A stretch of DNA of 50,274 bases, from contig WGCA01000052.1 in assembly GCA_015494065.1 (NCBI GenBank), positions 1 through 50,274 of the forward strand, in the 5' to 3' direction. This DNA comes from Thermodesulfobacteriaceae bacterium. Its GTDB lineage: Bacteria; Desulfobacterota; Thermodesulfobacteria; Thermodesulfobacteriales; Thermodesulfatatoraceae. The notes under the pieces were generated by a model, which searched no databases, was not told the DNA's origin, and saw only the letters and a program-made list of their open reading frames with translations. Position 1 is the first letter of the stretch, and each line of letters begins with the position of its first letter. Of this stretch, positions 1-50,274 are shown one piece after another. The position numbers were made by a program, and so were the translations under genes.

Positions 1-2
1 AG

Positions 3-77
3 CCTAAAGGTGGGCGTGCCAGACCAAAAATATCCGGTAAGAGTGTCGCCGAACGCGTTCTGGAGGATCAGCGGTGA
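3..77 (+). CDS. C-terminal end of a Phd/YefM-type antitoxin (partial, cut by window edge)
   Basis: The frame is open from the window edge to a TGA at 75-77 and encodes a basic tail reading ...GRARPKISGKSVAERVLEDQR. A G-R-x-R-P-x-I-x-G-K-S-V-A-E-x-V-L-E-D-x-R tail is typical of prevent-host-death (Phd/YefM) antitoxins, where the C-terminus binds and neutralises the toxin. The stop overlaps the GTG start of the next frame by 4 nt, the usual antitoxin-toxin coupling. The DNA-binding N-terminus lies outside the window, so whether it is intact is unknown. The same stretch recurs in degraded form at about 5786-5860. Confidence 0.6.
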   Translation, partial: PKGGRARPKISGKSVAERVLEDQR

Positions 78-265
78 TTCTCTATTTGGAATTAAAGCGA
101 GCCAGTGATTTTGCGAAAGCTTTTGCTCTGAAGGCCTATGATAGTGTTCACTTGGCTGCAGCAGATCTTTTATTAAAAAAGGCAAATGAAGAGGTAATCT
201 TTGGTTGTTTTGATAAAAAACTTAATCAGGCGGCTAAAATTATTGGTTTTCCGTTGTTAAGTTAG
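74..265 (+). pseudogene. PIN-domain (VapC-like) toxin with large internal deletion
   Basis: This 63-codon frame begins MILYLE, the usual first beta strand of a VapC-type PIN ribonuclease. It then jumps straight to a typical PIN C-terminal half (RASDFAKAFALKAYDSVHLAAADLL, then FGCFDKKLNQAA). PIN toxins are normally about 125-140 residues, so roughly 70-80 residues are missing. The first catalytic Asp (the D of the usual DTSAL motif) and the following conserved Glu are gone; only the Asp of YDSVH and the Asp of CFDKK remain. It should therefore be inactive as an Mg-dependent RNase. The junction is in frame. The GTG start overlaps the antitoxin stop by 4 nt, and the helicase gene starts only 9 nt downstream. 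It could be a small functional remnant, but decay is more likely. Confidence 0.65.
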
Positions 266-274
266 GAGTAACCA

Positions 275-3200
275 ATGCCTCTGAATCCGGTTCAGTTTGG
301 TAAGGATGTTATAGATCAGTTTGGGCGTTATTTGCTTACCACCTTTCCGGTAGCCGATCCCAGGCTTCGTCAACAATTCAAGGAAGGGCTTTCCTTTGGG
401 CTCGGTGGAAAAGAGCGGCTGGCTAAGGGACCGTATATATACTTGAGCCGTCCGTTTGTGGAAGGCCCGACGCTAAGAGAACTAATTGCGGCCCCTTCTC
501 TTGATCTGCATCCGGCTCTGGCCGGGATTTTCAATTTCGAAAGGCTTTACAAACACCAGGAGGAAGCCTTACGAGCCGTAAAGGCCGGAAATCACGTCAT
601 TATCGCTACCGGAACCGGTTCCGGTAAAACCGAAGGCTTTCTCCTTCCCATCATTGATGAATGTCTCAAAGCCCGAGATCGGGGGGAGAACAGAGGACCT
701 ATTGCCATCCTGATTTACCCCATGAACGCCCTGGTAAACGACCAGCTTGAACGCCTGAGGAAACTCCTTGCCGGAACGCGTATCACCTTCGGACGCTATA
801 CCGGAGAAACACCCGAAACCGAAGAAAACCTTCCAAGGCTTCCCGAGCCCCGGCCTTATACCAGAGCCGAGCTTTTAAAGGCGCAAAAGCCGGGACAGAT
901 GCTTCCTCTTCCCTGGGAAGAGTGTTTCTCGCGAAAGGAGATTCTTGAGAGAAGACCTCAGATTCTTCTCACCAACTACAGTATGCTTGAATACCTCCTC
1001 CTGCGTCACAAAGATATTGAACTTTTCCTGGAGGCCCCTCTGAAATTTATCGTCTTAGACGAAATCCACACCCACACGGGCTCACGCGGATCGGAGATTG
1101 CCTGTCTCATACGTCGAGTACGAGGCATAGCCGGTAAAACAAGGGATGAAGTTATCTGCATAGGAACCTCTGCCACCCTAAAAAGTGTGTCGGGAATGGG
1201 GAATGGGGAGTGGGAGGCGGAATTAAAACGATTTGCCGCCAATATTTTTGGCGTACCGGAGGACAGGCTCTATCTCGTTCAGGAGAGTTATCAGGAAAGA
1301 AAAGAAAAAGGCTCATTCAAACCTCCGCCACCCGAAGACCCGCAGAGACTTTTTCACGAAATCCTCAAAAGCGTGCGGGAGGTACAGCTGCAGGATGAGG
1401 TGACCGGGGTCTCCCAAGAGACCATAAAACTTGCCGAAAAGCTCGTGAGTCTCAAGGCCCCGGAGGGGGAAGACACCCTCGCCGTTCTTTACAAACTTCT
1501 TTCTCAAAGCGAAATAGTTTCTTTCCTGGAGACGATTACCGAAACTCCACGCCAACTCAAAGAAATTGTAAATGAATTTAAAAAGACTTTTCCCGAAAGG
1601 AAGAGGCTTCCGGACGCAGCCCTTGAGGCCGAAATCCTGAGCTACCTGACTTTAGGGGCTCTGGCACGCCTCGATGATGAGCCTCTGCTAAGACCCAAGC
1701 TCCATTATTTCGTGCAGGGACTTCAAGGTGTCTATCTCGCCTGGCGGGAAGATGGAGTCCCAAACATCTTTTTCGACCAGGCGATAAAGACGGATCGGGT
1801 TCTATTTGAACTTCAAATCTGCCGCTCCTGCGGTCAACACTATGTCAGCGAAACCTATGCTCCTCCCTTTGCCGTAGATCACGAAGAAGAAACATACGGT
1901 GTAAGAATTCTCTCTGGAAATTCAAAAGATGCCGAAAGGCTTTATTTTACCGACGCTATCGTTCCGGGGGTGGAGGAAGAGGTTCCCGGGGAGTCGGGCT
2001 ATCTTTGTCCCTACTGCGGAGCCATCCATGATCGGGATCTCTCGATCTGTCTTAACGAAAAGTGTCGCCGGGAGACCAGGTTAATACCGATTATTTTCTT
2101 CCCCGCCCCTTTACACCATTGTGTTTCCTGTGGGGCGGCCAACCCGGAGCGGAGTCCGGTCATCACTCCGGTAAAATCGGCTGAAGTTTCCGATGTCATG
2201 ATCCTTGCCCAGACCATGCTTTCGGCCATGCCGGAACCCAGCTTAAGAAAACTCATCGTCTTTGCCGACTCCAGACAGGAGGCCGCGTTTCAGGCCGGCT
2301 GGATGGAAAACCGGTCCCGAAGACACCGTTTAAGGCATCTGGTCTATCAAATCCTGAGAAGTGAACCGGAAAGGATTTTTTCTATTGATTCGCTCCATGC
2401 AAAACTGATGGAAAAAGCCGCGGAGGAGGGACTGCTTCCCCGGGTGCGCTGGGGGCAGGAAGAGGAACACAAAAGGCTCCGCTGGTTCATCGTGGAAGAA
2501 CTGGCGTCTTTGACCCGGCGTCAGATGCGCGGAAGCCTGGAGCAGCTGGGACTCGCGGCGGTTCTTTATGACGGTATAGAACCGGAAAATCTGGCCAATC
2601 TTACCCACTGGCTGGAAAAGTTTGAGATAAGCTCCGAAGACCTCGGGAACCTCATCCACGCTCTTCTGGATATTTACCGCATACAAGGTATTTTAAGCGA
2701 TCCTTTCCTTCAGCGGGACTGGTCTTCACAGGATGCCGAGGTGCGAAAGGGGATAGTAAACATTACGGAATATTATTGTCCGCATGTTCTTGTTCTTCAA
2801 AAAGGCGAAAGTAAATATCAAAAAGGATGGCTGGCCCCAAATGGTCGTTCCGCGGCCCAGGTCTTTTTAAGAAAGGTCTTTCCTACGCTGAAATCAGACG
2901 TAAGAGACCAGTTTCTCGAAGAACTCTGGGAATGGCTTATAGAAAAAGATCTTCTGGTTCCGGCGGAAATAAAAAGGAAACGGGCTGGAAGGATTGTCTC
3001 CGTTAGAGGCGGTTCAGGATACCAGATCAATTACCAAAGAATAGGCATTACGCATGGTGAAGGGCGGTATGTTTGCCAGAGCTGTCGGCTGGCTCGTTCA
3101 CGGCCTACGCCCGGCATGGTCTGCCCCGCCTATCGTTGCAAAGGTCGTCTTATTTATCAGCATTGGGATGAAGAACATTACGATGTGGTCCAATATACCA

Positions 3201-5470
3201 AACTCGACTTTGTCCCTCTGATTCCCAGAGAACATTCGGCCCAGGTTCCTCAGGACGATCGCTTGAGGTACGAAAGAGAGTTCAAGGAAAAGGAAAGCAC
3301 CGTTAACTGTCTGGTCGCCACCCCCACCCTGGAATTAGGCGTGGATATTGGACAGCTGGAAATGGTTCTGATGCGAAATGTTCCCCCTTCTCCGGCAAGT
3401 TACGTCCAGCGGAGTGGTCGTGCCGGCCGGAGGCATCGCATAGGAGTGGTTTTTACTTACTGCCGAAACCGCTCCCATGACAAGTACTTTTACCGACATC
3501 CAGAGCAAATGATATCGGGGAGAATTCTGGTACCCGCTTTTTCCATGCAGAATGAACCCTTGATTCGCAAACATATCTTTTCTACGGTTTTAAGTTTTTT
3601 GAGACAGAAAGAAGATACCGCTGAGATAATAAATACCGTTATTCCGTCTTTTATATGGCATTACTTTGGGCAAAAAGAAAACGGAAGGGAGCGTTACCGC
3701 GACGAACCCTTAAAGGTAAAAACTCCGCTAGAAGAGGCTATCAGGAAGTACCGGGACGAAATATTGAACTTTCTGGAAGCCATTTTTACCGACACCTGGC
3801 CTGAGGAAGCGAGAAACCTCGTCTCCCGGGAGAGCCTTGAAAAGATCCTCAAAGATATGCCGGACGAGCTTCAAACTATTGTAGATGATCTCTTTGCTCG
3901 GGTTTCGGCTTATAAAAGGATCCTTAACGAATATGCGGAACTCGAAAGGAAAGGGGAACGCCTTTCTCCAGAAGATAAAAATAAAAGGACCCGATACGAC
4001 AAGGCCCTTGATCGACTGTGGATTGAGGAGCAGGAAAACTACGCCCTCACCTATCTGGCCAAAAGGGGGTTTTTACCCGGATACGCCCTGACCAAAGATA
4101 CCGTTCGGGCCCAATGCGCGGAGCCTTATATCGATCTTCCGCGACCCACCTGTGTGGCCCTCCGGGAATTCGTACCGGCCAATCTTATTTACGCCAACCG
4201 GAATGAATTCCGGGTCGAAAGACTCAATTTTTATGTCTTGCAGGCCCGAGACAGAAACTTCCGAAGCCAGATGGAAACCTTTTATGTTGACGGATCTTTT
4301 ACCAGATTAGCTCAAGGAAGAAGAGAATTCGAAGGTGGAGGGGAGGAAACCATAACCCTTGCCTCGGTAAAGCTTGTGGATGTAGAGCTTGAGCCGCGAG
4401 GGCATATCGGCGATCAACAGGAGTATCCCCGACGGGTTTCATATCAGATACTGGGACTCTTGAGCCCTTATCATGCCGGAGGCTTTAAAGGACGTGTGGG
4501 TAAAATAGATTGTACTTACTATTATCAGGGACAACTAAAACTGGTTAACGCAGGCCCCTACCCGCTTCTTGCCAGGGGAGAATATGGTTTTCCCATCTGT
4601 CCGGTTTGCGGCGAGCTTCGAAGCCCCTTTGCCAGCCGGGCGGAAATTGAAAGCTTCGCGGAGGGCCACCGTAAAAAATGCGGTCGAGAAATCGAACGTC
4701 TATGTTTACACACCGAAGTCCATTCGGATCTTTTAATTATCGGGCCTTTTGAAAATGAGCTGGATTCCTATCATGTAGCCGAAATAATTCGTATTGGAAC
4801 CCGTCTGGTTCTTGATATGGGAGATCAAGAACTCGAAAACGTGAGTATTAAAGATGATGCGGGGGCCACGAAACTGGTGTTTTATGATCCGATTCCAGGA
4901 GGAACCGGATTTCTGCCGCTCATCTTAAAGTTCTGGTCGAACATAGTGCTTAGCGCCAAAGTTGCTATTGAACAATGTGATTGCGAAGAAGCCTGTTATA
5001 ACTGCCTTCTACACTATCGTAACCAGCCTTATCACCACCTTATGAGTCGCTCACGAGCCCTCGCTTTGATGGAGGACCTTTTACCGTGGCAGAGAGAACA
5101 CGATATTCCCCCTCATTATGTTGAGGTTGATATTGATGAAGAGCAACTTGAAAGTCCGGCGGAAGAACGGTTTTTAAAGATTCTGGAAAAACGCGGATTC
5201 CCTACGCCAGTTCCACAATTTGAGGTTGTTTTGAGCGGCACCCAAAAAACGATAGCCGATTTTGCCTATCCGGACCGAAAAATTCTGATCTATATTGACG
5301 GACTCTCCGAAGGCATACACGGAAATCCTGTCCGGCGACAGAAAGACAAACTTTTAAGAGCCAAAGCCCAGGCCAAAGGTTACAGAATCCTGGAAATCCC
5401 TGCCGAAGCTCTTCATGATAAGATCATGCTTGCTGATTACCTGGATATATTAAGCGATTATCTGGCTTAG
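275..5470 (+). CDS. Giant DUF1998-family DEAD/DEAH helicase with C-terminal PD-(D/E)XK-like nuclease domain
   Basis: This 1731-residue protein is probably an ATP-driven nucleic-acid translocase or helicase for genome defence or repair. Visible helicase motifs are a Q-like motif LYKHQ (about 91-95), Walker A ATGTGSGKT (111-119), DEIH box (262-265), GTSAT (297-301), a TPTLELGVDIG block (about 1015-1025) and QRSGRAGR (about 1045-1052). Helicase lobes 1 and 2 are split by about 700 residues carrying Cys pairs (CRSC, CPYC, CVSC) that look like zinc ribbons; CQSC and CPVC follow later. A DUF1998-type Cys cluster (CDCEEACYNCL) sits near residue 1570. The last 105 residues match a Vsr/DUF559-like nuclease: an early E, IADFAYP (D1662), IYIDG (D1675), H1682 and GYRILEIP. 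MrfA-type relatives are about 750 residues, so this is a much enlarged form. ATG follows TAGGAG. It appears solo, with no methylase or phospholipase partner in view. Confidence 0.85.
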   Translation: MPLNPVQFGKDVIDQFGRYLLTTFPVADPRLRQQFKEGLSFGLGGKERLAKGPYIYLSRPFVEGPTLRELIAAPSLDLHPALAGIFNFERLYKHQEEALRAVKAGNHVIIATGTGSGKTEGFLLPIIDECLKARDRGENRGPIAILIYPMNALVNDQLERLRKLLAGTRITFGRYTGETPETEENLPRLPEPRPYTRAELLKAQKPGQMLPLPWEECFSRKEILERRPQILLTNYSMLEYLLLRHKDIELFLEAPLKFIVLDEIHTHTGSRGSEIACLIRRVRGIAGKTRDEVICIGTSATLKSVSGMGNGEWEAELKRFAANIFGVPEDRLYLVQESYQERKEKGSFKPPPPEDPQRLFHEILKSVREVQLQDEVTGVSQETIKLAEKLVSLKAPEGEDTLAVLYKLLSQSEIVSFLETITETPRQLKEIVNEFKKTFPERKRLPDAALEAEILSYLTLGALARLDDEPLLRPKLHYFVQGLQGVYLAWREDGVPNIFFDQAIKTDRVLFELQICRSCGQHYVSETYAPPFAVDHEEETYGVRILSGNSKDAERLYFTDAIVPGVEEEVPGESGYLCPYCGAIHDRDLSICLNEKCRRETRLIPIIFFPAPLHHCVSCGAANPERSPVITPVKSAEVSDVMILAQTMLSAMPEPSLRKLIVFADSRQEAAFQAGWMENRSRRHRLRHLVYQILRSEPERIFSIDSLHAKLMEKAAEEGLLPRVRWGQEEEHKRLRWFIVEELASLTRRQMRGSLEQLGLAAVLYDGIEPENLANLTHWLEKFEISSEDLGNLIHALLDIYRIQGILSDPFLQRDWSSQDAEVRKGIVNITEYYCPHVLVLQKGESKYQKGWLAPNGRSAAQVFLRKVFPTLKSDVRDQFLEELWEWLIEKDLLVPAEIKRKRAGRIVSVRGGSGYQINYQRIGITHGEGRYVCQSCRLARSRPTPGMVCPAYRCKGRLIYQHWDEEHYDVVQYTKLDFVPLIPREHSAQVPQDDRLRYEREFKEKESTVNCLVATPTLELGVDIGQLEMVLMRNVPPSPASYVQRSGRAGRRHRIGVVFTYCRNRSHDKYFYRHPEQMISGRILVPAFSMQNEPLIRKHIFSTVLSFLRQKEDTAEIINTVIPSFIWHYFGQKENGRERYRDEPLKVKTPLEEAIRKYRDEILNFLEAIFTDTWPEEARNLVSRESLEKILKDMPDELQTIVDDLFARVSAYKRILNEYAELERKGERLSPEDKNKRTRYDKALDRLWIEEQENYALTYLAKRGFLPGYALTKDTVRAQCAEPYIDLPRPTCVALREFVPANLIYANRNEFRVERLNFYVLQARDRNFRSQMETFYVDGSFTRLAQGRREFEGGGEETITLASVKLVDVELEPRGHIGDQQEYPRRVSYQILGLLSPYHAGGFKGRVGKIDCTYYYQGQLKLVNAGPYPLLARGEYGFPICPVCGELRSPFASRAEIESFAEGHRKKCGREIERLCLHTEVHSDLLIIGPFENELDSYHVAEIIRIGTRLVLDMGDQELENVSIKDDAGATKLVFYDPIPGGTGFLPLILKFWSNIVLSAKVAIEQCDCEEACYNCLLHYRNQPYHHLMSRSRALALMEDLLPWQREHDIPPHYVEVDIDEEQLESPAEERFLKILEKRGFPTPVPQFEVVLSGTQKTIADFAYPDRKILIYIDGLSEGIHGNPVRRQKDKLLRAKAQAKGYRILEIPAEALHDKIMLADYLDILSDYLA

Positions 5471-5785
5471 ATTTCCATGATTATAAAGTGAAGTATCTGA
5501 AAGCGTCGGGCAAAGGCTGCCGAATACTTCTCAGGAGATATTCATACTGCACAAAATTCTGGAATTTTGTGCAGTATATTGTAAAAAGTTAACAAAAACA
5601 AGAAGGAAAATTGCTGGCCGGGAAGGGATAAATTTTTTCGAAATATTTTACCGGAAGAAGTTTAGCTAAACCTTTTTTAAGTTTTTAGAAGACAATTTGG
5701 CAATTTTCACAAATCTTTTTCTTTTATCCCTTGGTTTCTTTAAATTTTAACATCCAGGGATACAAAAAGGCGCGAGCAACGGTAC
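5471..5785. other. AT-rich non-coding spacer
   Basis: No convincing gene lies here on either strand. The stretch is AT-rich, with runs of A and T at 5581-5660 and 5670-5760. Its only clear structure is the perfect palindrome at 5544-5577. It separates the helicase from the second toxin-antitoxin remnant. Confidence 0.5.
5544..5577. repeat. Perfect 16-bp inverted repeat with 2-nt spacer
   Basis: ATACTGCACAAAATTC is followed by TG and then its exact reverse complement. The two arms are perfect over 16 bp. The stem is AT-rich and no T-run follows on either side, so a standard intrinsic terminator is a poor fit. A regulator operator, a recombination or attachment site, or a cruciform-type end are alternatives. 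It lies 74 nt after the helicase stop. A loose RNA hairpin at the helicase mRNA end remains possible. Confidence 0.8.
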
Positions 5786-5897
5786 TGCCCAAAAGTGGGC
5801 GTGTGAGACCAAAAATATCTGGCAAGAGTGTCGCCGAACGTGTTCTGAGGATCGGTGGGCGGCTAAAATTATTAGTTTTTTGCCGTTAGGTCAGGAA
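5786..5897 (+). pseudogene. Second, collapsed copy of the Phd/PIN toxin-antitoxin locus
   Basis: From about 5786 the sequence closely matches window bases 1-77 (antitoxin tail; for example AGACCAAAAATATC and AAGAGTGTCGCCGAACG are identical in both). A 1-nt deletion occurs in the VLED region. Immediately after GGATCGGTG it jumps to GGCGGCTAAAATTATT, which matches bases 231-246 near the 3' end of the PIN frame of the first copy. Nearly all of the toxin has been deleted. It is a dead remnant that forms an imperfect direct repeat bracketing the helicase gene, and its end is about 10 nt from the 3' end of tRNA-Leu. Confidence 0.75.
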
Positions 5898-5907
5898 GAT
5901 AAATAAA

Positions 5908-5994
5908 TGGTGCGGGAGGGGGGACTTGAACCCCCACGGGCTTGCGCCCACTGGATCCTGAATCCAGCGCGTCTACCAATTCCGCCACTCCCGC
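5908..5994 (-). tRNA. tRNA-Leu (anticodon CAG)
   Basis: On the minus strand the acceptor GCGGGAG at 5994-5988 pairs with CTCCCGC at the 3' side. It is followed by discriminator A and an encoded CCA (complement of 5908-5910). The anticodon stem-loop reads CTGGATTCAGGATCCAG, giving CAG. A long variable arm and the TTCAAGTC T-loop fit a class II tRNA-Leu. It is transcribed after tRNA-Arg, with 7 nt between the two genes. Confidence 0.93.
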
Positions 5995-6001
5995 AAGGGT
6001 A

Positions 6002-6078
6002 TGGAGGGCGCGGCGGGATTCGAACCCACGACCTCTGGCTCCGGAGGCCAACGCTCTATCCGACTGAGCTACGCGCCC
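6002..6078 (-). tRNA. tRNA-Arg (anticodon CCG)
   Basis: The 77-nt minus-strand gene has acceptor arms GGGCGCG and CGCGCCC, a CTCCGGA anticodon loop (anticodon CCG), a GGTTCGAAT-type T-loop and an encoded CCA (complement of 6002-6004). The discriminator base reads as T. It lies between leuD and tRNA-Leu(CAG) in the same orientation and may be cotranscribed with either. Confidence 0.92.
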
Positions 6079-6113
6079 TCTCCCCAAAGATTTTAAACGC
6101 CGGAGACCACCTG

Positions 6114-6635
6114 TCAACTCGCTTCCTCTTCCAAACGCATCTGCTGGTATTTCTTTTTGATATGGGGGATAAGCCCTCCGTCTTTTAAAAGTTCCCGCAT
6201 AAAAGGGGGAATGGGCTGGCATTTGTAGGTCTTGCCCGTAGTCAGGTCCTTAATAATTCCGGCCTCGGGGTCAATTTCCACCTCATGGCCTTCTTCTATC
6301 TCTCTGGCCGCCTCCGGGGATTCCAAAATGAGAAGCCCGGTGTTAAAGGCGTTGCGGTAAAAGATGCGGGCAAAGCTTTCCGCTACTACGCAGGCCACCC
6401 CTGCGGCCTTGATGGCGATGGGGGCGTGTTCTCGTGAAGAACCACAGCCAAAATTTTTCCCCGCTACGATAATATCTCCGGGCCTTACTTTCTTCGCAAA
6501 ATCTGGCCTGGCGTCTTCCATACAATGCTTAGCTAGTTCTTTGGGGTCAGAAGTGTTCAAATATCTTGCCGGAATAATGACATCAGTGTCCACGTCGTGG
6601 CCAAAGCGCCAAACCCTGCCTCTGATTTTTTCCAT
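6114..6635 (-). CDS. leuD: 3-isopropylmalate dehydratase small subunit
   Basis: LeuD is the swivelling subunit of isopropylmalate isomerase, which interconverts 2- and 3-isopropylmalate in leucine biosynthesis in the cytoplasm. The 173-residue protein shows the family opening [16 protein letters not shown] and the conserved loop [12 protein letters not shown]. The length fits the compact archaeal-type LeuD rather than the roughly 200-residue enterobacterial form. ATG follows GGAGGTGATAAGGA. It lies 17 nt downstream of leuC and is surely cotranscribed with it. A role in a related hydro-lyase reaction (homoaconitate or citramalate pathway) cannot be excluded by sequence alone. Confidence 0.95.
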
Positions 6636-6652
6636 TCCTTATCACCTCCATC

Positions 6653-7924
6653 TTAAAGCCCGAGTTCTTCCGGGCTTGCGATTCTGCCAAGCACGGCGGA
6701 AGCCGCCGCTACGGCCGGGCTAGCTAAGTATACTTCACTTTCCGGGTGTCCCATACGGCCCACAAAATTCCGGTTGGTAGTGGAAACGGCCCTCTCTCCT
6801 TTGGCCAGGATTCCCATGTGTCCTCCAAGACAGGGGCCACAGGTGGGAGGACTTACTATGGCACCGGCTTCCAAAAAGACCTCGATGTATTTTTTGCGTA
6901 AGGCCTCCCGGTAAACCCTGGGGCTGCCGGGGATAATGATGGCCCGTACGTTTGGGTTAACCTTTCGGCCTTTTAGGATTTTGGCTGCCAGGGCTAGATC
7001 TTCGATGCGCCCGTTGGTACAGGAGCCGATGACCACCTGATCGATATCTATGTGTCCCACCTCACTTATGGGTTTGGTATTGGAAGGCAGGTGGGGAAAG
7101 GCCACCTGAGGTTCGATTTTACTACAGTCATATTCCCGTACTTCAAGATATTGGGCTTTGCGGTCGGCCTTAAGAACAAGGGGAGGGCGTTGGCTGTGCC
7201 GCCGCACGAAGTTAAGGGTTTTTTTATCCGGCTCAATGAGGCCCACTTTGCCGCCGGCTTCAATGGCCATATTGGCCATGGTAAAACGTTCGGCCATGGA
7301 GAGCCGGCGGATCACCTCACCGCTGAATTCCATGGCCTTGTAAAGGGCACCGTCCACCCCGATATCACCGATGGTATAAAGAATAAGGTCTTTGCCCGTG
7401 ACCCAGGGGCGCAACTTACCCCGATAGACGAATTTTATGGTTTCAGGCACCCTGAACCAGGTCCGGCCGGTGATCCACGTGGCAGCCAGATCAGTGGACC
7501 CCACCCCCGTGGCAAAGGCCCCCAGGGCCCCGTAAGTGCAGGTGTGGCTATCTGCCCCTACCACTATGTCTCCGGGGACCACGAGTCCTTCCTCGGGTAG
7601 AAGGACGTGTTCGATACCGCAATTGCCCCCTTCGTAATAATGAATGAGGCCCTGTTCTTTGGCAAATTCCCGGCAAAGGCGTACCTGTTCTGCACTGGCG
7701 ATGTCTTTGTTGGGGGTGAAATGGTCCATGACCAAAACGATTTTTTCCCGGTCCCAAACTTTGGGGATTCCGGCCTCGCGAAAGATCTTTATGGTAATGG
7801 GGGCGGTAATGTCGTTGGCCAGAGCCAGGTCCACCGGGACGTCTATGAGTTGGCCTGGTTCGACGCTGGTAAGCCCCGCCTTAGTCGCCAATATCTTTTC
7901 CGCCAAGGTCATGGCTCTTTTCAT
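6653..7924 (-). CDS. leuC: 3-isopropylmalate dehydratase large subunit (archaeal-type)
   Basis: LeuC carries the [4Fe-4S] cluster of isopropylmalate isomerase and works with LeuD. In the 423-residue product the cluster ligands are C302 (SCTNG), C362 and C365 (TCGPC). The substrate-site block [18 protein letters not shown] is at about 123-140. The open frame extends upstream to 8059, but that extension is low-complexity and unlike the family. The ATG at 7924 follows AGGAGGGTCGT, so I start there; a second ATG four codons in is a weaker option. The length matches the compact archaeal/clostridial-type LeuC2. It lies 59 nt after ligD in the same direction. Confidence 0.94.
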
Positions 7925-7983
7925 ACGACCCTCCTTTTTTCCTCGCTTCCGCCAAATTAGCGATAATGGAAGGGAAGGGCAAG

Positions 7984-8892
7984 TTAGAGGAAGACTTTTT
8001 CTAGCACCGGGGCCCGGAATTGACCATGGTTGGTGATCTCCTGGAAGGAGACTTCGCACGCCAGCTCAGGCCTTACCCAGATGGTTCCCTTGGGGAAACC
8101 GCTTCCTTTTAGGTTTTCTGGTTTTTCCGCGGTTAATTTTTTAAGGCGTGAGAGGAGTTCGTCTGCAAGGTGGGCGTTAAGCCCGCTCGCCACCCGGCCC
8201 CGGAAAACCAGTCCTTTTTCCGCAGGTTCCGCTACCAGGAGACTCTTTAAGGTGCCGTCTGGCCGGAGCAAATAGCCTACGATGAGACAGCGCCTGCGCC
8301 CCCTAGGTTTAAACTTGAGCCAAAAGTCCACCCTCTTGCCCGGAAGATAAGGACTTTCTAAGTCCTTGGCCATCACCCCTTCAAAACCCTGGGTTATCAC
8401 TTCCTTGAAAAAGGCTTTTCCCTTCTCCAGGATATAGTCTGATTCCGCCACGAAAGGGCTTTCCGGGATAATTTCCCGCAGGAGCTTTTTGCGCTCCTTT
8501 AAGGGCTTTTCCATGATAGACTTTCCGTCAAGATAGAGGAGGTCAAAGACGAAATACGTGGCCGGCAATTTTTCGGCGAGAAATTTGATCTTGACCGGGC
8601 TTTTGACGTGTTCTCTTTCCTGAAGCAACCGGAAGACAGGGCGCCCCTCCTTGAGGACCACGATCTCTCCGTCAAAGACTACCCCGTTTCGGGAAAGTCG
8701 CTGGGGAAGGTCCCAGAATTCAGGATACCGGTAGGTTATATCGTTTAGCCGCCTGTTCTGGAGACGAATTCGGCCGTCTTCAATGAAGAACAGACAGCGG
8801 GTACCGTCCCACTTGATTTCGTAAAGAAAACGCGGGGAGTCAAAAGGGGCGGAAAGCTTGGCCAGCATGGGTTTGATGTAGTCCGGAAGCAT
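7984..8892 (-). CDS. ligD: ATP-dependent DNA ligase, stand-alone LigD ligase domain (NHEJ)
   Basis: This 302-residue nucleotidyltransferase ligase seals DNA ends in bacterial non-homologous end joining. The adenylated lysine lies in motif [10 protein letters not shown] (K27). Motif III ([12 protein letters not shown]), motif IV ([10 protein letters not shown]) and motif V (WLKFKPRG) follow in order, then an OB-fold ending in E-V-x-F-x-E-I-T-x-x-G-x-x-R, which is typical of LigD. The polymerase/primase and phosphoesterase domains of mycobacterial LigD are absent. Its ATG overlaps the Ku stop by one base (TGATG), so the two are translationally coupled. Confidence 0.93.
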
Positions 8893-9674
8893 CAGGCCGC
8901 CTTCTTCTCGGCTTTTTCAAGGCTGGCCTTCAAGGCCTCTATCAGGCTTACCACCTTGGCCTTTTCTTCCGCCGCCTTGAGTTCGAATTTCTCGCCCCTG
9001 GCCTTGGCCTCGACCAGTTTCAGGACCGCTTCGGCGTAATGGTCAACCAGTTCTTCGGGTTTAAAGTGTTCGGTGAGGGATTCGATGAGTTTTTCGGCCA
9101 GCTCAAGGTAGCGGGGGTCGAGTTCCTCTTCCTTGATATCCACTTTGAGGTCCTCGGCCCTGATTACGTCCTGGTGGAAGTGGAGTGTGGCGGCCAGGAA
9201 TTTTCCTTCGTAAGGTTTGATGAGGAAAGGATATTCCCGCTGACGGATAATGGCCTGCCCCAAGGCCGCCTTTTTCGTTTTTTCCATGGCCTTATAAAAG
9301 ATGGCAAAGGCCTCCTTTCCCCCTTTGCCTTCAGGCATGAGGTAATGGGCGTCAGCGTAATAAATGGGGGCGATTTCCCCTTCGTCAACGAAATATTTGA
9401 CTTCAATGGTATCCGTGGAGGCCAGTTTGAGGCTGGCCAGTTCTTCGTCGGTGATCACCACGTAGGTTTCCTTATCCAGAAAATAGGCCCTTACGATTTC
9501 TTCATCGGAGAGCACTTTGTCGCAACGGGGGCAATATTTGAGGTATTTTATGCGGCTTCCGCAATCCCGGTGGATCATGTGGAAGGAGATGGCCCTTTTG
9601 ACCACTGCCGGATAAAGTTTGACCGGAATGGTCACCAGCCCGATGCGTAAAAAACCGGACCAGGTGGCTTTCAT
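8892..9674 (-). CDS. ku: Ku DNA end-binding protein
   Basis: Bacterial Ku forms a homodimeric ring on double-strand break ends and recruits LigD. The 260-residue protein opens with the family signature ATWSGFLRIGLVTIPVKLY. It carries a CGSRIKYLKYCPRC segment (Cys pair, possible zinc knuckle) and the region with SLTEHFKPEELVDHYAEAVLKLVEAKARG. A Lys/Ala/Glu-rich tail resembles the DNA- or LigD-contacting extension of longer Ku proteins. Its start overlaps the lon stop by 4 nt (ATGA), and ligD follows with a 1-nt overlap. Confidence 0.95.
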   Translation of the reverse strand: MKATWSGFLRIGLVTIPVKLYPAVVKRAISFHMIHRDCGSRIKYLKYCPRCDKVLSDEEIVRAYFLDKETYVVITDEELASLKLASTDTIEVKYFVDEGEIAPIYYADAHYLMPEGKGGKEAFAIFYKAMEKTKKAALGQAIIRQREYPFLIKPYEGKFLAATLHFHQDVIRAEDLKVDIKEEELDPRYLELAEKLIESLTEHFKPEELVDHYAEAVLKLVEAKARGEKFELKAAEEKAKVVSLIEALKASLEKAEKKAA

Positions 9675-12058
9675 TTTTTCACCCCTTTCAGGTCTTTGAG
9701 TCTTCGGACACCAAAAATGATAGGCAGGGCTTCATCCACCCGGGAGACGAAATGAAACTGTAATTTTTCCCGGGCCTCTTTAGGGACGTCGACGAGGTCC
9801 TTTTCATTTAATTTGGGAAGGATTACTTCTTTGAGTCCGGCCCTCTTGGCCGCCAAAACCTTCTCTTTTATGCCTCCTACCGGCAACACCGTTCCCCGCA
9901 GGGTAATTTCGCCGGTCATGGCCACCTCGTGGCGCACCGTCCTTTCCGTCAAGAGACTTACCAGGGCGGCCAAAATGGCGATCCCGGCGCTGGGGCCGTC
10001 TTTAGGCACGGCCCCAGAAGGGACGTGTACGTGAATGTCGATCTTTTGGAAGATATCTTCATCGATTCCCAGGTCTTTGCTCCTTGATCGGACGTAAGAA
10101 AGGGCGGCTTCTGCCGACTCTCGCATCACTTCGCCGAGTTTGCCCGTAAGGATGAGCCGGCCGCTACCTTTCATCTTGGTGGCTTCGACAAAGAGGATCT
10201 CTCCTCCCACCGGTGTCCAGGCCAGACCAATGGCCACCCCCGGCACCTTGACCCTTTCGGCCACTTCCGGCAGGAATTTAGGAGGACCCAAGTACTTTTC
10301 CACGTCCTTTACCCGGACCTTGACCGGTTCCTTCCTCCCTTCGGCAAACTCTTTGGCTACCGCCCGACAGATGGCCCCGATTTCCCTTTCCAGATTGCGC
10401 ACCCCGGCTTCCCGGGTGTAATAACGGATGATCTGCATGAGGGCCCGGTCCGTAAACTTGAGCTGTTGTTTGGTCAAGCCGTGGGCCTCAAGCTGGCGGG
10501 GTACCAGGTAACCTTTGGCGATACGTAATTTGTCTTCTTCCGTATAGCCCGGGATTTCGATGACCTCCATGCGGTCAAGGAGGGGGGCGGGAATGGTATC
10601 TAGCATATTGGCGGTAGCGATGAAGATTATTTTCGAAAGATCAAAGGGAATTTCCAGATAGTGGTCTGAGAAATTTTGGTTCTGTTCAGGATCCAGCACC
10701 TCAAGCAGGGCGGCGGCGGGGTCGCCCCGAAAGTCAGCCCCGATCTTATCTATTTCATCAAGCATAAAGACCGGGTTGTTCACCCCGACCCGTCGTAGCC
10801 CTTGGATGATGCGCCCGGGCATGGCTCCCACGTAAGTGCGCCGATGGCCCCGGATCTCCGCCTCGTCCCGCACACCACCCAAAGAGATCCGTAAAAATTT
10901 GCGCCCCAAGGCCTTGGCAATAGAGCGACCAAGAGAGGTCTTTCCCACCCCCGGGGGGCCAACAAAGCAGAGGATGGGTCCTTTCATGTCTGGCTTGAGC
11001 TTACGCACCGCCAGGTATTCCAGGATGCGTTTTTTTACCTTCTCGAGGTCATAATGATCTTCATCAAGGATCCTTTTGGCTTCCTTTAGGTCAATGCGGT
11101 CTTCGGTGCTTTCACACCAGGGGAGTTCCAGCAACCAGTCCAGATAGTTGCGGATAACGGTATATTCGGCCGAAGTGGGATGGAGCCGTGCCAGGCGGTT
11201 GAGTTCCTTTTCTGCCTCCTGTCGTACATAATCGGGGAGTTTTTTCTTGGCGAGTTTTTCCCTCAATTCCTCGACTTCCGCCTCTATGCCCTCGGCCTCC
11301 CCTAATTCTTTGCGGATGACCTTCAGTTGTTCGCGGAGATAGTACTCCCGTTGGGCCTTTTCCATCCGGCCCCGGACTTCGGCCTGGATCTTTTGCCCTA
11401 GTTCCAGGATTTCCACCTGTTTTAAAAGGAGCTGGTGGATCTTCTGGAGCCTTTCTTTGATGTCCAAAGTTTCAAGGATGTCCTGTTTTTCCTGATGAGA
11501 GACGTTAAGGTGGCTGACTATTAAGTCTGCCAACGCCCCGGGCTCGTCGATATTGAAGGCCACGGTCTTTAACTCCCCGGGCAGTTGAGGAGAGAACTCA
11601 AGCACCTTGGCGAAAAGCTGCCTGATGCTGGCCACCAGGGCCTCTACCTCAAGATCATGGGTGATATAGTCCTCCAGGACCTGGACCCGACCCACCAGGT
11701 ATGGCTCCCGCGAAATCACTTCTAAGAGCTCTATTCGCGAAACCCCCTGGATTACGACCCGGATCTGGTCCGGTTCTATCCGGGTGGCCTTTAGAATCAC
11801 CGCGGCAGTGCCTACGTCAAAAAGTTCTTTGTCCTCCGCCTTGGGTTCTTTGACCGCCACCACCGCCACCATCCGGTCTCCAGAAAGGGCATCGTCTATG
11901 AGTTTGAGGAGCCCTGGTTCGTGAACCATGAAAGGCATGACCATATGCGGAAAGAGGACCGCATCGGAGGGAATGATCGGCAATTCCTTGTATTTTTCCT
12001 TTTTTTCCGCTTCAACCGGCAACTTTTCTTGGTCTTTTAACTCTTGCGCTTCCTTCAT
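9671..12058 (-). CDS. lon: Lon ATP-dependent protease (LonA)
   Basis: Lon degrades misfolded and regulatory proteins in the cytoplasm. The 795 residues show the N-terminal substrate-binding domain (about 25-220), a coiled middle, Walker A GPPGVGKTS (367-375), a FMLDEIDKI Walker B and the protease domain with catalytic Ser690 (DGPSAG) and Lys733 (GGIKEKVLAAK). The 43-residue Ser-Lys spacing equals that of E. coli Lon. The length is normal. It heads an operon coupled to ku and ligD, an unusual setting discussed in the findings. The 236-bp upstream region is shared with a divergent LysR gene. Confidence 0.97.
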   Translation of the reverse strand: MKEAQELKDQEKLPVEAEKKEKYKELPIIPSDAVLFPHMVMPFMVHEPGLLKLIDDALSGDRMVAVVAVKEPKAEDKELFDVGTAAVILKATRIEPDQIRVVIQGVSRIELLEVISREPYLVGRVQVLEDYITHDLEVEALVASIRQLFAKVLEFSPQLPGELKTVAFNIDEPGALADLIVSHLNVSHQEKQDILETLDIKERLQKIHQLLLKQVEILELGQKIQAEVRGRMEKAQREYYLREQLKVIRKELGEAEGIEAEVEELREKLAKKKLPDYVRQEAEKELNRLARLHPTSAEYTVIRNYLDWLLELPWCESTEDRIDLKEAKRILDEDHYDLEKVKKRILEYLAVRKLKPDMKGPILCFVGPPGVGKTSLGRSIAKALGRKFLRISLGGVRDEAEIRGHRRTYVGAMPGRIIQGLRRVGVNNPVFMLDEIDKIGADFRGDPAAALLEVLDPEQNQNFSDHYLEIPFDLSKIIFIATANMLDTIPAPLLDRMEVIEIPGYTEEDKLRIAKGYLVPRQLEAHGLTKQQLKFTDRALMQIIRYYTREAGVRNLEREIGAICRAVAKEFAEGRKEPVKVRVKDVEKYLGPPKFLPEVAERVKVPGVAIGLAWTPVGGEILFVEATKMKGSGRLILTGKLGEVMRESAEAALSYVRSRSKDLGIDEDIFQKIDIHVHVPSGAVPKDGPSAGIAILAALVSLLTERTVRHEVAMTGEITLRGTVLPVGGIKEKVLAAKRAGLKEVILPKLNEKDLVDVPKEAREKLQFHFVSRVDEALPIIFGVRRLKDLKGVKK

Positions 12059-12150
12059 AGCTCAGACCACCCCTTTGCGAAATCATCCAACCTAAAGGGA
12101 AGTTAAACATTCCCTTGCTGAAAGCAAAGGTCACTTTCCATTGTCAACAT

Positions 12151-12210
12151 TTGTAACATTTTAGCAACAATCAGTTTTATTTTGTAACGCTTTAGTAACA
12201 TTCAATTTTG
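12151..12210. promoter_or_regulatory. Two imperfect 30-bp tandem repeats in the lon / lysR-type intergenic region
   Basis: TTGTAACATTTTAGCAACAA at 12151 recurs as TTGTAACGCTTTAGTAACAT at 12182, and both continue into TCA-x-TTTT. The period is 31 bp, about three helical turns. A related inverted element (AATGTTATCAAA) is at 12219-12230, and a partial copy (TTGTCAACAT) is at 12141. Spaced repeats on one DNA face between divergent genes suggest a regulator site, plausibly for the LysR protein encoded alongside. This is inference. Confidence 0.5.
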
Positions 12211-12238
12211 CTGAACAAAATGTTATCAAAAATTTTGA

Positions 12239-12266
12239 TTGATTTCAAAGAAAATCTTCATATAAT
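12239..12266 (+). promoter_or_regulatory. Predicted sigma-70 promoter of the LysR-type gene
   Basis: TTGATT at 12239-12244 and a perfect TATAAT at 12261-12266 are separated by 16 bp. The ribosome site AGGAGGTG (12281-12288) and the ATG at 12295 follow. The -10 box is convincing; the -35 box is weaker and overlaps other TTGAT-like sequence. Confidence 0.55.
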
Positions 12267-12294
12267 TTAAAAAAAGCGGGAGGAGGTGAAATAG

Positions 12295-13266
12295 ATGGCT
12301 TTAACCCTGCGTCAATTGGAAATTTTTTTAGCGGTGGCCGAAACCGGTCACGTAACCACCGCGGCCAAGAAGGTCTTTTTGACCCAGTCGGCGGTGAGTA
12401 TGGCCATTTCGGAGATGGAAAACATTTTAAATGGGCCGCTTTTTGACCGGCAGGGTAAAAAACTGGTACTCAATGATCGGGGCCGTTTCCTGTTACCTCA
12501 CGCCCGGGAGATCGTAAATAAAGTACGTAATATCGAACTCTTGCTCTCTGAACCTGAAGGCGAACTGGTAGGTCATCTTTACGTAGGGGCCAGTTCTACC
12601 ATTGGGAATTACGTTTTGCCCTACGTGATAAGTGCTTTTACCCAACAGCACCCCAAGGTATACATTAATTTGATCGTAGGCAATAGCCGTCAAATAGAAC
12701 AGCAGGTGGAAGAGGGGGCCCTGGACCTCGGTTTTATCGAGGGCTTGGTTCATAGCAACAAGATCGAATCCAAGCCCTGGCTCACTGATCGTCTAAATAT
12801 TATCGCTAGTCCTGATCACCCCTTGGCAGAAAAGAAAGATCTTACGGTGGAAGACCTTGCAGAAGCCCGCTGGATCATCAGAGAAGAAGGTTCGGGTACG
12901 GCGGAAATTTTTAAGAACGCCATCTCCAAATATCTTTCTAACTTCGAAGTTTTTCTGGAACTCGGCCACACCGAGGCCATCAAAAAGGCGGTAGAAGCTG
13001 GTATGGGGCTAAGTTGCCTTTCCGCCCTCACCATTTGTCGCGAAGTAGAAAACGGGTGGTTAAAGATATTACACGTCCCGGGGTTAGATATCACGAGACA
13101 GCTCCTTATCATCCTACGCAAAGACAAGTTAAAGACCAACCTCTTGCGGGAATTCCTTTCCTTTTGTGATTTTATCAAAAATTGTTGCACGGCTTCTGAA
13201 ATCTGTCTCACCTCCCCGTACAAACTCTTAGAACTCCTCGAATATCACCAGGAACTGCGGGTTTAA
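12295..13266 (+). CDS. LysR-family transcriptional regulator
   Basis: The 323-residue protein has an N-terminal winged helix-turn-helix (LRQLEIFLAVAETGHVTTAAKK, then LTQSAVSMAISEMEN) and a LysR substrate-binding domain from about 90 to 300. Such proteins bind DNA as tetramers and respond to a small ligand. The effector cannot be read from sequence. CysB/CbbR-like residues are not diagnostic, and the closest overall feel is CbbR/YwbI-type. It is transcribed toward an outer-membrane protein and trpB2 and divergently from lon; repeats upstream may be its operator. The ATG is well supported by AGGAGGTG. Confidence 0.93.
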   Translation: MALTLRQLEIFLAVAETGHVTTAAKKVFLTQSAVSMAISEMENILNGPLFDRQGKKLVLNDRGRFLLPHAREIVNKVRNIELLLSEPEGELVGHLYVGASSTIGNYVLPYVISAFTQQHPKVYINLIVGNSRQIEQQVEEGALDLGFIEGLVHSNKIESKPWLTDRLNIIASPDHPLAEKKDLTVEDLAEARWIIREEGSGTAEIFKNAISKYLSNFEVFLELGHTEAIKKAVEAGMGLSCLSALTICREVENGWLKILHVPGLDITRQLLIILRKDKLKTNLLREFLSFCDFIKNCCTASEICLTSPYKLLELLEYHQELRV

Positions 13267-13322
13267 GCTTGAAATTTTAGGATCCTTCCGCTAAGAGGAG
13301 AAAAACTATCCGGGAGGACGAG

Positions 13323-14288
13323 ATGAGGCTCCTCTTAGCGACCCTTCTGTTCTTATCTTTCTTGGGCGGGAACGTACTGGCCGGAGGTGGTAAGGCCTAT
13401 CCCTTGGGCGCGGAAGGATTCCTGGTGGGGGCGGCACCTCCCCCGGGACTGACCGTCCTCAATTACGCCTATTATTACAGCGCGGACGAACTCAAAGACA
13501 CCAGCGGAGACGAAGTACCCATCTTTGACGACGTTACCGTCTGGGCCGAGGTCTTACGCTTTATCTATTTCACCAAGAAAAAGCTTTTCGGAGGCTATTA
13601 CGGACAACACTTTTTCTTGCTAGCAGTCAACGTGGATCTCGATTTTAAGGTTCCCGTAGGGCCTAAGGCCCAAAAGAGTTACGACGATTTTGATGTCCCT
13701 TACCTTATCTATTCCCCTTTTCTCCTGGCCTGGCATTTAAAAGGTGGGAAATTCCACGTCGTCCTTGACATCGCAGACATTTATATCCCCCTTTCCAACG
13801 AAGACGATGACAATCTTGCCAGTGTGGGGCGCAATTTCTGGACCTTTGAGCCTGTTTTGGCCCTGACTTATTTTTTCACCCCCCGTTGGGCCGCTTCCTT
13901 AAAGCTCATGTACGACTTCAATACCAAACAGGACGATTATCCTACCCCGATGGGGGTTACCATTGACCGTACTCCGGGGCAGGAATTCCATTTTGACTGG
14001 TGTATCTCTTATGCCTTAAGACCCAATTTGAGGATAGGGCTTAGTGGTTACTACTACCGCCAGGTCAAAAATGACGATTTTGATTTCGATGATTTTTCCG
14101 GCCCTCTCGCCCTGCGGGCCGCCCTGGAAGACCTTGAGGACAACCAAGGCCTGGTCTGGGCCATAGGGCCGGGGCTTTGGTATCAAAACCAGAAACTTTT
14201 TATCTCCGTAAGGACCCAGTTCGAATTTGGCGCTGAAGAGATGACGGAAGGACAAAACGTATGGTTTAAAATAGGCTACGTCTTTTAA
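13323..14288 (+). CDS. Outer-membrane beta-barrel protein, MetA-pathway-of-phenol-degradation type
   Basis: The 321-residue protein has a signal peptide MRLLLATLLFLSFLGGNVLA with cleavage before GGG. The mature part alternates aromatic/aliphatic and polar residues in about 12 amphipathic strands and ends in a C-terminal aromatic (KIGYVF), the usual Bam signal for outer-membrane insertion. The start PLGAEGFLVGAAPPPGLTVLNYAYYY resembles the phenol_MetA_deg/SphA family of outer-membrane transport proteins. The substrate is unknown. GGGAGGACGAG precedes ATG. It sits between a LysR regulator and trpB2, so uptake or export of an aromatic compound is a guess only. Confidence 0.75.
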   Translation: MRLLLATLLFLSFLGGNVLAGGGKAYPLGAEGFLVGAAPPPGLTVLNYAYYYSADELKDTSGDEVPIFDDVTVWAEVLRFIYFTKKKLFGGYYGQHFFLLAVNVDLDFKVPVGPKAQKSYDDFDVPYLIYSPFLLAWHLKGGKFHVVLDIADIYIPLSNEDDDNLASVGRNFWTFEPVLALTYFFTPRWAASLKLMYDFNTKQDDYPTPMGVTIDRTPGQEFHFDWCISYALRPNLRIGLSGYYYRQVKNDDFDFDDFSGPLALRAALEDLEDNQGLVWAIGPGLWYQNQKLFISVRTQFEFGAEEMTEGQNVWFKIGYVF

Positions 14289-14318
14289 GAAAAAATCCGC
14301 AAATTCAAGGAGCACAAA

Positions 14319-15692
14319 ATGGAGCACAAGATCACCTTGTCTGAAAAGGACCTGCCTGAGGCCTGGTACAACATCATTCCCCGTTTACCCAAACCACCGG
14401 CTCCACCCCTTAACCCTCGCACCGGGGAGCCGGTAAAACCGGAGGAATTGAGGGCCATCTTTCCCGAAAGTCTTATTGAACAGGAAATGAGCCCCGAGCC
14501 CTGGATCGAAATCCCCGAGCCGGTGCGGGAGGTTTATAAACTGTGGCGGCCTACGCCGCTTCACCGGGCCCGGAATCTAGAAAAAGCGCTGGGTACGCCG
14601 GCCCGCATCTATTTTAAGAACGAAAGTGTGAGCCCTCCGGGCAGCCATAAACCCAATACCGCTGTCGCCCAGGCTTACTATAATAAACAGGCCGGTATTA
14701 AGCGCCTGGCTACCGAGACCGGAGCCGGGCAGTGGGGCAGCGCCTTGGCCTTTGCCTGCCGGCTCTTTGACTTGGCGTGTACGGTCTACATGGTGAAGGT
14801 TTCCTTTGAACAAAAACCTTTTCGCAAAAGCCTTATGCATATCTGGGGGGCTGAGGTTTACCCTTCCCCTACGGAGCGGACCGAGGCGGGGCGGCGTATC
14901 TTGGCCCAGAACCCGCATTCCACGGGGAGCCTGGGCATTGCCATCTCTGAAGCGGTAGAGGATGCCGCCACCCACGAAGACACCAACTATTCCCTGGGAA
15001 GCGTGCTAAACCACGTGCTCTTGCACCAGACGGTCATAGGGCTTGAAGCCCAGAAACAGCTGGCGCTGGTGGAGGAAAAGCCAGACGTCTTAATCGGTTG
15101 TGTTGGAGGAGGGAGCAATTTCGCCGGGTTTGCCTTCCCCTTTATCGGAGACATCCTAGAAGGAAAGTTAGAGGCCGAGGTGATCGCGGTGGAGCCGGCC
15201 AGTTGTCCCACCCTCACCAAGGGTATTTACACTTATGATTTTGGGGACACCGCGGGTCTTACCCCCCTTCTGCTTATGCACACCCTGGGTCATTCCTTTG
15301 AGCCCCCTGCCATTCATGCAGGAGGATTGCGTTACCACGGAGACGCCCCCCTAGTGTGTCAGCTGGTAAAGGAAGGGGTCATAAAACCGCGGGCCTATCC
15401 GCAAAACCCCTGTTTTGAGGCAGCCTTGCTTTTTGCCCGCACTGAAGGCATCATCCCAGCCCCAGAGACCAGCCACGCCATCCGGGCGGCCATCGATGAG
15501 GCCTTGCGCTGTAAGGAGACCGGGGAAGAGAAGGTGATAGTCTTTAATTTTAGCGGACACGGCCACTTTGATCTCGCCGCTTACGATTCTTATCTCGCGG
15601 GAGAGCTGGAAGATTACGAATATCCGGAGGAAAAGATAAAAGAGGCGTTGAAAGAGCTGGAACATTTCCCCAAATTTCCTACGGGTCTTTAA
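14319..15692 (+). CDS. trpB: TrpB2-type tryptophan synthase beta chain
   Basis: This PLP enzyme joins indole and L-serine to make tryptophan. The 457 residues include the long N-terminal extension ([20 protein letters not shown]...) that marks TrpB2 and separates it from the roughly 400-residue TrpB1. The PLP lysine is K111 in [20 protein letters not shown] (131-140) holds the catalytic Glu, and [12 protein letters not shown] binds PLP phosphate. No trpA lies nearby, consistent with TrpB2 often acting without TrpA, for example in indole salvage. Alternative beta-elimination or O-phosphoserine roles have been proposed for the group. The ATG follows AAGGAG, 30 nt after the outer-membrane gene. 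Confidence 0.93.
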
Positions 15693-15696
15693 GGGG

Positions 15697-15717
15697 CGGG
15701 GCCCTTTTACGGCCCCG
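15697..15717 (+). terminator. Probable intrinsic terminator after trpB2
   Basis: CGGGGCC and GGCCCCG form a 7-bp GC stem around CTTTTAC. A T-rich stretch (TGATATATTTATTTT) follows. It begins 5 nt after the trpB2 stop. The recG start lies 15 nt downstream, so partial read-through is possible. Confidence 0.65.
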
Positions 15718-15732
15718 TGATATATTTATTTT

Positions 15733-18153
15733 GTGGAGAAGGCCAAGGAGAAGGAAGAAAAACTGGCGCCCCTATTAAGACCCCTTCGTTTTGCCAGCCG
15801 GCGTGATTTTTCCAATTTGGCCAAAATAAAGGGGCTTGAGACGGCGCTTAAAAGCGCTTTAGACGAGGTCTCCTCCGGGCTTCCCCCAGAGCTTGCCCCG
15901 GAGCTGCAAAAAAAGATTGACGGGCTTGACGCCTTACCGCTCCCGCAAAAGAAGGAAAGAATAAAAGAAATTTTGGCCCTCCTGGAAGGAGAAAACCGGC
16001 CCCTTACTCTGAATTTTAAAGAAACAACCCTTGATCCTGAGACTTACCGACGGCTACGCCGGGAACTTCAAAAACCAGTGCAATATCTTAAAGGGGTAGG
16101 GCCCAAAATAGCCGCCAAACTGGCCCAACGCGAGGTCAAGACCGTAGAGGATCTGCTCTTCTTTTTGCCCAGGGCTTACGAAGACCGTCGGCAAATTAAA
16201 GAGATCCGGGCGGTTAGAGTGGGGGAACACGCGGTGGTACAGGGGGAGATCGTCCTGGCCGGGCCGGTCAAATTTAAAAGGCGGCGGGTCTTTGAAGTGG
16301 TGCTTTCAGACGGTACGGGTCTGCTCGCGGCCAAGTGGTTTCACTTCAATGAAAGGCAATTCCGGGAAAGGTTTAAGCCCGGCCAGAAAGTATTTCTGGC
16401 CGGTGAAGTCTCCCTCTTTGCCGGGCGTAAGGAAATGGTTCATCCGGAAGTGGCCTTCCCCGGGGAAGAGACCCTTTCTCTGCATATAGGTCGTCTTCTG
16501 CCCGTCTATCCGGCGGTAGAGGGCCTTTCGCAGAAGGTTATCCGGCGCATAATGGATCAGGCCGTAAGGGATTACGCGGACAAACTAGTAAGTGCTATCC
16601 CGGCCCGGATCTTAAAAAAGAGGGGGCTTCTTCCCTTATCGCTTGCCATTAAAGGGGTGCACTTCCCTTCCCAGGAGGACGATTTACAGGCCTTAAACAC
16701 CGAAAGGAGCGTTTACCACAAGAGTCTTGCCTTTGACGAGTTTTTTTACCTGGAGCTGGCCCTGGCCCTCAGAAAATCAAGACTGGCCCGGGCCCCAGGG
16801 ATCAGTTTTAAGACCGAAAGCCCAAAGGTGGCCAAATTTCTGGCCGCCTTACCTTTCCGGTTGACTAGGGCCCAGGAGCGGGCCTTGGTGGAGATAAAGG
16901 AAGATATGGCCAAACCCTACCCCATGAACCGTCTCCTGCAGGGGGACGTGGGCTGTGGCAAGACGGTGGTGGCCTTTTTGGCGGCTTTGATCGCCATCGA
17001 TAACCACTATCAGGTGGCCTTTATGGCCCCTACCGAGATCCTGGCGGAACAGCACTACCTCAATTTTCGGCGTTACGCCCACCTGATCGGGGTGGAGATC
17101 GCCCTTCTTACCGGGGGGCGTTCGGCCCGGGAAAAGAAGCAGATCTACGAAGGGCTTAGGGCCGGGCACATCCACTTTGTGATAGGGACCCACGCGCTTT
17201 TCCAGGAAGCCGTTTCCTTTAAGAAATTAGGGCTGGTTATCATTGACGAACAGCACCGTTTTGGGGTCCTGCAACGGGCGGCGTTGAAGGAAAAGGCCAA
17301 AGGCCTTGAGCCAGACACCCTAGTCATGACCGCTACCCCCATTCCCCGCACCTTGGCCATGACGGTCTACGGAGACCTTGACGTTTCTATCATTGACGAA
17401 ATGCCAGCCGGGCGCAAACCCGTAAAGACCTATCTTTTCAGCGCCAAGGAACGGGCCAAGGTCTACGCCTCGGTGCGTCAGGAACTGCGGCAGGGGAACC
17501 GGGCCTATATCGTTTTCCCGCTGGTGGAGGAGTCGGAAAAGTCCGATCTTTTGGCCGCTACCACCATGGCCGAATACTTGCAAAAAGAAGTCTTTAAGGA
17601 ATACCGGGTGGGTCTTCTGCACGGCAAAATGAAGCCTGCGGAAAAGGAAAAAATTATGAGGGCCTTCAAGGAGGGAGAGTACCAGCTGCTGGTGGCCACC
17701 ACGGTGATAGAAGTGGGGGTAGATGTGCCGGAAGCCACCGTCATGGTGATCGAGCACGCGGAAAGATTTGGTCTTTCACAATTACACCAGTTACGAGGCC
17801 GGGTGGGCCGGGGCGACAAGGCCTCTTATTGCTTGCTGGTGGCCCATAAACTCAAACCAGGCACCGAAGCGTGGCGTCGGCTTAAGATCCTTTGTGAGAC
17901 CCAGGACGGCTTCCGGATCGCGGAGGAGGACATGAAGATCCGTGGGCCAGGTGAACTTCTGGGGGTAAAACAGTCCGGGTATTTTTCCCTGAGGCGGGCG
18001 GACCTTATCCGGGACTACGATATGCTGGTGGCGGCGCGTCAGGAAGCCTTCGCCCTGCTTACCGAGGACCCGGAGCTCGAAAAACACCCCCTCTTAAAAG
18101 AAATACTCTTTGAACGCTGGCAGGAACGCCTCAAACTTTCGGAAGTAGCCTAG
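15733..18153 (+). CDS. recG: ATP-dependent DNA helicase RecG
   Basis: RecG remodels stalled replication forks and branched DNA. The 806-residue protein has an N-terminal extension of about 100 residues, common in thermophile and deep-branching RecGs. A helix-hairpin entry (KPVQYLKGVGPKIAAKL) and the OB-fold wedge domain follow, then Walker A GDVGCGKT (about 404-411), a DEQH box (about 504), TATPIPRTLAMT, and the motif VI region QLHQLRGRVGRG near the end. The GTG at 15733 is the first usable codon after an in-frame TGA at 15718, and no good ribosome site precedes it, so the exact start is uncertain. It is separated from trpB2 by a terminator-like hairpin. Confidence 0.96.
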   Translation: MEKAKEKEEKLAPLLRPLRFASRRDFSNLAKIKGLETALKSALDEVSSGLPPELAPELQKKIDGLDALPLPQKKERIKEILALLEGENRPLTLNFKETTLDPETYRRLRRELQKPVQYLKGVGPKIAAKLAQREVKTVEDLLFFLPRAYEDRRQIKEIRAVRVGEHAVVQGEIVLAGPVKFKRRRVFEVVLSDGTGLLAAKWFHFNERQFRERFKPGQKVFLAGEVSLFAGRKEMVHPEVAFPGEETLSLHIGRLLPVYPAVEGLSQKVIRRIMDQAVRDYADKLVSAIPARILKKRGLLPLSLAIKGVHFPSQEDDLQALNTERSVYHKSLAFDEFFYLELALALRKSRLARAPGISFKTESPKVAKFLAALPFRLTRAQERALVEIKEDMAKPYPMNRLLQGDVGCGKTVVAFLAALIAIDNHYQVAFMAPTEILAEQHYLNFRRYAHLIGVEIALLTGGRSAREKKQIYEGLRAGHIHFVIGTHALFQEAVSFKKLGLVIIDEQHRFGVLQRAALKEKAKGLEPDTLVMTATPIPRTLAMTVYGDLDVSIIDEMPAGRKPVKTYLFSAKERAKVYASVRQELRQGNRAYIVFPLVEESEKSDLLAATTMAEYLQKEVFKEYRVGLLHGKMKPAEKEKIMRAFKEGEYQLLVATTVIEVGVDVPEATVMVIEHAERFGLSQLHQLRGRVGRGDKASYCLLVAHKLKPGTEAWRRLKILCETQDGFRIAEEDMKIRGPGELLGVKQSGYFSLRRADLIRDYDMLVAARQEAFALLTEDPELEKHPLLKEILFERWQERLKLSEVA

Positions 18154-18162
18154 GAGGGAGAA

Positions 18163-19464
18163 ATGACGGTCTACGTAGGTATCATCGGTCTGGGCACGGT
18201 GGGTTCGGGTACGGTAAAGATCCTTTTCGAAAACCAATCCCTTATTAAAAAGAGGCTCGGGGCCCCGCTCCTGGTGAAAAAGATTGCGGTGCGGGATCCG
18301 AGTCTTCCCCGGCGCGTAGAAGTACCTGATACGCTGCTGACCACGGATCCGGAAAGTATTTTCCGGGACCCGGAAATAAAAATAGTGGTGGAATTAATCG
18401 GGGGGCTTGAGCCGGCAAGGACTTTTATCCTGAAGGCCATCGAGGCCGGCAAACACGTGGTCACCGCCAACAAAGCGGTCCTGGCCGAATACGGGGCCGA
18501 ACTCTTCGCCGCTGCCAAGGAAAAGGGGGTGGATATCGCCTTTGAGGCTGCGGTAGGGGGTGGGGTGCCCATCATCAAGACCCTCAAAGAGAGCCTGGCG
18601 GGAAACCGCATTAAGTCCCTTACCGGTATCGTAAACGGCACCTGTAACTATATTCTCACCCGGATGACTGACGAAGGGCTGTCTTTTGAAGAGGCCCTGG
18701 CCGAGGCCCAGGAGGCCGGTTTTGCCGAGGCGGACCCGAGCCTTGACGTTGACGGTATAGACGCGGCCCACAAACTGGCCCTCCTCACCACCCTGGCTTA
18801 CGGCACCGAGATCTCTTTAGAAGATATTTACGTGGAAGGGATCAGGGAAATCGAACCCCTGGACATTGCCTTTGCCCGGGAGCTTGGTTTTGTCACCAAG
18901 CTTTTGGCTATTTGTAAGGAGACGGAAAATGGCCTTGAAGTGCGGGTGCATCCGGCCTTGATTGCCGAGGACCACGTCCTGGCTTCGGTGCGGATGGCTT
19001 ATAACGCCTTTTACGTCAGGGGAGACGCCGTAGGCGACATTTTGCTCTACGGCCTGGGGGCCGGTCAGATGCCCACTGGCAGCGCCGTGGTAAGTGATAT
19101 CGTGGACTTGGCCCGTAACGTGCTCTCCGGGGCCACCTTAAGGGTGCCGCCCCTTTCTTTTCAGCTCGCGGATCTCCAGCGACTGCCCTTAAAACCCATG
19201 AACGAAGTGGTTTCCCGCTATTATTTCCGTTTTTCTGCGGTGGACCGTCCCGGAGTCCTTTCAAAGATCGCCGGGATTCTGGGAGAAAACGAGATCAGTA
19301 TCGCCACCGTCATTCAAAAGGGTCGGGAGGCCAAAGGGTCTGTTCCCATCGTTATGCTCACCCATGAGGCCCGTGAAGCCGCAGTTTCCCGGGCCCTTGC
19401 CGCCATCGACCGGCTCGAGGTGGTTACCGCTCCCACCAAATTATTGAGGATCGAAGAAGGATAG
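18163..19464 (+). CDS. hom: Homoserine dehydrogenase with ACT domain
   Basis: It reduces aspartate semialdehyde to homoserine with NAD(P)H, on the branch to threonine and methionine. The 433 residues show an N-terminal Rossmann motif GIIGLGTVGSGTV (about 5-17), the catalytic-domain stretch GIVNGTCNYILTRM, and EADPSLDVDGIDAAHKLALL with the conserved Asp and Lys. A C-terminal ACT domain (from about 350, SAVDRPGVLSKIAGILGENEISIATVIQK) suggests feedback control by an end-product amino acid. AGGAGGGAGAA precedes the ATG, 9 nt after recG. The length is typical of the monofunctional enzyme. Confidence 0.96.
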   Translation: MTVYVGIIGLGTVGSGTVKILFENQSLIKKRLGAPLLVKKIAVRDPSLPRRVEVPDTLLTTDPESIFRDPEIKIVVELIGGLEPARTFILKAIEAGKHVVTANKAVLAEYGAELFAAAKEKGVDIAFEAAVGGGVPIIKTLKESLAGNRIKSLTGIVNGTCNYILTRMTDEGLSFEEALAEAQEAGFAEADPSLDVDGIDAAHKLALLTTLAYGTEISLEDIYVEGIREIEPLDIAFARELGFVTKLLAICKETENGLEVRVHPALIAEDHVLASVRMAYNAFYVRGDAVGDILLYGLGAGQMPTGSAVVSDIVDLARNVLSGATLRVPPLSFQLADLQRLPLKPMNEVVSRYYFRFSAVDRPGVLSKIAGILGENEISIATVIQKGREAKGSVPIVMLTHEAREAAVSRALAAIDRLEVVTAPTKLLRIEEG

Positions 19465-19526
19465 CGTTTAGGTTTTTGGGAAGCGTTCCGATATTAACAA
19501 AAGCAAGAAACTTTCGGGAAAACCAG

Positions 19527-20003
19527 ATGAGAGTAGAAAAGGGACGCTTCCTTATACTTAAAGAACCAAAAGAGATCCTTGAGACGGAAACCCTCGGGGC
19601 CTGTGTGGCCCTGGCGGCGGTGGACAGGGAGGAGAAGGTCTTTGGCCTATGGGTCTTTGTCCTACCAGCGGAAAGGATTTTGGCCCCGAAGGTAGGAGGA
19701 GTCCCTACCACCTTCTTTGCCAGCGAAGGGATTGACGAATTTTTGGCGGCCTTGGAAGAGGCCGGGGCCAAAAGAGAGAATCTTTCCTTTTACGCCGCCG
19801 GAGGGGCCAGGTTTTTAGAAGCCCCCACCGTCTTTGACCTGGGAGGGCTTAACGCCTCCATGATTCGCAAGTTGCTGAAAGACCGTGGCTTTAAGCTGGC
19901 CAGAGAGGCCTGCGGCCGGCCCTTTCCCTGCCGTATGGTCTTGAATCCACAGGAGGCTTCCGTAAGCGTAAAAATTTCTGGGGAAGAGGAAGAAAAGTGG
20001 TAA
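19527..20003 (+). CDS. CheD-like protein lacking the catalytic histidine
   Basis: CheD deamidates receptor glutamines and partners CheC in chemotaxis. The chosen ATG gives 158 residues; a longer TTG start at 19476 is less family-like. TETLGACVALAAVD keeps the nucleophile Cys and the Thr six residues before it. The GLWVFVLP segment has Val where CheD has the catalytic His (family G-x-A-H-x-x-LP). A later AAGGARFL matches the CheD K-x-x-GGA-x-x-x block. The Cys/Thr without His suggests a non-enzymatic or altered role. Its stop overlaps the HDOD gene by 7 nt, so the two are coupled. No other chemotaxis genes are in view. Confidence 0.7.
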   Translation: MRVEKGRFLILKEPKEILETETLGACVALAAVDREEKVFGLWVFVLPAERILAPKVGGVPTTFFASEGIDEFLAALEEAGAKRENLSFYAAGGARFLEAPTVFDLGGLNASMIRKLLKDRGFKLAREACGRPFPCRMVLNPQEASVSVKISGEEEEKW

Positions 20004-20851
20004 AAGTCCTGGAATACGTCTTTGAAGAGCTTAATACCGTGCCTAATTTTCCGGAGACGGCCTTCCGGGCATTGCGCATGCTGGAAGACGAAAACGTCAA
20101 TTTTCAGGATCTGGCCAAAGTTATCAGGTACGACGCCACCATTACCGCCAACTTTTTAAAGCTGGTCAATTCAGCCTATATTGGGCTGCGGCGCAAGGTG
20201 GAATCTCTGGCCCAGGCCTTTGCCCTCCTTGGGCTTAATCAGATCCGCTTCTTTTTGGTGGCGGCCTGTGCCGGGCAATATCTGAACCGGGCCCTTCACG
20301 GCTACGGGCTTTCTCCTTACGAAGTCTGGTTACATTCGCTGGGAAGCGGGGTCTTTGCCGAATTAATAGCCGAAAAAGTAAAGATCAAAAACCCGGACCA
20401 CGTCTTTACCGCCGCCCTCCTGCACGACATCGGCAAGCTGGTACTTGACCTTTTCGTGGGGGGAGAACTCGAAGTGATCCGGGAACTCGTAAAAGACGAG
20501 GGGCTTACCTTTATGGAAGCCGAAATCATGGTGCTCGGGACAGACCACGCGGTGATAGGGGCAGAGCTTTTAAGGCGCTGGGGCTTTCCGCAGGAGACCA
20601 TTTTCGCCGTCCGGGCCCACCACGATGAAGACTGGATGGTGCAGAATCAGGCCGCTGCCATCGTGGCCCTATCTAACATGCTCACCAACCTGCTGGGAAT
20701 AGGCATGGGGGCGGACGGGCTCTCCTACCGGGTCCCTCCCAAACTTTTGAAAGTGGTGGGGCTTAAAGACCGGGAGCTTTTTAGCGTAATTACCGAGGGC
20801 TTCAAGCGTTACCAAAACCTCAAAGAGAACCTCCTTTCAAAGGCCCATTAG
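19997..20851 (+). CDS. HDOD domain signalling protein
   Basis: HDOD domains are HD-like output modules common in chemotaxis, motility and stress circuits. The 284 residues span most of one domain: LNTVPNFPETAFRALRMLEDEN at the N-terminus, IRYDATITANFLKLVNSA, the WLHSLGSG motif (W111, H113) and LLHDIGKLVLD (H143/D144). The helical C-terminus continues to KRYQNLKENL. Many HDODs lack the HD metal dyad; here one His-Asp pair survives, but the full metal set is not evident, so phosphodiesterase activity is doubtful. The GTG start is preceded by GGGGAAGAGG and overlaps the CheD-like gene by 7 nt. The gene converges with an FlhB-like gene, the stops overlapping by 4 nt. Confidence 0.9.
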   Translation: MVKVLEYVFEELNTVPNFPETAFRALRMLEDENVNFQDLAKVIRYDATITANFLKLVNSAYIGLRRKVESLAQAFALLGLNQIRFFLVAACAGQYLNRALHGYGLSPYEVWLHSLGSGVFAELIAEKVKIKNPDHVFTAALLHDIGKLVLDLFVGGELEVIRELVKDEGLTFMEAEIMVLGTDHAVIGAELLRRWGFPQETIFAVRAHHDEDWMVQNQAAAIVALSNMLTNLLGIGMGADGLSYRVPPKLLKVVGLKDRELFSVITEGFKRYQNLKENLLSKAH

Positions 20852-21120
20852 AGTTTATGGTTAAGGCGCCAGGCCCAGGCCAAGACCACCGCTACCGCTT
20901 CGTATAGTTCTGGTGGTATCTCCCGTTCTAGCTCAAGCTTAAAGAGGGCCTGGACCAGTTCAGTGTCTTCTTTTATGGGGATGCCGGCCTCTTGGGCCAG
21001 GGCGATGATGCGTTCTGCCAAGAGTCCTTTTCCCTTGGCGACTACCTTGGGGGCCTCATCTTTGGCGGGATCATACTTAAGCGCTACGGCTTTTTTCGTT
21101 TCCCGGCCGGTTTTTGCCAC
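20848..21120 (-). CDS. Orphan FlhB C-terminal-like protein (EscU/YscU/HrcU switch family)
   Basis: The 90-residue protein matches the cytoplasmic end of FlhB: KKAVALKYDPAKDEAPKVVAKG, then LAERIIALAQEAGIPIKED and IPPELYEAVAVVLAWAWRL. It lacks the membrane part and the NPTH self-cleavage site, beginning just past where that site would be. Such stand-alone FlhB tails can replace the cleaved C-terminal piece of FlhB in flagellar export in some bacteria; elsewhere they are orphan. The GTG start lies 44 nt inside the end of the RNase G gene, a long overlap that implies coupling. No flagellar genes are in the window. Confidence 0.85.
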   Translation of the reverse strand: MAKTGRETKKAVALKYDPAKDEAPKVVAKGKGLLAERIIALAQEAGIPIKEDTELVQALFKLELEREIPPELYEAVAVVLAWAWRLNHKL

Positions 21121-22705
21121 GTTTCCCTCTGGCCTCCTTTAATTTGGCTCCCGCCTCTTCTTTGTTTATCGATTCTTCTGCCGCCTCGGGTTTAAGCTCC
21201 TTGGGGCGCATCTGTTCTTCAAAGGAGGTCTCTTCAGGGGGAAGCCCGGGCACCGGTTCGATGATGATGCTCGTCTCGTAATATTCTTCTAGGGCGAAAA
21301 GGTCACGGCGCTTGTAGTTCAGCACGTAGGAGGCAAGCTCCGGGGCGACTTTGGCCTTTAGGCGGAGGAGCTTTTTTCCCGCCAGCTTGCTCTTTATCCG
21401 CCGCAAAAGGGCGGTGGCCAGCACTTCCACCGTCCGGATTTGTCCAAGCCCCCGACAGCAGGGGCAGGGCCGATAACTACCCCACTGAAGGGGGGCCTGG
21501 AGTTTCTGGCGGGCAATTTCAATGAGCCCCAGTTTGCTGAAGCGGGTCATGGTGATTTTGGCCCGGTCTTTTTTGAGGGATTCCCGCAGGCGCCTTTCCA
21601 CCTGGCTGCGGTGTTTGGGCTGTTTCATGGCGATGAAATCCACCACGATGAGGCCCCCTAGGTCCCTTAGGCGTAGTTGCCGGGCGATTTCTTCTGCGGC
21701 TTCAAGATTGGTGCGAAAGGAGGTCTCCTCCAGGTCTTTTTCCCGCACGCACTTGCCGGAGTTTACGTCAATGGCTACCAGGGCTTCGGTAGGCTCGATG
21801 TAAAGGGTGCCACCGGAAGGCAATGGCACCACAGGTTTAAAAACGTTTTCGATCTGTTCCTCCAGGTTAAAGAGGGAAAAGATGGGTTTTTCTTCCTGAA
21901 ATAATTTGAGCAAACGTACCTGCCTCGGGGCCACGAGTTTTAAAAAGTTCTTGACGCTTTCCAAGGCCTCCCGGGTATCCACCAGGATTTCTTTCACGTC
22001 AGAGGCTAGGTGTTCCCTTAAAAAGCGGACGATAACGTCCTGGTCTTTGTAAAGGAGGGCCGGGGCCTTGAGGGCGGCGGCCTTGGCCTTGATTTCGTTC
22101 CAGAGTCTTACCAGGTAACGAAAATCGGCAAGGATATTCTTCTTGGGGGCCTCAGCCGCGGCGGTGCGCATGATGACCCCTACTCCTTCGGGTAGTTTGA
22201 GCCCCAGGAGGATGTCTTTGAGGCGTTTCCTCTTGGTCTCGTCGGTGACCTTCTTTGAGACCCCCTGGGTGGGGTTGCCGGGCATTAACACCACGTAGCG
22301 GCCGGGAAGGGTGAGATAAGTGGTAAGACTTGCCCCTTTGGTGGGGGTCTCTTCTTTGACGATTTGGACCAGTAGTTCCTGTCCCACTTCAAGGAGTTCC
22401 GGCAGTTTGGAGCGCCCGCTGCGGTCCACCGCCTCGGCGTAACCGTAGTATTCGGGATGGATCTCTTTGAAAGGCAGGTAACCATTACGACTAAGGCCTA
22501 TGTCCACAAAGACCGCCTGCAGACTGGGTTCGATGTTGACGATGCGGCCCTTGTAGATATTGCCTTTGGTATGTTCGCGTACGATAGTTTCCACGTCAAA
22601 GGCCTCAAGACGCCCGTCCTCTACTAGGGCCACCCTGATTTCCTCTGGCTGGTCGGCGTTGATTAGGATTATTTTCTCGCTTTTGGCAACTTTTTTGCAG
22701 GGCAT
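21077..22705 (-). CDS. rng: Ribonuclease G/E family endoribonuclease
   Basis: RNase G/E cuts single-stranded AU-rich RNA in rRNA maturation and mRNA decay. The 542 residues correspond to the catalytic half only, so RNase G-like. There is an S1 domain (about 45-130, GNIYKGRIVNIEPSLQAVFVDIG). The DNase I-like active site has VAIDVNSGK and IVVDFIAMK (metal-binding Asp near residues 313 and 356), and the zinc-link region has CPCC (about 415). The C-terminus is a Lys/Glu-rich tail overlapping the FlhB-like gene. Its ATG overlaps the moaE stop by one base (TAATG). Confidence 0.95.
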   Translation of the reverse strand: MPCKKVAKSEKIILINADQPEEIRVALVEDGRLEAFDVETIVREHTKGNIYKGRIVNIEPSLQAVFVDIGLSRNGYLPFKEIHPEYYGYAEAVDRSGRSKLPELLEVGQELLVQIVKEETPTKGASLTTYLTLPGRYVVLMPGNPTQGVSKKVTDETKRKRLKDILLGLKLPEGVGVIMRTAAAEAPKKNILADFRYLVRLWNEIKAKAAALKAPALLYKDQDVIVRFLREHLASDVKEILVDTREALESVKNFLKLVAPRQVRLLKLFQEEKPIFSLFNLEEQIENVFKPVVPLPSGGTLYIEPTEALVAIDVNSGKCVREKDLEETSFRTNLEAAEEIARQLRLRDLGGLIVVDFIAMKQPKHRSQVERRLRESLKKDRAKITMTRFSKLGLIEIARQKLQAPLQWGSYRPCPCCRGLGQIRTVEVLATALLRRIKSKLAGKKLLRLKAKVAPELASYVLNYKRRDLFALEEYYETSIIIEPVPGLPPEETSFEEQMRPKELKPEAAEESINKEEAGAKLKEARGKRGKNRPGNEKSRSA

Positions 22706-23091
22706 TATCCCTCCGGAATTTCTTCTTTGGTGGTTACCTGCGCCTTAATCTGGTCAAGGGTCTCCCTAAGGGTCCGGAACACGTTTTCGCGAAAGTCACC
22801 GGCCACGAGCAAGACCATGACCTTGTCTCCCACCTCAAGTTCCCCTTCACGCACAAAGGCTTTGACGGCAAATATCCCCTCCTGGGCCCGGGCCTGCGTC
22901 AGGATTTCGTTCAATTTGTCTTCGTTTACGCGTATCCGAACCCCTCTTACCGGGGTGCCGTTGCGACTGCTTGCCCGTACGACCCCCACGTGAGTCAAGA
23001 TCATGCCGATTTGGCCTTGCGTTTCCTGAATGACCTCGTTTATAAGGGTGTCCACACTAGGCATTTCCTGTTCCGTCCTTACCACCGGCAT
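22705..23091 (-). CDS. moaE: MoaE-like molybdopterin synthase large-subunit homologue
   Basis: MoaE transfers sulfur from MoaD thiocarboxylate to precursor Z in molybdopterin synthesis. The 128-residue product keeps MILTHVGVVRASSRNG (compare the E. coli GAVVTFTGKVR region), a FAVKAFVREGELEVGD block (HRIGEL-x-x-GD) and a C-terminal helix with K-x6-K-like lysines (IKAQVTTKEE). It is shorter than the usual 140-150 residues and lacks several substrate-arm residues, so catalysis is uncertain. The frame is open to 23199, but the ATG at 23091 follows AAAAGGAGGGAAGGTA. It precedes rng with a 1-nt overlap. Confidence 0.75.
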   Translation of the reverse strand: MPVVRTEQEMPSVDTLINEVIQETQGQIGMILTHVGVVRASSRNGTPVRGVRIRVNEDKLNEILTQARAQEGIFAVKAFVREGELEVGDKVMVLLVAGDFRENVFRTLRETLDQIKAQVTTKEEIPEG

Positions 23092-23225
23092 TACCTTCCC
23101 TCCTTTTGGCTTTTTGTCATTATAACCGGGTGGCGAAAAATGTCGGTTTTTTTCTTCTGCCCCCTTGCCCCCCAGCGGGCCTGTAATTATCTCTGTCATT
23201 AGAAAAATAAGCAGAGGAGGTGTGT

Positions 23226-24371
23226 ATGAAAATAACGGTCTCGGTAATTAAGGCGGATATCGGGGGCTACGTAGGCCATTCCTGTACGCACCCGGAAGTA
23301 GTAGCCAAAGTAAAAGAATACGCCCAAGCTGGCTGTGAGAAAGGGCTTCTGCTGGACGCCTCGGTCATTACCTGTGGGGACGATATCGCCATCGTCATGA
23401 CCCACACCAAAGGCAAGGACAACGAAGAGGTGCACAAACTTGCCTGGGACGCCTTCGTGGCGGGTACGGAAGTAGCCAAGAAGCTTAAGCTTTACGGCGC
23501 AGGCCAGGACCTCCTCTCAGATGCCTTCTCCGGGAACGTAAAGGGCATGGGCCCCGGGGTGGCTGAGATGGAGTTTGAAGAGCGGAAAAGTGAGCCCATC
23601 ATCGTCTTTTTTGCTGATAAGACCTCTCCCAGTGCCTGGAATCTTCCCCTCTACGAAATGTTTGCTGATCCCATGAACACCGCGGGGCTGGTCATTGATC
23701 CTTCCATGCACGATGGTTTTTCCTTCGAAGTGATGGACGTTTATTCAGGCAAGATCGTAAAGCTTGAAACCCCTCGGGAACTCTATGACCTCTTGGTCTT
23801 CATCGGGGCTACCAGCCGCTATGTCGTAAGGGCGGTCTACCGGAATCGGGACGGTGAGATCGCAGCGGTAGCTTCTACGCAGAAGCTTTCTCTCATGGCC
23901 GGCCGGTACGTGGGTAAAGACGACCCGGTCCTCATCGTGAGGGCCCAAAGCGGGTTCCCTGCGGTAGGAGAAGTCCTTGAGCCCTTTGCCCGCCCCTGGC
24001 TGGTTGAGGGATGGATGCGTGGTTCCCACACCGGACCTCTGATGCCTGTCTCTTTCAAAAACGCCAAACCCACCCGTTTTGATGGCCCGCCCCGGGTGAT
24101 TGCGGCGGGTTACCAGCTCTGCGAAGGCAAACTCATCGGGCCCAATGATCTTTTTGATGACCCGGCCTTTGACGACGCCCGCAACCGTTGCGCCATATTG
24201 GCCAATCAGCTCAGGCGGCAGGGCATTTTTGAACCACACCGTCTGCCTCCGGAAGAGATGGAATACACCACCCTTCCCAAGGTGCTTGAAAAGCTCAAGG
24301 ACCGTTTTGTAGACGTGGGCGAACCTCAGGCCAAGGCCCCGGGAAGCGGCGAAGGAGAGATCGCCGAATAA
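23226..24371 (+). CDS. fbp: Fructose-1,6-bisphosphate aldolase/phosphatase (archaeal type)
   Basis: This single enzyme both condenses triose phosphates and dephosphorylates the product to fructose 6-phosphate, committing carbon to gluconeogenesis. The 381 residues open MKITVSVIKADIGGYVGHS and hold the metal-binding motifs D-I-G-G and CGDDIAIVMTH, then SAWNLPLYEMFADPMNTAGLVIDPSMHDGF and the family end MEYTTLPKVLEKLKDRF. This class V form is typical of archaea and deep-branching thermophilic bacteria. AGGAGG at 23215 favours the ATG at 23226 over GTG at 23220. A GC hairpin follows the stop. Confidence 0.95.
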   Translation: MKITVSVIKADIGGYVGHSCTHPEVVAKVKEYAQAGCEKGLLLDASVITCGDDIAIVMTHTKGKDNEEVHKLAWDAFVAGTEVAKKLKLYGAGQDLLSDAFSGNVKGMGPGVAEMEFEERKSEPIIVFFADKTSPSAWNLPLYEMFADPMNTAGLVIDPSMHDGFSFEVMDVYSGKIVKLETPRELYDLLVFIGATSRYVVRAVYRNRDGEIAAVASTQKLSLMAGRYVGKDDPVLIVRAQSGFPAVGEVLEPFARPWLVEGWMRGSHTGPLMPVSFKNAKPTRFDGPPRVIAAGYQLCEGKLIGPNDLFDDPAFDDARNRCAILANQLRRQGIFEPHRLPPEEMEYTTLPKVLEKLKDRFVDVGEPQAKAPGSGEGEIAE

Positions 24372-24376
24372 AAGAC

Positions 24377-24394
24377 CGGGGGCCTTGGCCCCCG
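24377..24394 (+). terminator. Probable intrinsic terminator after fbp
   Basis: CGGGGGCCTTGGCCCCCG is a perfect palindrome (7-8 bp stem) starting 5 nt after the fbp stop. TTCCTTGCT follows, only weakly T-rich. It lies between fbp and cysS. Confidence 0.55.
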
Positions 24395-24435
24395 TTCCTT
24401 GCTACCCCTCCTTCAGGCTGGTATAAACCAGGGTC

Positions 24436-25911
24436 ATGAAGGAAATCCGTTTTTATAACACCCTGGTGCGCCAGAAGGTCCCTTTTGTCCCCTTAGCGCC
24501 TCCCAAGGTGACGATGTACGTCTGCGGGATTACGGCCTACGATGAATCACACCTCGGTCACGCCCGGGCCGCCGTGGTCTTTGACGTGCTTTACCGGTTC
24601 CTGCGTTTCGTTGGTTACGAAGTGGTTTACGTACGAAACTATACCGATATCGACGACAAGATTATCCGACGGGCCCAGGAAGAGGGGGTAACCACCCAAG
24701 AGCTGGCGGAGCGATACATCCGTTCCTATGACGAAGACATGAAGGCCTTAAAGGTGCTGCGCCCCACCTATGAGCCCCGGGCCACCGAGCATATTCCCCA
24801 GATCATTGCTCTCATCGAACGGCTGATCCAAAAGGGGTACGCTTACGTGGTCGAGGGGGACGTCTATTTTTCCGTGGAGAAATTCCCTGAGTACGGCAAG
24901 CTTTCTGGGCGCAGCCTGGAAGAGATGAAGGCCGGAGCGCGAGTCTCGGTTTCAGACAAAAAGCGCCATCCCTTGGATTTTGCCCTCTGGAAGGCGGAAA
25001 AACCCGGCGAACCCTCCTGGGAAAGCCCTTGGGGCCGGGGCCGACCTGGCTGGCATATCGAATGTTCTGCCATGGCCATGCATTACTTGGGGGAGACCAT
25101 TGATCTTCACGGCGGAGGGCTGGACCTTATTTTCCCCCACCACGAAAACGAAATCGCCCAGAGCGAAGCGGCCACCGGCAAGCCTTTCGTCCGCTACTGG
25201 CTTCACAACGGGATGGTCACCGTGGGACGGGAGAAGATGTCCAAGAGCCTGGGCAATTTTGTGACCGTCAAACAGATGCTGGCCCGACACCACCCGGAAG
25301 CCCTGCGCCTCTTTCTGCTTTCCATGCATTACCGCAGTCCCCTGGATTATTCGGAAAAGGTGGTTTCTGACCACGAAAAGGCCCTCGAAGGGTTTTACGA
25401 GACCCTTTACCTCTTAAAACGTCTTGAACCAGAAACCGACGCCCCTGCGCCTCAGCACGAAAAACCTTTGGCCGAAGCCAGCAAGACGCTGGCCCATTTG
25501 GAGACCCGTTTCTGCGAGGCCCTGGCTGACGATCTGAACACCGCTAAAGCCATCGGGGAGCTTTTCAGCGTAGAAAAGGTCTTGAACCACCTCCTAAAAC
25601 TCTGTGGTCGCAGGCCGAGTGCCAAACACCTGGAAGTGGCCCATCAAGGTATAGAACTGGTGCAAAAACTGGGGGGCAAGCTGCTTGGCATCCTTGAAGA
25701 GGACCCGGAGATTTTTATTGAAAAACGGCGTAACCGGGCCTTGGAGGAAAAGGGCCTTTCTCGGGAAAAGATAGAAGCCCTGATCAAAGAAAGGGAGGAG
25801 GCCCGCAGGGCCAAGGATTACGCCCGTGCCGACGCCATCAGAGACGAACTTGGAAAGATGGGCGTCTTGTTGCGGGATACCCCCTGGGGGACTTTCTGGA
25901 AGGTGCTATGA
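24436..25911 (+). CDS. cysS: Cysteinyl-tRNA synthetase
   Basis: The 491-residue class I synthetase charges tRNA-Cys. The HIGH-like motif is SHLGHARAAV (about residue 38), preceded by the zinc-site Cys in MYVCGITAYD. Further zinc ligands lie in WHIECSAMAM and the HHENEIAQSE block, and KMSKS is at about 266 (EKMSKSLGNF). The C-terminal helical DALR-type anticodon region ends KDYARADAIRDELGKMGVLLRDT, standard for CysRS. It overlaps the CvpA-family gene by 4 nt (ATGA), so both are likely one operon with mazG. Confidence 0.97.
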   Translation: MKEIRFYNTLVRQKVPFVPLAPPKVTMYVCGITAYDESHLGHARAAVVFDVLYRFLRFVGYEVVYVRNYTDIDDKIIRRAQEEGVTTQELAERYIRSYDEDMKALKVLRPTYEPRATEHIPQIIALIERLIQKGYAYVVEGDVYFSVEKFPEYGKLSGRSLEEMKAGARVSVSDKKRHPLDFALWKAEKPGEPSWESPWGRGRPGWHIECSAMAMHYLGETIDLHGGGLDLIFPHHENEIAQSEAATGKPFVRYWLHNGMVTVGREKMSKSLGNFVTVKQMLARHHPEALRLFLLSMHYRSPLDYSEKVVSDHEKALEGFYETLYLLKRLEPETDAPAPQHEKPLAEASKTLAHLETRFCEALADDLNTAKAIGELFSVEKVLNHLLKLCGRRPSAKHLEVAHQGIELVQKLGGKLLGILEEDPEIFIEKRRNRALEEKGLSREKIEALIKEREEARRAKDYARADAIRDELGKMGVLLRDTPWGTFWKVL

Positions 25912-26435
25912 ACCTGCCACTTCCGTGGATCGACGTCCTGGTCCTGGCGGTACTTTTGTTCTTTATTTTGCGTAACGCCTGGATTGGGTTCTGGCGTGGG
26001 CTTTCTTCCCTTTTGGGTTTGGTGGCAGGTTATCTCGCCTGTTTGCGTTTGGGCGGCATGGTGGAAAAGATCATGGCCCCCTGGCTTCCGGAAGCCTGGC
26101 TCAAATTTGCCGCGTACGCCGCCGCCTTTATGCTTGGTTTTCTGGCGGTTTTTATCCTGGCCGAGCTCTTGACTGGGCTCTTTAAAAAGGCCCGTCTTTC
26201 CTGGCTGGATCACCTCCTGGGGGCCTTTTTAGGAGGGGTCAAAGGGCTCCTTTTCTGGTCTGTGCTCTTTATTCTGGTGACCACCTTTTACCCCGGGGCC
26301 AAAAAGTATTTTGCCGGTTCTTATACCTATCCTTACCTTATGAAGAGTGCCCGCTTCTTGGCCGATATTTTCCCTTCACAACTCAAAGCGCGTTTTAACT
26401 ACAATCTGAGGCATTTTCTGTCCCATGAAAAATAA
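25908..26435 (+). CDS. CvpA-family inner-membrane protein
   Basis: The 175-residue protein has four membrane segments (about 8-24, 30-46, 64-88, 104-124) and the family pattern W-I-D-V-L-V-L-A...RNAWIGFWRGLSSLLGLVAGYLA. CvpA members are needed for colicin V production in E. coli and for envelope stability elsewhere; the molecular role is unclear. It is coupled to cysS by an ATGA overlap and overlaps mazG by 11 nt. Confidence 0.85.
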   Translation: MNLPLPWIDVLVLAVLLFFILRNAWIGFWRGLSSLLGLVAGYLACLRLGGMVEKIMAPWLPEAWLKFAAYAAAFMLGFLAVFILAELLTGLFKKARLSWLDHLLGAFLGGVKGLLFWSVLFILVTTFYPGAKKYFAGSYTYPYLMKSARFLADIFPSQLKARFNYNLRHFLSHEK

Positions 26436-27237
26436 AAAAAATAAAAAAGATTTTTCCGATTTGGGCCCGCTTTTCGTAAAACTGGTAGAAATTGTGGCCC
26501 GGCTGCGGGCCCCTGACGGCTGCCCGTGGGACCGCAAACAAACCCCCCAGACTTTGAAGAAGTACGTGCTGGAAGAGGCCTACGAAGTGGTAGAGGCCGT
26601 CGAAAAAGACGAAGATTGGCTTATCTGTGAAGAAATAGGGGACCTCATCTTTTTGTTGATATTTTTGGCCTTTCTTTATCAAGAAGCCGGCCGCTTTTCT
26701 CTGGCGGAAGTCCTTACCCTGTGTGCCGAAAAGATGATCCGGCGTCATCCCCACGTGTTCGGGGAAAAAAGACTTTCTGAGGCCCAGGAGGTGGTGGCCC
26801 AGTGGCAGAAGATCAAAGAAAAAGAGGCCCGGGCCAAAGGAAAGACCTCTTCGGTGCTAGGAGACCTTCCTCGTACTCTGCCTGCCTTGCAACGGGCCTT
26901 TCGCCTGGGAGAGCGGGCCAGTCGGGTAGGGTTTGACTGGGAACGGCCGGAGGATGTACTGGATAAATTGGACGAAGAGCTCAGGGAGCTCAAAACCGCC
27001 CTGCGTGAAGACAAAAGGCAGGTGGCGGAAGAACTGGGGGACCTCCTGTTTACGCTTGCCAATCTTTCCCGCAAGCTGGGGATAAACCCTGAAGAGGCCC
27101 TCGCCAAGGCCAACGAGAAATTTGAAACCCGTTTCCGCACCCTGGAAGCAAGAGTTAAGGCCGCGGGTAAGGATTTAAAGGATATTACCCTGGCTGAGAT
27201 GGACGACCTCTGGGAGGAGATCAAGAAGGGGCGCTGA
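26425..27237 (+). CDS. mazG: Nucleoside triphosphate pyrophosphohydrolase MazG
   Basis: MazG hydrolyses NTPs and dNTPs to monophosphates and pyrophosphate, cleaning oxidised or excess nucleotides. The 270 residues hold two MazG all-alpha folds. The N-terminal has LRAPDGCPWDRKQT and LEEAYEVVEAVE with EEIGDLIFLLIFLAFL (metal-binding E-x-x-E plus E-x-x-D). The C-terminal has LDKLDEELRELKTAL and EELGDLLFTLANLSRKL. The last family block DLWEEIKKGR is intact. It overlaps the CvpA-family gene by 11 nt, and the stop lies inside a terminator-like hairpin. Confidence 0.95.
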   Translation: MKNKKNKKDFSDLGPLFVKLVEIVARLRAPDGCPWDRKQTPQTLKKYVLEEAYEVVEAVEKDEDWLICEEIGDLIFLLIFLAFLYQEAGRFSLAEVLTLCAEKMIRRHPHVFGEKRLSEAQEVVAQWQKIKEKEARAKGKTSSVLGDLPRTLPALQRAFRLGERASRVGFDWERPEDVLDKLDEELRELKTALREDKRQVAEELGDLLFTLANLSRKLGINPEEALAKANEKFETRFRTLEARVKAAGKDLKDITLAEMDDLWEEIKKGR

Positions 27238-27247
27238 GCCGCGCCCC
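27228..27247. terminator. Probable terminator between convergent mazG and superoxide reductase genes
   Basis: GGGGCGC and GCGCCCC pair over 7 bp around TGAGCC; the mazG stop lies in the loop. Because the genes converge, it could serve both. Flanking T-runs are short (CTTTA on the plus strand), so efficiency is uncertain. Confidence 0.55.
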
Positions 27248-27255
27248 CTTTAGCC

Positions 27256-27747
27256 CTAGATGACTTTTATTTCAAAGGGGTCACTGATCCAGGTTCCGTG
27301 CAAATTGCAGTGTTCAACGGCTTCCAGTTTGGCGCTCTGATCTAGCCGAATTTTGAAAGTGGCCTCAGAGGCCGCCACCCCTCCCACGGGATAAAGGGTT
27401 TCTGCGATCTTTTCCCCGTTGCGCAGGAGATAAATTTTGGTGATCCAGTGTTTGGGGGTGGAAGGGTGGGTCACCATGAAACCGACCTTTACTTTCACCT
27501 CAAACCACTCCCCTGCCCCCACCACTTTGGGTGCGATAATGGCGGGGACGTGTTTTTTCTCAAGGAGAGAAGGGTTTTTTCGGTCCTTAAGCCGCAAGAA
27601 CTCTTCTTTCTTTTCCTGCCCTAAATATTTGGCCTTATATTCTTTTAATTTTTCGGGCATTTTGACTTCGTAAGCGTTTGTTTCTCTAAGAAGGGTCAAA
27701 AACGCCAAGCTTCCCAAGGCCCCTTTTAAAAAATCCCTGCGCTCCAT
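27256..27747 (-). CDS. Class II superoxide reductase (neelaredoxin type), Tat-exported
   Basis: Superoxide reductase converts superoxide to hydrogen peroxide without releasing O2, a common defence in anaerobes. In 163 residues the iron-site ligands are all visible: H66 (EKKHVP, with E63/K65), H94 and H100 (HPSTPKH), C147 and H150 (CNLH). The rubredoxin-like desulfoferrodoxin domain is absent, so this is the one-iron class. The N-terminus MERRDFLKGALGSLAFL is a twin-arginine signal, so it likely acts in the periplasm, whereas many relatives are cytoplasmic. GGAGG lies 5 nt before the ATG at 27747. Confidence 0.9.
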   Translation of the reverse strand: MERRDFLKGALGSLAFLTLLRETNAYEVKMPEKLKEYKAKYLGQEKKEEFLRLKDRKNPSLLEKKHVPAIIAPKVVGAGEWFEVKVKVGFMVTHPSTPKHWITKIYLLRNGEKIAETLYPVGGVAASEATFKIRLDQSAKLEAVEHCNLHGTWISDPFEIKVI

Positions 27748-27828
27748 CACACCCTCCTTCGCTTTTTCTTAAAGATAATAAATTAAAAACGAAAGGAAAG
27801 CAAAAAGATTTTTGGCTTTAAAATAAAA

Positions 27829-28215
27829 CTATTTCAAAAAGCATTTTATTTTGAGGTCTTCATTTATGACGTGGTTAACCAACCATTCGCGCAAGAAGTG
27901 GAGCAGTTCCATTTTGGTCGCCAGACCCCGGTCAAACTTTTCCTTAAAATGAAAGACCTCGGTCACCAGGCGCTCGTGTTCTTTTTGGTGTTTATCCAGT
28001 TCCGGGTAATTAATCCGACGCATGAGTTCTTCTTCATCCTGAAAATGGGTCTCTGCGTAGCGGATGAGCTCCATCAGAACCAGGTCAATTACTTTTTTGG
28101 AACAGGCCTCCATGATACGGTCATGGAGGTAATTGAGGAGAGAAACAAGGCGTTGGTGCTGACGGTCAATTAATTCGTCGCCAATACAATAGCAAGGCTT
28201 CCATAGTACAAACAT
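27829..28215 (-). CDS. Bacteriohemerythrin
   Basis: The 128-residue four-helix protein binds O2 at a di-iron centre. The full ligand set is visible: H20 (DRQHQRL), H57 and E61 (HFQDEEE), H76 and H80 (KHQKEH), H115 and D120 (HVINED). There is no signal peptide or fused signalling domain, so it is cytoplasmic. It may store or sense oxygen, or deliver it to enzymes. Its place next to a superoxide reductase fits an oxygen-defence role. The start MFVLWKPCYCIGDELID carries two extra Cys not typical of the family. Confidence 0.93.
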   Translation of the reverse strand: MFVLWKPCYCIGDELIDRQHQRLVSLLNYLHDRIMEACSKKVIDLVLMELIRYAETHFQDEEELMRRINYPELDKHQKEHERLVTEVFHFKEKFDRGLATKMELLHFLREWLVNHVINEDLKIKCFLK

Positions 28216-28278
28216 AAGGCCACCCCCGTTTAATGGCCCACCCCCATAAAAATGTTTCGGCCTTTTAAAGGAAGATTT

Positions 28279-31200
28279 TTACAAATTATGCACTTTTGCT
28301 TTTATGTCTTCCAAGACGAGATAGAGACAGGGAATAATCACCAAAGTGATAAAGGTGGCAAAGAGGACGCCGAAGCCCAGGCTGATGGCCATGGGGATCA
28401 GGACGCGGGCCTGAAGGCTCTTTTCAAAGATCATGGGCATGAGCCCGACAAAGGTGGTAAGGGTGGTCAGGACAATAGGGCGGAAGCGCCTCTGAGCAGC
28501 CTCTACCACGGCTTTAAACGGGGTAAGCCCCTCTTTTCTTAAGCGTTCAACGAGGTCTATTAAAATTAAAGAATCGTTTACCACTACCCCGGAAAGGCCC
28601 ACTATGCCAAAAAAGCTCAGAATGTTGAGGTGGAACCCCATGATCTTGTGGCCTAAAAAGGCCCCGATGATCCCGAAGGGGACGGCAAACATGATGATAA
28701 AGGGTTGCAGGTATGAGCGCAGGGGGATGGCCAGCAGGGCGTAAATGGCCAGCTGGGCAATCAAAAAGCCTCTTACTACGTCTTCCATGGCTTCCTGGTG
28801 GCGGCGCCCTTCCCCTTCCAGGGAATAGACCAGGCCCAGATATTTGTGTTTGAGGCGGGGCAAAAACTCCTGTTTGAGGTAGGCCCTGAGTTCGGCGGCG
28901 TTGGTGATCTTTTCGTCCACCTCGGCTGAGACCCTTATCACTCGGCGGCAATCGAGGCGTTCAAGGGTTACGTAACTGTGACCCCACCGCGTCTCTGCTA
29001 CGGCGAGGAAAGGGATTTCCCGGCCGTCTGGTAGGTGAAGCCTCAGGTTTTCAAGGTCCCAGACCGAGCGTCTTTCTCGTTCCGGATATCTTACCAATAC
29101 TTGGACTTCGTCTTCTCCCCGTTGGACCCGTAAGGCCTCGGCCCCGTAAAAGGCGTTCCTTACCGTCCGGGCCAGATCTTCTAGGGTTATCCCGAGACTC
29201 CTGGCCCCTTCCTTTAACCTCAGCTTAATTTCGTCTTTTCCGGGGATGAAACTGTCTTCGATGTCGTGTACCCCGGGGAAGCGGCGCAGCTCCTGTTTCA
29301 GCTCTTCTACCGCAGCCAGCAATTTGGTTTCGTCTTTGAGGGAGAGGGCCACCTCGATGGGTTTGCCAAGCCCAAAAAGCTCGCTCTGAAAGAGAATTCC
29401 CTCCGCCCCGGGAATATCTCCTACCGCCTTACGCCACTTACGGACAATTTCTTTGGTACTGATCCCTGGCCGCTTCTCTCCGGGAACCAGCTCGATGGTT
29501 ACCTGGGCCAGGTGGGAGCCCAGGCTCGGGCTGCCGGCCTTAGGCCCGTGGCGCGCCTGGTGTACCCCGAGCATGATCATGGAGTATTCCAGCAGGGGTC
29601 GGTGGTATTTTCGTTCGTACTCCCTTACCACCTGAAGCCCCTTTTCTTCGATGGTACGTGCCAGGGCCAAGGTCTGGGCGGTGGGGGTACCAGCCGGCAT
29701 GGTGAGGTAACAATTGATATCGTCGCTTTCCACCCGGGGGAAAAAGGTGAACTTGATGCGTCCTCCAAGCCATAGGGAAAGGGTGAATAACAAGATTACT
29801 ACGGCCGCGGCCAAGGTGGCGTAACGCCAGGACAACAGGATGACGAGGGTGCGCCGGTAAGGCCCGGCGACCAGGCGTTTGATCCCGCGAGCGACGAAAC
29901 TTGCCCCTTCGGGTTTTATCTGTCCTTTAGTGGAGGCCAGGTGGGCAGGTAGCACGAAAAGGGCCTCAACCAGGGACCCTAAAAGCACCAGGATTACCAC
30001 GATGGGGATGACGCGGATAAATTTGCCAAGCACCCCTTTGCCGTAAAGCAGGGGCCAGAAGGCCGCCACCGTGGTCAGTACGGAAAAGACTACCGGTTTA
30101 TAGACCTCAAGGGTCCCTCTGATGGCGGCTTTAAGAGGAGGTTCTCCTTCTTCCCTCAGCCGGAAGACGTTTTCCCCGATGACGATGGCGTCGTCCACCA
30201 CGATGCCCAGGACCAGGATGAAGGCAAAAAGGGAGACCATGTTAATGGAGACGTCAAAGTGAGGTAGCAAAAAAAGGGCGGTGGCAAAGGAGGTCGGGAT
30301 ACCCAGCATGATCCAGAAAGAGAGTTTGGGGTTCAAGAAAAAGCCCAGCAGGACAAGGACCAGGAGCATCCCTAACCCCATGTTTTTTAAGAGCAGGAAG
30401 AGCCTCGCCTTGAGGATCTGGGAGTTGTCTTCAAAGACCACCAGCTTGAGTCCTTCCGGCAGCTGGGCCTTGAGGGCAGGCAGATACCTTTTTACCGCTT
30501 TGGAAATGGCAAGCACGTTTTGGTTCCCCAGCCGGAAGACCTCGATAACTGCCGCTCGTTTTCCGTTGAAGAAGGCGAAGAGGTCTACAATGTCGCGAAA
30601 CTCGTCTTTTACGACGGCGATTTCCCGTAATTTGATCTCCTGGCCACTGGGCGAGGCAATAATAGGGATTTCGGCGTATTCGTGCCCGTAATACCGTTTG
30701 CCCCGGACCCTCAAGAGTATTTCCCGGGAAGGGGAGAGGATACGGCCAGAAGGCAAATCAAGACTTTCCTGGTTTATAAGATGGGCAATATCAAAGAGGC
30801 TTAGTCCATATTTGCGCAGGGTCTCTTCAGAAACTTCAACGTGGATCTCGGCAGGTCTCAAGGCAAAATAGGCCACCTCGGTGACTTCCGGAAGGGAAAG
30901 GAGCTCTTCTTTTAGGCGTTCGGCCCAGTATTTGAGGGTGGCTTCTGAGACGTCTCCGTAAAGGGCAATATTGATGACCGGATAACGTCGGGCCACCCGG
31001 CGCACGATGGGTCTTTCCGCTTCTTTGGGAAGGGTGGTGAGGCCATCCACTTCGACTTTGATATCGTCGTAGAGCTGGTTCACGTCCCAGCCCTTCATCA
31101 CTTCCACGTTGATAACCCCCAGCCCCTCTTGGGCCAGGGAATAGATACGTTCTATACCCGGCAGACCGGCGATCCGCTCTTCTATGGGGCGGATTACGGA

Positions 31201-31386
31201 ATCTTCCACCTCGTCCGGGGAGGCCCCCCGGTATTCCACCCGCACCTCTACCTGGTCTAAGGTTACTTCGGGAAAGATTTCCACCTTGAGGTGGAAGGCC
31301 GTAATCAGGCCGGCGGCCAGGAGGAAAAACATGAGCAGGTTGGCGGCTACGTGGTTTTCGGCAAACCAGGCGATAAGACCCTTCAT
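28279..31386 (-). CDS. RND-family efflux pump, inner-membrane transporter
   Basis: The 1035-residue protein is an AcrB/MexF-like proton-driven exporter. It has the repeated RND fold with an N-terminal membrane helix (residues 10-28), a large periplasmic loop, and six further helices per half. The proton-relay Asp pair is seen in GIVVDDAIVIGENVFRL (about 395-411). The second-half motif GVVVNDSLILIDLVERLR is typical of HAE-type pumps. The substrate cannot be read off; a heavy-metal CzcA pump would show different charged pairs. Its ATG overlaps the adaptor stop by 4 nt in the order OMF-MFP-RND. Confidence 0.94.
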   Translation of the reverse strand: MKGLIAWFAENHVAANLLMFFLLAAGLITAFHLKVEIFPEVTLDQVEVRVEYRGASPDEVEDSVIRPIEERIAGLPGIERIYSLAQEGLGVINVEVMKGWDVNQLYDDIKVEVDGLTTLPKEAERPIVRRVARRYPVINIALYGDVSEATLKYWAERLKEELLSLPEVTEVAYFALRPAEIHVEVSEETLRKYGLSLFDIAHLINQESLDLPSGRILSPSREILLRVRGKRYYGHEYAEIPIIASPSGQEIKLREIAVVKDEFRDIVDLFAFFNGKRAAVIEVFRLGNQNVLAISKAVKRYLPALKAQLPEGLKLVVFEDNSQILKARLFLLLKNMGLGMLLVLVLLGFFLNPKLSFWIMLGIPTSFATALFLLPHFDVSINMVSLFAFILVLGIVVDDAIVIGENVFRLREEGEPPLKAAIRGTLEVYKPVVFSVLTTVAAFWPLLYGKGVLGKFIRVIPIVVILVLLGSLVEALFVLPAHLASTKGQIKPEGASFVARGIKRLVAGPYRRTLVILLSWRYATLAAAVVILLFTLSLWLGGRIKFTFFPRVESDDINCYLTMPAGTPTAQTLALARTIEEKGLQVVREYERKYHRPLLEYSMIMLGVHQARHGPKAGSPSLGSHLAQVTIELVPGEKRPGISTKEIVRKWRKAVGDIPGAEGILFQSELFGLGKPIEVALSLKDETKLLAAVEELKQELRRFPGVHDIEDSFIPGKDEIKLRLKEGARSLGITLEDLARTVRNAFYGAEALRVQRGEDEVQVLVRYPERERRSVWDLENLRLHLPDGREIPFLAVAETRWGHSYVTLERLDCRRVIRVSAEVDEKITNAAELRAYLKQEFLPRLKHKYLGLVYSLEGEGRRHQEAMEDVVRGFLIAQLAIYALLAIPLRSYLQPFIIMFAVPFGIIGAFLGHKIMGFHLNILSFFGIVGLSGVVVNDSLILIDLVERLRKEGLTPFKAVVEAAQRRFRPIVLTTLTTFVGLMPMIFEKSLQARVLIPMAISLGFGVLFATFITLVIIPCLYLVLEDIKAKVHNL

Positions 31387-32528
31387 GGTTTAAGGCGTAC
31401 CTTCATTCCTGGCACGGCGCCGGCCACGCGAGTGACCAGGATCTGGGTCCCGGGCGCCAGACCCCGGATCACGGCCCTAGTTTTATCAAGGTAGATAGGG
31501 TCAACTTCTTGCTTAAAAAGTCTTCCTTCTTTAACGATCCATACCACCCAGTTTCCTTTTTCCAGGTGGATTACTTCCCGGGGCAAGACAAAGACTCTTT
31601 TTAATTCTTGGCCCAGCATTTCCACCCGCACAAAAAAGCCGGGCAGGAGGGGTGGCTTACGGGCAAAGGGTCTTTTGATCCTGACAAAGACGTCCAGGAG
31701 ACGGGTCTTTTCATCGGCTTGGGCAGCGGCCCGGACGATCCGGCCGAAAAAGACGTGTTCTTTGGCCAGGCGGAGGTATACCCGGGCCGGGGAACCCGGA
31801 CCTTTGGTATTGAAACCCGGGATAAGGAGCCAGGGAAGGTACTGGGTCTCCAAAGAGACTTTTACTTCAACGGCTTCGGTCTGGTAAACCTTGGCCAGAG
31901 TCATCCCCGGAGAGACGTATTGATCAAGCTCAACTTGGGTCTCTACCACCATCCCGGAAAAGGGGGCCTTGATCGTAGTCCGCTCAAGGTCCCGCCGGGC
32001 CTTGGCTACCTTGGCCCTGGCGGCTTCCAAATGCGCTTTGGCTGCTTGGAGTTCGGGCACTTTGGCCACCAGGGGCGGGACCGGGGCCTTAAGCTTCAAT
32101 ATCTTTTGCCATTCTGTTTTGGCGGCGGAGGCCTCTGCCTCAAGTTCCGCAAGCGTCTTTTGGGCTTCTGCCAGTTCGGCCTCCGCTAGGGCCAGGGCGG
32201 TCTGGTAATCCCTAGGGTCAATGCGGGCCAGGACTTCCCCTGCCCGGAAAAAACCCCCGGCCACGAGTTTGGGCGAAAGGTAGATCAATTTTCCCGAGAC
32301 TTCCGGGATGATTTGCCCGGTACGGAGGGGATAGACGGTGCCAAAGCCTTCAATCCGGACACGGTAGTTCTGGGGCGAGACCTTGATTACCTTTACCAAA
32401 GGAATGTGGGGCCTGGGTTTGCGGCGGGGAAGTTCGGGTTTGGTACGTAAAAGGTAGTATGAGAGCCCGCTTCCTATAAACAGGATGAGGATCACCAAGA
32501 GGCCTTGAAATAGGAGTTTCTTTTTCAT
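31383..32528 (-). CDS. RND efflux membrane-fusion (adaptor) protein
   Basis: The 381-residue HlyD/AcrA-like protein bridges the RND pump and the outer-membrane channel. It has an N-terminal membrane anchor (LLFQGLLVILILFIGSGLSYYLL), a lipoyl/barrel-sandwich half (IIPEVSGKLIYLSPKLVAGGFFRAGEVLARID), an alpha-hairpin of heptad Ala/Glu residues (about 116-190), the second lipoyl half (TIKAPFSGMV), and beta-barrel and membrane-proximal domains to the end. It shares 4-nt ATGA overlaps with both neighbours, so stoichiometric coexpression is expected. There is no lipobox Cys, so it is anchored by the helix. Confidence 0.93.
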   Translation of the reverse strand: MKKKLLFQGLLVILILFIGSGLSYYLLRTKPELPRRKPRPHIPLVKVIKVSPQNYRVRIEGFGTVYPLRTGQIIPEVSGKLIYLSPKLVAGGFFRAGEVLARIDPRDYQTALALAEAELAEAQKTLAELEAEASAAKTEWQKILKLKAPVPPLVAKVPELQAAKAHLEAARAKVAKARRDLERTTIKAPFSGMVVETQVELDQYVSPGMTLAKVYQTEAVEVKVSLETQYLPWLLIPGFNTKGPGSPARVYLRLAKEHVFFGRIVRAAAQADEKTRLLDVFVRIKRPFARKPPLLPGFFVRVEMLGQELKRVFVLPREVIHLEKGNWVVWIVKEGRLFKQEVDPIYLDKTRAVIRGLAPGTQILVTRVAGAVPGMKVRLKP

Positions 32529-33919
32529 TTTTTCGGTATCGGCCAGCTTCCGCCCAGGGCTCGGTAAAGGGATACCCTGTTTAAAAGAAGGGTCTTCCTC
32601 GCCTCCAGCGTCTTTCTTTTTCGTTCGAGACAGAAGTGTTTGGCTTTTAGATAATCGAGTACGGAGGTAGCGCCAAGACGGTAGCGCAATTCCTTCAGCT
32701 CTTTTTCCCGACAGGCGGCCGCTTCTTCGGCTTGGGCCAGGGCCAATTCTTCTCTCAAATGACCTTCGTATAGCAAGGCGTTTTCCACCTCAAAGAAGGC
32801 CTGAAGTACGGTGCGGGCATACGCCACTTCTTGGGCTTTGAAACGGGCCTCGGCGGCCCGGGCGGCGGCCTTTCTTTTCCCCGCGTCAAAGATGGGCTGG
32901 GTTACGCCGAAGGCGAGCTCCCAGAAACGGTTACGCTTACGCAGGAGGGTATTCAAGGCGTTTGAGAGGCGTCCTTTGGAGGCGGTTAGGCTAAGGGAAG
33001 GGAAACGTGCTGCCTCTTGGGCTGCCGCTTCGTGTGCCGCGGCCAGAAGCTTGGCACGGGCCGCCCGGATATCCGGTCTTCGTAGCAGCAATTCTGAAGG
33101 GAGCCCCGGCGGGGGAGGGGGGAGATCAAGGGAACACACTCCGAAGGAGAAAGACTCCTTCCCGGGATAGGAAGCGGTGAGGAGAGCGATCTGTTGGTAT
33201 CTGGTCTTCATTTCCCGGGAGAGTCTCGAAAGGTCGGTCTTTAAAGTGGCCAGAAGGCGCCTTTCTTCTTCAAGGATGCTGGCTTCTACCAGCCCCTTTT
33301 GATACCGGGTGGAAAGGGACCGGACGTAGCTTTCCTGGACCCGGACTTCTTTTTGGGCCACCTTTAACTCACAGCTCAAAAAGGCCCCTTCTAAATATTT
33401 GCTTACCAGTTCGGCAACCAGGCTCTGGGCCAAGGCCTGGCGGTTTTCTTCTTCGGCGAGCAAGCGCAGGCGGCTGGCCTTGGTGGCCCGGGCCAGCTTG
33501 CGCCACAGGTCTACTTCGTATTTGGCCGCTAAAGATCCGGTGAGCCTTCCGGTAATAAATCCTCCTCCCCGAAAATAGGGGGCAAGGACCACGGTGCGTT
33601 GTTTATCTCCCCGAAAGGAAAAATCGAGGGTGGGGAATTCCGCCGCCCGCGTTTCCTTAAAAAGGAAAGCCAGTTCTTCGATACGGGCACTTTGTTCTCT
33701 AAGATCGAAATTCTGAGAAAGGAGTTTTTCTACCAGCTGGTTGAGGGTTGGGTCCCCAAAAGCCTGCCACCAGGGACCAATATTTTTTTTAAAATCGCTA
33801 AAAGAGAAGGACTGGTATTTTTCGGGAACAGGCGGAAGAGGGGGGTGTGGGGCTGGTGGTTTGGGCCCACACCCCCAGAGCGTGCCCAAAATGAGTAGGG
33901 TGACCAGTCTTTTTAACAT
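32525..33919 (-). CDS. Outer-membrane efflux lipoprotein (NodT/OprM type)
   Basis: The 464-residue TolC-like channel forms a trimeric exit duct. MLKRLVTLLILGTLWGCG is a lipoprotein signal (lipid-attached Cys after LWG). Two outer-membrane-efflux repeats follow, each a long coiled helical pair with heptads rich in Ala/Glu/Arg, including the family motif LLRRPDIRAARAKLLAAAHEAA and GVTQPIFDAGKRKAAARAAEARF. It heads the operon OMF-MFP-RND. TTG at 33922 is possible; ATG at 33919 is preferred. A modest ribosome site (ACGGAAA) precedes it. Confidence 0.92.
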   Translation of the reverse strand: MLKRLVTLLILGTLWGCGPKPPAPHPPLPPVPEKYQSFSFSDFKKNIGPWWQAFGDPTLNQLVEKLLSQNFDLREQSARIEELAFLFKETRAAEFPTLDFSFRGDKQRTVVLAPYFRGGGFITGRLTGSLAAKYEVDLWRKLARATKASRLRLLAEEENRQALAQSLVAELVSKYLEGAFLSCELKVAQKEVRVQESYVRSLSTRYQKGLVEASILEEERRLLATLKTDLSRLSREMKTRYQQIALLTASYPGKESFSFGVCSLDLPPPPPGLPSELLLRRPDIRAARAKLLAAAHEAAAQEAARFPSLSLTASKGRLSNALNTLLRKRNRFWELAFGVTQPIFDAGKRKAAARAAEARFKAQEVAYARTVLQAFFEVENALLYEGHLREELALAQAEEAAACREKELKELRYRLGATSVLDYLKAKHFCLERKRKTLEARKTLLLNRVSLYRALGGSWPIPKK

Positions 33920-33990
33920 CAATTTTCCGTACGGAAATTCGCTCCATTATAATCCTTCACGCTGAAGAAAAGTAAAGGGGTAAATATCAG

Positions 33991-34452
33991 CTAGCACCCC
34001 TCGATCATCCTTTTCCGCTTGGGTTTGACGTGACAGTCTCTGCATTTGACGGGGACTTTTTTGCCTTCAGCCTTCAAGGCCTTGTGACAGGAGAGACAAT
34101 TTTTGTGAAAGAGTTTTTTGTACTGACTCCGTTTTAAATCACCGTGACAGGTCTTGCACTGAAAGGCGACTTTCCCTTGGGCTGCCAGTTCCTTTACCTT
34201 TTCCACCGTCATGGGTTCAGGCACCATTTTGCCTTCCAGGTTATTCTTTTTTACGTGATGACACGTACCACAACTGTAGCCGGCGTCCAGAAAGTGTTTG
34301 CCGTGGGGAAAGGTCACCCGGCCCATTTTTACCTGATACTCCTTTACCAAGGGGACTTTGAGTTCAGTAAGCTCTTTGGTGTTTTCCGCCAGGGACCAGC
34401 CTACCCAGCCAAAAAAGGAAAGTACCAAAAACAAAACCCCAAACCTCTTCAT
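33991..34452 (-). CDS. Tetrahaem class III-type cytochrome c (periplasmic)
   Basis: The 153-residue protein begins with a Sec signal (MKRFGVLFLVLSFFGWVGWSLA) and shows four CXXCH haem motifs at C61-H65 (CGTCH), C99-H103 (CKTCH), C119-H123 (CLSCH) and C137-H141 (CRDCH). Extra His residues (H50, H53, H66, H116) can serve as sixth ligands, as in cytochrome c3. Small tetrahaem cytochromes carry electrons between periplasmic hydrogenases or formate dehydrogenases and membrane complexes in sulfate reducers. The spacing is close to the class III fold but not diagnostic. The haem ligation machinery gene ccsB is elsewhere in the window. Confidence 0.92.
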   Translation of the reverse strand: MKRFGVLFLVLSFFGWVGWSLAENTKELTELKVPLVKEYQVKMGRVTFPHGKHFLDAGYSCGTCHHVKKNNLEGKMVPEPMTVEKVKELAAQGKVAFQCKTCHGDLKRSQYKKLFHKNCLSCHKALKAEGKKVPVKCRDCHVKPKRKRMIEGC

Positions 34453-34658
34453 ACCCTACCTCCTTGTTTTTTTATGCGTTTTTTAACGCAAAACGTGTGC
34501 CACGTTTGGAAAACCCGTCTTTCAAAGAAGAGAGCGGAAAAAGCGCAAAACAGGTGATCATGGCCAACCAGGAGGCTTATTGGACCAGCAAAAAGGGAAA
34601 TACTTCTCCAAGATGGAGAGACAAAATGGGAGATCTTTCGACAAAATTTACGAAGGGC

Positions 34659-34751
34659 TGGCGGAGGGGGTGGGATTCGAACCCACGGTGCCCCTTTTGG
34701 GGGCACACTCGCTTAGCAGGCGAGCACCTTCGGCCACTCGGTCACCCCTCC
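34659..34751 (-). tRNA. tRNA-Ser (anticodon GCT)
   Basis: The 93-nt minus-strand gene has acceptor arms GGAGGGG/CCCCTCC, the anticodon loop CTGCTAA (anticodon GCT), a long GC-rich variable arm (TGTGCCCCCAAAAGGGGCAC) and TTCGAAT. The 3' CCA is encoded (complement of 34659-34661), with discriminator G. It is tandem with the next tRNA-Ser. Confidence 0.94.
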
Positions 34752-34794
34752 TAGGGGTAATTTAAAGCTAACCAAGAATTTAGGCTTTGACAAG

Positions 34795-34882
34795 CGGAGG
34801 GGGAGGGATTCGAACCCCCGGAGGGCACTAGGCCCTCAGCGGCTTTCAAGGCCGCCCCCTTCGACCGCTCGGGCACCCCTCC
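34795..34882 (-). tRNA. tRNA-Ser (anticodon TGA), CCA not encoded
   Basis: The 88-nt minus-strand gene has acceptor GGAGGGG/CCCCTCC, the anticodon loop CTTGAAA (anticodon TGA), a variable arm and GGTTCGAAT. The discriminator is G, but the next three bases read CTT, so the 3' CCA must be added post-transcriptionally. The other four tRNAs in the window encode CCA. It lies 43 nt upstream (in transcription order) of tRNA-Ser(GCT). Confidence 0.93.
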
Positions 34883-34939
34883 TTGTCGACCTTCGCATAA
34901 ACTATTAAACAGAAAATAAAAAAAGACAAGGAGGCGGTT

Positions 34940-35383
34940 ATGACCGCAGAAGAACTCTACGAAGAGGGGGCCTTTCTCCTCTTTAAGCAACAATTTGACA
35001 AGGCTCTGGAATATCTTGATAAGGCCCTTGAAATACAACCGGATATGGTCAAAGCCCTCCACGCCAGGGCTGCCATTTACCTCCGTTTTGAGCGGTTTGA
35101 TGAAGCAGAGAGGGATTTGATCAAGGCCCTGGAGAAAGAGCCCAAAAACCCAAGACTCTATTTCCGGTTAGGCCAGGTTTATTACCGCAAAAAAGACCTG
35201 GAAAAGGCATTGGAATGTTTTAACAAGGCTATCGACCTGGAACCCCTTTACGCGGCGGCTTTTATGGCCCGCAGTCAGGTTTACCGTGACATGGGAGAGG
35301 AGGAACTTGCGGATCTGGATCTAGATAAAGCGGTCTCCGTCCAAAGAGCCACGGCTCAGGCCAAAAAAATTATAGACTTTTAA
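34940..35383 (+). CDS. Small TPR-repeat protein
   Basis: The 147 residues are almost entirely tetratricopeptide repeats, giving about four helix-turn-helix units: LLFKQQFDKALEYLDKALEI, VKALHARAAIYLRFERFDEAERDLIKAL, PRLYFRLGQVYYRKKDLEKALECFNKAIDL and YAAAFMARSQVYRDMGEEELADLDLDKAV. TPRs mediate protein-protein contact; the partner is unknown. There is no signal peptide or membrane segment. AAGGAGGCGGTT precedes the ATG. It lies between divergent tRNA-Ser genes and a tRNA-Leu gene. Confidence 0.85.
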   Translation: MTAEELYEEGAFLLFKQQFDKALEYLDKALEIQPDMVKALHARAAIYLRFERFDEAERDLIKALEKEPKNPRLYFRLGQVYYRKKDLEKALECFNKAIDLEPLYAAAFMARSQVYRDMGEEELADLDLDKAVSVQRATAQAKKIIDF

Positions 35384-35436
35384 GTCTTGGCCGGTTCGTT
35401 GCGTCCTTAAGGGGCATATGTTAAATAATTTAGCGC

Positions 35437-35524
35437 GCCGAGGTGGCGGAACTGGCAGACGCGGTGGACTCAAAATCCACTGGGGTTTACCCCCGTGCGG
35501 GTTCGACTCCCGCCCTCGGCACCA
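35437..35524 (+). tRNA. tRNA-Leu (anticodon CAA)
   Basis: The 88-nt plus-strand gene has acceptor GCCGAGG pairing with CCTCGGC, a CTCAAAA anticodon loop (anticodon CAA), the variable arm and GGTTCGACT. Discriminator A and CCA (35522-35524) are encoded. It is class II like the other tRNA-Leu. Confidence 0.94.
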
Positions 35525-35675
35525 AAAAGATCGATTCCCCTTTTAGCACGTCAGCTAGAAACGATTCCATAATTGCAGGTTTGTCGAACTACATCCGATT
35601 CTTTCTCATAGATGGCGTTTCTGATTTTTTAACATTGTCTTTGTTCGCAGCCAAAGCTATCTTAAGGTCATGGGT

Positions 35676-36065
35676 ATGGCACTTCCCTATGAAGTGGTCA
35701 AAGTGATCGAAGAAGCCGTCCAGGACCCGGAAAAGGCCGCCAAGGTTATCCGGGCCATTGAGGAGGGCTTAGGGGTCGTCCGTGAGGAAGCCAAGGCCCA
35801 GAAAGAAGTTATCAAGGCCGAACTCAAAGAGGAGCTTACCAAGGAGTTAGCCACAAAGGCGGATATTGCCCGTATTGAGGAAGCCCTTTCTCACCTGGCT
35901 ACTAAAGAAAAATTGGCCCGCCTGGAGGCCAAGTTTGAGGCCCGTTTTGTTCGCCTAGAGATCTGGCTCAAAGTGATCGTGGGCGTCATGATCGCCGGCT
36001 TCACCCTCTTCAACCCCGGCTTTCACCAATTTCTCAGGATCATTTTCTCTACCATCGGGGGCTAA
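35676..36065 (+). CDS. Small coiled-coil membrane protein of unknown function
   Basis: I do not recognise a named family with confidence. The 129-residue product has an amphipathic start (MALPYEVVKVIEEAVQDPEK), then a Glu/Lys-rich heptad coil from about 28 to 95 (ELKEELTKELATKADIARIEEAL), then one membrane segment (about 97-113: WLKVIVGVMIAGFTLF) near the C-terminus. The layout resembles CCDC90/DUF1640-like small anchored coiled coils. Two ATGs exist (35670 and 35676); AAGG at 35664 fits the second better. It sits 150 nt after tRNA-Leu(CAA), a position often occupied by inserted genes, and converges with the nickel-transport operon. Confidence 0.7.
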   Translation: MALPYEVVKVIEEAVQDPEKAAKVIRAIEEGLGVVREEAKAQKEVIKAELKEELTKELATKADIARIEEALSHLATKEKLARLEAKFEARFVRLEIWLKVIVGVMIAGFTLFNPGFHQFLRIIFSTIGG

Positions 36066-36086
36066 TTCAGGATCCGTTTCCATTTT

Positions 36087-36791
36087 TTAATTTAAAAGGC
36101 GGAAGCTTGAAAAGGCCTGCCGTTTACCGGCTTTACCTTCCTTGAAGAAAGTCAATTTCCCTTCCTCTAACCAAAAGATTTCCGTACAGACTTCTTCTAA
36201 GAAGGCCAGATCGTGGGAAATTATTAGATACGAAGAGAGGTGTTCCTTCAAAATGAAAAGCAGTTTTTCCAGGTTTTTCTGGTCCAGATCCCCGGTGGGC
36301 TCGTCCAGGAGCAGAAATTGGGGTCGCATGGTAAGCACAGTCCCCAGGGCTACCAGCCTTTTTTCTCCTCCGGAGAGTTTATAGGTATAACGTTTTTCAA
36401 AACCCTTAAGCCCCAAAAGTTCTATTACTTCCGCAAGTCGTCTGGCTACCTCTTCCCGGGAAAGCCCAAGATTTAAGGGGCCGAAGGCGAGATCTTCTTC
36501 TACCGTGGGGCAAAATAACTGATCGTCCGGGTCCTGGAATACCAGCCCTATTTTCTGACGCAGGGGATAAAAATCTTTTTCTTTTTGCAGTAAGTGGCCT
36601 TCAAAGAGGATCTCTCCTCCCTGGGCCTTTTCAAGGCCCAGGATAAGGCGCAAAAGGGTGGTTTTCCCGGCCCCATTGGGCCCAATAAGCCCCAGGCGCT
36701 GTCCTGGCCAGAGGGCCAGGTTGAGTTTGGTAAAAAGGGGCCGCTCCGGATAGCTGAAAGAAATATTTTTGAGTTCTACTAAAGGTGTCAT
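36087..36791 (-). CDS. nikO: ECF transporter ATPase for nickel/cobalt (NikO/CbiO)
   Basis: The 234-residue ATP-binding subunit powers nickel or cobalt uptake. Walker A is GPNGAGKTT, the signature is KLSGGEKRLVALGTVL, Walker B is FLLLDEPTGDLD, and the switch His is in IISHDLAFL. The Q-loop is GLVFQDPDDQLF, whose DPDDQ form is characteristic of CbiO/EcfA ATPases. The frame extends to 36884, but the ATG at 36791 overlaps the nikQ stop by one base (TAATG) and starts the family-like MTPLVELKNISFSYP. It is the last gene of the operon. Confidence 0.93.
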   Translation of the reverse strand: MTPLVELKNISFSYPERPLFTKLNLALWPGQRLGLIGPNGAGKTTLLRLILGLEKAQGGEILFEGHLLQKEKDFYPLRQKIGLVFQDPDDQLFCPTVEEDLAFGPLNLGLSREEVARRLAEVIELLGLKGFEKRYTYKLSGGEKRLVALGTVLTMRPQFLLLDEPTGDLDQKNLEKLLFILKEHLSSYLIISHDLAFLEEVCTEIFWLEEGKLTFFKEGKAGKRQAFSSFRLLN

Positions 36792-37507
36792 TAGAGATAA
36801 GCTAAACTTGCCATAAAAATGAGATAGATGCCACCTAAAATTGACCAAAAGGTATCCCGCGGCTGCCAGGCAAAGTGGTGCCACACGGGAAAATAGCCCC
36901 GGTAGCCCCGCAGGAGCATGGCTTCGTAAACCCGGCTGGCCCGGTCATAGCTCCTGACAAAGAGGGCTGCCAACAAATAACTCCATACGCGGTAAGAACT
37001 AAGGGCAGTTTTGGGGCTAAAACCCCGCAGTTTGGCGGCCTCAAGCAGTTTTTGAAATTCCTTTTCCAAGAGGGACAAATAACGAAAGGTAAAAAAGAGG
37101 AGCTGGACCAGTTTAGAAGGGACCTTTAAGTGGTGTAGGGCATGCGCAATCTCAAAGATATTTTTGGGCCCCAAAAGGGCGTAAGTAACCAGCAATATGG
37201 TATTGGCCTTTAAGAAGATAAAAAGGGCGAAAAGAAGGCCCTCTCTGGTCAAGACCAGGGGGCCCAGTCGGACTATCCCTTGGCCCGGGGTGGTGAAAGG
37301 GAGAGTGATCACCACCATCAGGAGAAATAAGTCAGCCAGCAGGAATTGTTTCAGGGTCTTTTTGAGAGAAAGTCTGCTTGCGAAAGCAAGCCCCAGACCG
37401 GTAAGAAAGCCCAAAAAGATAACCGACCACCGAAAAGAGGTGGCTACTATGAGGGCAAAGAGGAAAGTGAAGATGATATCAATTCTCGGGTCTCTTTTTT
37501 GAGCCAT
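36791..37507 (-). CDS. nikQ: ECF transporter transmembrane subunit NikQ/CbiQ
   Basis: The 238-residue T-component couples the ATPase to the substrate-binding membrane subunit. Five to six membrane segments lie between about 10-130 and 195-237, and the cytoplasmic coupling helices carry the conserved A-x-x-x-R-G signature seen as AAKLRGFSP and AMLLRGYRG. It overlaps nikL by 29 nt and nikO by 1 nt. Coupling in the operon is tight. Confidence 0.92.
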   Translation of the reverse strand: MAQKRDPRIDIIFTFLFALIVATSFRWSVIFLGFLTGLGLAFASRLSLKKTLKQFLLADLFLLMVVITLPFTTPGQGIVRLGPLVLTREGLLFALFIFLKANTILLVTYALLGPKNIFEIAHALHHLKVPSKLVQLLFFTFRYLSLLEKEFQKLLEAAKLRGFSPKTALSSYRVWSYLLAALFVRSYDRASRVYEAMLLRGYRGYFPVWHHFAWQPRDTFWSILGGIYLIFMASLAYL

Positions 37508-37955
37508 AAGTTCTGGCCTTAAGATAAGCTAGAAAGCCAAAAATGCCCACGATGTACCCCAGACCACAGAAAATATCCCGCCAGGAGGGACCAAGAGCCT
37601 GTTGCGCCGGGGTTTGCTGACCAGGGGCAGGCTGCTTTGATACCGGCTGAACGGTATTTTGTCCTTTGATTATCACGCTTGCTTTGTGCCCCATGCCTGC
37701 GTAGGCGCTTATTTTTATGCGGTGGGCCGGGTGGGGCAAAGTAAAGGTGAATTTACCCTGGGTGTTGGTCTCAGTTTTGAATACCTCTCCTTCTGCTTCT
37801 ATTTCTATCCGGGCCTTGGCGGGACGGCCGTCGTTAAAATAGACCTCTCCCTGGATTTCATTTCCTTTACAATTGGCAAAGACGTAGATCCGGTGTGCCC
37901 AGGAGGAAGCCCCCAGGCCGAGCCAGAGGAGAAGACCAAAAAGGAAGAACCTCAT
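37479..37955 (-). CDS. nikL: NikL-like periplasmic/membrane accessory protein of nickel ECF transporter
   Basis: The 158-residue protein has a Sec signal (MRFFLFGLLLWLGLGASSWA) whose predicted cleavage leaves an N-terminal His (HRIYVFANCKGNEIQG). A carboxypeptidase-regulatory-like beta domain follows (GRPAKARIEIEAEGEVFKTETNTQGKFTFTLP). After a Pro/Gln linker a single C-terminal membrane helix (IFCGLGYIVGIFGFLAYL) anchors it. NikL replaces NikN in some nickel systems and cooperates with NikM. The His-first mature end may help deliver metal. The ATGA start overlaps nikM by 4 nt. Confidence 0.82.
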   Translation of the reverse strand: MRFFLFGLLLWLGLGASSWAHRIYVFANCKGNEIQGEVYFNDGRPAKARIEIEAEGEVFKTETNTQGKFTFTLPHPAHRIKISAYAGMGHKASVIIKGQNTVQPVSKQPAPGQQTPAQQALGPSWRDIFCGLGYIVGIFGFLAYLKARTYGSKKRPEN

Positions 37956-38545
37956 CTTAAAATCTCCGGCCGTATTCTTTTAAGGTAAGAACAGATAAAG
38001 GCGCAAATTACCCCTTCCAGGGCCGCCACCGGCAGGTGGGCGGCCAGGATTAACCTGGCGGCGGTCCTGAAATTTTCTCCGGTAAAGGAAAGTTCCAAGG
38101 CGACCAGAAGGCCGGCCCCGAAAACCGCCAGGCTTCCGACTAAAAAGCCGGCGACCAAGGCCCCTTTGGTCCCTTTATTTAACAGGGGTCTTGCCAGATA
38201 CGCCGATGCCACCGCGGGAAAGGCCATGTTAAAGGTGTTGACCCCCAGAGTGGTGAGCCCCCCGAATTGGAAAAGGATGGCCTGGAGGAAAAGACAGACC
38301 AGAAAGGAAGGAAAAGCCGCCCAGCGTAATACCAACCCCAAAAGCCCGTTTAAAACCAGGTGTACGGAACTTGGCCCCAAAGGAATATGGACCAGGGAGG
38401 CCACAAAGGCCGCCGCCGTGAGGAGGGCGGCCCGGGGGATGGTCTCCGGTGTCAAATATTTGAGGCCCACCGCGGTCCCTAGGGCGGTAAATATCCCTCC
38501 TAACAAAAGGACAGGGGGATTTAGGACTCCTTCTGAAATGTGCAT
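37952..38545 (-). CDS. nikM: ECF transporter substrate-specific membrane subunit NikM/CbiM
   Basis: The 197-residue S-component binds the metal ion. It starts MHISEGVL: the N-terminal Met-His loops into the binding pocket and supplies ligands in the NikM/CbiM fold. A second His-bearing block is VHIPLGPSSVHLVLNGLLG (about residues 52-70). About six membrane helices are visible. Neighbouring nikK and nikL, rather than cbiN, favour nickel over cobalt, but the metal is inferred. Its ATG follows the nikK stop directly. Confidence 0.92.
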   Translation of the reverse strand: MHISEGVLNPPVLLLGGIFTALGTAVGLKYLTPETIPRAALLTAAAFVASLVHIPLGPSSVHLVLNGLLGLVLRWAAFPSFLVCLFLQAILFQFGGLTTLGVNTFNMAFPAVASAYLARPLLNKGTKGALVAGFLVGSLAVFGAGLLVALELSFTGENFRTAARLILAAHLPVAALEGVICAFICSYLKRIRPEILR

Positions 38546-39355
38546 CTAATCTCCCTTTAAAGGGTAAACCCTAAGCCAAAATACCGCGTCCAGTTCTAAA
38601 GGATATTTCTGGCCCTCTTTGGTTATCGGCGTCCCTTCACTTAACACGGAAAAGCCCCACCAACCAGCCCAGGGGAAACTATAACAAAATTCTCCCGAGG
38701 CGTTAGTCTTGAGGACCTGGGTTTCAAAGACCGGGGCGGGCAGATCAATTTGGCCCTTCTCGTTTAAATATTCTACCTCTACCGTGGCGTATTTGAGTGG
38801 CTGGCCGTCCTTGAGAACCAGGCCGCAGAAGAGGTTCCCTTCCCAGAGACCGTAAGGGCGTACCAGGGGGACTATTTCTACCGGTAGCCCAAGGGCGGCG
38901 TCCCATCCCGTCTCCGCCCCAAAGGCGTTAACCACCACCTTGGTGATCTGCTGGATAAATACCCCTTCTGCGGGTTCAAAATATGGCTGAGGGATGACGT
39001 AAAAGATATAATCTCCCGGACGGCTGAAGGTATATTTTAACTGCCACGCTCTGGCTCTTTGACGGGGGTTAAAATCTGCGCGCCAGGGGGCATAAACGGG
39101 GACATCTATCGGGGTTAGATTTGGGGTGAGTAAAATTTTTTGGCCGTTTAAAAAGACGCCCACTTCTTTGGGCCTGGCAAGGGGCATGGCTGGACCGCCG
39201 GCCATGGGATGGGTGAAGATGATTTTTAGCAGGACGGTCCTTTCCGCCGGATGCGCAACGAGTTCCTTCTCCGGGAGAAACATAAGAAAATGGGCCAGGG
39301 CACCAGAAACCCCGAGTAAAAAGAACATCAGGGTCAAAAGACATAAACGTTTCAT
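38546..39355 (-). CDS. nikK: DUF4198-family periplasmic metal-binding protein NikK
   Basis: The 269-residue protein has a signal peptide ([21 protein letters not shown]) with cleavage leaving His-Phe at the mature N-terminus ([12 protein letters not shown]). A beta-sandwich DUF4198 fold follows, with [24 protein letters not shown] and a second domain containing [19 protein letters not shown] and [23 protein letters not shown]4198 proteins are the NikK component of NikKLMQO systems. The ATG at 39355 is supported by AAAGGAG six bases upstream. It heads the operon, and its 84-bp upstream region is shared with divergent tupA. Confidence 0.87.
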
Positions 39356-39386
39356 GAGGTACTCCTTTAACACCTTTTTCTATTTC

Positions 39387-39415
39387 GTGCTACCAAGCAA
39401 GGACGGGTTTGTCAA
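39387..39415 (-). promoter_or_regulatory. Candidate sigma-70 promoter of the nik operon
   Basis: On the minus strand a perfect TTGACA (39415-39410) is followed after 17 bp by TAGCAC (39392-39387), a weak -10. It lies 31-60 bp upstream of the nikK ATG. The spacing is ideal but the -10 match is poor, so the call is tentative. Confidence 0.35.
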
Positions 39416-39439
39416 ATGGTTTTTTGGGAGGGCAAAGTT

Positions 39440-40288
39440 ATGAAAAGGGCCTCGGTAGCGTTGGTTTTAATTTATAGCCTGTGGCTGGTATTTGTCTTAG
39501 GGGTTGAAGCTGGTGATCGAATCTTGAGGCTGGCTACCACCACCAGCACCGACAACACCGGTCTTTTGGATTACTTGGCCCCCCTTTTTGAGAAGCAAAC
39601 CGGTATCAAGCTGCAATGGGTAGCGGTGGGGACGGGCAAGGCCTTGAAGCTTGGCCAAAATTGTGACGTAGATCTCCTGTTAGTACACGCACCGCCGGCG
39701 GAGAAGGTATTCATAGCCAAGGGTTACGGCCTTGAGCGCCGGCCGATCATGTATAATGATTTTGTGCTGGTGGGTCCCCCGGCTGATCCTGCAAGAATAA
39801 GAGGCCTGCCGGTAAAAGAGGCCTTTCGGCGTCTGGCGGCCAAAGGGGTCAGGTTTGTAAGCCGGGGAGACAATTCCGGCACCCACCAAAAGGAGCTTTC
39901 CCTCTGGCAGGCGGCGGGTTTAAGTCCCGCGCAGCTTGAGCGTAAACCTTGGTACTTACAAACCGGCCAGGGGATGATGATTACCCTTTTGATCGCCGCC
40001 GAAAAAGGGGCTTACACGTTGACTGATAGGGGGACTTTTCTGAAATTTAAGGCCAACCATAAGCTGGCCCAAAGATTAGCCATCCTGGTAGAAGGGGACC
40101 CGGCCCTGCGTAACCAGTACAGCGTCATTCTGGTTAACCCGGCCCGCTGTCCGAACGTGAAGGCAAAGCAGGCCCGCCTATTTATTGAGTGGCTTACTTC
40201 TCCAGAGATTCAACGAAAAATCGGGGAATTTAAATTGTTTGGACAGCCGCTTTTCATTCCCAACGCCCATGAGGAAACTGGCCAATAG
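39440..40288 (+). CDS. tupA: Tungstate ABC transporter substrate-binding protein
   Basis: TupA binds tungstate in the periplasm for import. The ATG at 39440 (after GGGAGGGCAAAGTT) gives 282 residues with a Sec signal (MKRASVALVLIYSLWLVFVLGVEA). Family signature TTTSTDNTGLLDYL (about 33-46) sits at the start of the mature protein, and RGDNSGTHQKELSLW is the second oxyanion-contact block. This TTTS-x-x-x-x-G-L-L motif separates tungstate TupA from ModA. W supply suits tungsten formate dehydrogenase or aldehyde:ferredoxin oxidoreductases, none of which are in the window. Divergent from the nickel operon. Confidence 0.92.
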   Translation: MKRASVALVLIYSLWLVFVLGVEAGDRILRLATTTSTDNTGLLDYLAPLFEKQTGIKLQWVAVGTGKALKLGQNCDVDLLLVHAPPAEKVFIAKGYGLERRPIMYNDFVLVGPPADPARIRGLPVKEAFRRLAAKGVRFVSRGDNSGTHQKELSLWQAAGLSPAQLERKPWYLQTGQGMMITLLIAAEKGAYTLTDRGTFLKFKANHKLAQRLAILVEGDPALRNQYSVILVNPARCPNVKAKQARLFIEWLTSPEIQRKIGEFKLFGQPLFIPNAHEETGQ

Positions 40289-40291
40289 TTT

Positions 40292-40981
40292 ATGGATTAC
40301 CTCTTAGAAGGTTTAATTAAAGCTTTAAGTCTTCTCTTAAACCGGGATCCTGAAACTCTGGCGGCCATCCAGGTAACCCTTAAGGTCACCACTTATTCCA
40401 TGGCGGCCAGTTTGCTTTTGGGAGTCCCCCTGGGGTTTGGCTTAGGGTTCTTTGATTTTCCGGGGCGCAAATTTTTGCGCACCCTGGCCAATACCCTGTT
40501 ATCCCTGCCCACCGTCTTGATTGGTCTCCTGGTATACGCCCTTCTCAGCCAGCAGGGCCCGCTGGGGAGTTTAGGCCTGCTTTTTACCCCGCTGGCCATT
40601 GCCATAGGGCAGACGATTTTGGCCCTGCCTATTGTGGTGGCCCTCACCGCCGCCACCATTGAGAGTTTAGACCAGAAACTGCGTCTGACCTTGCTTTCGC
40701 TGGGGGCTAACCGGCGCCAGCTCCTTCTGTCCATCCTCTGGGAAGCCCGTTACGGCCTCCTCATGGCCGCGGTGACAGCCTACGGCCGCGTCCTTACGGA
40801 AGTGGGTATTTCACTGATGGTGGGGGGTAATATCAAGTGGTACACCAGGACCATCACCACCACCATTGCCCTTGAGACGGCCAAGGGGAATTTTGCCTTA
40901 GGGGTGGCGCTCGGTCTGGTGCTTTTGCTGCTGGCCTTTGGCGTCAATTTCAGTCTCATGTATCTTAGGCGTAAATGGTAA
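40292..40981 (+). CDS. tupB: Tungstate ABC transporter permease
   Basis: The 229-residue inner-membrane permease has five to six membrane helices. The ABC coupling loop for the ATPase is EARYGLLMAAVTAYGRVLTEVG, in the EAA-like position. It starts 4 nt after tupA and overlaps tupC by 7 nt. It is of the ModB/TupB type; the specificity follows from tupA. Confidence 0.92.
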   Translation: MDYLLEGLIKALSLLLNRDPETLAAIQVTLKVTTYSMAASLLLGVPLGFGLGFFDFPGRKFLRTLANTLLSLPTVLIGLLVYALLSQQGPLGSLGLLFTPLAIAIGQTILALPIVVALTAATIESLDQKLRLTLLSLGANRRQLLLSILWEARYGLLMAAVTAYGRVLTEVGISLMVGGNIKWYTRTITTTIALETAKGNFALGVALGLVLLLLAFGVNFSLMYLRRKW

Positions 40982-41973
40982 AGCCTCTTTTTGAAATCAG
41001 GGACCTTTTCCACGCCTATCAAGGAAAAACCGCCCTTTGCGTTGATCATCTGGTCATACCGCAGAGCAAGATCACGGCCCTTGTCGGGCCCAACGGGGCC
41101 GGCAAAAGCACATTTTTGCGCCTTTTAAGTTTTATTGAACAGCCCGTGCGGGGAAAGATCCTTTACCAGGGAAAGACGCTCAGACTCTTTGAGCCGGCTA
41201 CCCGCAAGATAGTCCTTTTGCCCCAGGAGCCTTATCTTTTGCGGCGTTCGGTCTTTGACAATGTAGCCTATGGGCTGAGGATAAGGGGACAAAAAAAGGG
41301 TCTCCGCAAGAGGGTTTATGAGGCCCTTTCGCTGGTAGGCCTGGCCCCTGGAGAGTTTGCCCAAAGACCTTGGTACGCTCTTTCTGGCGGTGAGACACAG
41401 AGAGTGGCCCTGGCCAGCCGTTTGGTTCTGAGACCGGAGGTGTTACTCCTTGACGAACCTACCTCCGGGGTGGACGCCCAGAGCGCCTTTCTCATCCAGA
41501 AAGCCATCGTCGAGGCGCAAAAACTGTGGGGGACCAATCTGATCATCGCTACCCATGACTGGGATTGGGTGAGTGAAATTGCCGATACCTGGTTCTATTT
41601 TGCCCAACAACAGGTTTGGGAAGATATCCCACTTTTTATTCCCGGGCCCTGGCAAAAGGGCCCTTTATTCTGGGTGCGCCCTTTCAGAGACGGGGCCAGT
41701 CTGCAGCTAGAGGCCCCGCGCCAAGATTCTTCGGGGCTGGCCGTTTTTTCCTCTAAGGAAATCAAAATTTATTTACAAAAACCCGATAAAAATTTTAACG
41801 TTTTAGATTTTCAAATCTTTAAGGTTTCGTTAAACAAAAAATTAGGGAAAATCTTTGTTTTTTTATCCCGGGAGGATATATCGCTGGTGCTAGAAAGCGG
41901 GGCCGGTCTTTCCCTTTATCCCGGCCAGAAGGTGTGGCTTTCCTTTCCTGAAAGAGCGCAAAAATGGCTTTAA
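40975..41973 (+). CDS. tupC: Tungstate ABC transporter ATP-binding protein with C-terminal accessory domain
   Basis: The 332-residue ATPase has Walker A GPNGAGKST (about 38-46), Q-loop LLPQEPYLL, signature LSGGETQRVALASRL, Walker B VLLLDEPTSG and switch HDWDW. After about residue 225 comes a 105-residue C-terminal region (VRPFRDGASLQLE... to SLYPGQKVWLSFPERA) that resembles a TOBE/Mop-like regulatory domain, perhaps sensing oxyanions. Its end overlaps hdrC by 10 nt, though hdrC has very different base composition. Confidence 0.92.
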   Translation: MVKPLFEIRDLFHAYQGKTALCVDHLVIPQSKITALVGPNGAGKSTFLRLLSFIEQPVRGKILYQGKTLRLFEPATRKIVLLPQEPYLLRRSVFDNVAYGLRIRGQKKGLRKRVYEALSLVGLAPGEFAQRPWYALSGGETQRVALASRLVLRPEVLLLDEPTSGVDAQSAFLIQKAIVEAQKLWGTNLIIATHDWDWVSEIADTWFYFAQQQVWEDIPLFIPGPWQKGPLFWVRPFRDGASLQLEAPRQDSSGLAVFSSKEIKIYLQKPDKNFNVLDFQIFKVSLNKKLGKIFVFLSREDISLVLESGAGLSLYPGQKVWLSFPERAQKWL

Positions 41974-42467
41974 GAAACCAAATAATCAGAAAAAGTGGTG
42001 TCAATTTTTTTCGGTGTTTTCAGTGTCAAATGTGCCATAACGGTTGCCCTTTTGTCTCTATAATGGATTATGCTCCTAATCAATTGATCAGGTTATTACA
42101 ACTCAACAAAATAGAAGATGCTTTAAGGAGTTCGACTATCTGGATATGTGTTGGTTGTAACGCCTGTATTTCTTATTGTCCAATGAAAATAGATATTCCA
42201 GCTATTATGACGACGTTAAGATCTATTGTGGTAGAAAGAAATATTGTTCCTGAAGAACCAGATATCTTAGAATTTCATCGTTTAGTTTTGTCTTCTATAA
42301 AAAAATACGGCCGAGTTCATGAGCTAGAAGTAATGCTTGGTTTTAAATTCAAAAAGAGAAAAATATTTGAAGATATTCTTTTGGGATTGAAAATGTTGGC
42401 CAAGAAAAAATTGAATATACATCCTTCCAAAATTAAAGAAATTAAAAAGATTGAGCAATTGTTTTAG
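41964..42467 (+). CDS. hdrC: Heterodisulfide reductase subunit C-like iron-sulfur protein
   Basis: HdrC carries electrons between HdrA or a membrane partner and HdrB in heterodisulfide reductase-type complexes. The 167 residues hold two ferredoxin-like [4Fe-4S] motifs: CFQCQMCHNGCP (about 18-29) and CVGCNACISYCP (about 62-73). The length and order match HdrC. The gene begins inside the end of tupC (10-nt overlap). From about 41975 the DNA turns strongly AT-rich with A/T-ending codons (AAA, ATT, TTA), unlike tupABC and gap. No HdrA or flavoprotein partner lies in the window. A role in sulfur or thiol redox chemistry is inferred. Confidence 0.88.
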   Translation: MALRNQIIRKSGVNFFRCFQCQMCHNGCPFVSIMDYAPNQLIRLLQLNKIEDALRSSTIWICVGCNACISYCPMKIDIPAIMTTLRSIVVERNIVPEEPDILEFHRLVLSSIKKYGRVHELEVMLGFKFKKRKIFEDILLGLKMLAKKKLNIHPSKIKEIKKIEQLF

Positions 42468-42474
42468 AAATAAA

Positions 42475-43299
42475 ATGCCTGAAATAGCTTATTATCCAGG
42501 ATGTTCTTTGCAGTCTATAGCAAGAGATATTAATGAAATTTTGTTTGAGGTTTTTAGGGAATTCGGCCTTTCTTTAAAAGAAGTAGAAGACTGGAATTGT
42601 TGTGGAAGCTCTTCAGTCCATAATATTAATCCGGAAGTTTCTAAACGATTAGCTTGGCGTATTTTAGCAAAATCTGCTTCTTTTAAAGAAATATTGGTGA
42701 TATGTCCTAATTGCTATTATCGTTTAAAAGAAGGGTTATATGCTTTACGTTTTTCTTCAAATCAGGAGGAATTTTATTCCTTTTTTGGTTGTGAGCCTCC
42801 TTTTGATATAAAAATTGTTCACTTTTTAGAATTTCTGTCTCGTTTAGATTGGTCTTCGTTTTCTATTTTGAGCTTGAAAAACTTAAAACTGGCTTCCTAT
42901 TATGGTTGTTCTCTTTTTTCTCCTCCTCATCTTTCTTCTGAGGTCTTGAGGATGGGAATCATTGAAGAGATCTTAAAAAAATTAGGTGCTGAAGTAATTT
43001 TGTGGCGTTATACTACTCAATGCTGTGGAACATATCTTTCTGTTGTTCGACCTGATTTAATTACAGATATTGTTTCGCAATTTATGTTAGAATCTCATAA
43101 GAAAGGTATCGATGCTTTGGTTACTCCATGTGTTATGTGTCAATTTAATATTGAAATAAGATGCAAAATTGCAAAAATGATCCCTGTTTTTCACTTAATT
43201 GAAATAGTAGCTCTTTCGCTAGGCAAAATTGAGAAAAAGTACTTAAAACACCATTTTATTGATCCCATACCCTTGTTGGAAGGGAGGGGATTAATTTAG
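42475..43299 (+). CDS. hdrB: Heterodisulfide reductase subunit B-like protein
   Basis: HdrB holds the disulfide-reducing catalytic iron-sulfur centres. In 274 residues the two CCG-domain (Cys-rich) repeats are visible: YYPGCS...NCCGSSS...CPNC (about 7-84) and YYGCS...QCCGTYL...CVMC (about 141-224). In methanogen HdrB these bind noncubane [4Fe-4S] clusters. A TTG at 42451 opens a longer frame overlapping hdrC, but the ATG at 42475 matches family N-termini; no clear ribosome site is seen. The composition is AT-rich throughout, as in hdrC. There is no membrane partner nearby. Confidence 0.88.
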   Translation: MPEIAYYPGCSLQSIARDINEILFEVFREFGLSLKEVEDWNCCGSSSVHNINPEVSKRLAWRILAKSASFKEILVICPNCYYRLKEGLYALRFSSNQEEFYSFFGCEPPFDIKIVHFLEFLSRLDWSSFSILSLKNLKLASYYGCSLFSPPHLSSEVLRMGIIEEILKKLGAEVILWRYTTQCCGTYLSVVRPDLITDIVSQFMLESHKKGIDALVTPCVMCQFNIEIRCKIAKMIPVFHLIEIVALSLGKIEKKYLKHHFIDPIPLLEGRGLI

Positions 43300-43766
43300 A
43301 AAATTTTTGTCAACCATGGTTTAAATCTATTTTTGCAGGAATTTTATGGAAATAACCTTAAATTTCCTGTTTTTAAATTATTTTAGCTTTTTTTTCCGTA
43401 TAGCTCGCTTTTTTTGTTAGGCTAATAAAGTATTTCTTTACAAAAAAGCGATAAGTCTTATCTTTTCGATAGCAAAAGAGTAGGTTTTTTTCGTTTTTCG
43501 TGAGATATGAGCTTATGTTTTTTAGGTAAGGGCGAGGTGGTTCCCATTCTAAAAACCCCAGGGTCATCTTTTAACCCCCCTAAAATGCTTGCCTCTTTTC
43601 AGAAGGTGGATGTTTTGACTAAACAGGCCTTTGATGTTTTTATTTTCTTTCAGTTCAGATGCTTTTTAAGCAAGCTAATGCTTAGATTAAAGAATTTGTT
43701 CCTGTATACAAATGGTTATAAACTTAGAAATATTATTAACCGTTTACTTGAGAAAGGAGGGAGAAG
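43300..43766. other. AT-rich intergenic region between hdrB and gap
   Basis: No supported gene. Short frames here (a 64-codon minus-strand frame at 43373-43567 and a 97-codon plus-strand frame from 43507 that runs into gap) lack recognisable domains. The sequence is AT-rich like hdrCB up to about 43530. It then returns to normal composition only in gap. A TATAAA at 43717-43722 and a weak TTGTTC at 43696 could be the gap promoter (15-bp spacing, tentative). Confidence 0.4.
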
Positions 43767-45032
43767 ATGCGTATTGAGCTTAACGAACCTCTGCCCATGA
43801 AACTTGGTATTAACGGTCTGGGTCGTATCGGTAAATTGACCCTTTGGCACCACGTGGCCCGCAAATCTTTTGACGAAATTGTGGTAAACCTGGGGCGTCA
43901 GGCCGGTCAGTCCCTGCAAGATATCGCCAACTATATTGAAAAGGATTCCACCTACGGCTGGCTTCCTGTCTATTTGTACGGGCACAAAGGCACCAGGGTT
44001 ATCGAAAACTTAAACGAAACCGAAGGGACCATGACTGTTGACGGGGTCAAGGTACGGGTGTTGAGGGAAAACAGGAATCCCAAAGACATTGGCTGGAAAA
44101 ACTACGGGGTCCGTCTGGTGGTTGATTCAACGGGACGTTTCAGGGACCCCACGGCTGATCCAGAAAATCCAGGCGGAGCCTTGAGAGGGCATCTGGCCGC
44201 GGGGGCGGAAAAGGTCATCCTTTCGGCCCCCTTTAAGATCAAGGAAAAGGGTGCGGAGATGCCCGAGGATGCGGTCACCGTAGTGTACGGCATCAACGAG
44301 GGGGAATATAACCCCGGAAAACACCGGGTGATCAGTGCCGCCTCTTGTACCACCACCTGTCTGGCCTATATGATGCGTCCCTTGCTCGATTATTTTGGGG
44401 CAGACCGTATCCTTTCCGCCTCCATGGTCACGGTGCACGCGGCCACCGCTTCCCAAGCCGTGTTAGACCGGGTCCCCAAGGCCGGGGCGACTGATTTGCG
44501 CAAGATCCGCAGCATTTTTAATAACATCATTCTGACCACCACCGGAGCCGCCAAGGCCTTGGCGCTAGTCATTCCGGAAATGAAAAAGATCGGCTTTATC
44601 GCTGAAAGTGTTCGTGTCCCCACCAACACCGGCAGCCTCATTGTCCTCGTGGTAAACATCCAAGACGAAAGCCTTGAGAACCGGGTGACGCGGGAGGTCA
44701 TCAATAAGATCTACGAAGAGGCCGCCAATGGTCCTTATAAACCTTATCTCTTATTTACTTTAGAACAGAACGTTTCTAGCGATATCATCGGCTATCCCGC
44801 TGCGGCGGCTATTATTGAAGGTGCCGAAACCCATACCCGTACCGGTTTGGTGCGGGTTGACCTCACCAAGGCCTGTGCTCCCGAGGGGCAAAAATTGGAA
44901 GGGCTTTCTTGCGCCCATATCGAGATCCCGGTGACCCAGGCTGTCATCTACGGCTGGTATGACAACGAATTTGGTTCTTATACCACCATGCTCGGGGAAC
45001 TGACCCTCCATATTGCTCAACAGATGCTTTAG
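43767..45032 (+). CDS. gap: Glyceraldehyde-3-phosphate dehydrogenase, long divergent form
   Basis: It interconverts glyceraldehyde 3-phosphate and 1,3-bisphosphoglycerate. The 421-residue protein exceeds the usual 330-340. NAD(P) motif [13 protein letters not shown] (16-28) is intact. The catalytic Cys194 lies in [14 protein letters not shown] and His224 in VTVHAATAS, both close to but not identical with the classic SNASCTTN and TVHAYT. NLGR follows the second beta strand instead of the Asp that favours NAD, hinting at NADP or dual use. AGGAGGGAGAAG supports the ATG at 43767 over one at 43797. It heads gap-pgk-tpiA-secG. Confidence 0.93.
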
Positions 45033-45043
45033 GGGGGAGAGCC

Positions 45044-46222
45044 ATGAAGACCATTACCGAACTTAAACTGGCGCAAAGACCCACCTTGATCCGGGTGGAC
45101 TATAACGTACCCCTTAAAGACGGGGCCGTGGCCGACGATACCAGGTTGCGAGCCACCCTTCCTACCCTTCGTTACGCGCTGGAACAAAAGGCCAGGGTCA
45201 TCTTGGCCTCCCATCTCGGCCGGCCCAAGGGCAAAAGGGTCCCTGAACTCTCTTTGGCTCCGGTCGCCAAGAGGCTGGCGGAGCTTTTAGGTCAGGAGGT
45301 GAAGTTTGCTCCGGACTGTATCGGACCTGAGGTAGAAAAGATGGTGGCGGAACTGGCCCCGGGGGAAGTCCTGTTGCTTGAAAATTTACGTTTTCACGAA
45401 GGTGAGACCAAAAACGACCCGGAGTTTGCCAAGGCCCTGGCCCGTCTGGCCGAGGTATACGTGAACGACGCTTTTGCAGTCTGCCACCGGGCCCACGCCT
45501 CGGTGGTGGGGGTGGTGGCCTATATTTCCGAATGTGGGGCTGGTTTCTTGCTGGCCCGGGAGATCAAATACCTCACCACTTTGCTTGAGCGCCCGCAAAA
45601 GCCCGTAGCCCTGGTGATTGGTGGGGCCAAGGTTTCCACCAAAGTGGGAGTGCTGCGGAATCTTCTTGCCAGGATCGACAAACTCCTGATCGGCGGGGCC
45701 ATGGCCAATACCTTTTTGGTAGCGGAAGGTCTGACGGTAGGTACCTCCTTTTACGAAGAAGAGTTTGTGGAAGAGGCCAAAGCGGTGTTAGATGAAGCGG
45801 AGAGGCGCGGGGTTAAGGTCTATCTTCCGGTAGACGTGGTGGTGGCCCGGGATAAAGAGGCGGAAAAGGGAGAAAACGTCTGTATTTATGAAATCCCTGA
45901 AGACCAAGGGGTTTATGACATCGGCAAGGAGACAAGAAAGCTTTACGCCGCCGCGCTGGAAGGGATGGGAACTATTGTTTGGAACGGGCCCCTTGGCCTG
46001 TTTGAGAACCCTGCTTTCGCCAAAGGGACGGCCAAAGTGGCGCGTAAGGCGGCGGCCACCAACGCCGTGACCATCGTCGGGGGAGGAGATACCCTGCGGG
46101 CCCTCAAAAACGCCGGGGTTAAAAGGGCCTTTTCTTATCTCTCAACAGGAGGCGGGGCCTTTTTGGAATTTCTGGAGGGTAAAGAGTTGCCAGGCATTGC
46201 CGCGCTAAAGCAGAAAAACTAA
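45044..46222 (+). CDS. pgk: Phosphoglycerate kinase
   Basis: It transfers phosphate between 1,3-bisphosphoglycerate and ADP. The 392 residues show the substrate motif [13 protein letters not shown] (about 14-26), the [12 protein letters not shown] block, [14 protein letters not shown] and the nucleotide-binding end [43 protein letters not shown]. The length is normal. It begins 11 nt after gap with GGGGGGAGAGCC upstream of ATG. Confidence 0.97.
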
Positions 46223-46236
46223 AGGAGGAGGTAGTA

Positions 46237-47001
46237 ATGAAACGGCGTCCCCTCATCGCGGGTAACTGGAAAATGCACAAGACCGTTCCTGAGACCCTGG
46301 CCTATATTGAGGCCTTTAAGCCCTTGGTGGCGGGGGTGGAGGACCGGGATATAATGCTTGCCCCGCCCTTTACGGCCCTTGACGCGGCTCAGCGCGCCCT
46401 GGAAGGGACCAATATCTCCCTAGGGGCGCAAAACTGTCACTGGGAAAGTGAAGGGGCCTTTACCGGAGAGATCTCCCCCAAGATGCTCGCGGACATTGGG
46501 GTAACTTACGTCATCATCGGTCATTCTGAAAGGAGACATATCTTTGGGGAAACCAACGAAATGATACGCCACAAGATAGAGGCGGCGCTTAAGTTTTCCT
46601 TAATTCCCATCCTTTGTATCGGTGAGACCTTGTCTGAAAGAGAGGCCGGCAGGACCTTTGAAGTCCTTGAGCAGCAACTAAAAGAGGGGCTTGAGGGTTT
46701 TTCTGCCGCTGACTTGAAAGAGCTGGTCATTGCTTACGAGCCGGTCTGGGCCATCGGTACAGGCAAGACCGCTACCCCGGAGCAAGCTGAGGAGGCGCAT
46801 GCTTTCTGCCGCAAACTGCTCAAAGATATGTTCGGAGAAGAGTTTGCCAAGAAGATCCGAATCCTTTACGGGGGTAGCGTAAAGCCGGAAAATATTGTAG
46901 GTCTAATGGCGCGTCCGGACATAGACGGAGCCCTGGTAGGTGGGGCCTCGCTAAAACCGGACGTCTTTGCAAGAATCGTGTGTTTTGGGAGGACTGAATA
47001 G
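46237..47001 (+). CDS. tpiA: Triosephosphate isomerase
   Basis: It interconverts dihydroxyacetone phosphate and glyceraldehyde 3-phosphate. Catalytic Asn10 and Lys12 (AGNWKMHK), His96 (IIGHSERR) and Glu168 (AYEPVWAIGTGKTAT) are all in place in 254 residues. Phosphate-binding loops YGGSVKPEN and LVGGASL are visible. It lies 14 nt after pgk, with AAAGGAGGAGGTAGTA before the ATG. Confidence 0.97.
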   Translation: MKRRPLIAGNWKMHKTVPETLAYIEAFKPLVAGVEDRDIMLAPPFTALDAAQRALEGTNISLGAQNCHWESEGAFTGEISPKMLADIGVTYVIIGHSERRHIFGETNEMIRHKIEAALKFSLIPILCIGETLSEREAGRTFEVLEQQLKEGLEGFSAADLKELVIAYEPVWAIGTGKTATPEQAEEAHAFCRKLLKDMFGEEFAKKIRILYGGSVKPENIVGLMARPDIDGALVGGASLKPDVFARIVCFGRTE

Positions 47002-47337
47002 ATGTTTACCGTCCTGGTCATCGTTCACGTAATCGTATGCATCTTCCTCATCGGGATCGTGCTGGTAAACGTGGGTAAAGGCTCCGAAGTAGGGGCTGTT
47101 TTTTCGGGCAGCCAGGCCATATTTGGTGGGGCAGGGCCTGGCACCTTTTTGAATAAAGTGACTACGGCCCTGGCCATCCTGTTTTTTGCCACTTCTTTAG
47201 CCCTTACCTATTTTTCGGCCCAAAGAACGGGCTCTCTTATGGAAAAACCCCCCAAGCTTGAAATTCCCGCCCCGGAAACCGCCACTCCGCCGGCGGCTAA
47301 TATCCCGGTCCCCACTGCTGAAGAGAAAAAAGATTAG
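47002..47337 (+). CDS. secG: Protein-export membrane protein SecG
   Basis: SecG is a small SecYEG translocon subunit. The 111 residues have two membrane helices (about 2-24 and 52-70) around the family loop GKGSEVGAVFSGSQAIFGGAGPGTFLNKVT. A Pro/Glu-rich cytoplasmic-facing tail follows. It begins at the base after the tpiA stop; tpiA-secG linkage is common in bacteria. Its end overlaps the converging hemA stop by 4 nt. Confidence 0.94.
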   Translation: MFTVLVIVHVIVCIFLIGIVLVNVGKGSEVGAVFSGSQAIFGGAGPGTFLNKVTTALAILFFATSLALTYFSAQRTGSLMEKPPKLEIPAPETATPPAANIPVPTAEEKKD

Positions 47338-48683
47338 TGTTTAGGGGCTTTTTCAAGGTCAGCAAGAATTGATTCTGGGGGAGAAGCCTCAAGGGGGGCC
47401 TCTCCGTCCAGGTTAAAGACCTTCCTGGTGAAGTCCACCACCTGTTGCCCGTCGCGGTGGTAACGGTTTTTGAGATAGATGATAGGGTCGTGCAGAAGTT
47501 TGTTTACCAGGGATTTGGTCATTACTTCTAGGGCCTCGCGGTCTTCTGGAGGCAGCTTAGTCTTGAGGTGGGCCAGGGTCTTTTCGAGCTCACGCCGTCT
47601 GATCTCTTCGGCTTTTCGGCGCAGGGCCACGATGGTGGGGTAGACTTTCAGTTGTTCAAGCCAGGCCTTAAACTTTAAGACCTCTTCTTCGATGATTCTT
47701 TCAGCCCTCAGGGCTTCTTTGCGGCGGTAGGCCAGGTTTTCCTCTACCACCGCCTTGAGGTCGTCAATATCGTAGAGGAAGACGTTTTCGATCTCGTTGG
47801 CCTCAGGGTCTATGTCCCTGGGTACGGCGATATCAATGAAGAAAATGGGGCGCATTTTGCGCGGGCGCATGAGTTTTTTGATCTGGGCCGCGGAAAGGAC
47901 GTAATGGGGAGCACCGGTGGAGGAGATGACGATGTCCACCTTTAAAAGGTAGTCTTCTATTTCTTCCAGGGAAATGGCCTCTCCCCGGAACTGTTTGGCC
48001 AGTTCGATAGCCCGGGAAAGGGTCCGGTTGGCTACGATGAGCTTAGTTACCCCTTGATTTAAAAGGTGTTGGGCCGCCAGTTCCGCCATTTCGCCGGCGC
48101 CGATGAGCATGGCCTGTTTGCCAGAGAGGTCACCAAATATCTTTTTGGCCAACTCCACCGCCGCATAACTTACAGAAACCGCGTGGCTTCCGATCCCGGT
48201 TTCCGAACGAATCCTTTTGGCCACGGAGAAGGCCTTGTGGAGCAGGCGGTTTAAGATGACCCCGGTGGCCCTCCTTTCCGCGGCCCGCCGGTAGGCTTCT
48301 TTTAACTGGCCAAGGATCTGGGGTTCCCCGAGCACCATGGAATCAAGCCCGGCTGCTACGCGAAAGAGATGGCGCACCGCCTCCTCGTTGCGGAAATAAT
48401 AAAGGTGTTTCTCAAAGAGGGAGACCTCTATGTCGTTGGCTTCGCCCCAGGCCTTTTTGCTCAATTCGACCGCGGTTTCAGGCTCGCGGCTGACGAGAAG
48501 CAACTCCACCCGGTTACAGGTTGAGAGGAAAAGGACTTCCCTTACCACGGGGATGCCCAGAAAGAGGTTTAGGGGGTCTAGGTCGCGCCCGGCAAAAGAG
48601 AGCTTTTCCCTCACCTCCACCGGGGCCGTACGGTGGTTTAGCCCGATCAAGATAAGGTGGTCTTTAACCGTGCCATTCGACAT
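47334..48683 (-). CDS. hemA: Glutamyl-tRNA reductase
   Basis: It reduces glutamyl-tRNA(Glu) to glutamate-1-semialdehyde, the first step of C5 haem synthesis. The 449 residues include GLNHRTAPVEVREKLSF (14-30), the thioester Cys56 in LSTCNRVELL, GEPQILGQLKEAY, the NADPH fold MLIGAGEMAELAAQHLLNQG and the C-terminal dimerisation helices. The start overlaps ccsB by 20 nt, so haem supply and cytochrome assembly are linked in one operon. A downstream siroheme gene is not present. Confidence 0.95.
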   Translation of the reverse strand: MSNGTVKDHLILIGLNHRTAPVEVREKLSFAGRDLDPLNLFLGIPVVREVLFLSTCNRVELLLVSREPETAVELSKKAWGEANDIEVSLFEKHLYYFRNEEAVRHLFRVAAGLDSMVLGEPQILGQLKEAYRRAAERRATGVILNRLLHKAFSVAKRIRSETGIGSHAVSVSYAAVELAKKIFGDLSGKQAMLIGAGEMAELAAQHLLNQGVTKLIVANRTLSRAIELAKQFRGEAISLEEIEDYLLKVDIVISSTGAPHYVLSAAQIKKLMRPRKMRPIFFIDIAVPRDIDPEANEIENVFLYDIDDLKAVVEENLAYRRKEALRAERIIEEEVLKFKAWLEQLKVYPTIVALRRKAEEIRRRELEKTLAHLKTKLPPEDREALEVMTKSLVNKLLHDPIIYLKNRYHRDGQQVVDFTRKVFNLDGEAPLEASPPESILADLEKAPKH

Positions 48684-49494
48684 AGGTGTGTGCTCCGGGG
48701 ACGTAAAGATTTACGATAAAGAAAGATATAAGCCAGGCCATAAAGCCCACCAAGGAGAGCCAGGCGGCCTTGCGGCCCCGCCAGCCCACCGCTAACCTCT
48801 CGTGCAGAAGGGCCGCATAAATCAACCACATGATGAGCGACCACGTCTCTTTAGGGTCCCAACTCCAGTAAGAACCCCAGGCCTCTTCCGCCCAGACCGC
48901 TCCGGTAATAATACCCACCGTTAAAAGGGGAAAACCTATTTTTAAAGATAATTCGTTAATGCGGTCAAGCACCTCAAGGGAAGGGAGTCTTTTAAACCAC
49001 CCTCCCAGTTTCTTCTTTTTGATCTGACGCTCCTGAATGAGATACATGACCCCACTGGCGGCGGCCAAAATAAAAAAACCATATGAGACCAGGGAAATGG
49101 CCGCGTGGATGGGGAGCCAGAAGCTTTTAAGCACCGGGGGTAGGGGCAGGATCTCTTTGGGGCAAAAAGAAGAGTAGACCAGCAGGATGGTGGCCACCGG
49201 GAGGACAAAGGCCCCCAGGGTTTTGGCCTGTTTGAAGCGTCTGTCAATGATGAGGTAGCCCAATACCAGGCCCCAGCTGAGAAACGAAGTGGCTTCAAAG
49301 AGATTGGTAAGAGGAGGGTGCCCGGCCTCTACCCACCGCAGGATGATGCTTAGCGAGTGAAAGGCAAAACCTAAAAGGAGGGTATAATAGGCCCCCTTGG
49401 CCGCCTCTTTCTTTAAGGTGTAAAGGTAAACGAAATAACCTACCGTAGCGATGGCATAGACGATTAAGGCCAGCTTAAAGAAAAAGAGATTCAT
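48664..49494 (-). CDS. ccsB: Cytochrome c biogenesis protein CcsA/CcsB (ResC-like)
   Basis: This inner-membrane protein handles haem for cytochrome c attachment in System II. The 276-residue product has about eight membrane helices and the tryptophan-rich haem-binding motif WGSYWSWDPKETWSL (about 203-217). Conserved His residues flank it (PIHAAISL, LHERLAV, GAHTY). Its ResB/Ccs1 partner is not in the window. The gene sits 46 nt after rpe and overlaps hemA by 20 nt. It would serve the tetrahaem cytochrome at 34 kb among others. Confidence 0.93.
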   Translation of the reverse strand: MNLFFFKLALIVYAIATVGYFVYLYTLKKEAAKGAYYTLLLGFAFHSLSIILRWVEAGHPPLTNLFEATSFLSWGLVLGYLIIDRRFKQAKTLGAFVLPVATILLVYSSFCPKEILPLPPVLKSFWLPIHAAISLVSYGFFILAAASGVMYLIQERQIKKKKLGGWFKRLPSLEVLDRINELSLKIGFPLLTVGIITGAVWAEEAWGSYWSWDPKETWSLIMWLIYAALLHERLAVGWRGRKAAWLSLVGFMAWLISFFIVNLYVPGAHTYVEWHG

Positions 49495-49540
49495 GGTTTT
49501 AAGGGTGCCATAAAGGCCAAGGTTTGTGAAGTAAATAAGG

Positions 49541-50209
49541 TTAAATGGCCAGTGTTTCGGTAATTTTTTGGCGGAAGGCCTTGATGGTGGCGGCGTAATC
49601 AGGGGTGTTGAAGATGGCCGACCCCGCCACCAGGATGTCAGCTCCGGCGCGGACTACCTCTGGCAGCGTTTCCAGGTTAACACCCCCGTCTATCTCCACC
49701 GGAAGATCAAGCCCGTAAGCCGCGATCATTTCCTTAAGGGCCCTTACTTTCTTTAAGGCGGAGGGAATAAATTTTTGTCCTCCAAAGCCAGGGTTTACGC
49801 TCATAATGAGGACGTAGTCTATCTCTTCCAAGATATAGGTCAAGCTTTCCAACGGGGTGGCCGGGTTTAATACCACTCCTGCCTTCTTTCCCAGCTCCTT
49901 GATCCGGGAGACGGTACGGTGGAGGTGAACACAGGCCTCCACGTGGACGGATATCCAGTCCGCCCCGGCCCTGGTGAAGGCCTCCAGGTACTGGTCGGGG
50001 TTTTCGATCATCAGGTGGACGTCAAAGGGGAGTCTGGTCACCGGTCTGATAGCCTCAACCACCAAAGGGCCGATGGTAAGGTTGGGGACGAAATGACCGT
50101 CCATCACGTCTATGTGGATGAGATCCGCCCCGGCCTCTTCTACTGCCTGGACTTCTTCGGCCAAACGGCCAAAGTCTGCCGACAAGATCGAAGGTGCAAG
50201 CTTAATCAT
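49541..50209 (-). CDS. rpe: Ribulose-phosphate 3-epimerase
   Basis: It interconverts ribulose 5-phosphate and xylulose 5-phosphate in the pentose phosphate pathway. The 222 residues carry the TIM-barrel motifs [30 protein letters not shown] (H32, D34), [10 protein letters not shown] (H65), [14 protein letters not shown] and the catalytic Asp in VEIDGGVN. The length is standard. The ATG is preceded by GAGG and overlaps the end of an upstream frame by 8 nt. Confidence 0.97.
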
Positions 50210-50273
50210 GCTTGAACCTCGGAAAATGGACGATCTTTTCCTTGCTTTTAGGGGGTTCCTTGGGGGGTGTGGG
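50202..50273 (-). CDS. C-terminal tail of an unidentified protein (partial, cut by window edge)
   Basis: On the minus strand a frame open from the window edge ends at TAA (50204-50202) and reads [23 protein letters not shown]. It overlaps the rpe start by 8 nt, as expected of the preceding operon gene. The Pro/Lys-rich tail does not identify a family. Confidence 0.4.
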
Positions 50274-50274
50274 G

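Follow-up and report, generated by a model that had tools for sequence, protein, structure and literature searches.

We conclude with considerable confidence that the window, as we call the whole 50274-bp stretch of DNA analyzed here, carries the gene for the YprA-family helicase-nuclease (ArmC-like) of an ARMADA-kind anti-phage system that comprises several genes. This system would form a separate deep branch, with a DISARM-type DrmD helicase and a chimeric PglX/DrmMI-like adenine methylase as partners. Its layout, with a RapA/BrxHII helicase, a PglX-like methylase, and a YprA protein with a C-terminal Vsr nuclease, corresponds to that of ARMADA (PMC12458937). The window is the entire contig C52 of an assembly (G000) that comprises 2.03 Mb in 67 contigs.

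Results

A large YprA-family helicase with a predicted C-terminal Vsr-like nuclease

The gene is an intact frame of 1731 aa, which begins with ATG and has no internal stops. Pfam recognizes, in this order, a DEAD domain (residues 93-182, E 1e-23), a Helicase_C domain (residues 988-1053, 2e-13), and an MZB domain (1e-9), the last being the MrfA Zn-binding match that corresponds to the DUF1998 cysteine cluster. Between the two SF2 helicase lobes lie ~680 cysteine-rich residues (~303-985), whose two CxxC pairs are conserved in an alignment with homologues, as are the Walker A motif, the DEIH motif, and QRSGRAGR (residues 1045-1052). These results bear out the domain order first read from the sequence alone, namely helicase lobes split by a zinc-ribbon-rich insert of ~700 residues, together with a DUF1998 cluster. 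With both SF2 lobes and DUF1998 (MZB) above the Pfam cut-off, and with a structural match to MrfA (6znp), the protein displays the features of the YprA/MrfA family. In ARMADA, a BrxA-like helical insert would be expected after RecA1 and a MarR-like insert in RecA2; a model of residues 279-998 reached a mean pLDDT of 49.5, and no usable fold match was obtained at such low confidence. The frame is under purifying selection, with a dN/dS of 0.06-0.12 versus three relatives. The features of the gene and its surroundings are collected in Table 1.

Table 1. Features of the YprA gene and its flanks, in window coordinates
Feature	Position	Strand	Basis
PIN-domain toxin gene remnant, internal deletion	41..265	+	tblastn, 95% to PIN residues 92-148 of L003
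YprA-family helicase-nuclease gene	275..5470	+	ORF, Pfam, PADLOC DruE 2e-120, alignment, dN/dS
RecA1 helicase lobe, residues ~91-302: GTGSGK 113-118, DEIH 262-265, SAT 299-301	545..1180	+	Pfam DEAD, invariant columns
Insert between helicase lobes, residues ~303-984, CxxC pairs C516/C519 and C616/C619	1181..3226	+	Alignment
RecA2 helicase lobe, residues ~985-1110: TPTLELGVDIG, QRSGRAGR	3227..3604	+	Pfam Helicase_C, alignment
MZB/DUF1998 zinc module, residues 1504-1578; C1570, C1574, C1577	4784..5008	+	Pfam; MrfA 6znp, Z 11.3
Vsr/EDxHD-like nuclease domain (predicted), residues ~1627-1731; E1630, D1662, D1675, H1682, D1691	5153..5467	+	AF2 model, structural matches, invariant residues
Second Phd/PIN remnant, downstream of helicase	5787..5896	+	Direct repeat of window 2-69 (88%) and 229-267 (82%)
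tRNA-Leu(CAG) 5908-5994 and tRNA-Arg(CCG) 6002-6078, directly downstream of YprA region	5908..6078	-	tRNA calls; tRNAs near system in relatives too

Pfam called no nuclease in the last 110 residues of the protein. We modeled residues 1480-1731 with AF2 from a seven-sequence alignment (mean pLDDT 74), and the predicted nuclease core, a helix-strand-strand-strand-helix-strand arrangement, superposes on I-Bth0305I (3r3p) with a Z of 12.5 and 2.0 Å over 96 of 97 residues. Further matches are to Vsr (1cw0, Z 9.0) and NGO0050 (3hrl, Z 8.7), and structure prediction thus confirms the terminal nuclease that had been proposed, with a Vsr-like fold. The model segment N-terminal to the nuclease matches the DUF1998 region of MrfA (6znp, Z 11.3). 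The five residues listed for this domain in Table 1 are invariant in 7/7 aligned sequences, and their E/D/D/H/D pattern resembles that of EDxHD nucleases, which carry out metal-dependent hydrolysis akin to that of PD-(D/E)XK enzymes (PMC3943268). The motif IYIDG had been taken as a reason to doubt the nuclease, but F or Y is normal at that position in ARMADA I proteins, where the alignment shows IFVDG, VYVDG, and IFCDG. The Vsr-type nuclease characteristic of ARMADA is therefore present in the window protein as a predicted fold with invariant active-site residues, and it is likely to be catalytically active.

YprA is the last gene of an operon in relatives

The contig begins only 274 bp before the YprA start codon, and for this reason the remark that no methylase partner was in view is uninformative, an artefact of the contig edge. 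In relatives, YprA closes an operon whose earlier genes include a DrmD-type RapA helicase and a PglX/DrmMI-like methylase. A Thermodesulfobacteriales MAG (G149) has on one contig the RapA helicase/DrmD, DUF5615, the methylase, two ORFs, a Phd-PIN pair, and YprA, while G171, a genome in 9 contigs, has on one stretch DrmD, a nucleotidyltransferase/HEPN-like pair, the methylase, a 240-aa ORF, Phd-PIN, and YprA. DrmD and the methylase share one contig both in T. autotrophicus, with YprA on a different one, and in a Thermotogaceae MAG (G150), with a related YprA on a second. The whole locus is also on the Synechocystis B12 plasmid, where it is frameshifted and the methylase region contains an IS701-family element. 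Finally, all frames are open on a virus-labelled contig (G189), which encodes DrmD (38520-41738), a 1670-aa methylase with NPPW, and a 1815-aa YprA; viral contigs gave no match to a single-sequence query, and this locus (L128) was recovered with an alignment query. The same contig (L128 14461-21169) also holds a serine recombinase and a phage Gp37/Gp68-like gene, and the system on it may travel on a mobile element.

Most of the YprA homologues that were found on plasmids or in the same phylum adjoin a RapA helicase and a methylase, and the helicase-methylase-YprA order is also that of ARMADA I in archaea, cyanobacteria, and Thermus. The claim that one gene carries everything, as a stand-alone effector, is contradicted by this operon: homologues lie largely within a well-described multi-gene system, an outcome that the sequence-only reading had itself named as counting against it. 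Its broader suggestion of an anti-phage or repair protein survives in part: an anti-phage role is probable, and the stand-alone role has to be given up.

We looked for the partners in the window's own genome. A direct search with T. autotrophicus DrmD identified a DrmD that is 92% identical to it, a full-length open frame 501 bp from the end of contig C62 (G000:C62:11283-14324). The BrxHI model PDLC02503 had been tried as a probe for the partner helicase and was replaced by this DrmD, as it belongs to the wrong family and matches YprA itself. The RapA/BrxHII-like partner is thus present in G000 as in the other records of the clade, and gene order in relatives indicates that C62 and C52 are probably neighbors across a gap, which would place DrmD in the vicinity of the window gene. 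No overlap was found between the ends of C62 and C52, and an 86% copy of the C62 end is present on C57. The methylase gene was not found anywhere in the G000 assembly, which has a contig gap at its expected place. A second RapA helicase in G000, of the ARMADA I type, runs off the end of contig C53 (L142:14404-17082), and no second YprA or methylase was found in this genome to go with it. G171 also bears a separate ARMADA I locus (L119).

In each genome, one end of the system is close to tRNA genes (L062 2946-3160; L048 7736-7812; L049 11492-11579; window 5908-6078). They differ in most genomes (Gln/His, Met, and Leu, with Leu/Arg at the window end), an arrangement that suggests insertion of the system next to tRNA genes.

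The window YprA forms its own clade and its DrmD groups with DISARM

A tree of 33 full-length YprA proteins, with no outgroup root, unites the window protein, the G150 and G189 proteins, and the Synechocystis pieces in one clade (support 100). This clade stands apart from ARMADA I (15 rows), from ARMADA II (4 rows), and from a set of 9 rows that includes Druantia I and III, each of these also with a support of 100; the last set contains the DruE III of E. coli, Marinobacter, and Methylocystis and the DruE I of Nitrosococcus. An earlier second tree agrees on the separation, and both trees, which include 15-23 ARMADA I rows, separate the window clade from them with full support, although the branching order among the four groups is weakly supported. 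The full-length alignment and the trees, taken without an outgroup root, put the window YprA on the ARMADA/Druantia side of the family and not with MrfA, DISARM, or Dpd. ARMADA-type helicases had already been named for comparison in the sequence-only reading. In neither of our two trees does the window YprA fall inside the ARMADA type I clade. The features of ARMADA type II are absent too: the window YprA belongs to a separate clade, and no match to ArmD (a RelE-GajB-like helicase) was found near L128 or in the window contigs.

YprA-family genes were also encountered in two other settings. A Ruminococcus phage genome (PV036439; L103:5992-10668) encodes a YprA-family helicase of ~1560 aa beside a 917-aa protein, outside the ARMADA and window clades. 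A plasmid of Pseudanabaena ABRG5-3 (L105:10294-22222) has two convergent YprA-family genes, the first of which adjoins a RapA helicase, a VapC pair, a methylase, and a UvrD-like gene, while the second groups with a Microchaete protein near Druantia.

As for DrmD, the T. autotrophicus protein scores 1003 bits to the PADLOC DrmD model, against 278-445 for the helicases of ARMADA I and II. The DrmDs of the branch group, with a support of 99-100, with six true DISARM DrmDs, our references being plasmid-encoded proteins flanked by drmA and DUF1998 and mostly by drmC as well. Their identity to DISARM class 1 DrmD is 38-43%, and the AU test rejects a placement with ARMADA I (p-AU 1.5e-5). This tree is to be read as unrooted, as L058, which together with L057 was the intended outgroup, proved to be an ArmA of the ARMADA I type from the window's own genome.

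The two halves of the methylase behave differently. The N-half groups with DISARM (support 99), and its grouping with ARMADA I is rejected (p 7e-6). The C-half groups with ARMADA (support 100), although the AU test leaves a DISARM grouping unrejected (p 0.15), and in T. autotrophicus its mean identity is 38.6% to ARMADA I versus 23% to DISARM. The methylase consequently looks chimeric, with a DISARM-like N-half and, judging from tree support and identities, an ARMADA-like C-half. Depending on where the root lies, the branch would be either a recombinant or the keeper of an ancestral combination that was later changed in DISARM and ARMADA. Whether it amounts to a third ARMADA type, an intermediate or recombinant that joins a DISARM DrmD and a DISARM methylase N-half to a single-polypeptide ARMADA-like helicase-nuclease, is a question on which we are evenly divided.

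It is possible, if somewhat doubtful, that the window protein simply belongs to ARMADA type I, with a separate placement in the trees that only reflects limited sampling. The Vsr nuclease, the helicase-methylase-YprA order, and the ARMADA-like methylase C-half are common to both, and Bell et al., who used ~52,000 sequences, may have counted the window clade under type I. What speaks for a separate branch is the full support for its separation from type I in two trees, and the affinity of DrmD and the methylase N-half to DISARM, with the corresponding ARMADA I groupings rejected.

The methylase is broken in several relatives

Three close relatives keep the methylase, and it is broken in every one of them, each time differently: by a 1-bp deletion in G149 (L048:411-2186 with L003:3018-5882), by a 14-bp deletion in T. 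autotrophicus (L049:2157-6612), and by an in-frame loss of ~300 aa including NPPW in G171 (L118:2458-4554). YprA is frameshifted in two of these genomes, in T. autotrophicus within a poly-G run that goes from 6 to 7 G (L002 near 1660), and in G171 within a heptamer-type minisatellite of ESGMGSG repeats (L117 11215-11293). Repeat inserts of the same kind also occur in some DrmD and methylase copies. The YprA frameshifts are possibly phase variation or, for the G run, a sequencing error. The window YprA is itself flanked by Phd-PIN remnants that form direct repeats (window 1-268 and 5787-5896), the upstream PIN lacking the greater part of its N-terminal half. In L002, L003, and L117, an intact Phd-PIN pair is found at this position, and a PIN gene lies just upstream of YprA in Synechocystis as well. 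Loss of the system seems to be frequent in this group, and some genomes may have it switched off.

The local system could accordingly be a decaying or phase-variable remnant, in which YprA is intact, the methylase is gone, and the system is off. The three different methylase lesions, the two YprA frameshifts, and the truncated PIN toxin genes around the window YprA all point in that direction, but we consider it unlikely, since the window YprA and the C62 DrmD are full-length open frames, the dN/dS of YprA is low, the expected place of the missing methylase falls in a contig gap, and some of the single-base lesions could be sequencing errors. With the methylase broken differently in three relatives, a defence function in G000 is no more than putative.

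Assignments outside ARMADA

The best PADLOC 2023 models for the window protein are those of DruE (Table 1), its best PDB sequence matches are large helicases, probably DruE (9tu7, 1.5e-62), and the helicases of ARMADA and Druantia are sister groups (PMC12458937). It might therefore be the DruE of a Druantia system whose sensor gene (DruH/DruA-type) has been lost to the contig edge, an interpretation that we find highly improbable. An assignment from the PADLOC score was rejected because the library is older than the description of ARMADA and gives similar scores to homologues outside Druantia, the clade protein L052 matching the DruE models equally. DruE III ends in PLD domains and not in a Vsr fold (PMC13192584). 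In our tree, the DruE III and DruE I proteins belong to the other fully supported set, and a tblastn search of the window, L062, L142, L143, and L128 found no DruH. Moreover, the complete loci of G171 and G189 have DrmD and the methylase without DruH or DruA.

The view that the protein is a stand-alone effector or a DNA-repair helicase like MrfA, for which one could invoke the shared helicase-DUF1998 module (6znp) and the absence of a visible partner in the window and of a methylase in G000, is just as hard to sustain and was rejected by gene context in relatives: the window starts immediately upstream of the gene, the other records of the clade carry DrmD and the methylase on one stretch or split over contigs, the gene has a patchy distribution not expected of housekeeping repair functions (of the 59 nearest other genomes, 8 have a match at E 1e-10), and MrfA is a protein of ~750 aa without insert and nuclease.

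Discussion

The recognition of a known multi-gene system replaces the picture of a stand-alone enzyme and settles the question raised by IYIDG. While the ARMADA kind was known already, the DISARM/ARMADA mosaic branch appears to be new, although it may be a clade that Bell et al. included under type I. These authors described ARMADA as a missing link between DISARM and Druantia, from its YprA protein and shared partner families (PMC12458937). The branch provides a concrete mosaic, in which a DISARM-type DrmD and methylase N-half are combined with an ARMADA-type effector and methylase C-half. It bears on the evolution of such anti-phage systems, as the partners in this rare branch look borrowed from a second system. 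If the branch is a third type, DISARM and ARMADA would exchange modules, and the methylase would be a chimera of split origin, its N-half fitting DrmD and its C-half the YprA effector. The mosaic predicts co-evolving surfaces between the members of each of these two pairs, and module exchange is testable by part swaps. In the G189 copy of the locus all three genes are open frames, and proteins from thermophiles lend themselves to structural studies.

Both MrfA and DruE are helicases that work on DNA. DruE loads on, and prefers, 3'-tailed DNA (PMC13192584). In E. coli, ARMADA II gives protection from 13 of 80 phages, does so without abortive infection, and depends on its four genes and on the Walker A motifs (PMC12458937). 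By analogy with MrfA, DruE, and ARMADA II, we propose that the methylase and DrmD would mark or survey DNA, telling self from foreign. The YprA protein would load on single-stranded or 3'-tailed DNA that is invading or replicating, its RecA lobes would translocate beneath the OB/DUF1998 canopy and unwind the DNA, and its Vsr/EDxHD nuclease would cut foreign DNA, which would amount to direct, non-abortive restriction.

Compared with known proteins, the window protein shares its helicase core and DUF1998 module with MrfA, the YprA of Bacillus subtilis, which lacks the large insert and the fused nuclease and is found in a repair context. Residues 1627-1731 have the predicted fold of the Vsr endonuclease and I-Bth0305I (EDxHD), with the same conserved E, D, H, and D, whereas the window nuclease is fused to a helicase. 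Such a helicase-OB-DUF1998-nuclease fusion is the usual architecture in ARMADA and Druantia (Bell et al. 2025, PMC12458937). DruE of Druantia types I and III is likewise a large YprA-family helicase with DUF1998, but it belongs to another clade, its DruH/DruA partner was not found here, and in type III the nuclease is of the PLD and not of the Vsr-like kind.

Among whole systems, DISARM class 1 has a DrmD of the same clade and a methylase to which the N-half found here is similar. In contrast to DISARM, the window branch has helicase, DUF1998, and nuclease in one protein, with a Vsr-like nuclease that replaces PLD. There is no separate DrmC in the branch, the nuclease being fused to the helicase, no match in L128 or the window contigs was to DrmA or DrmB, and neither was seen among the ORFs of the G171 locus. 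ARMADA type II, which has been validated in E. coli, has the same three core proteins in the same order, but it forms a separate clade, and its fourth protein, the RelE-GajB helicase, was not found near L128 or in the window contigs. ARMADA type I and the branch have in common a YprA protein that contains DUF1998 and ends in a Vsr-type nuclease, partners of the RapA/BrxHII helicase and PglX-like methylase families, the helicase-methylase-YprA order, and the methylase C-half. The branch differs from type I in its own fully supported YprA clade, in its DISARM-type helicase and methylase N-half, and in the toxin-antitoxin pair that often directly precedes YprA.
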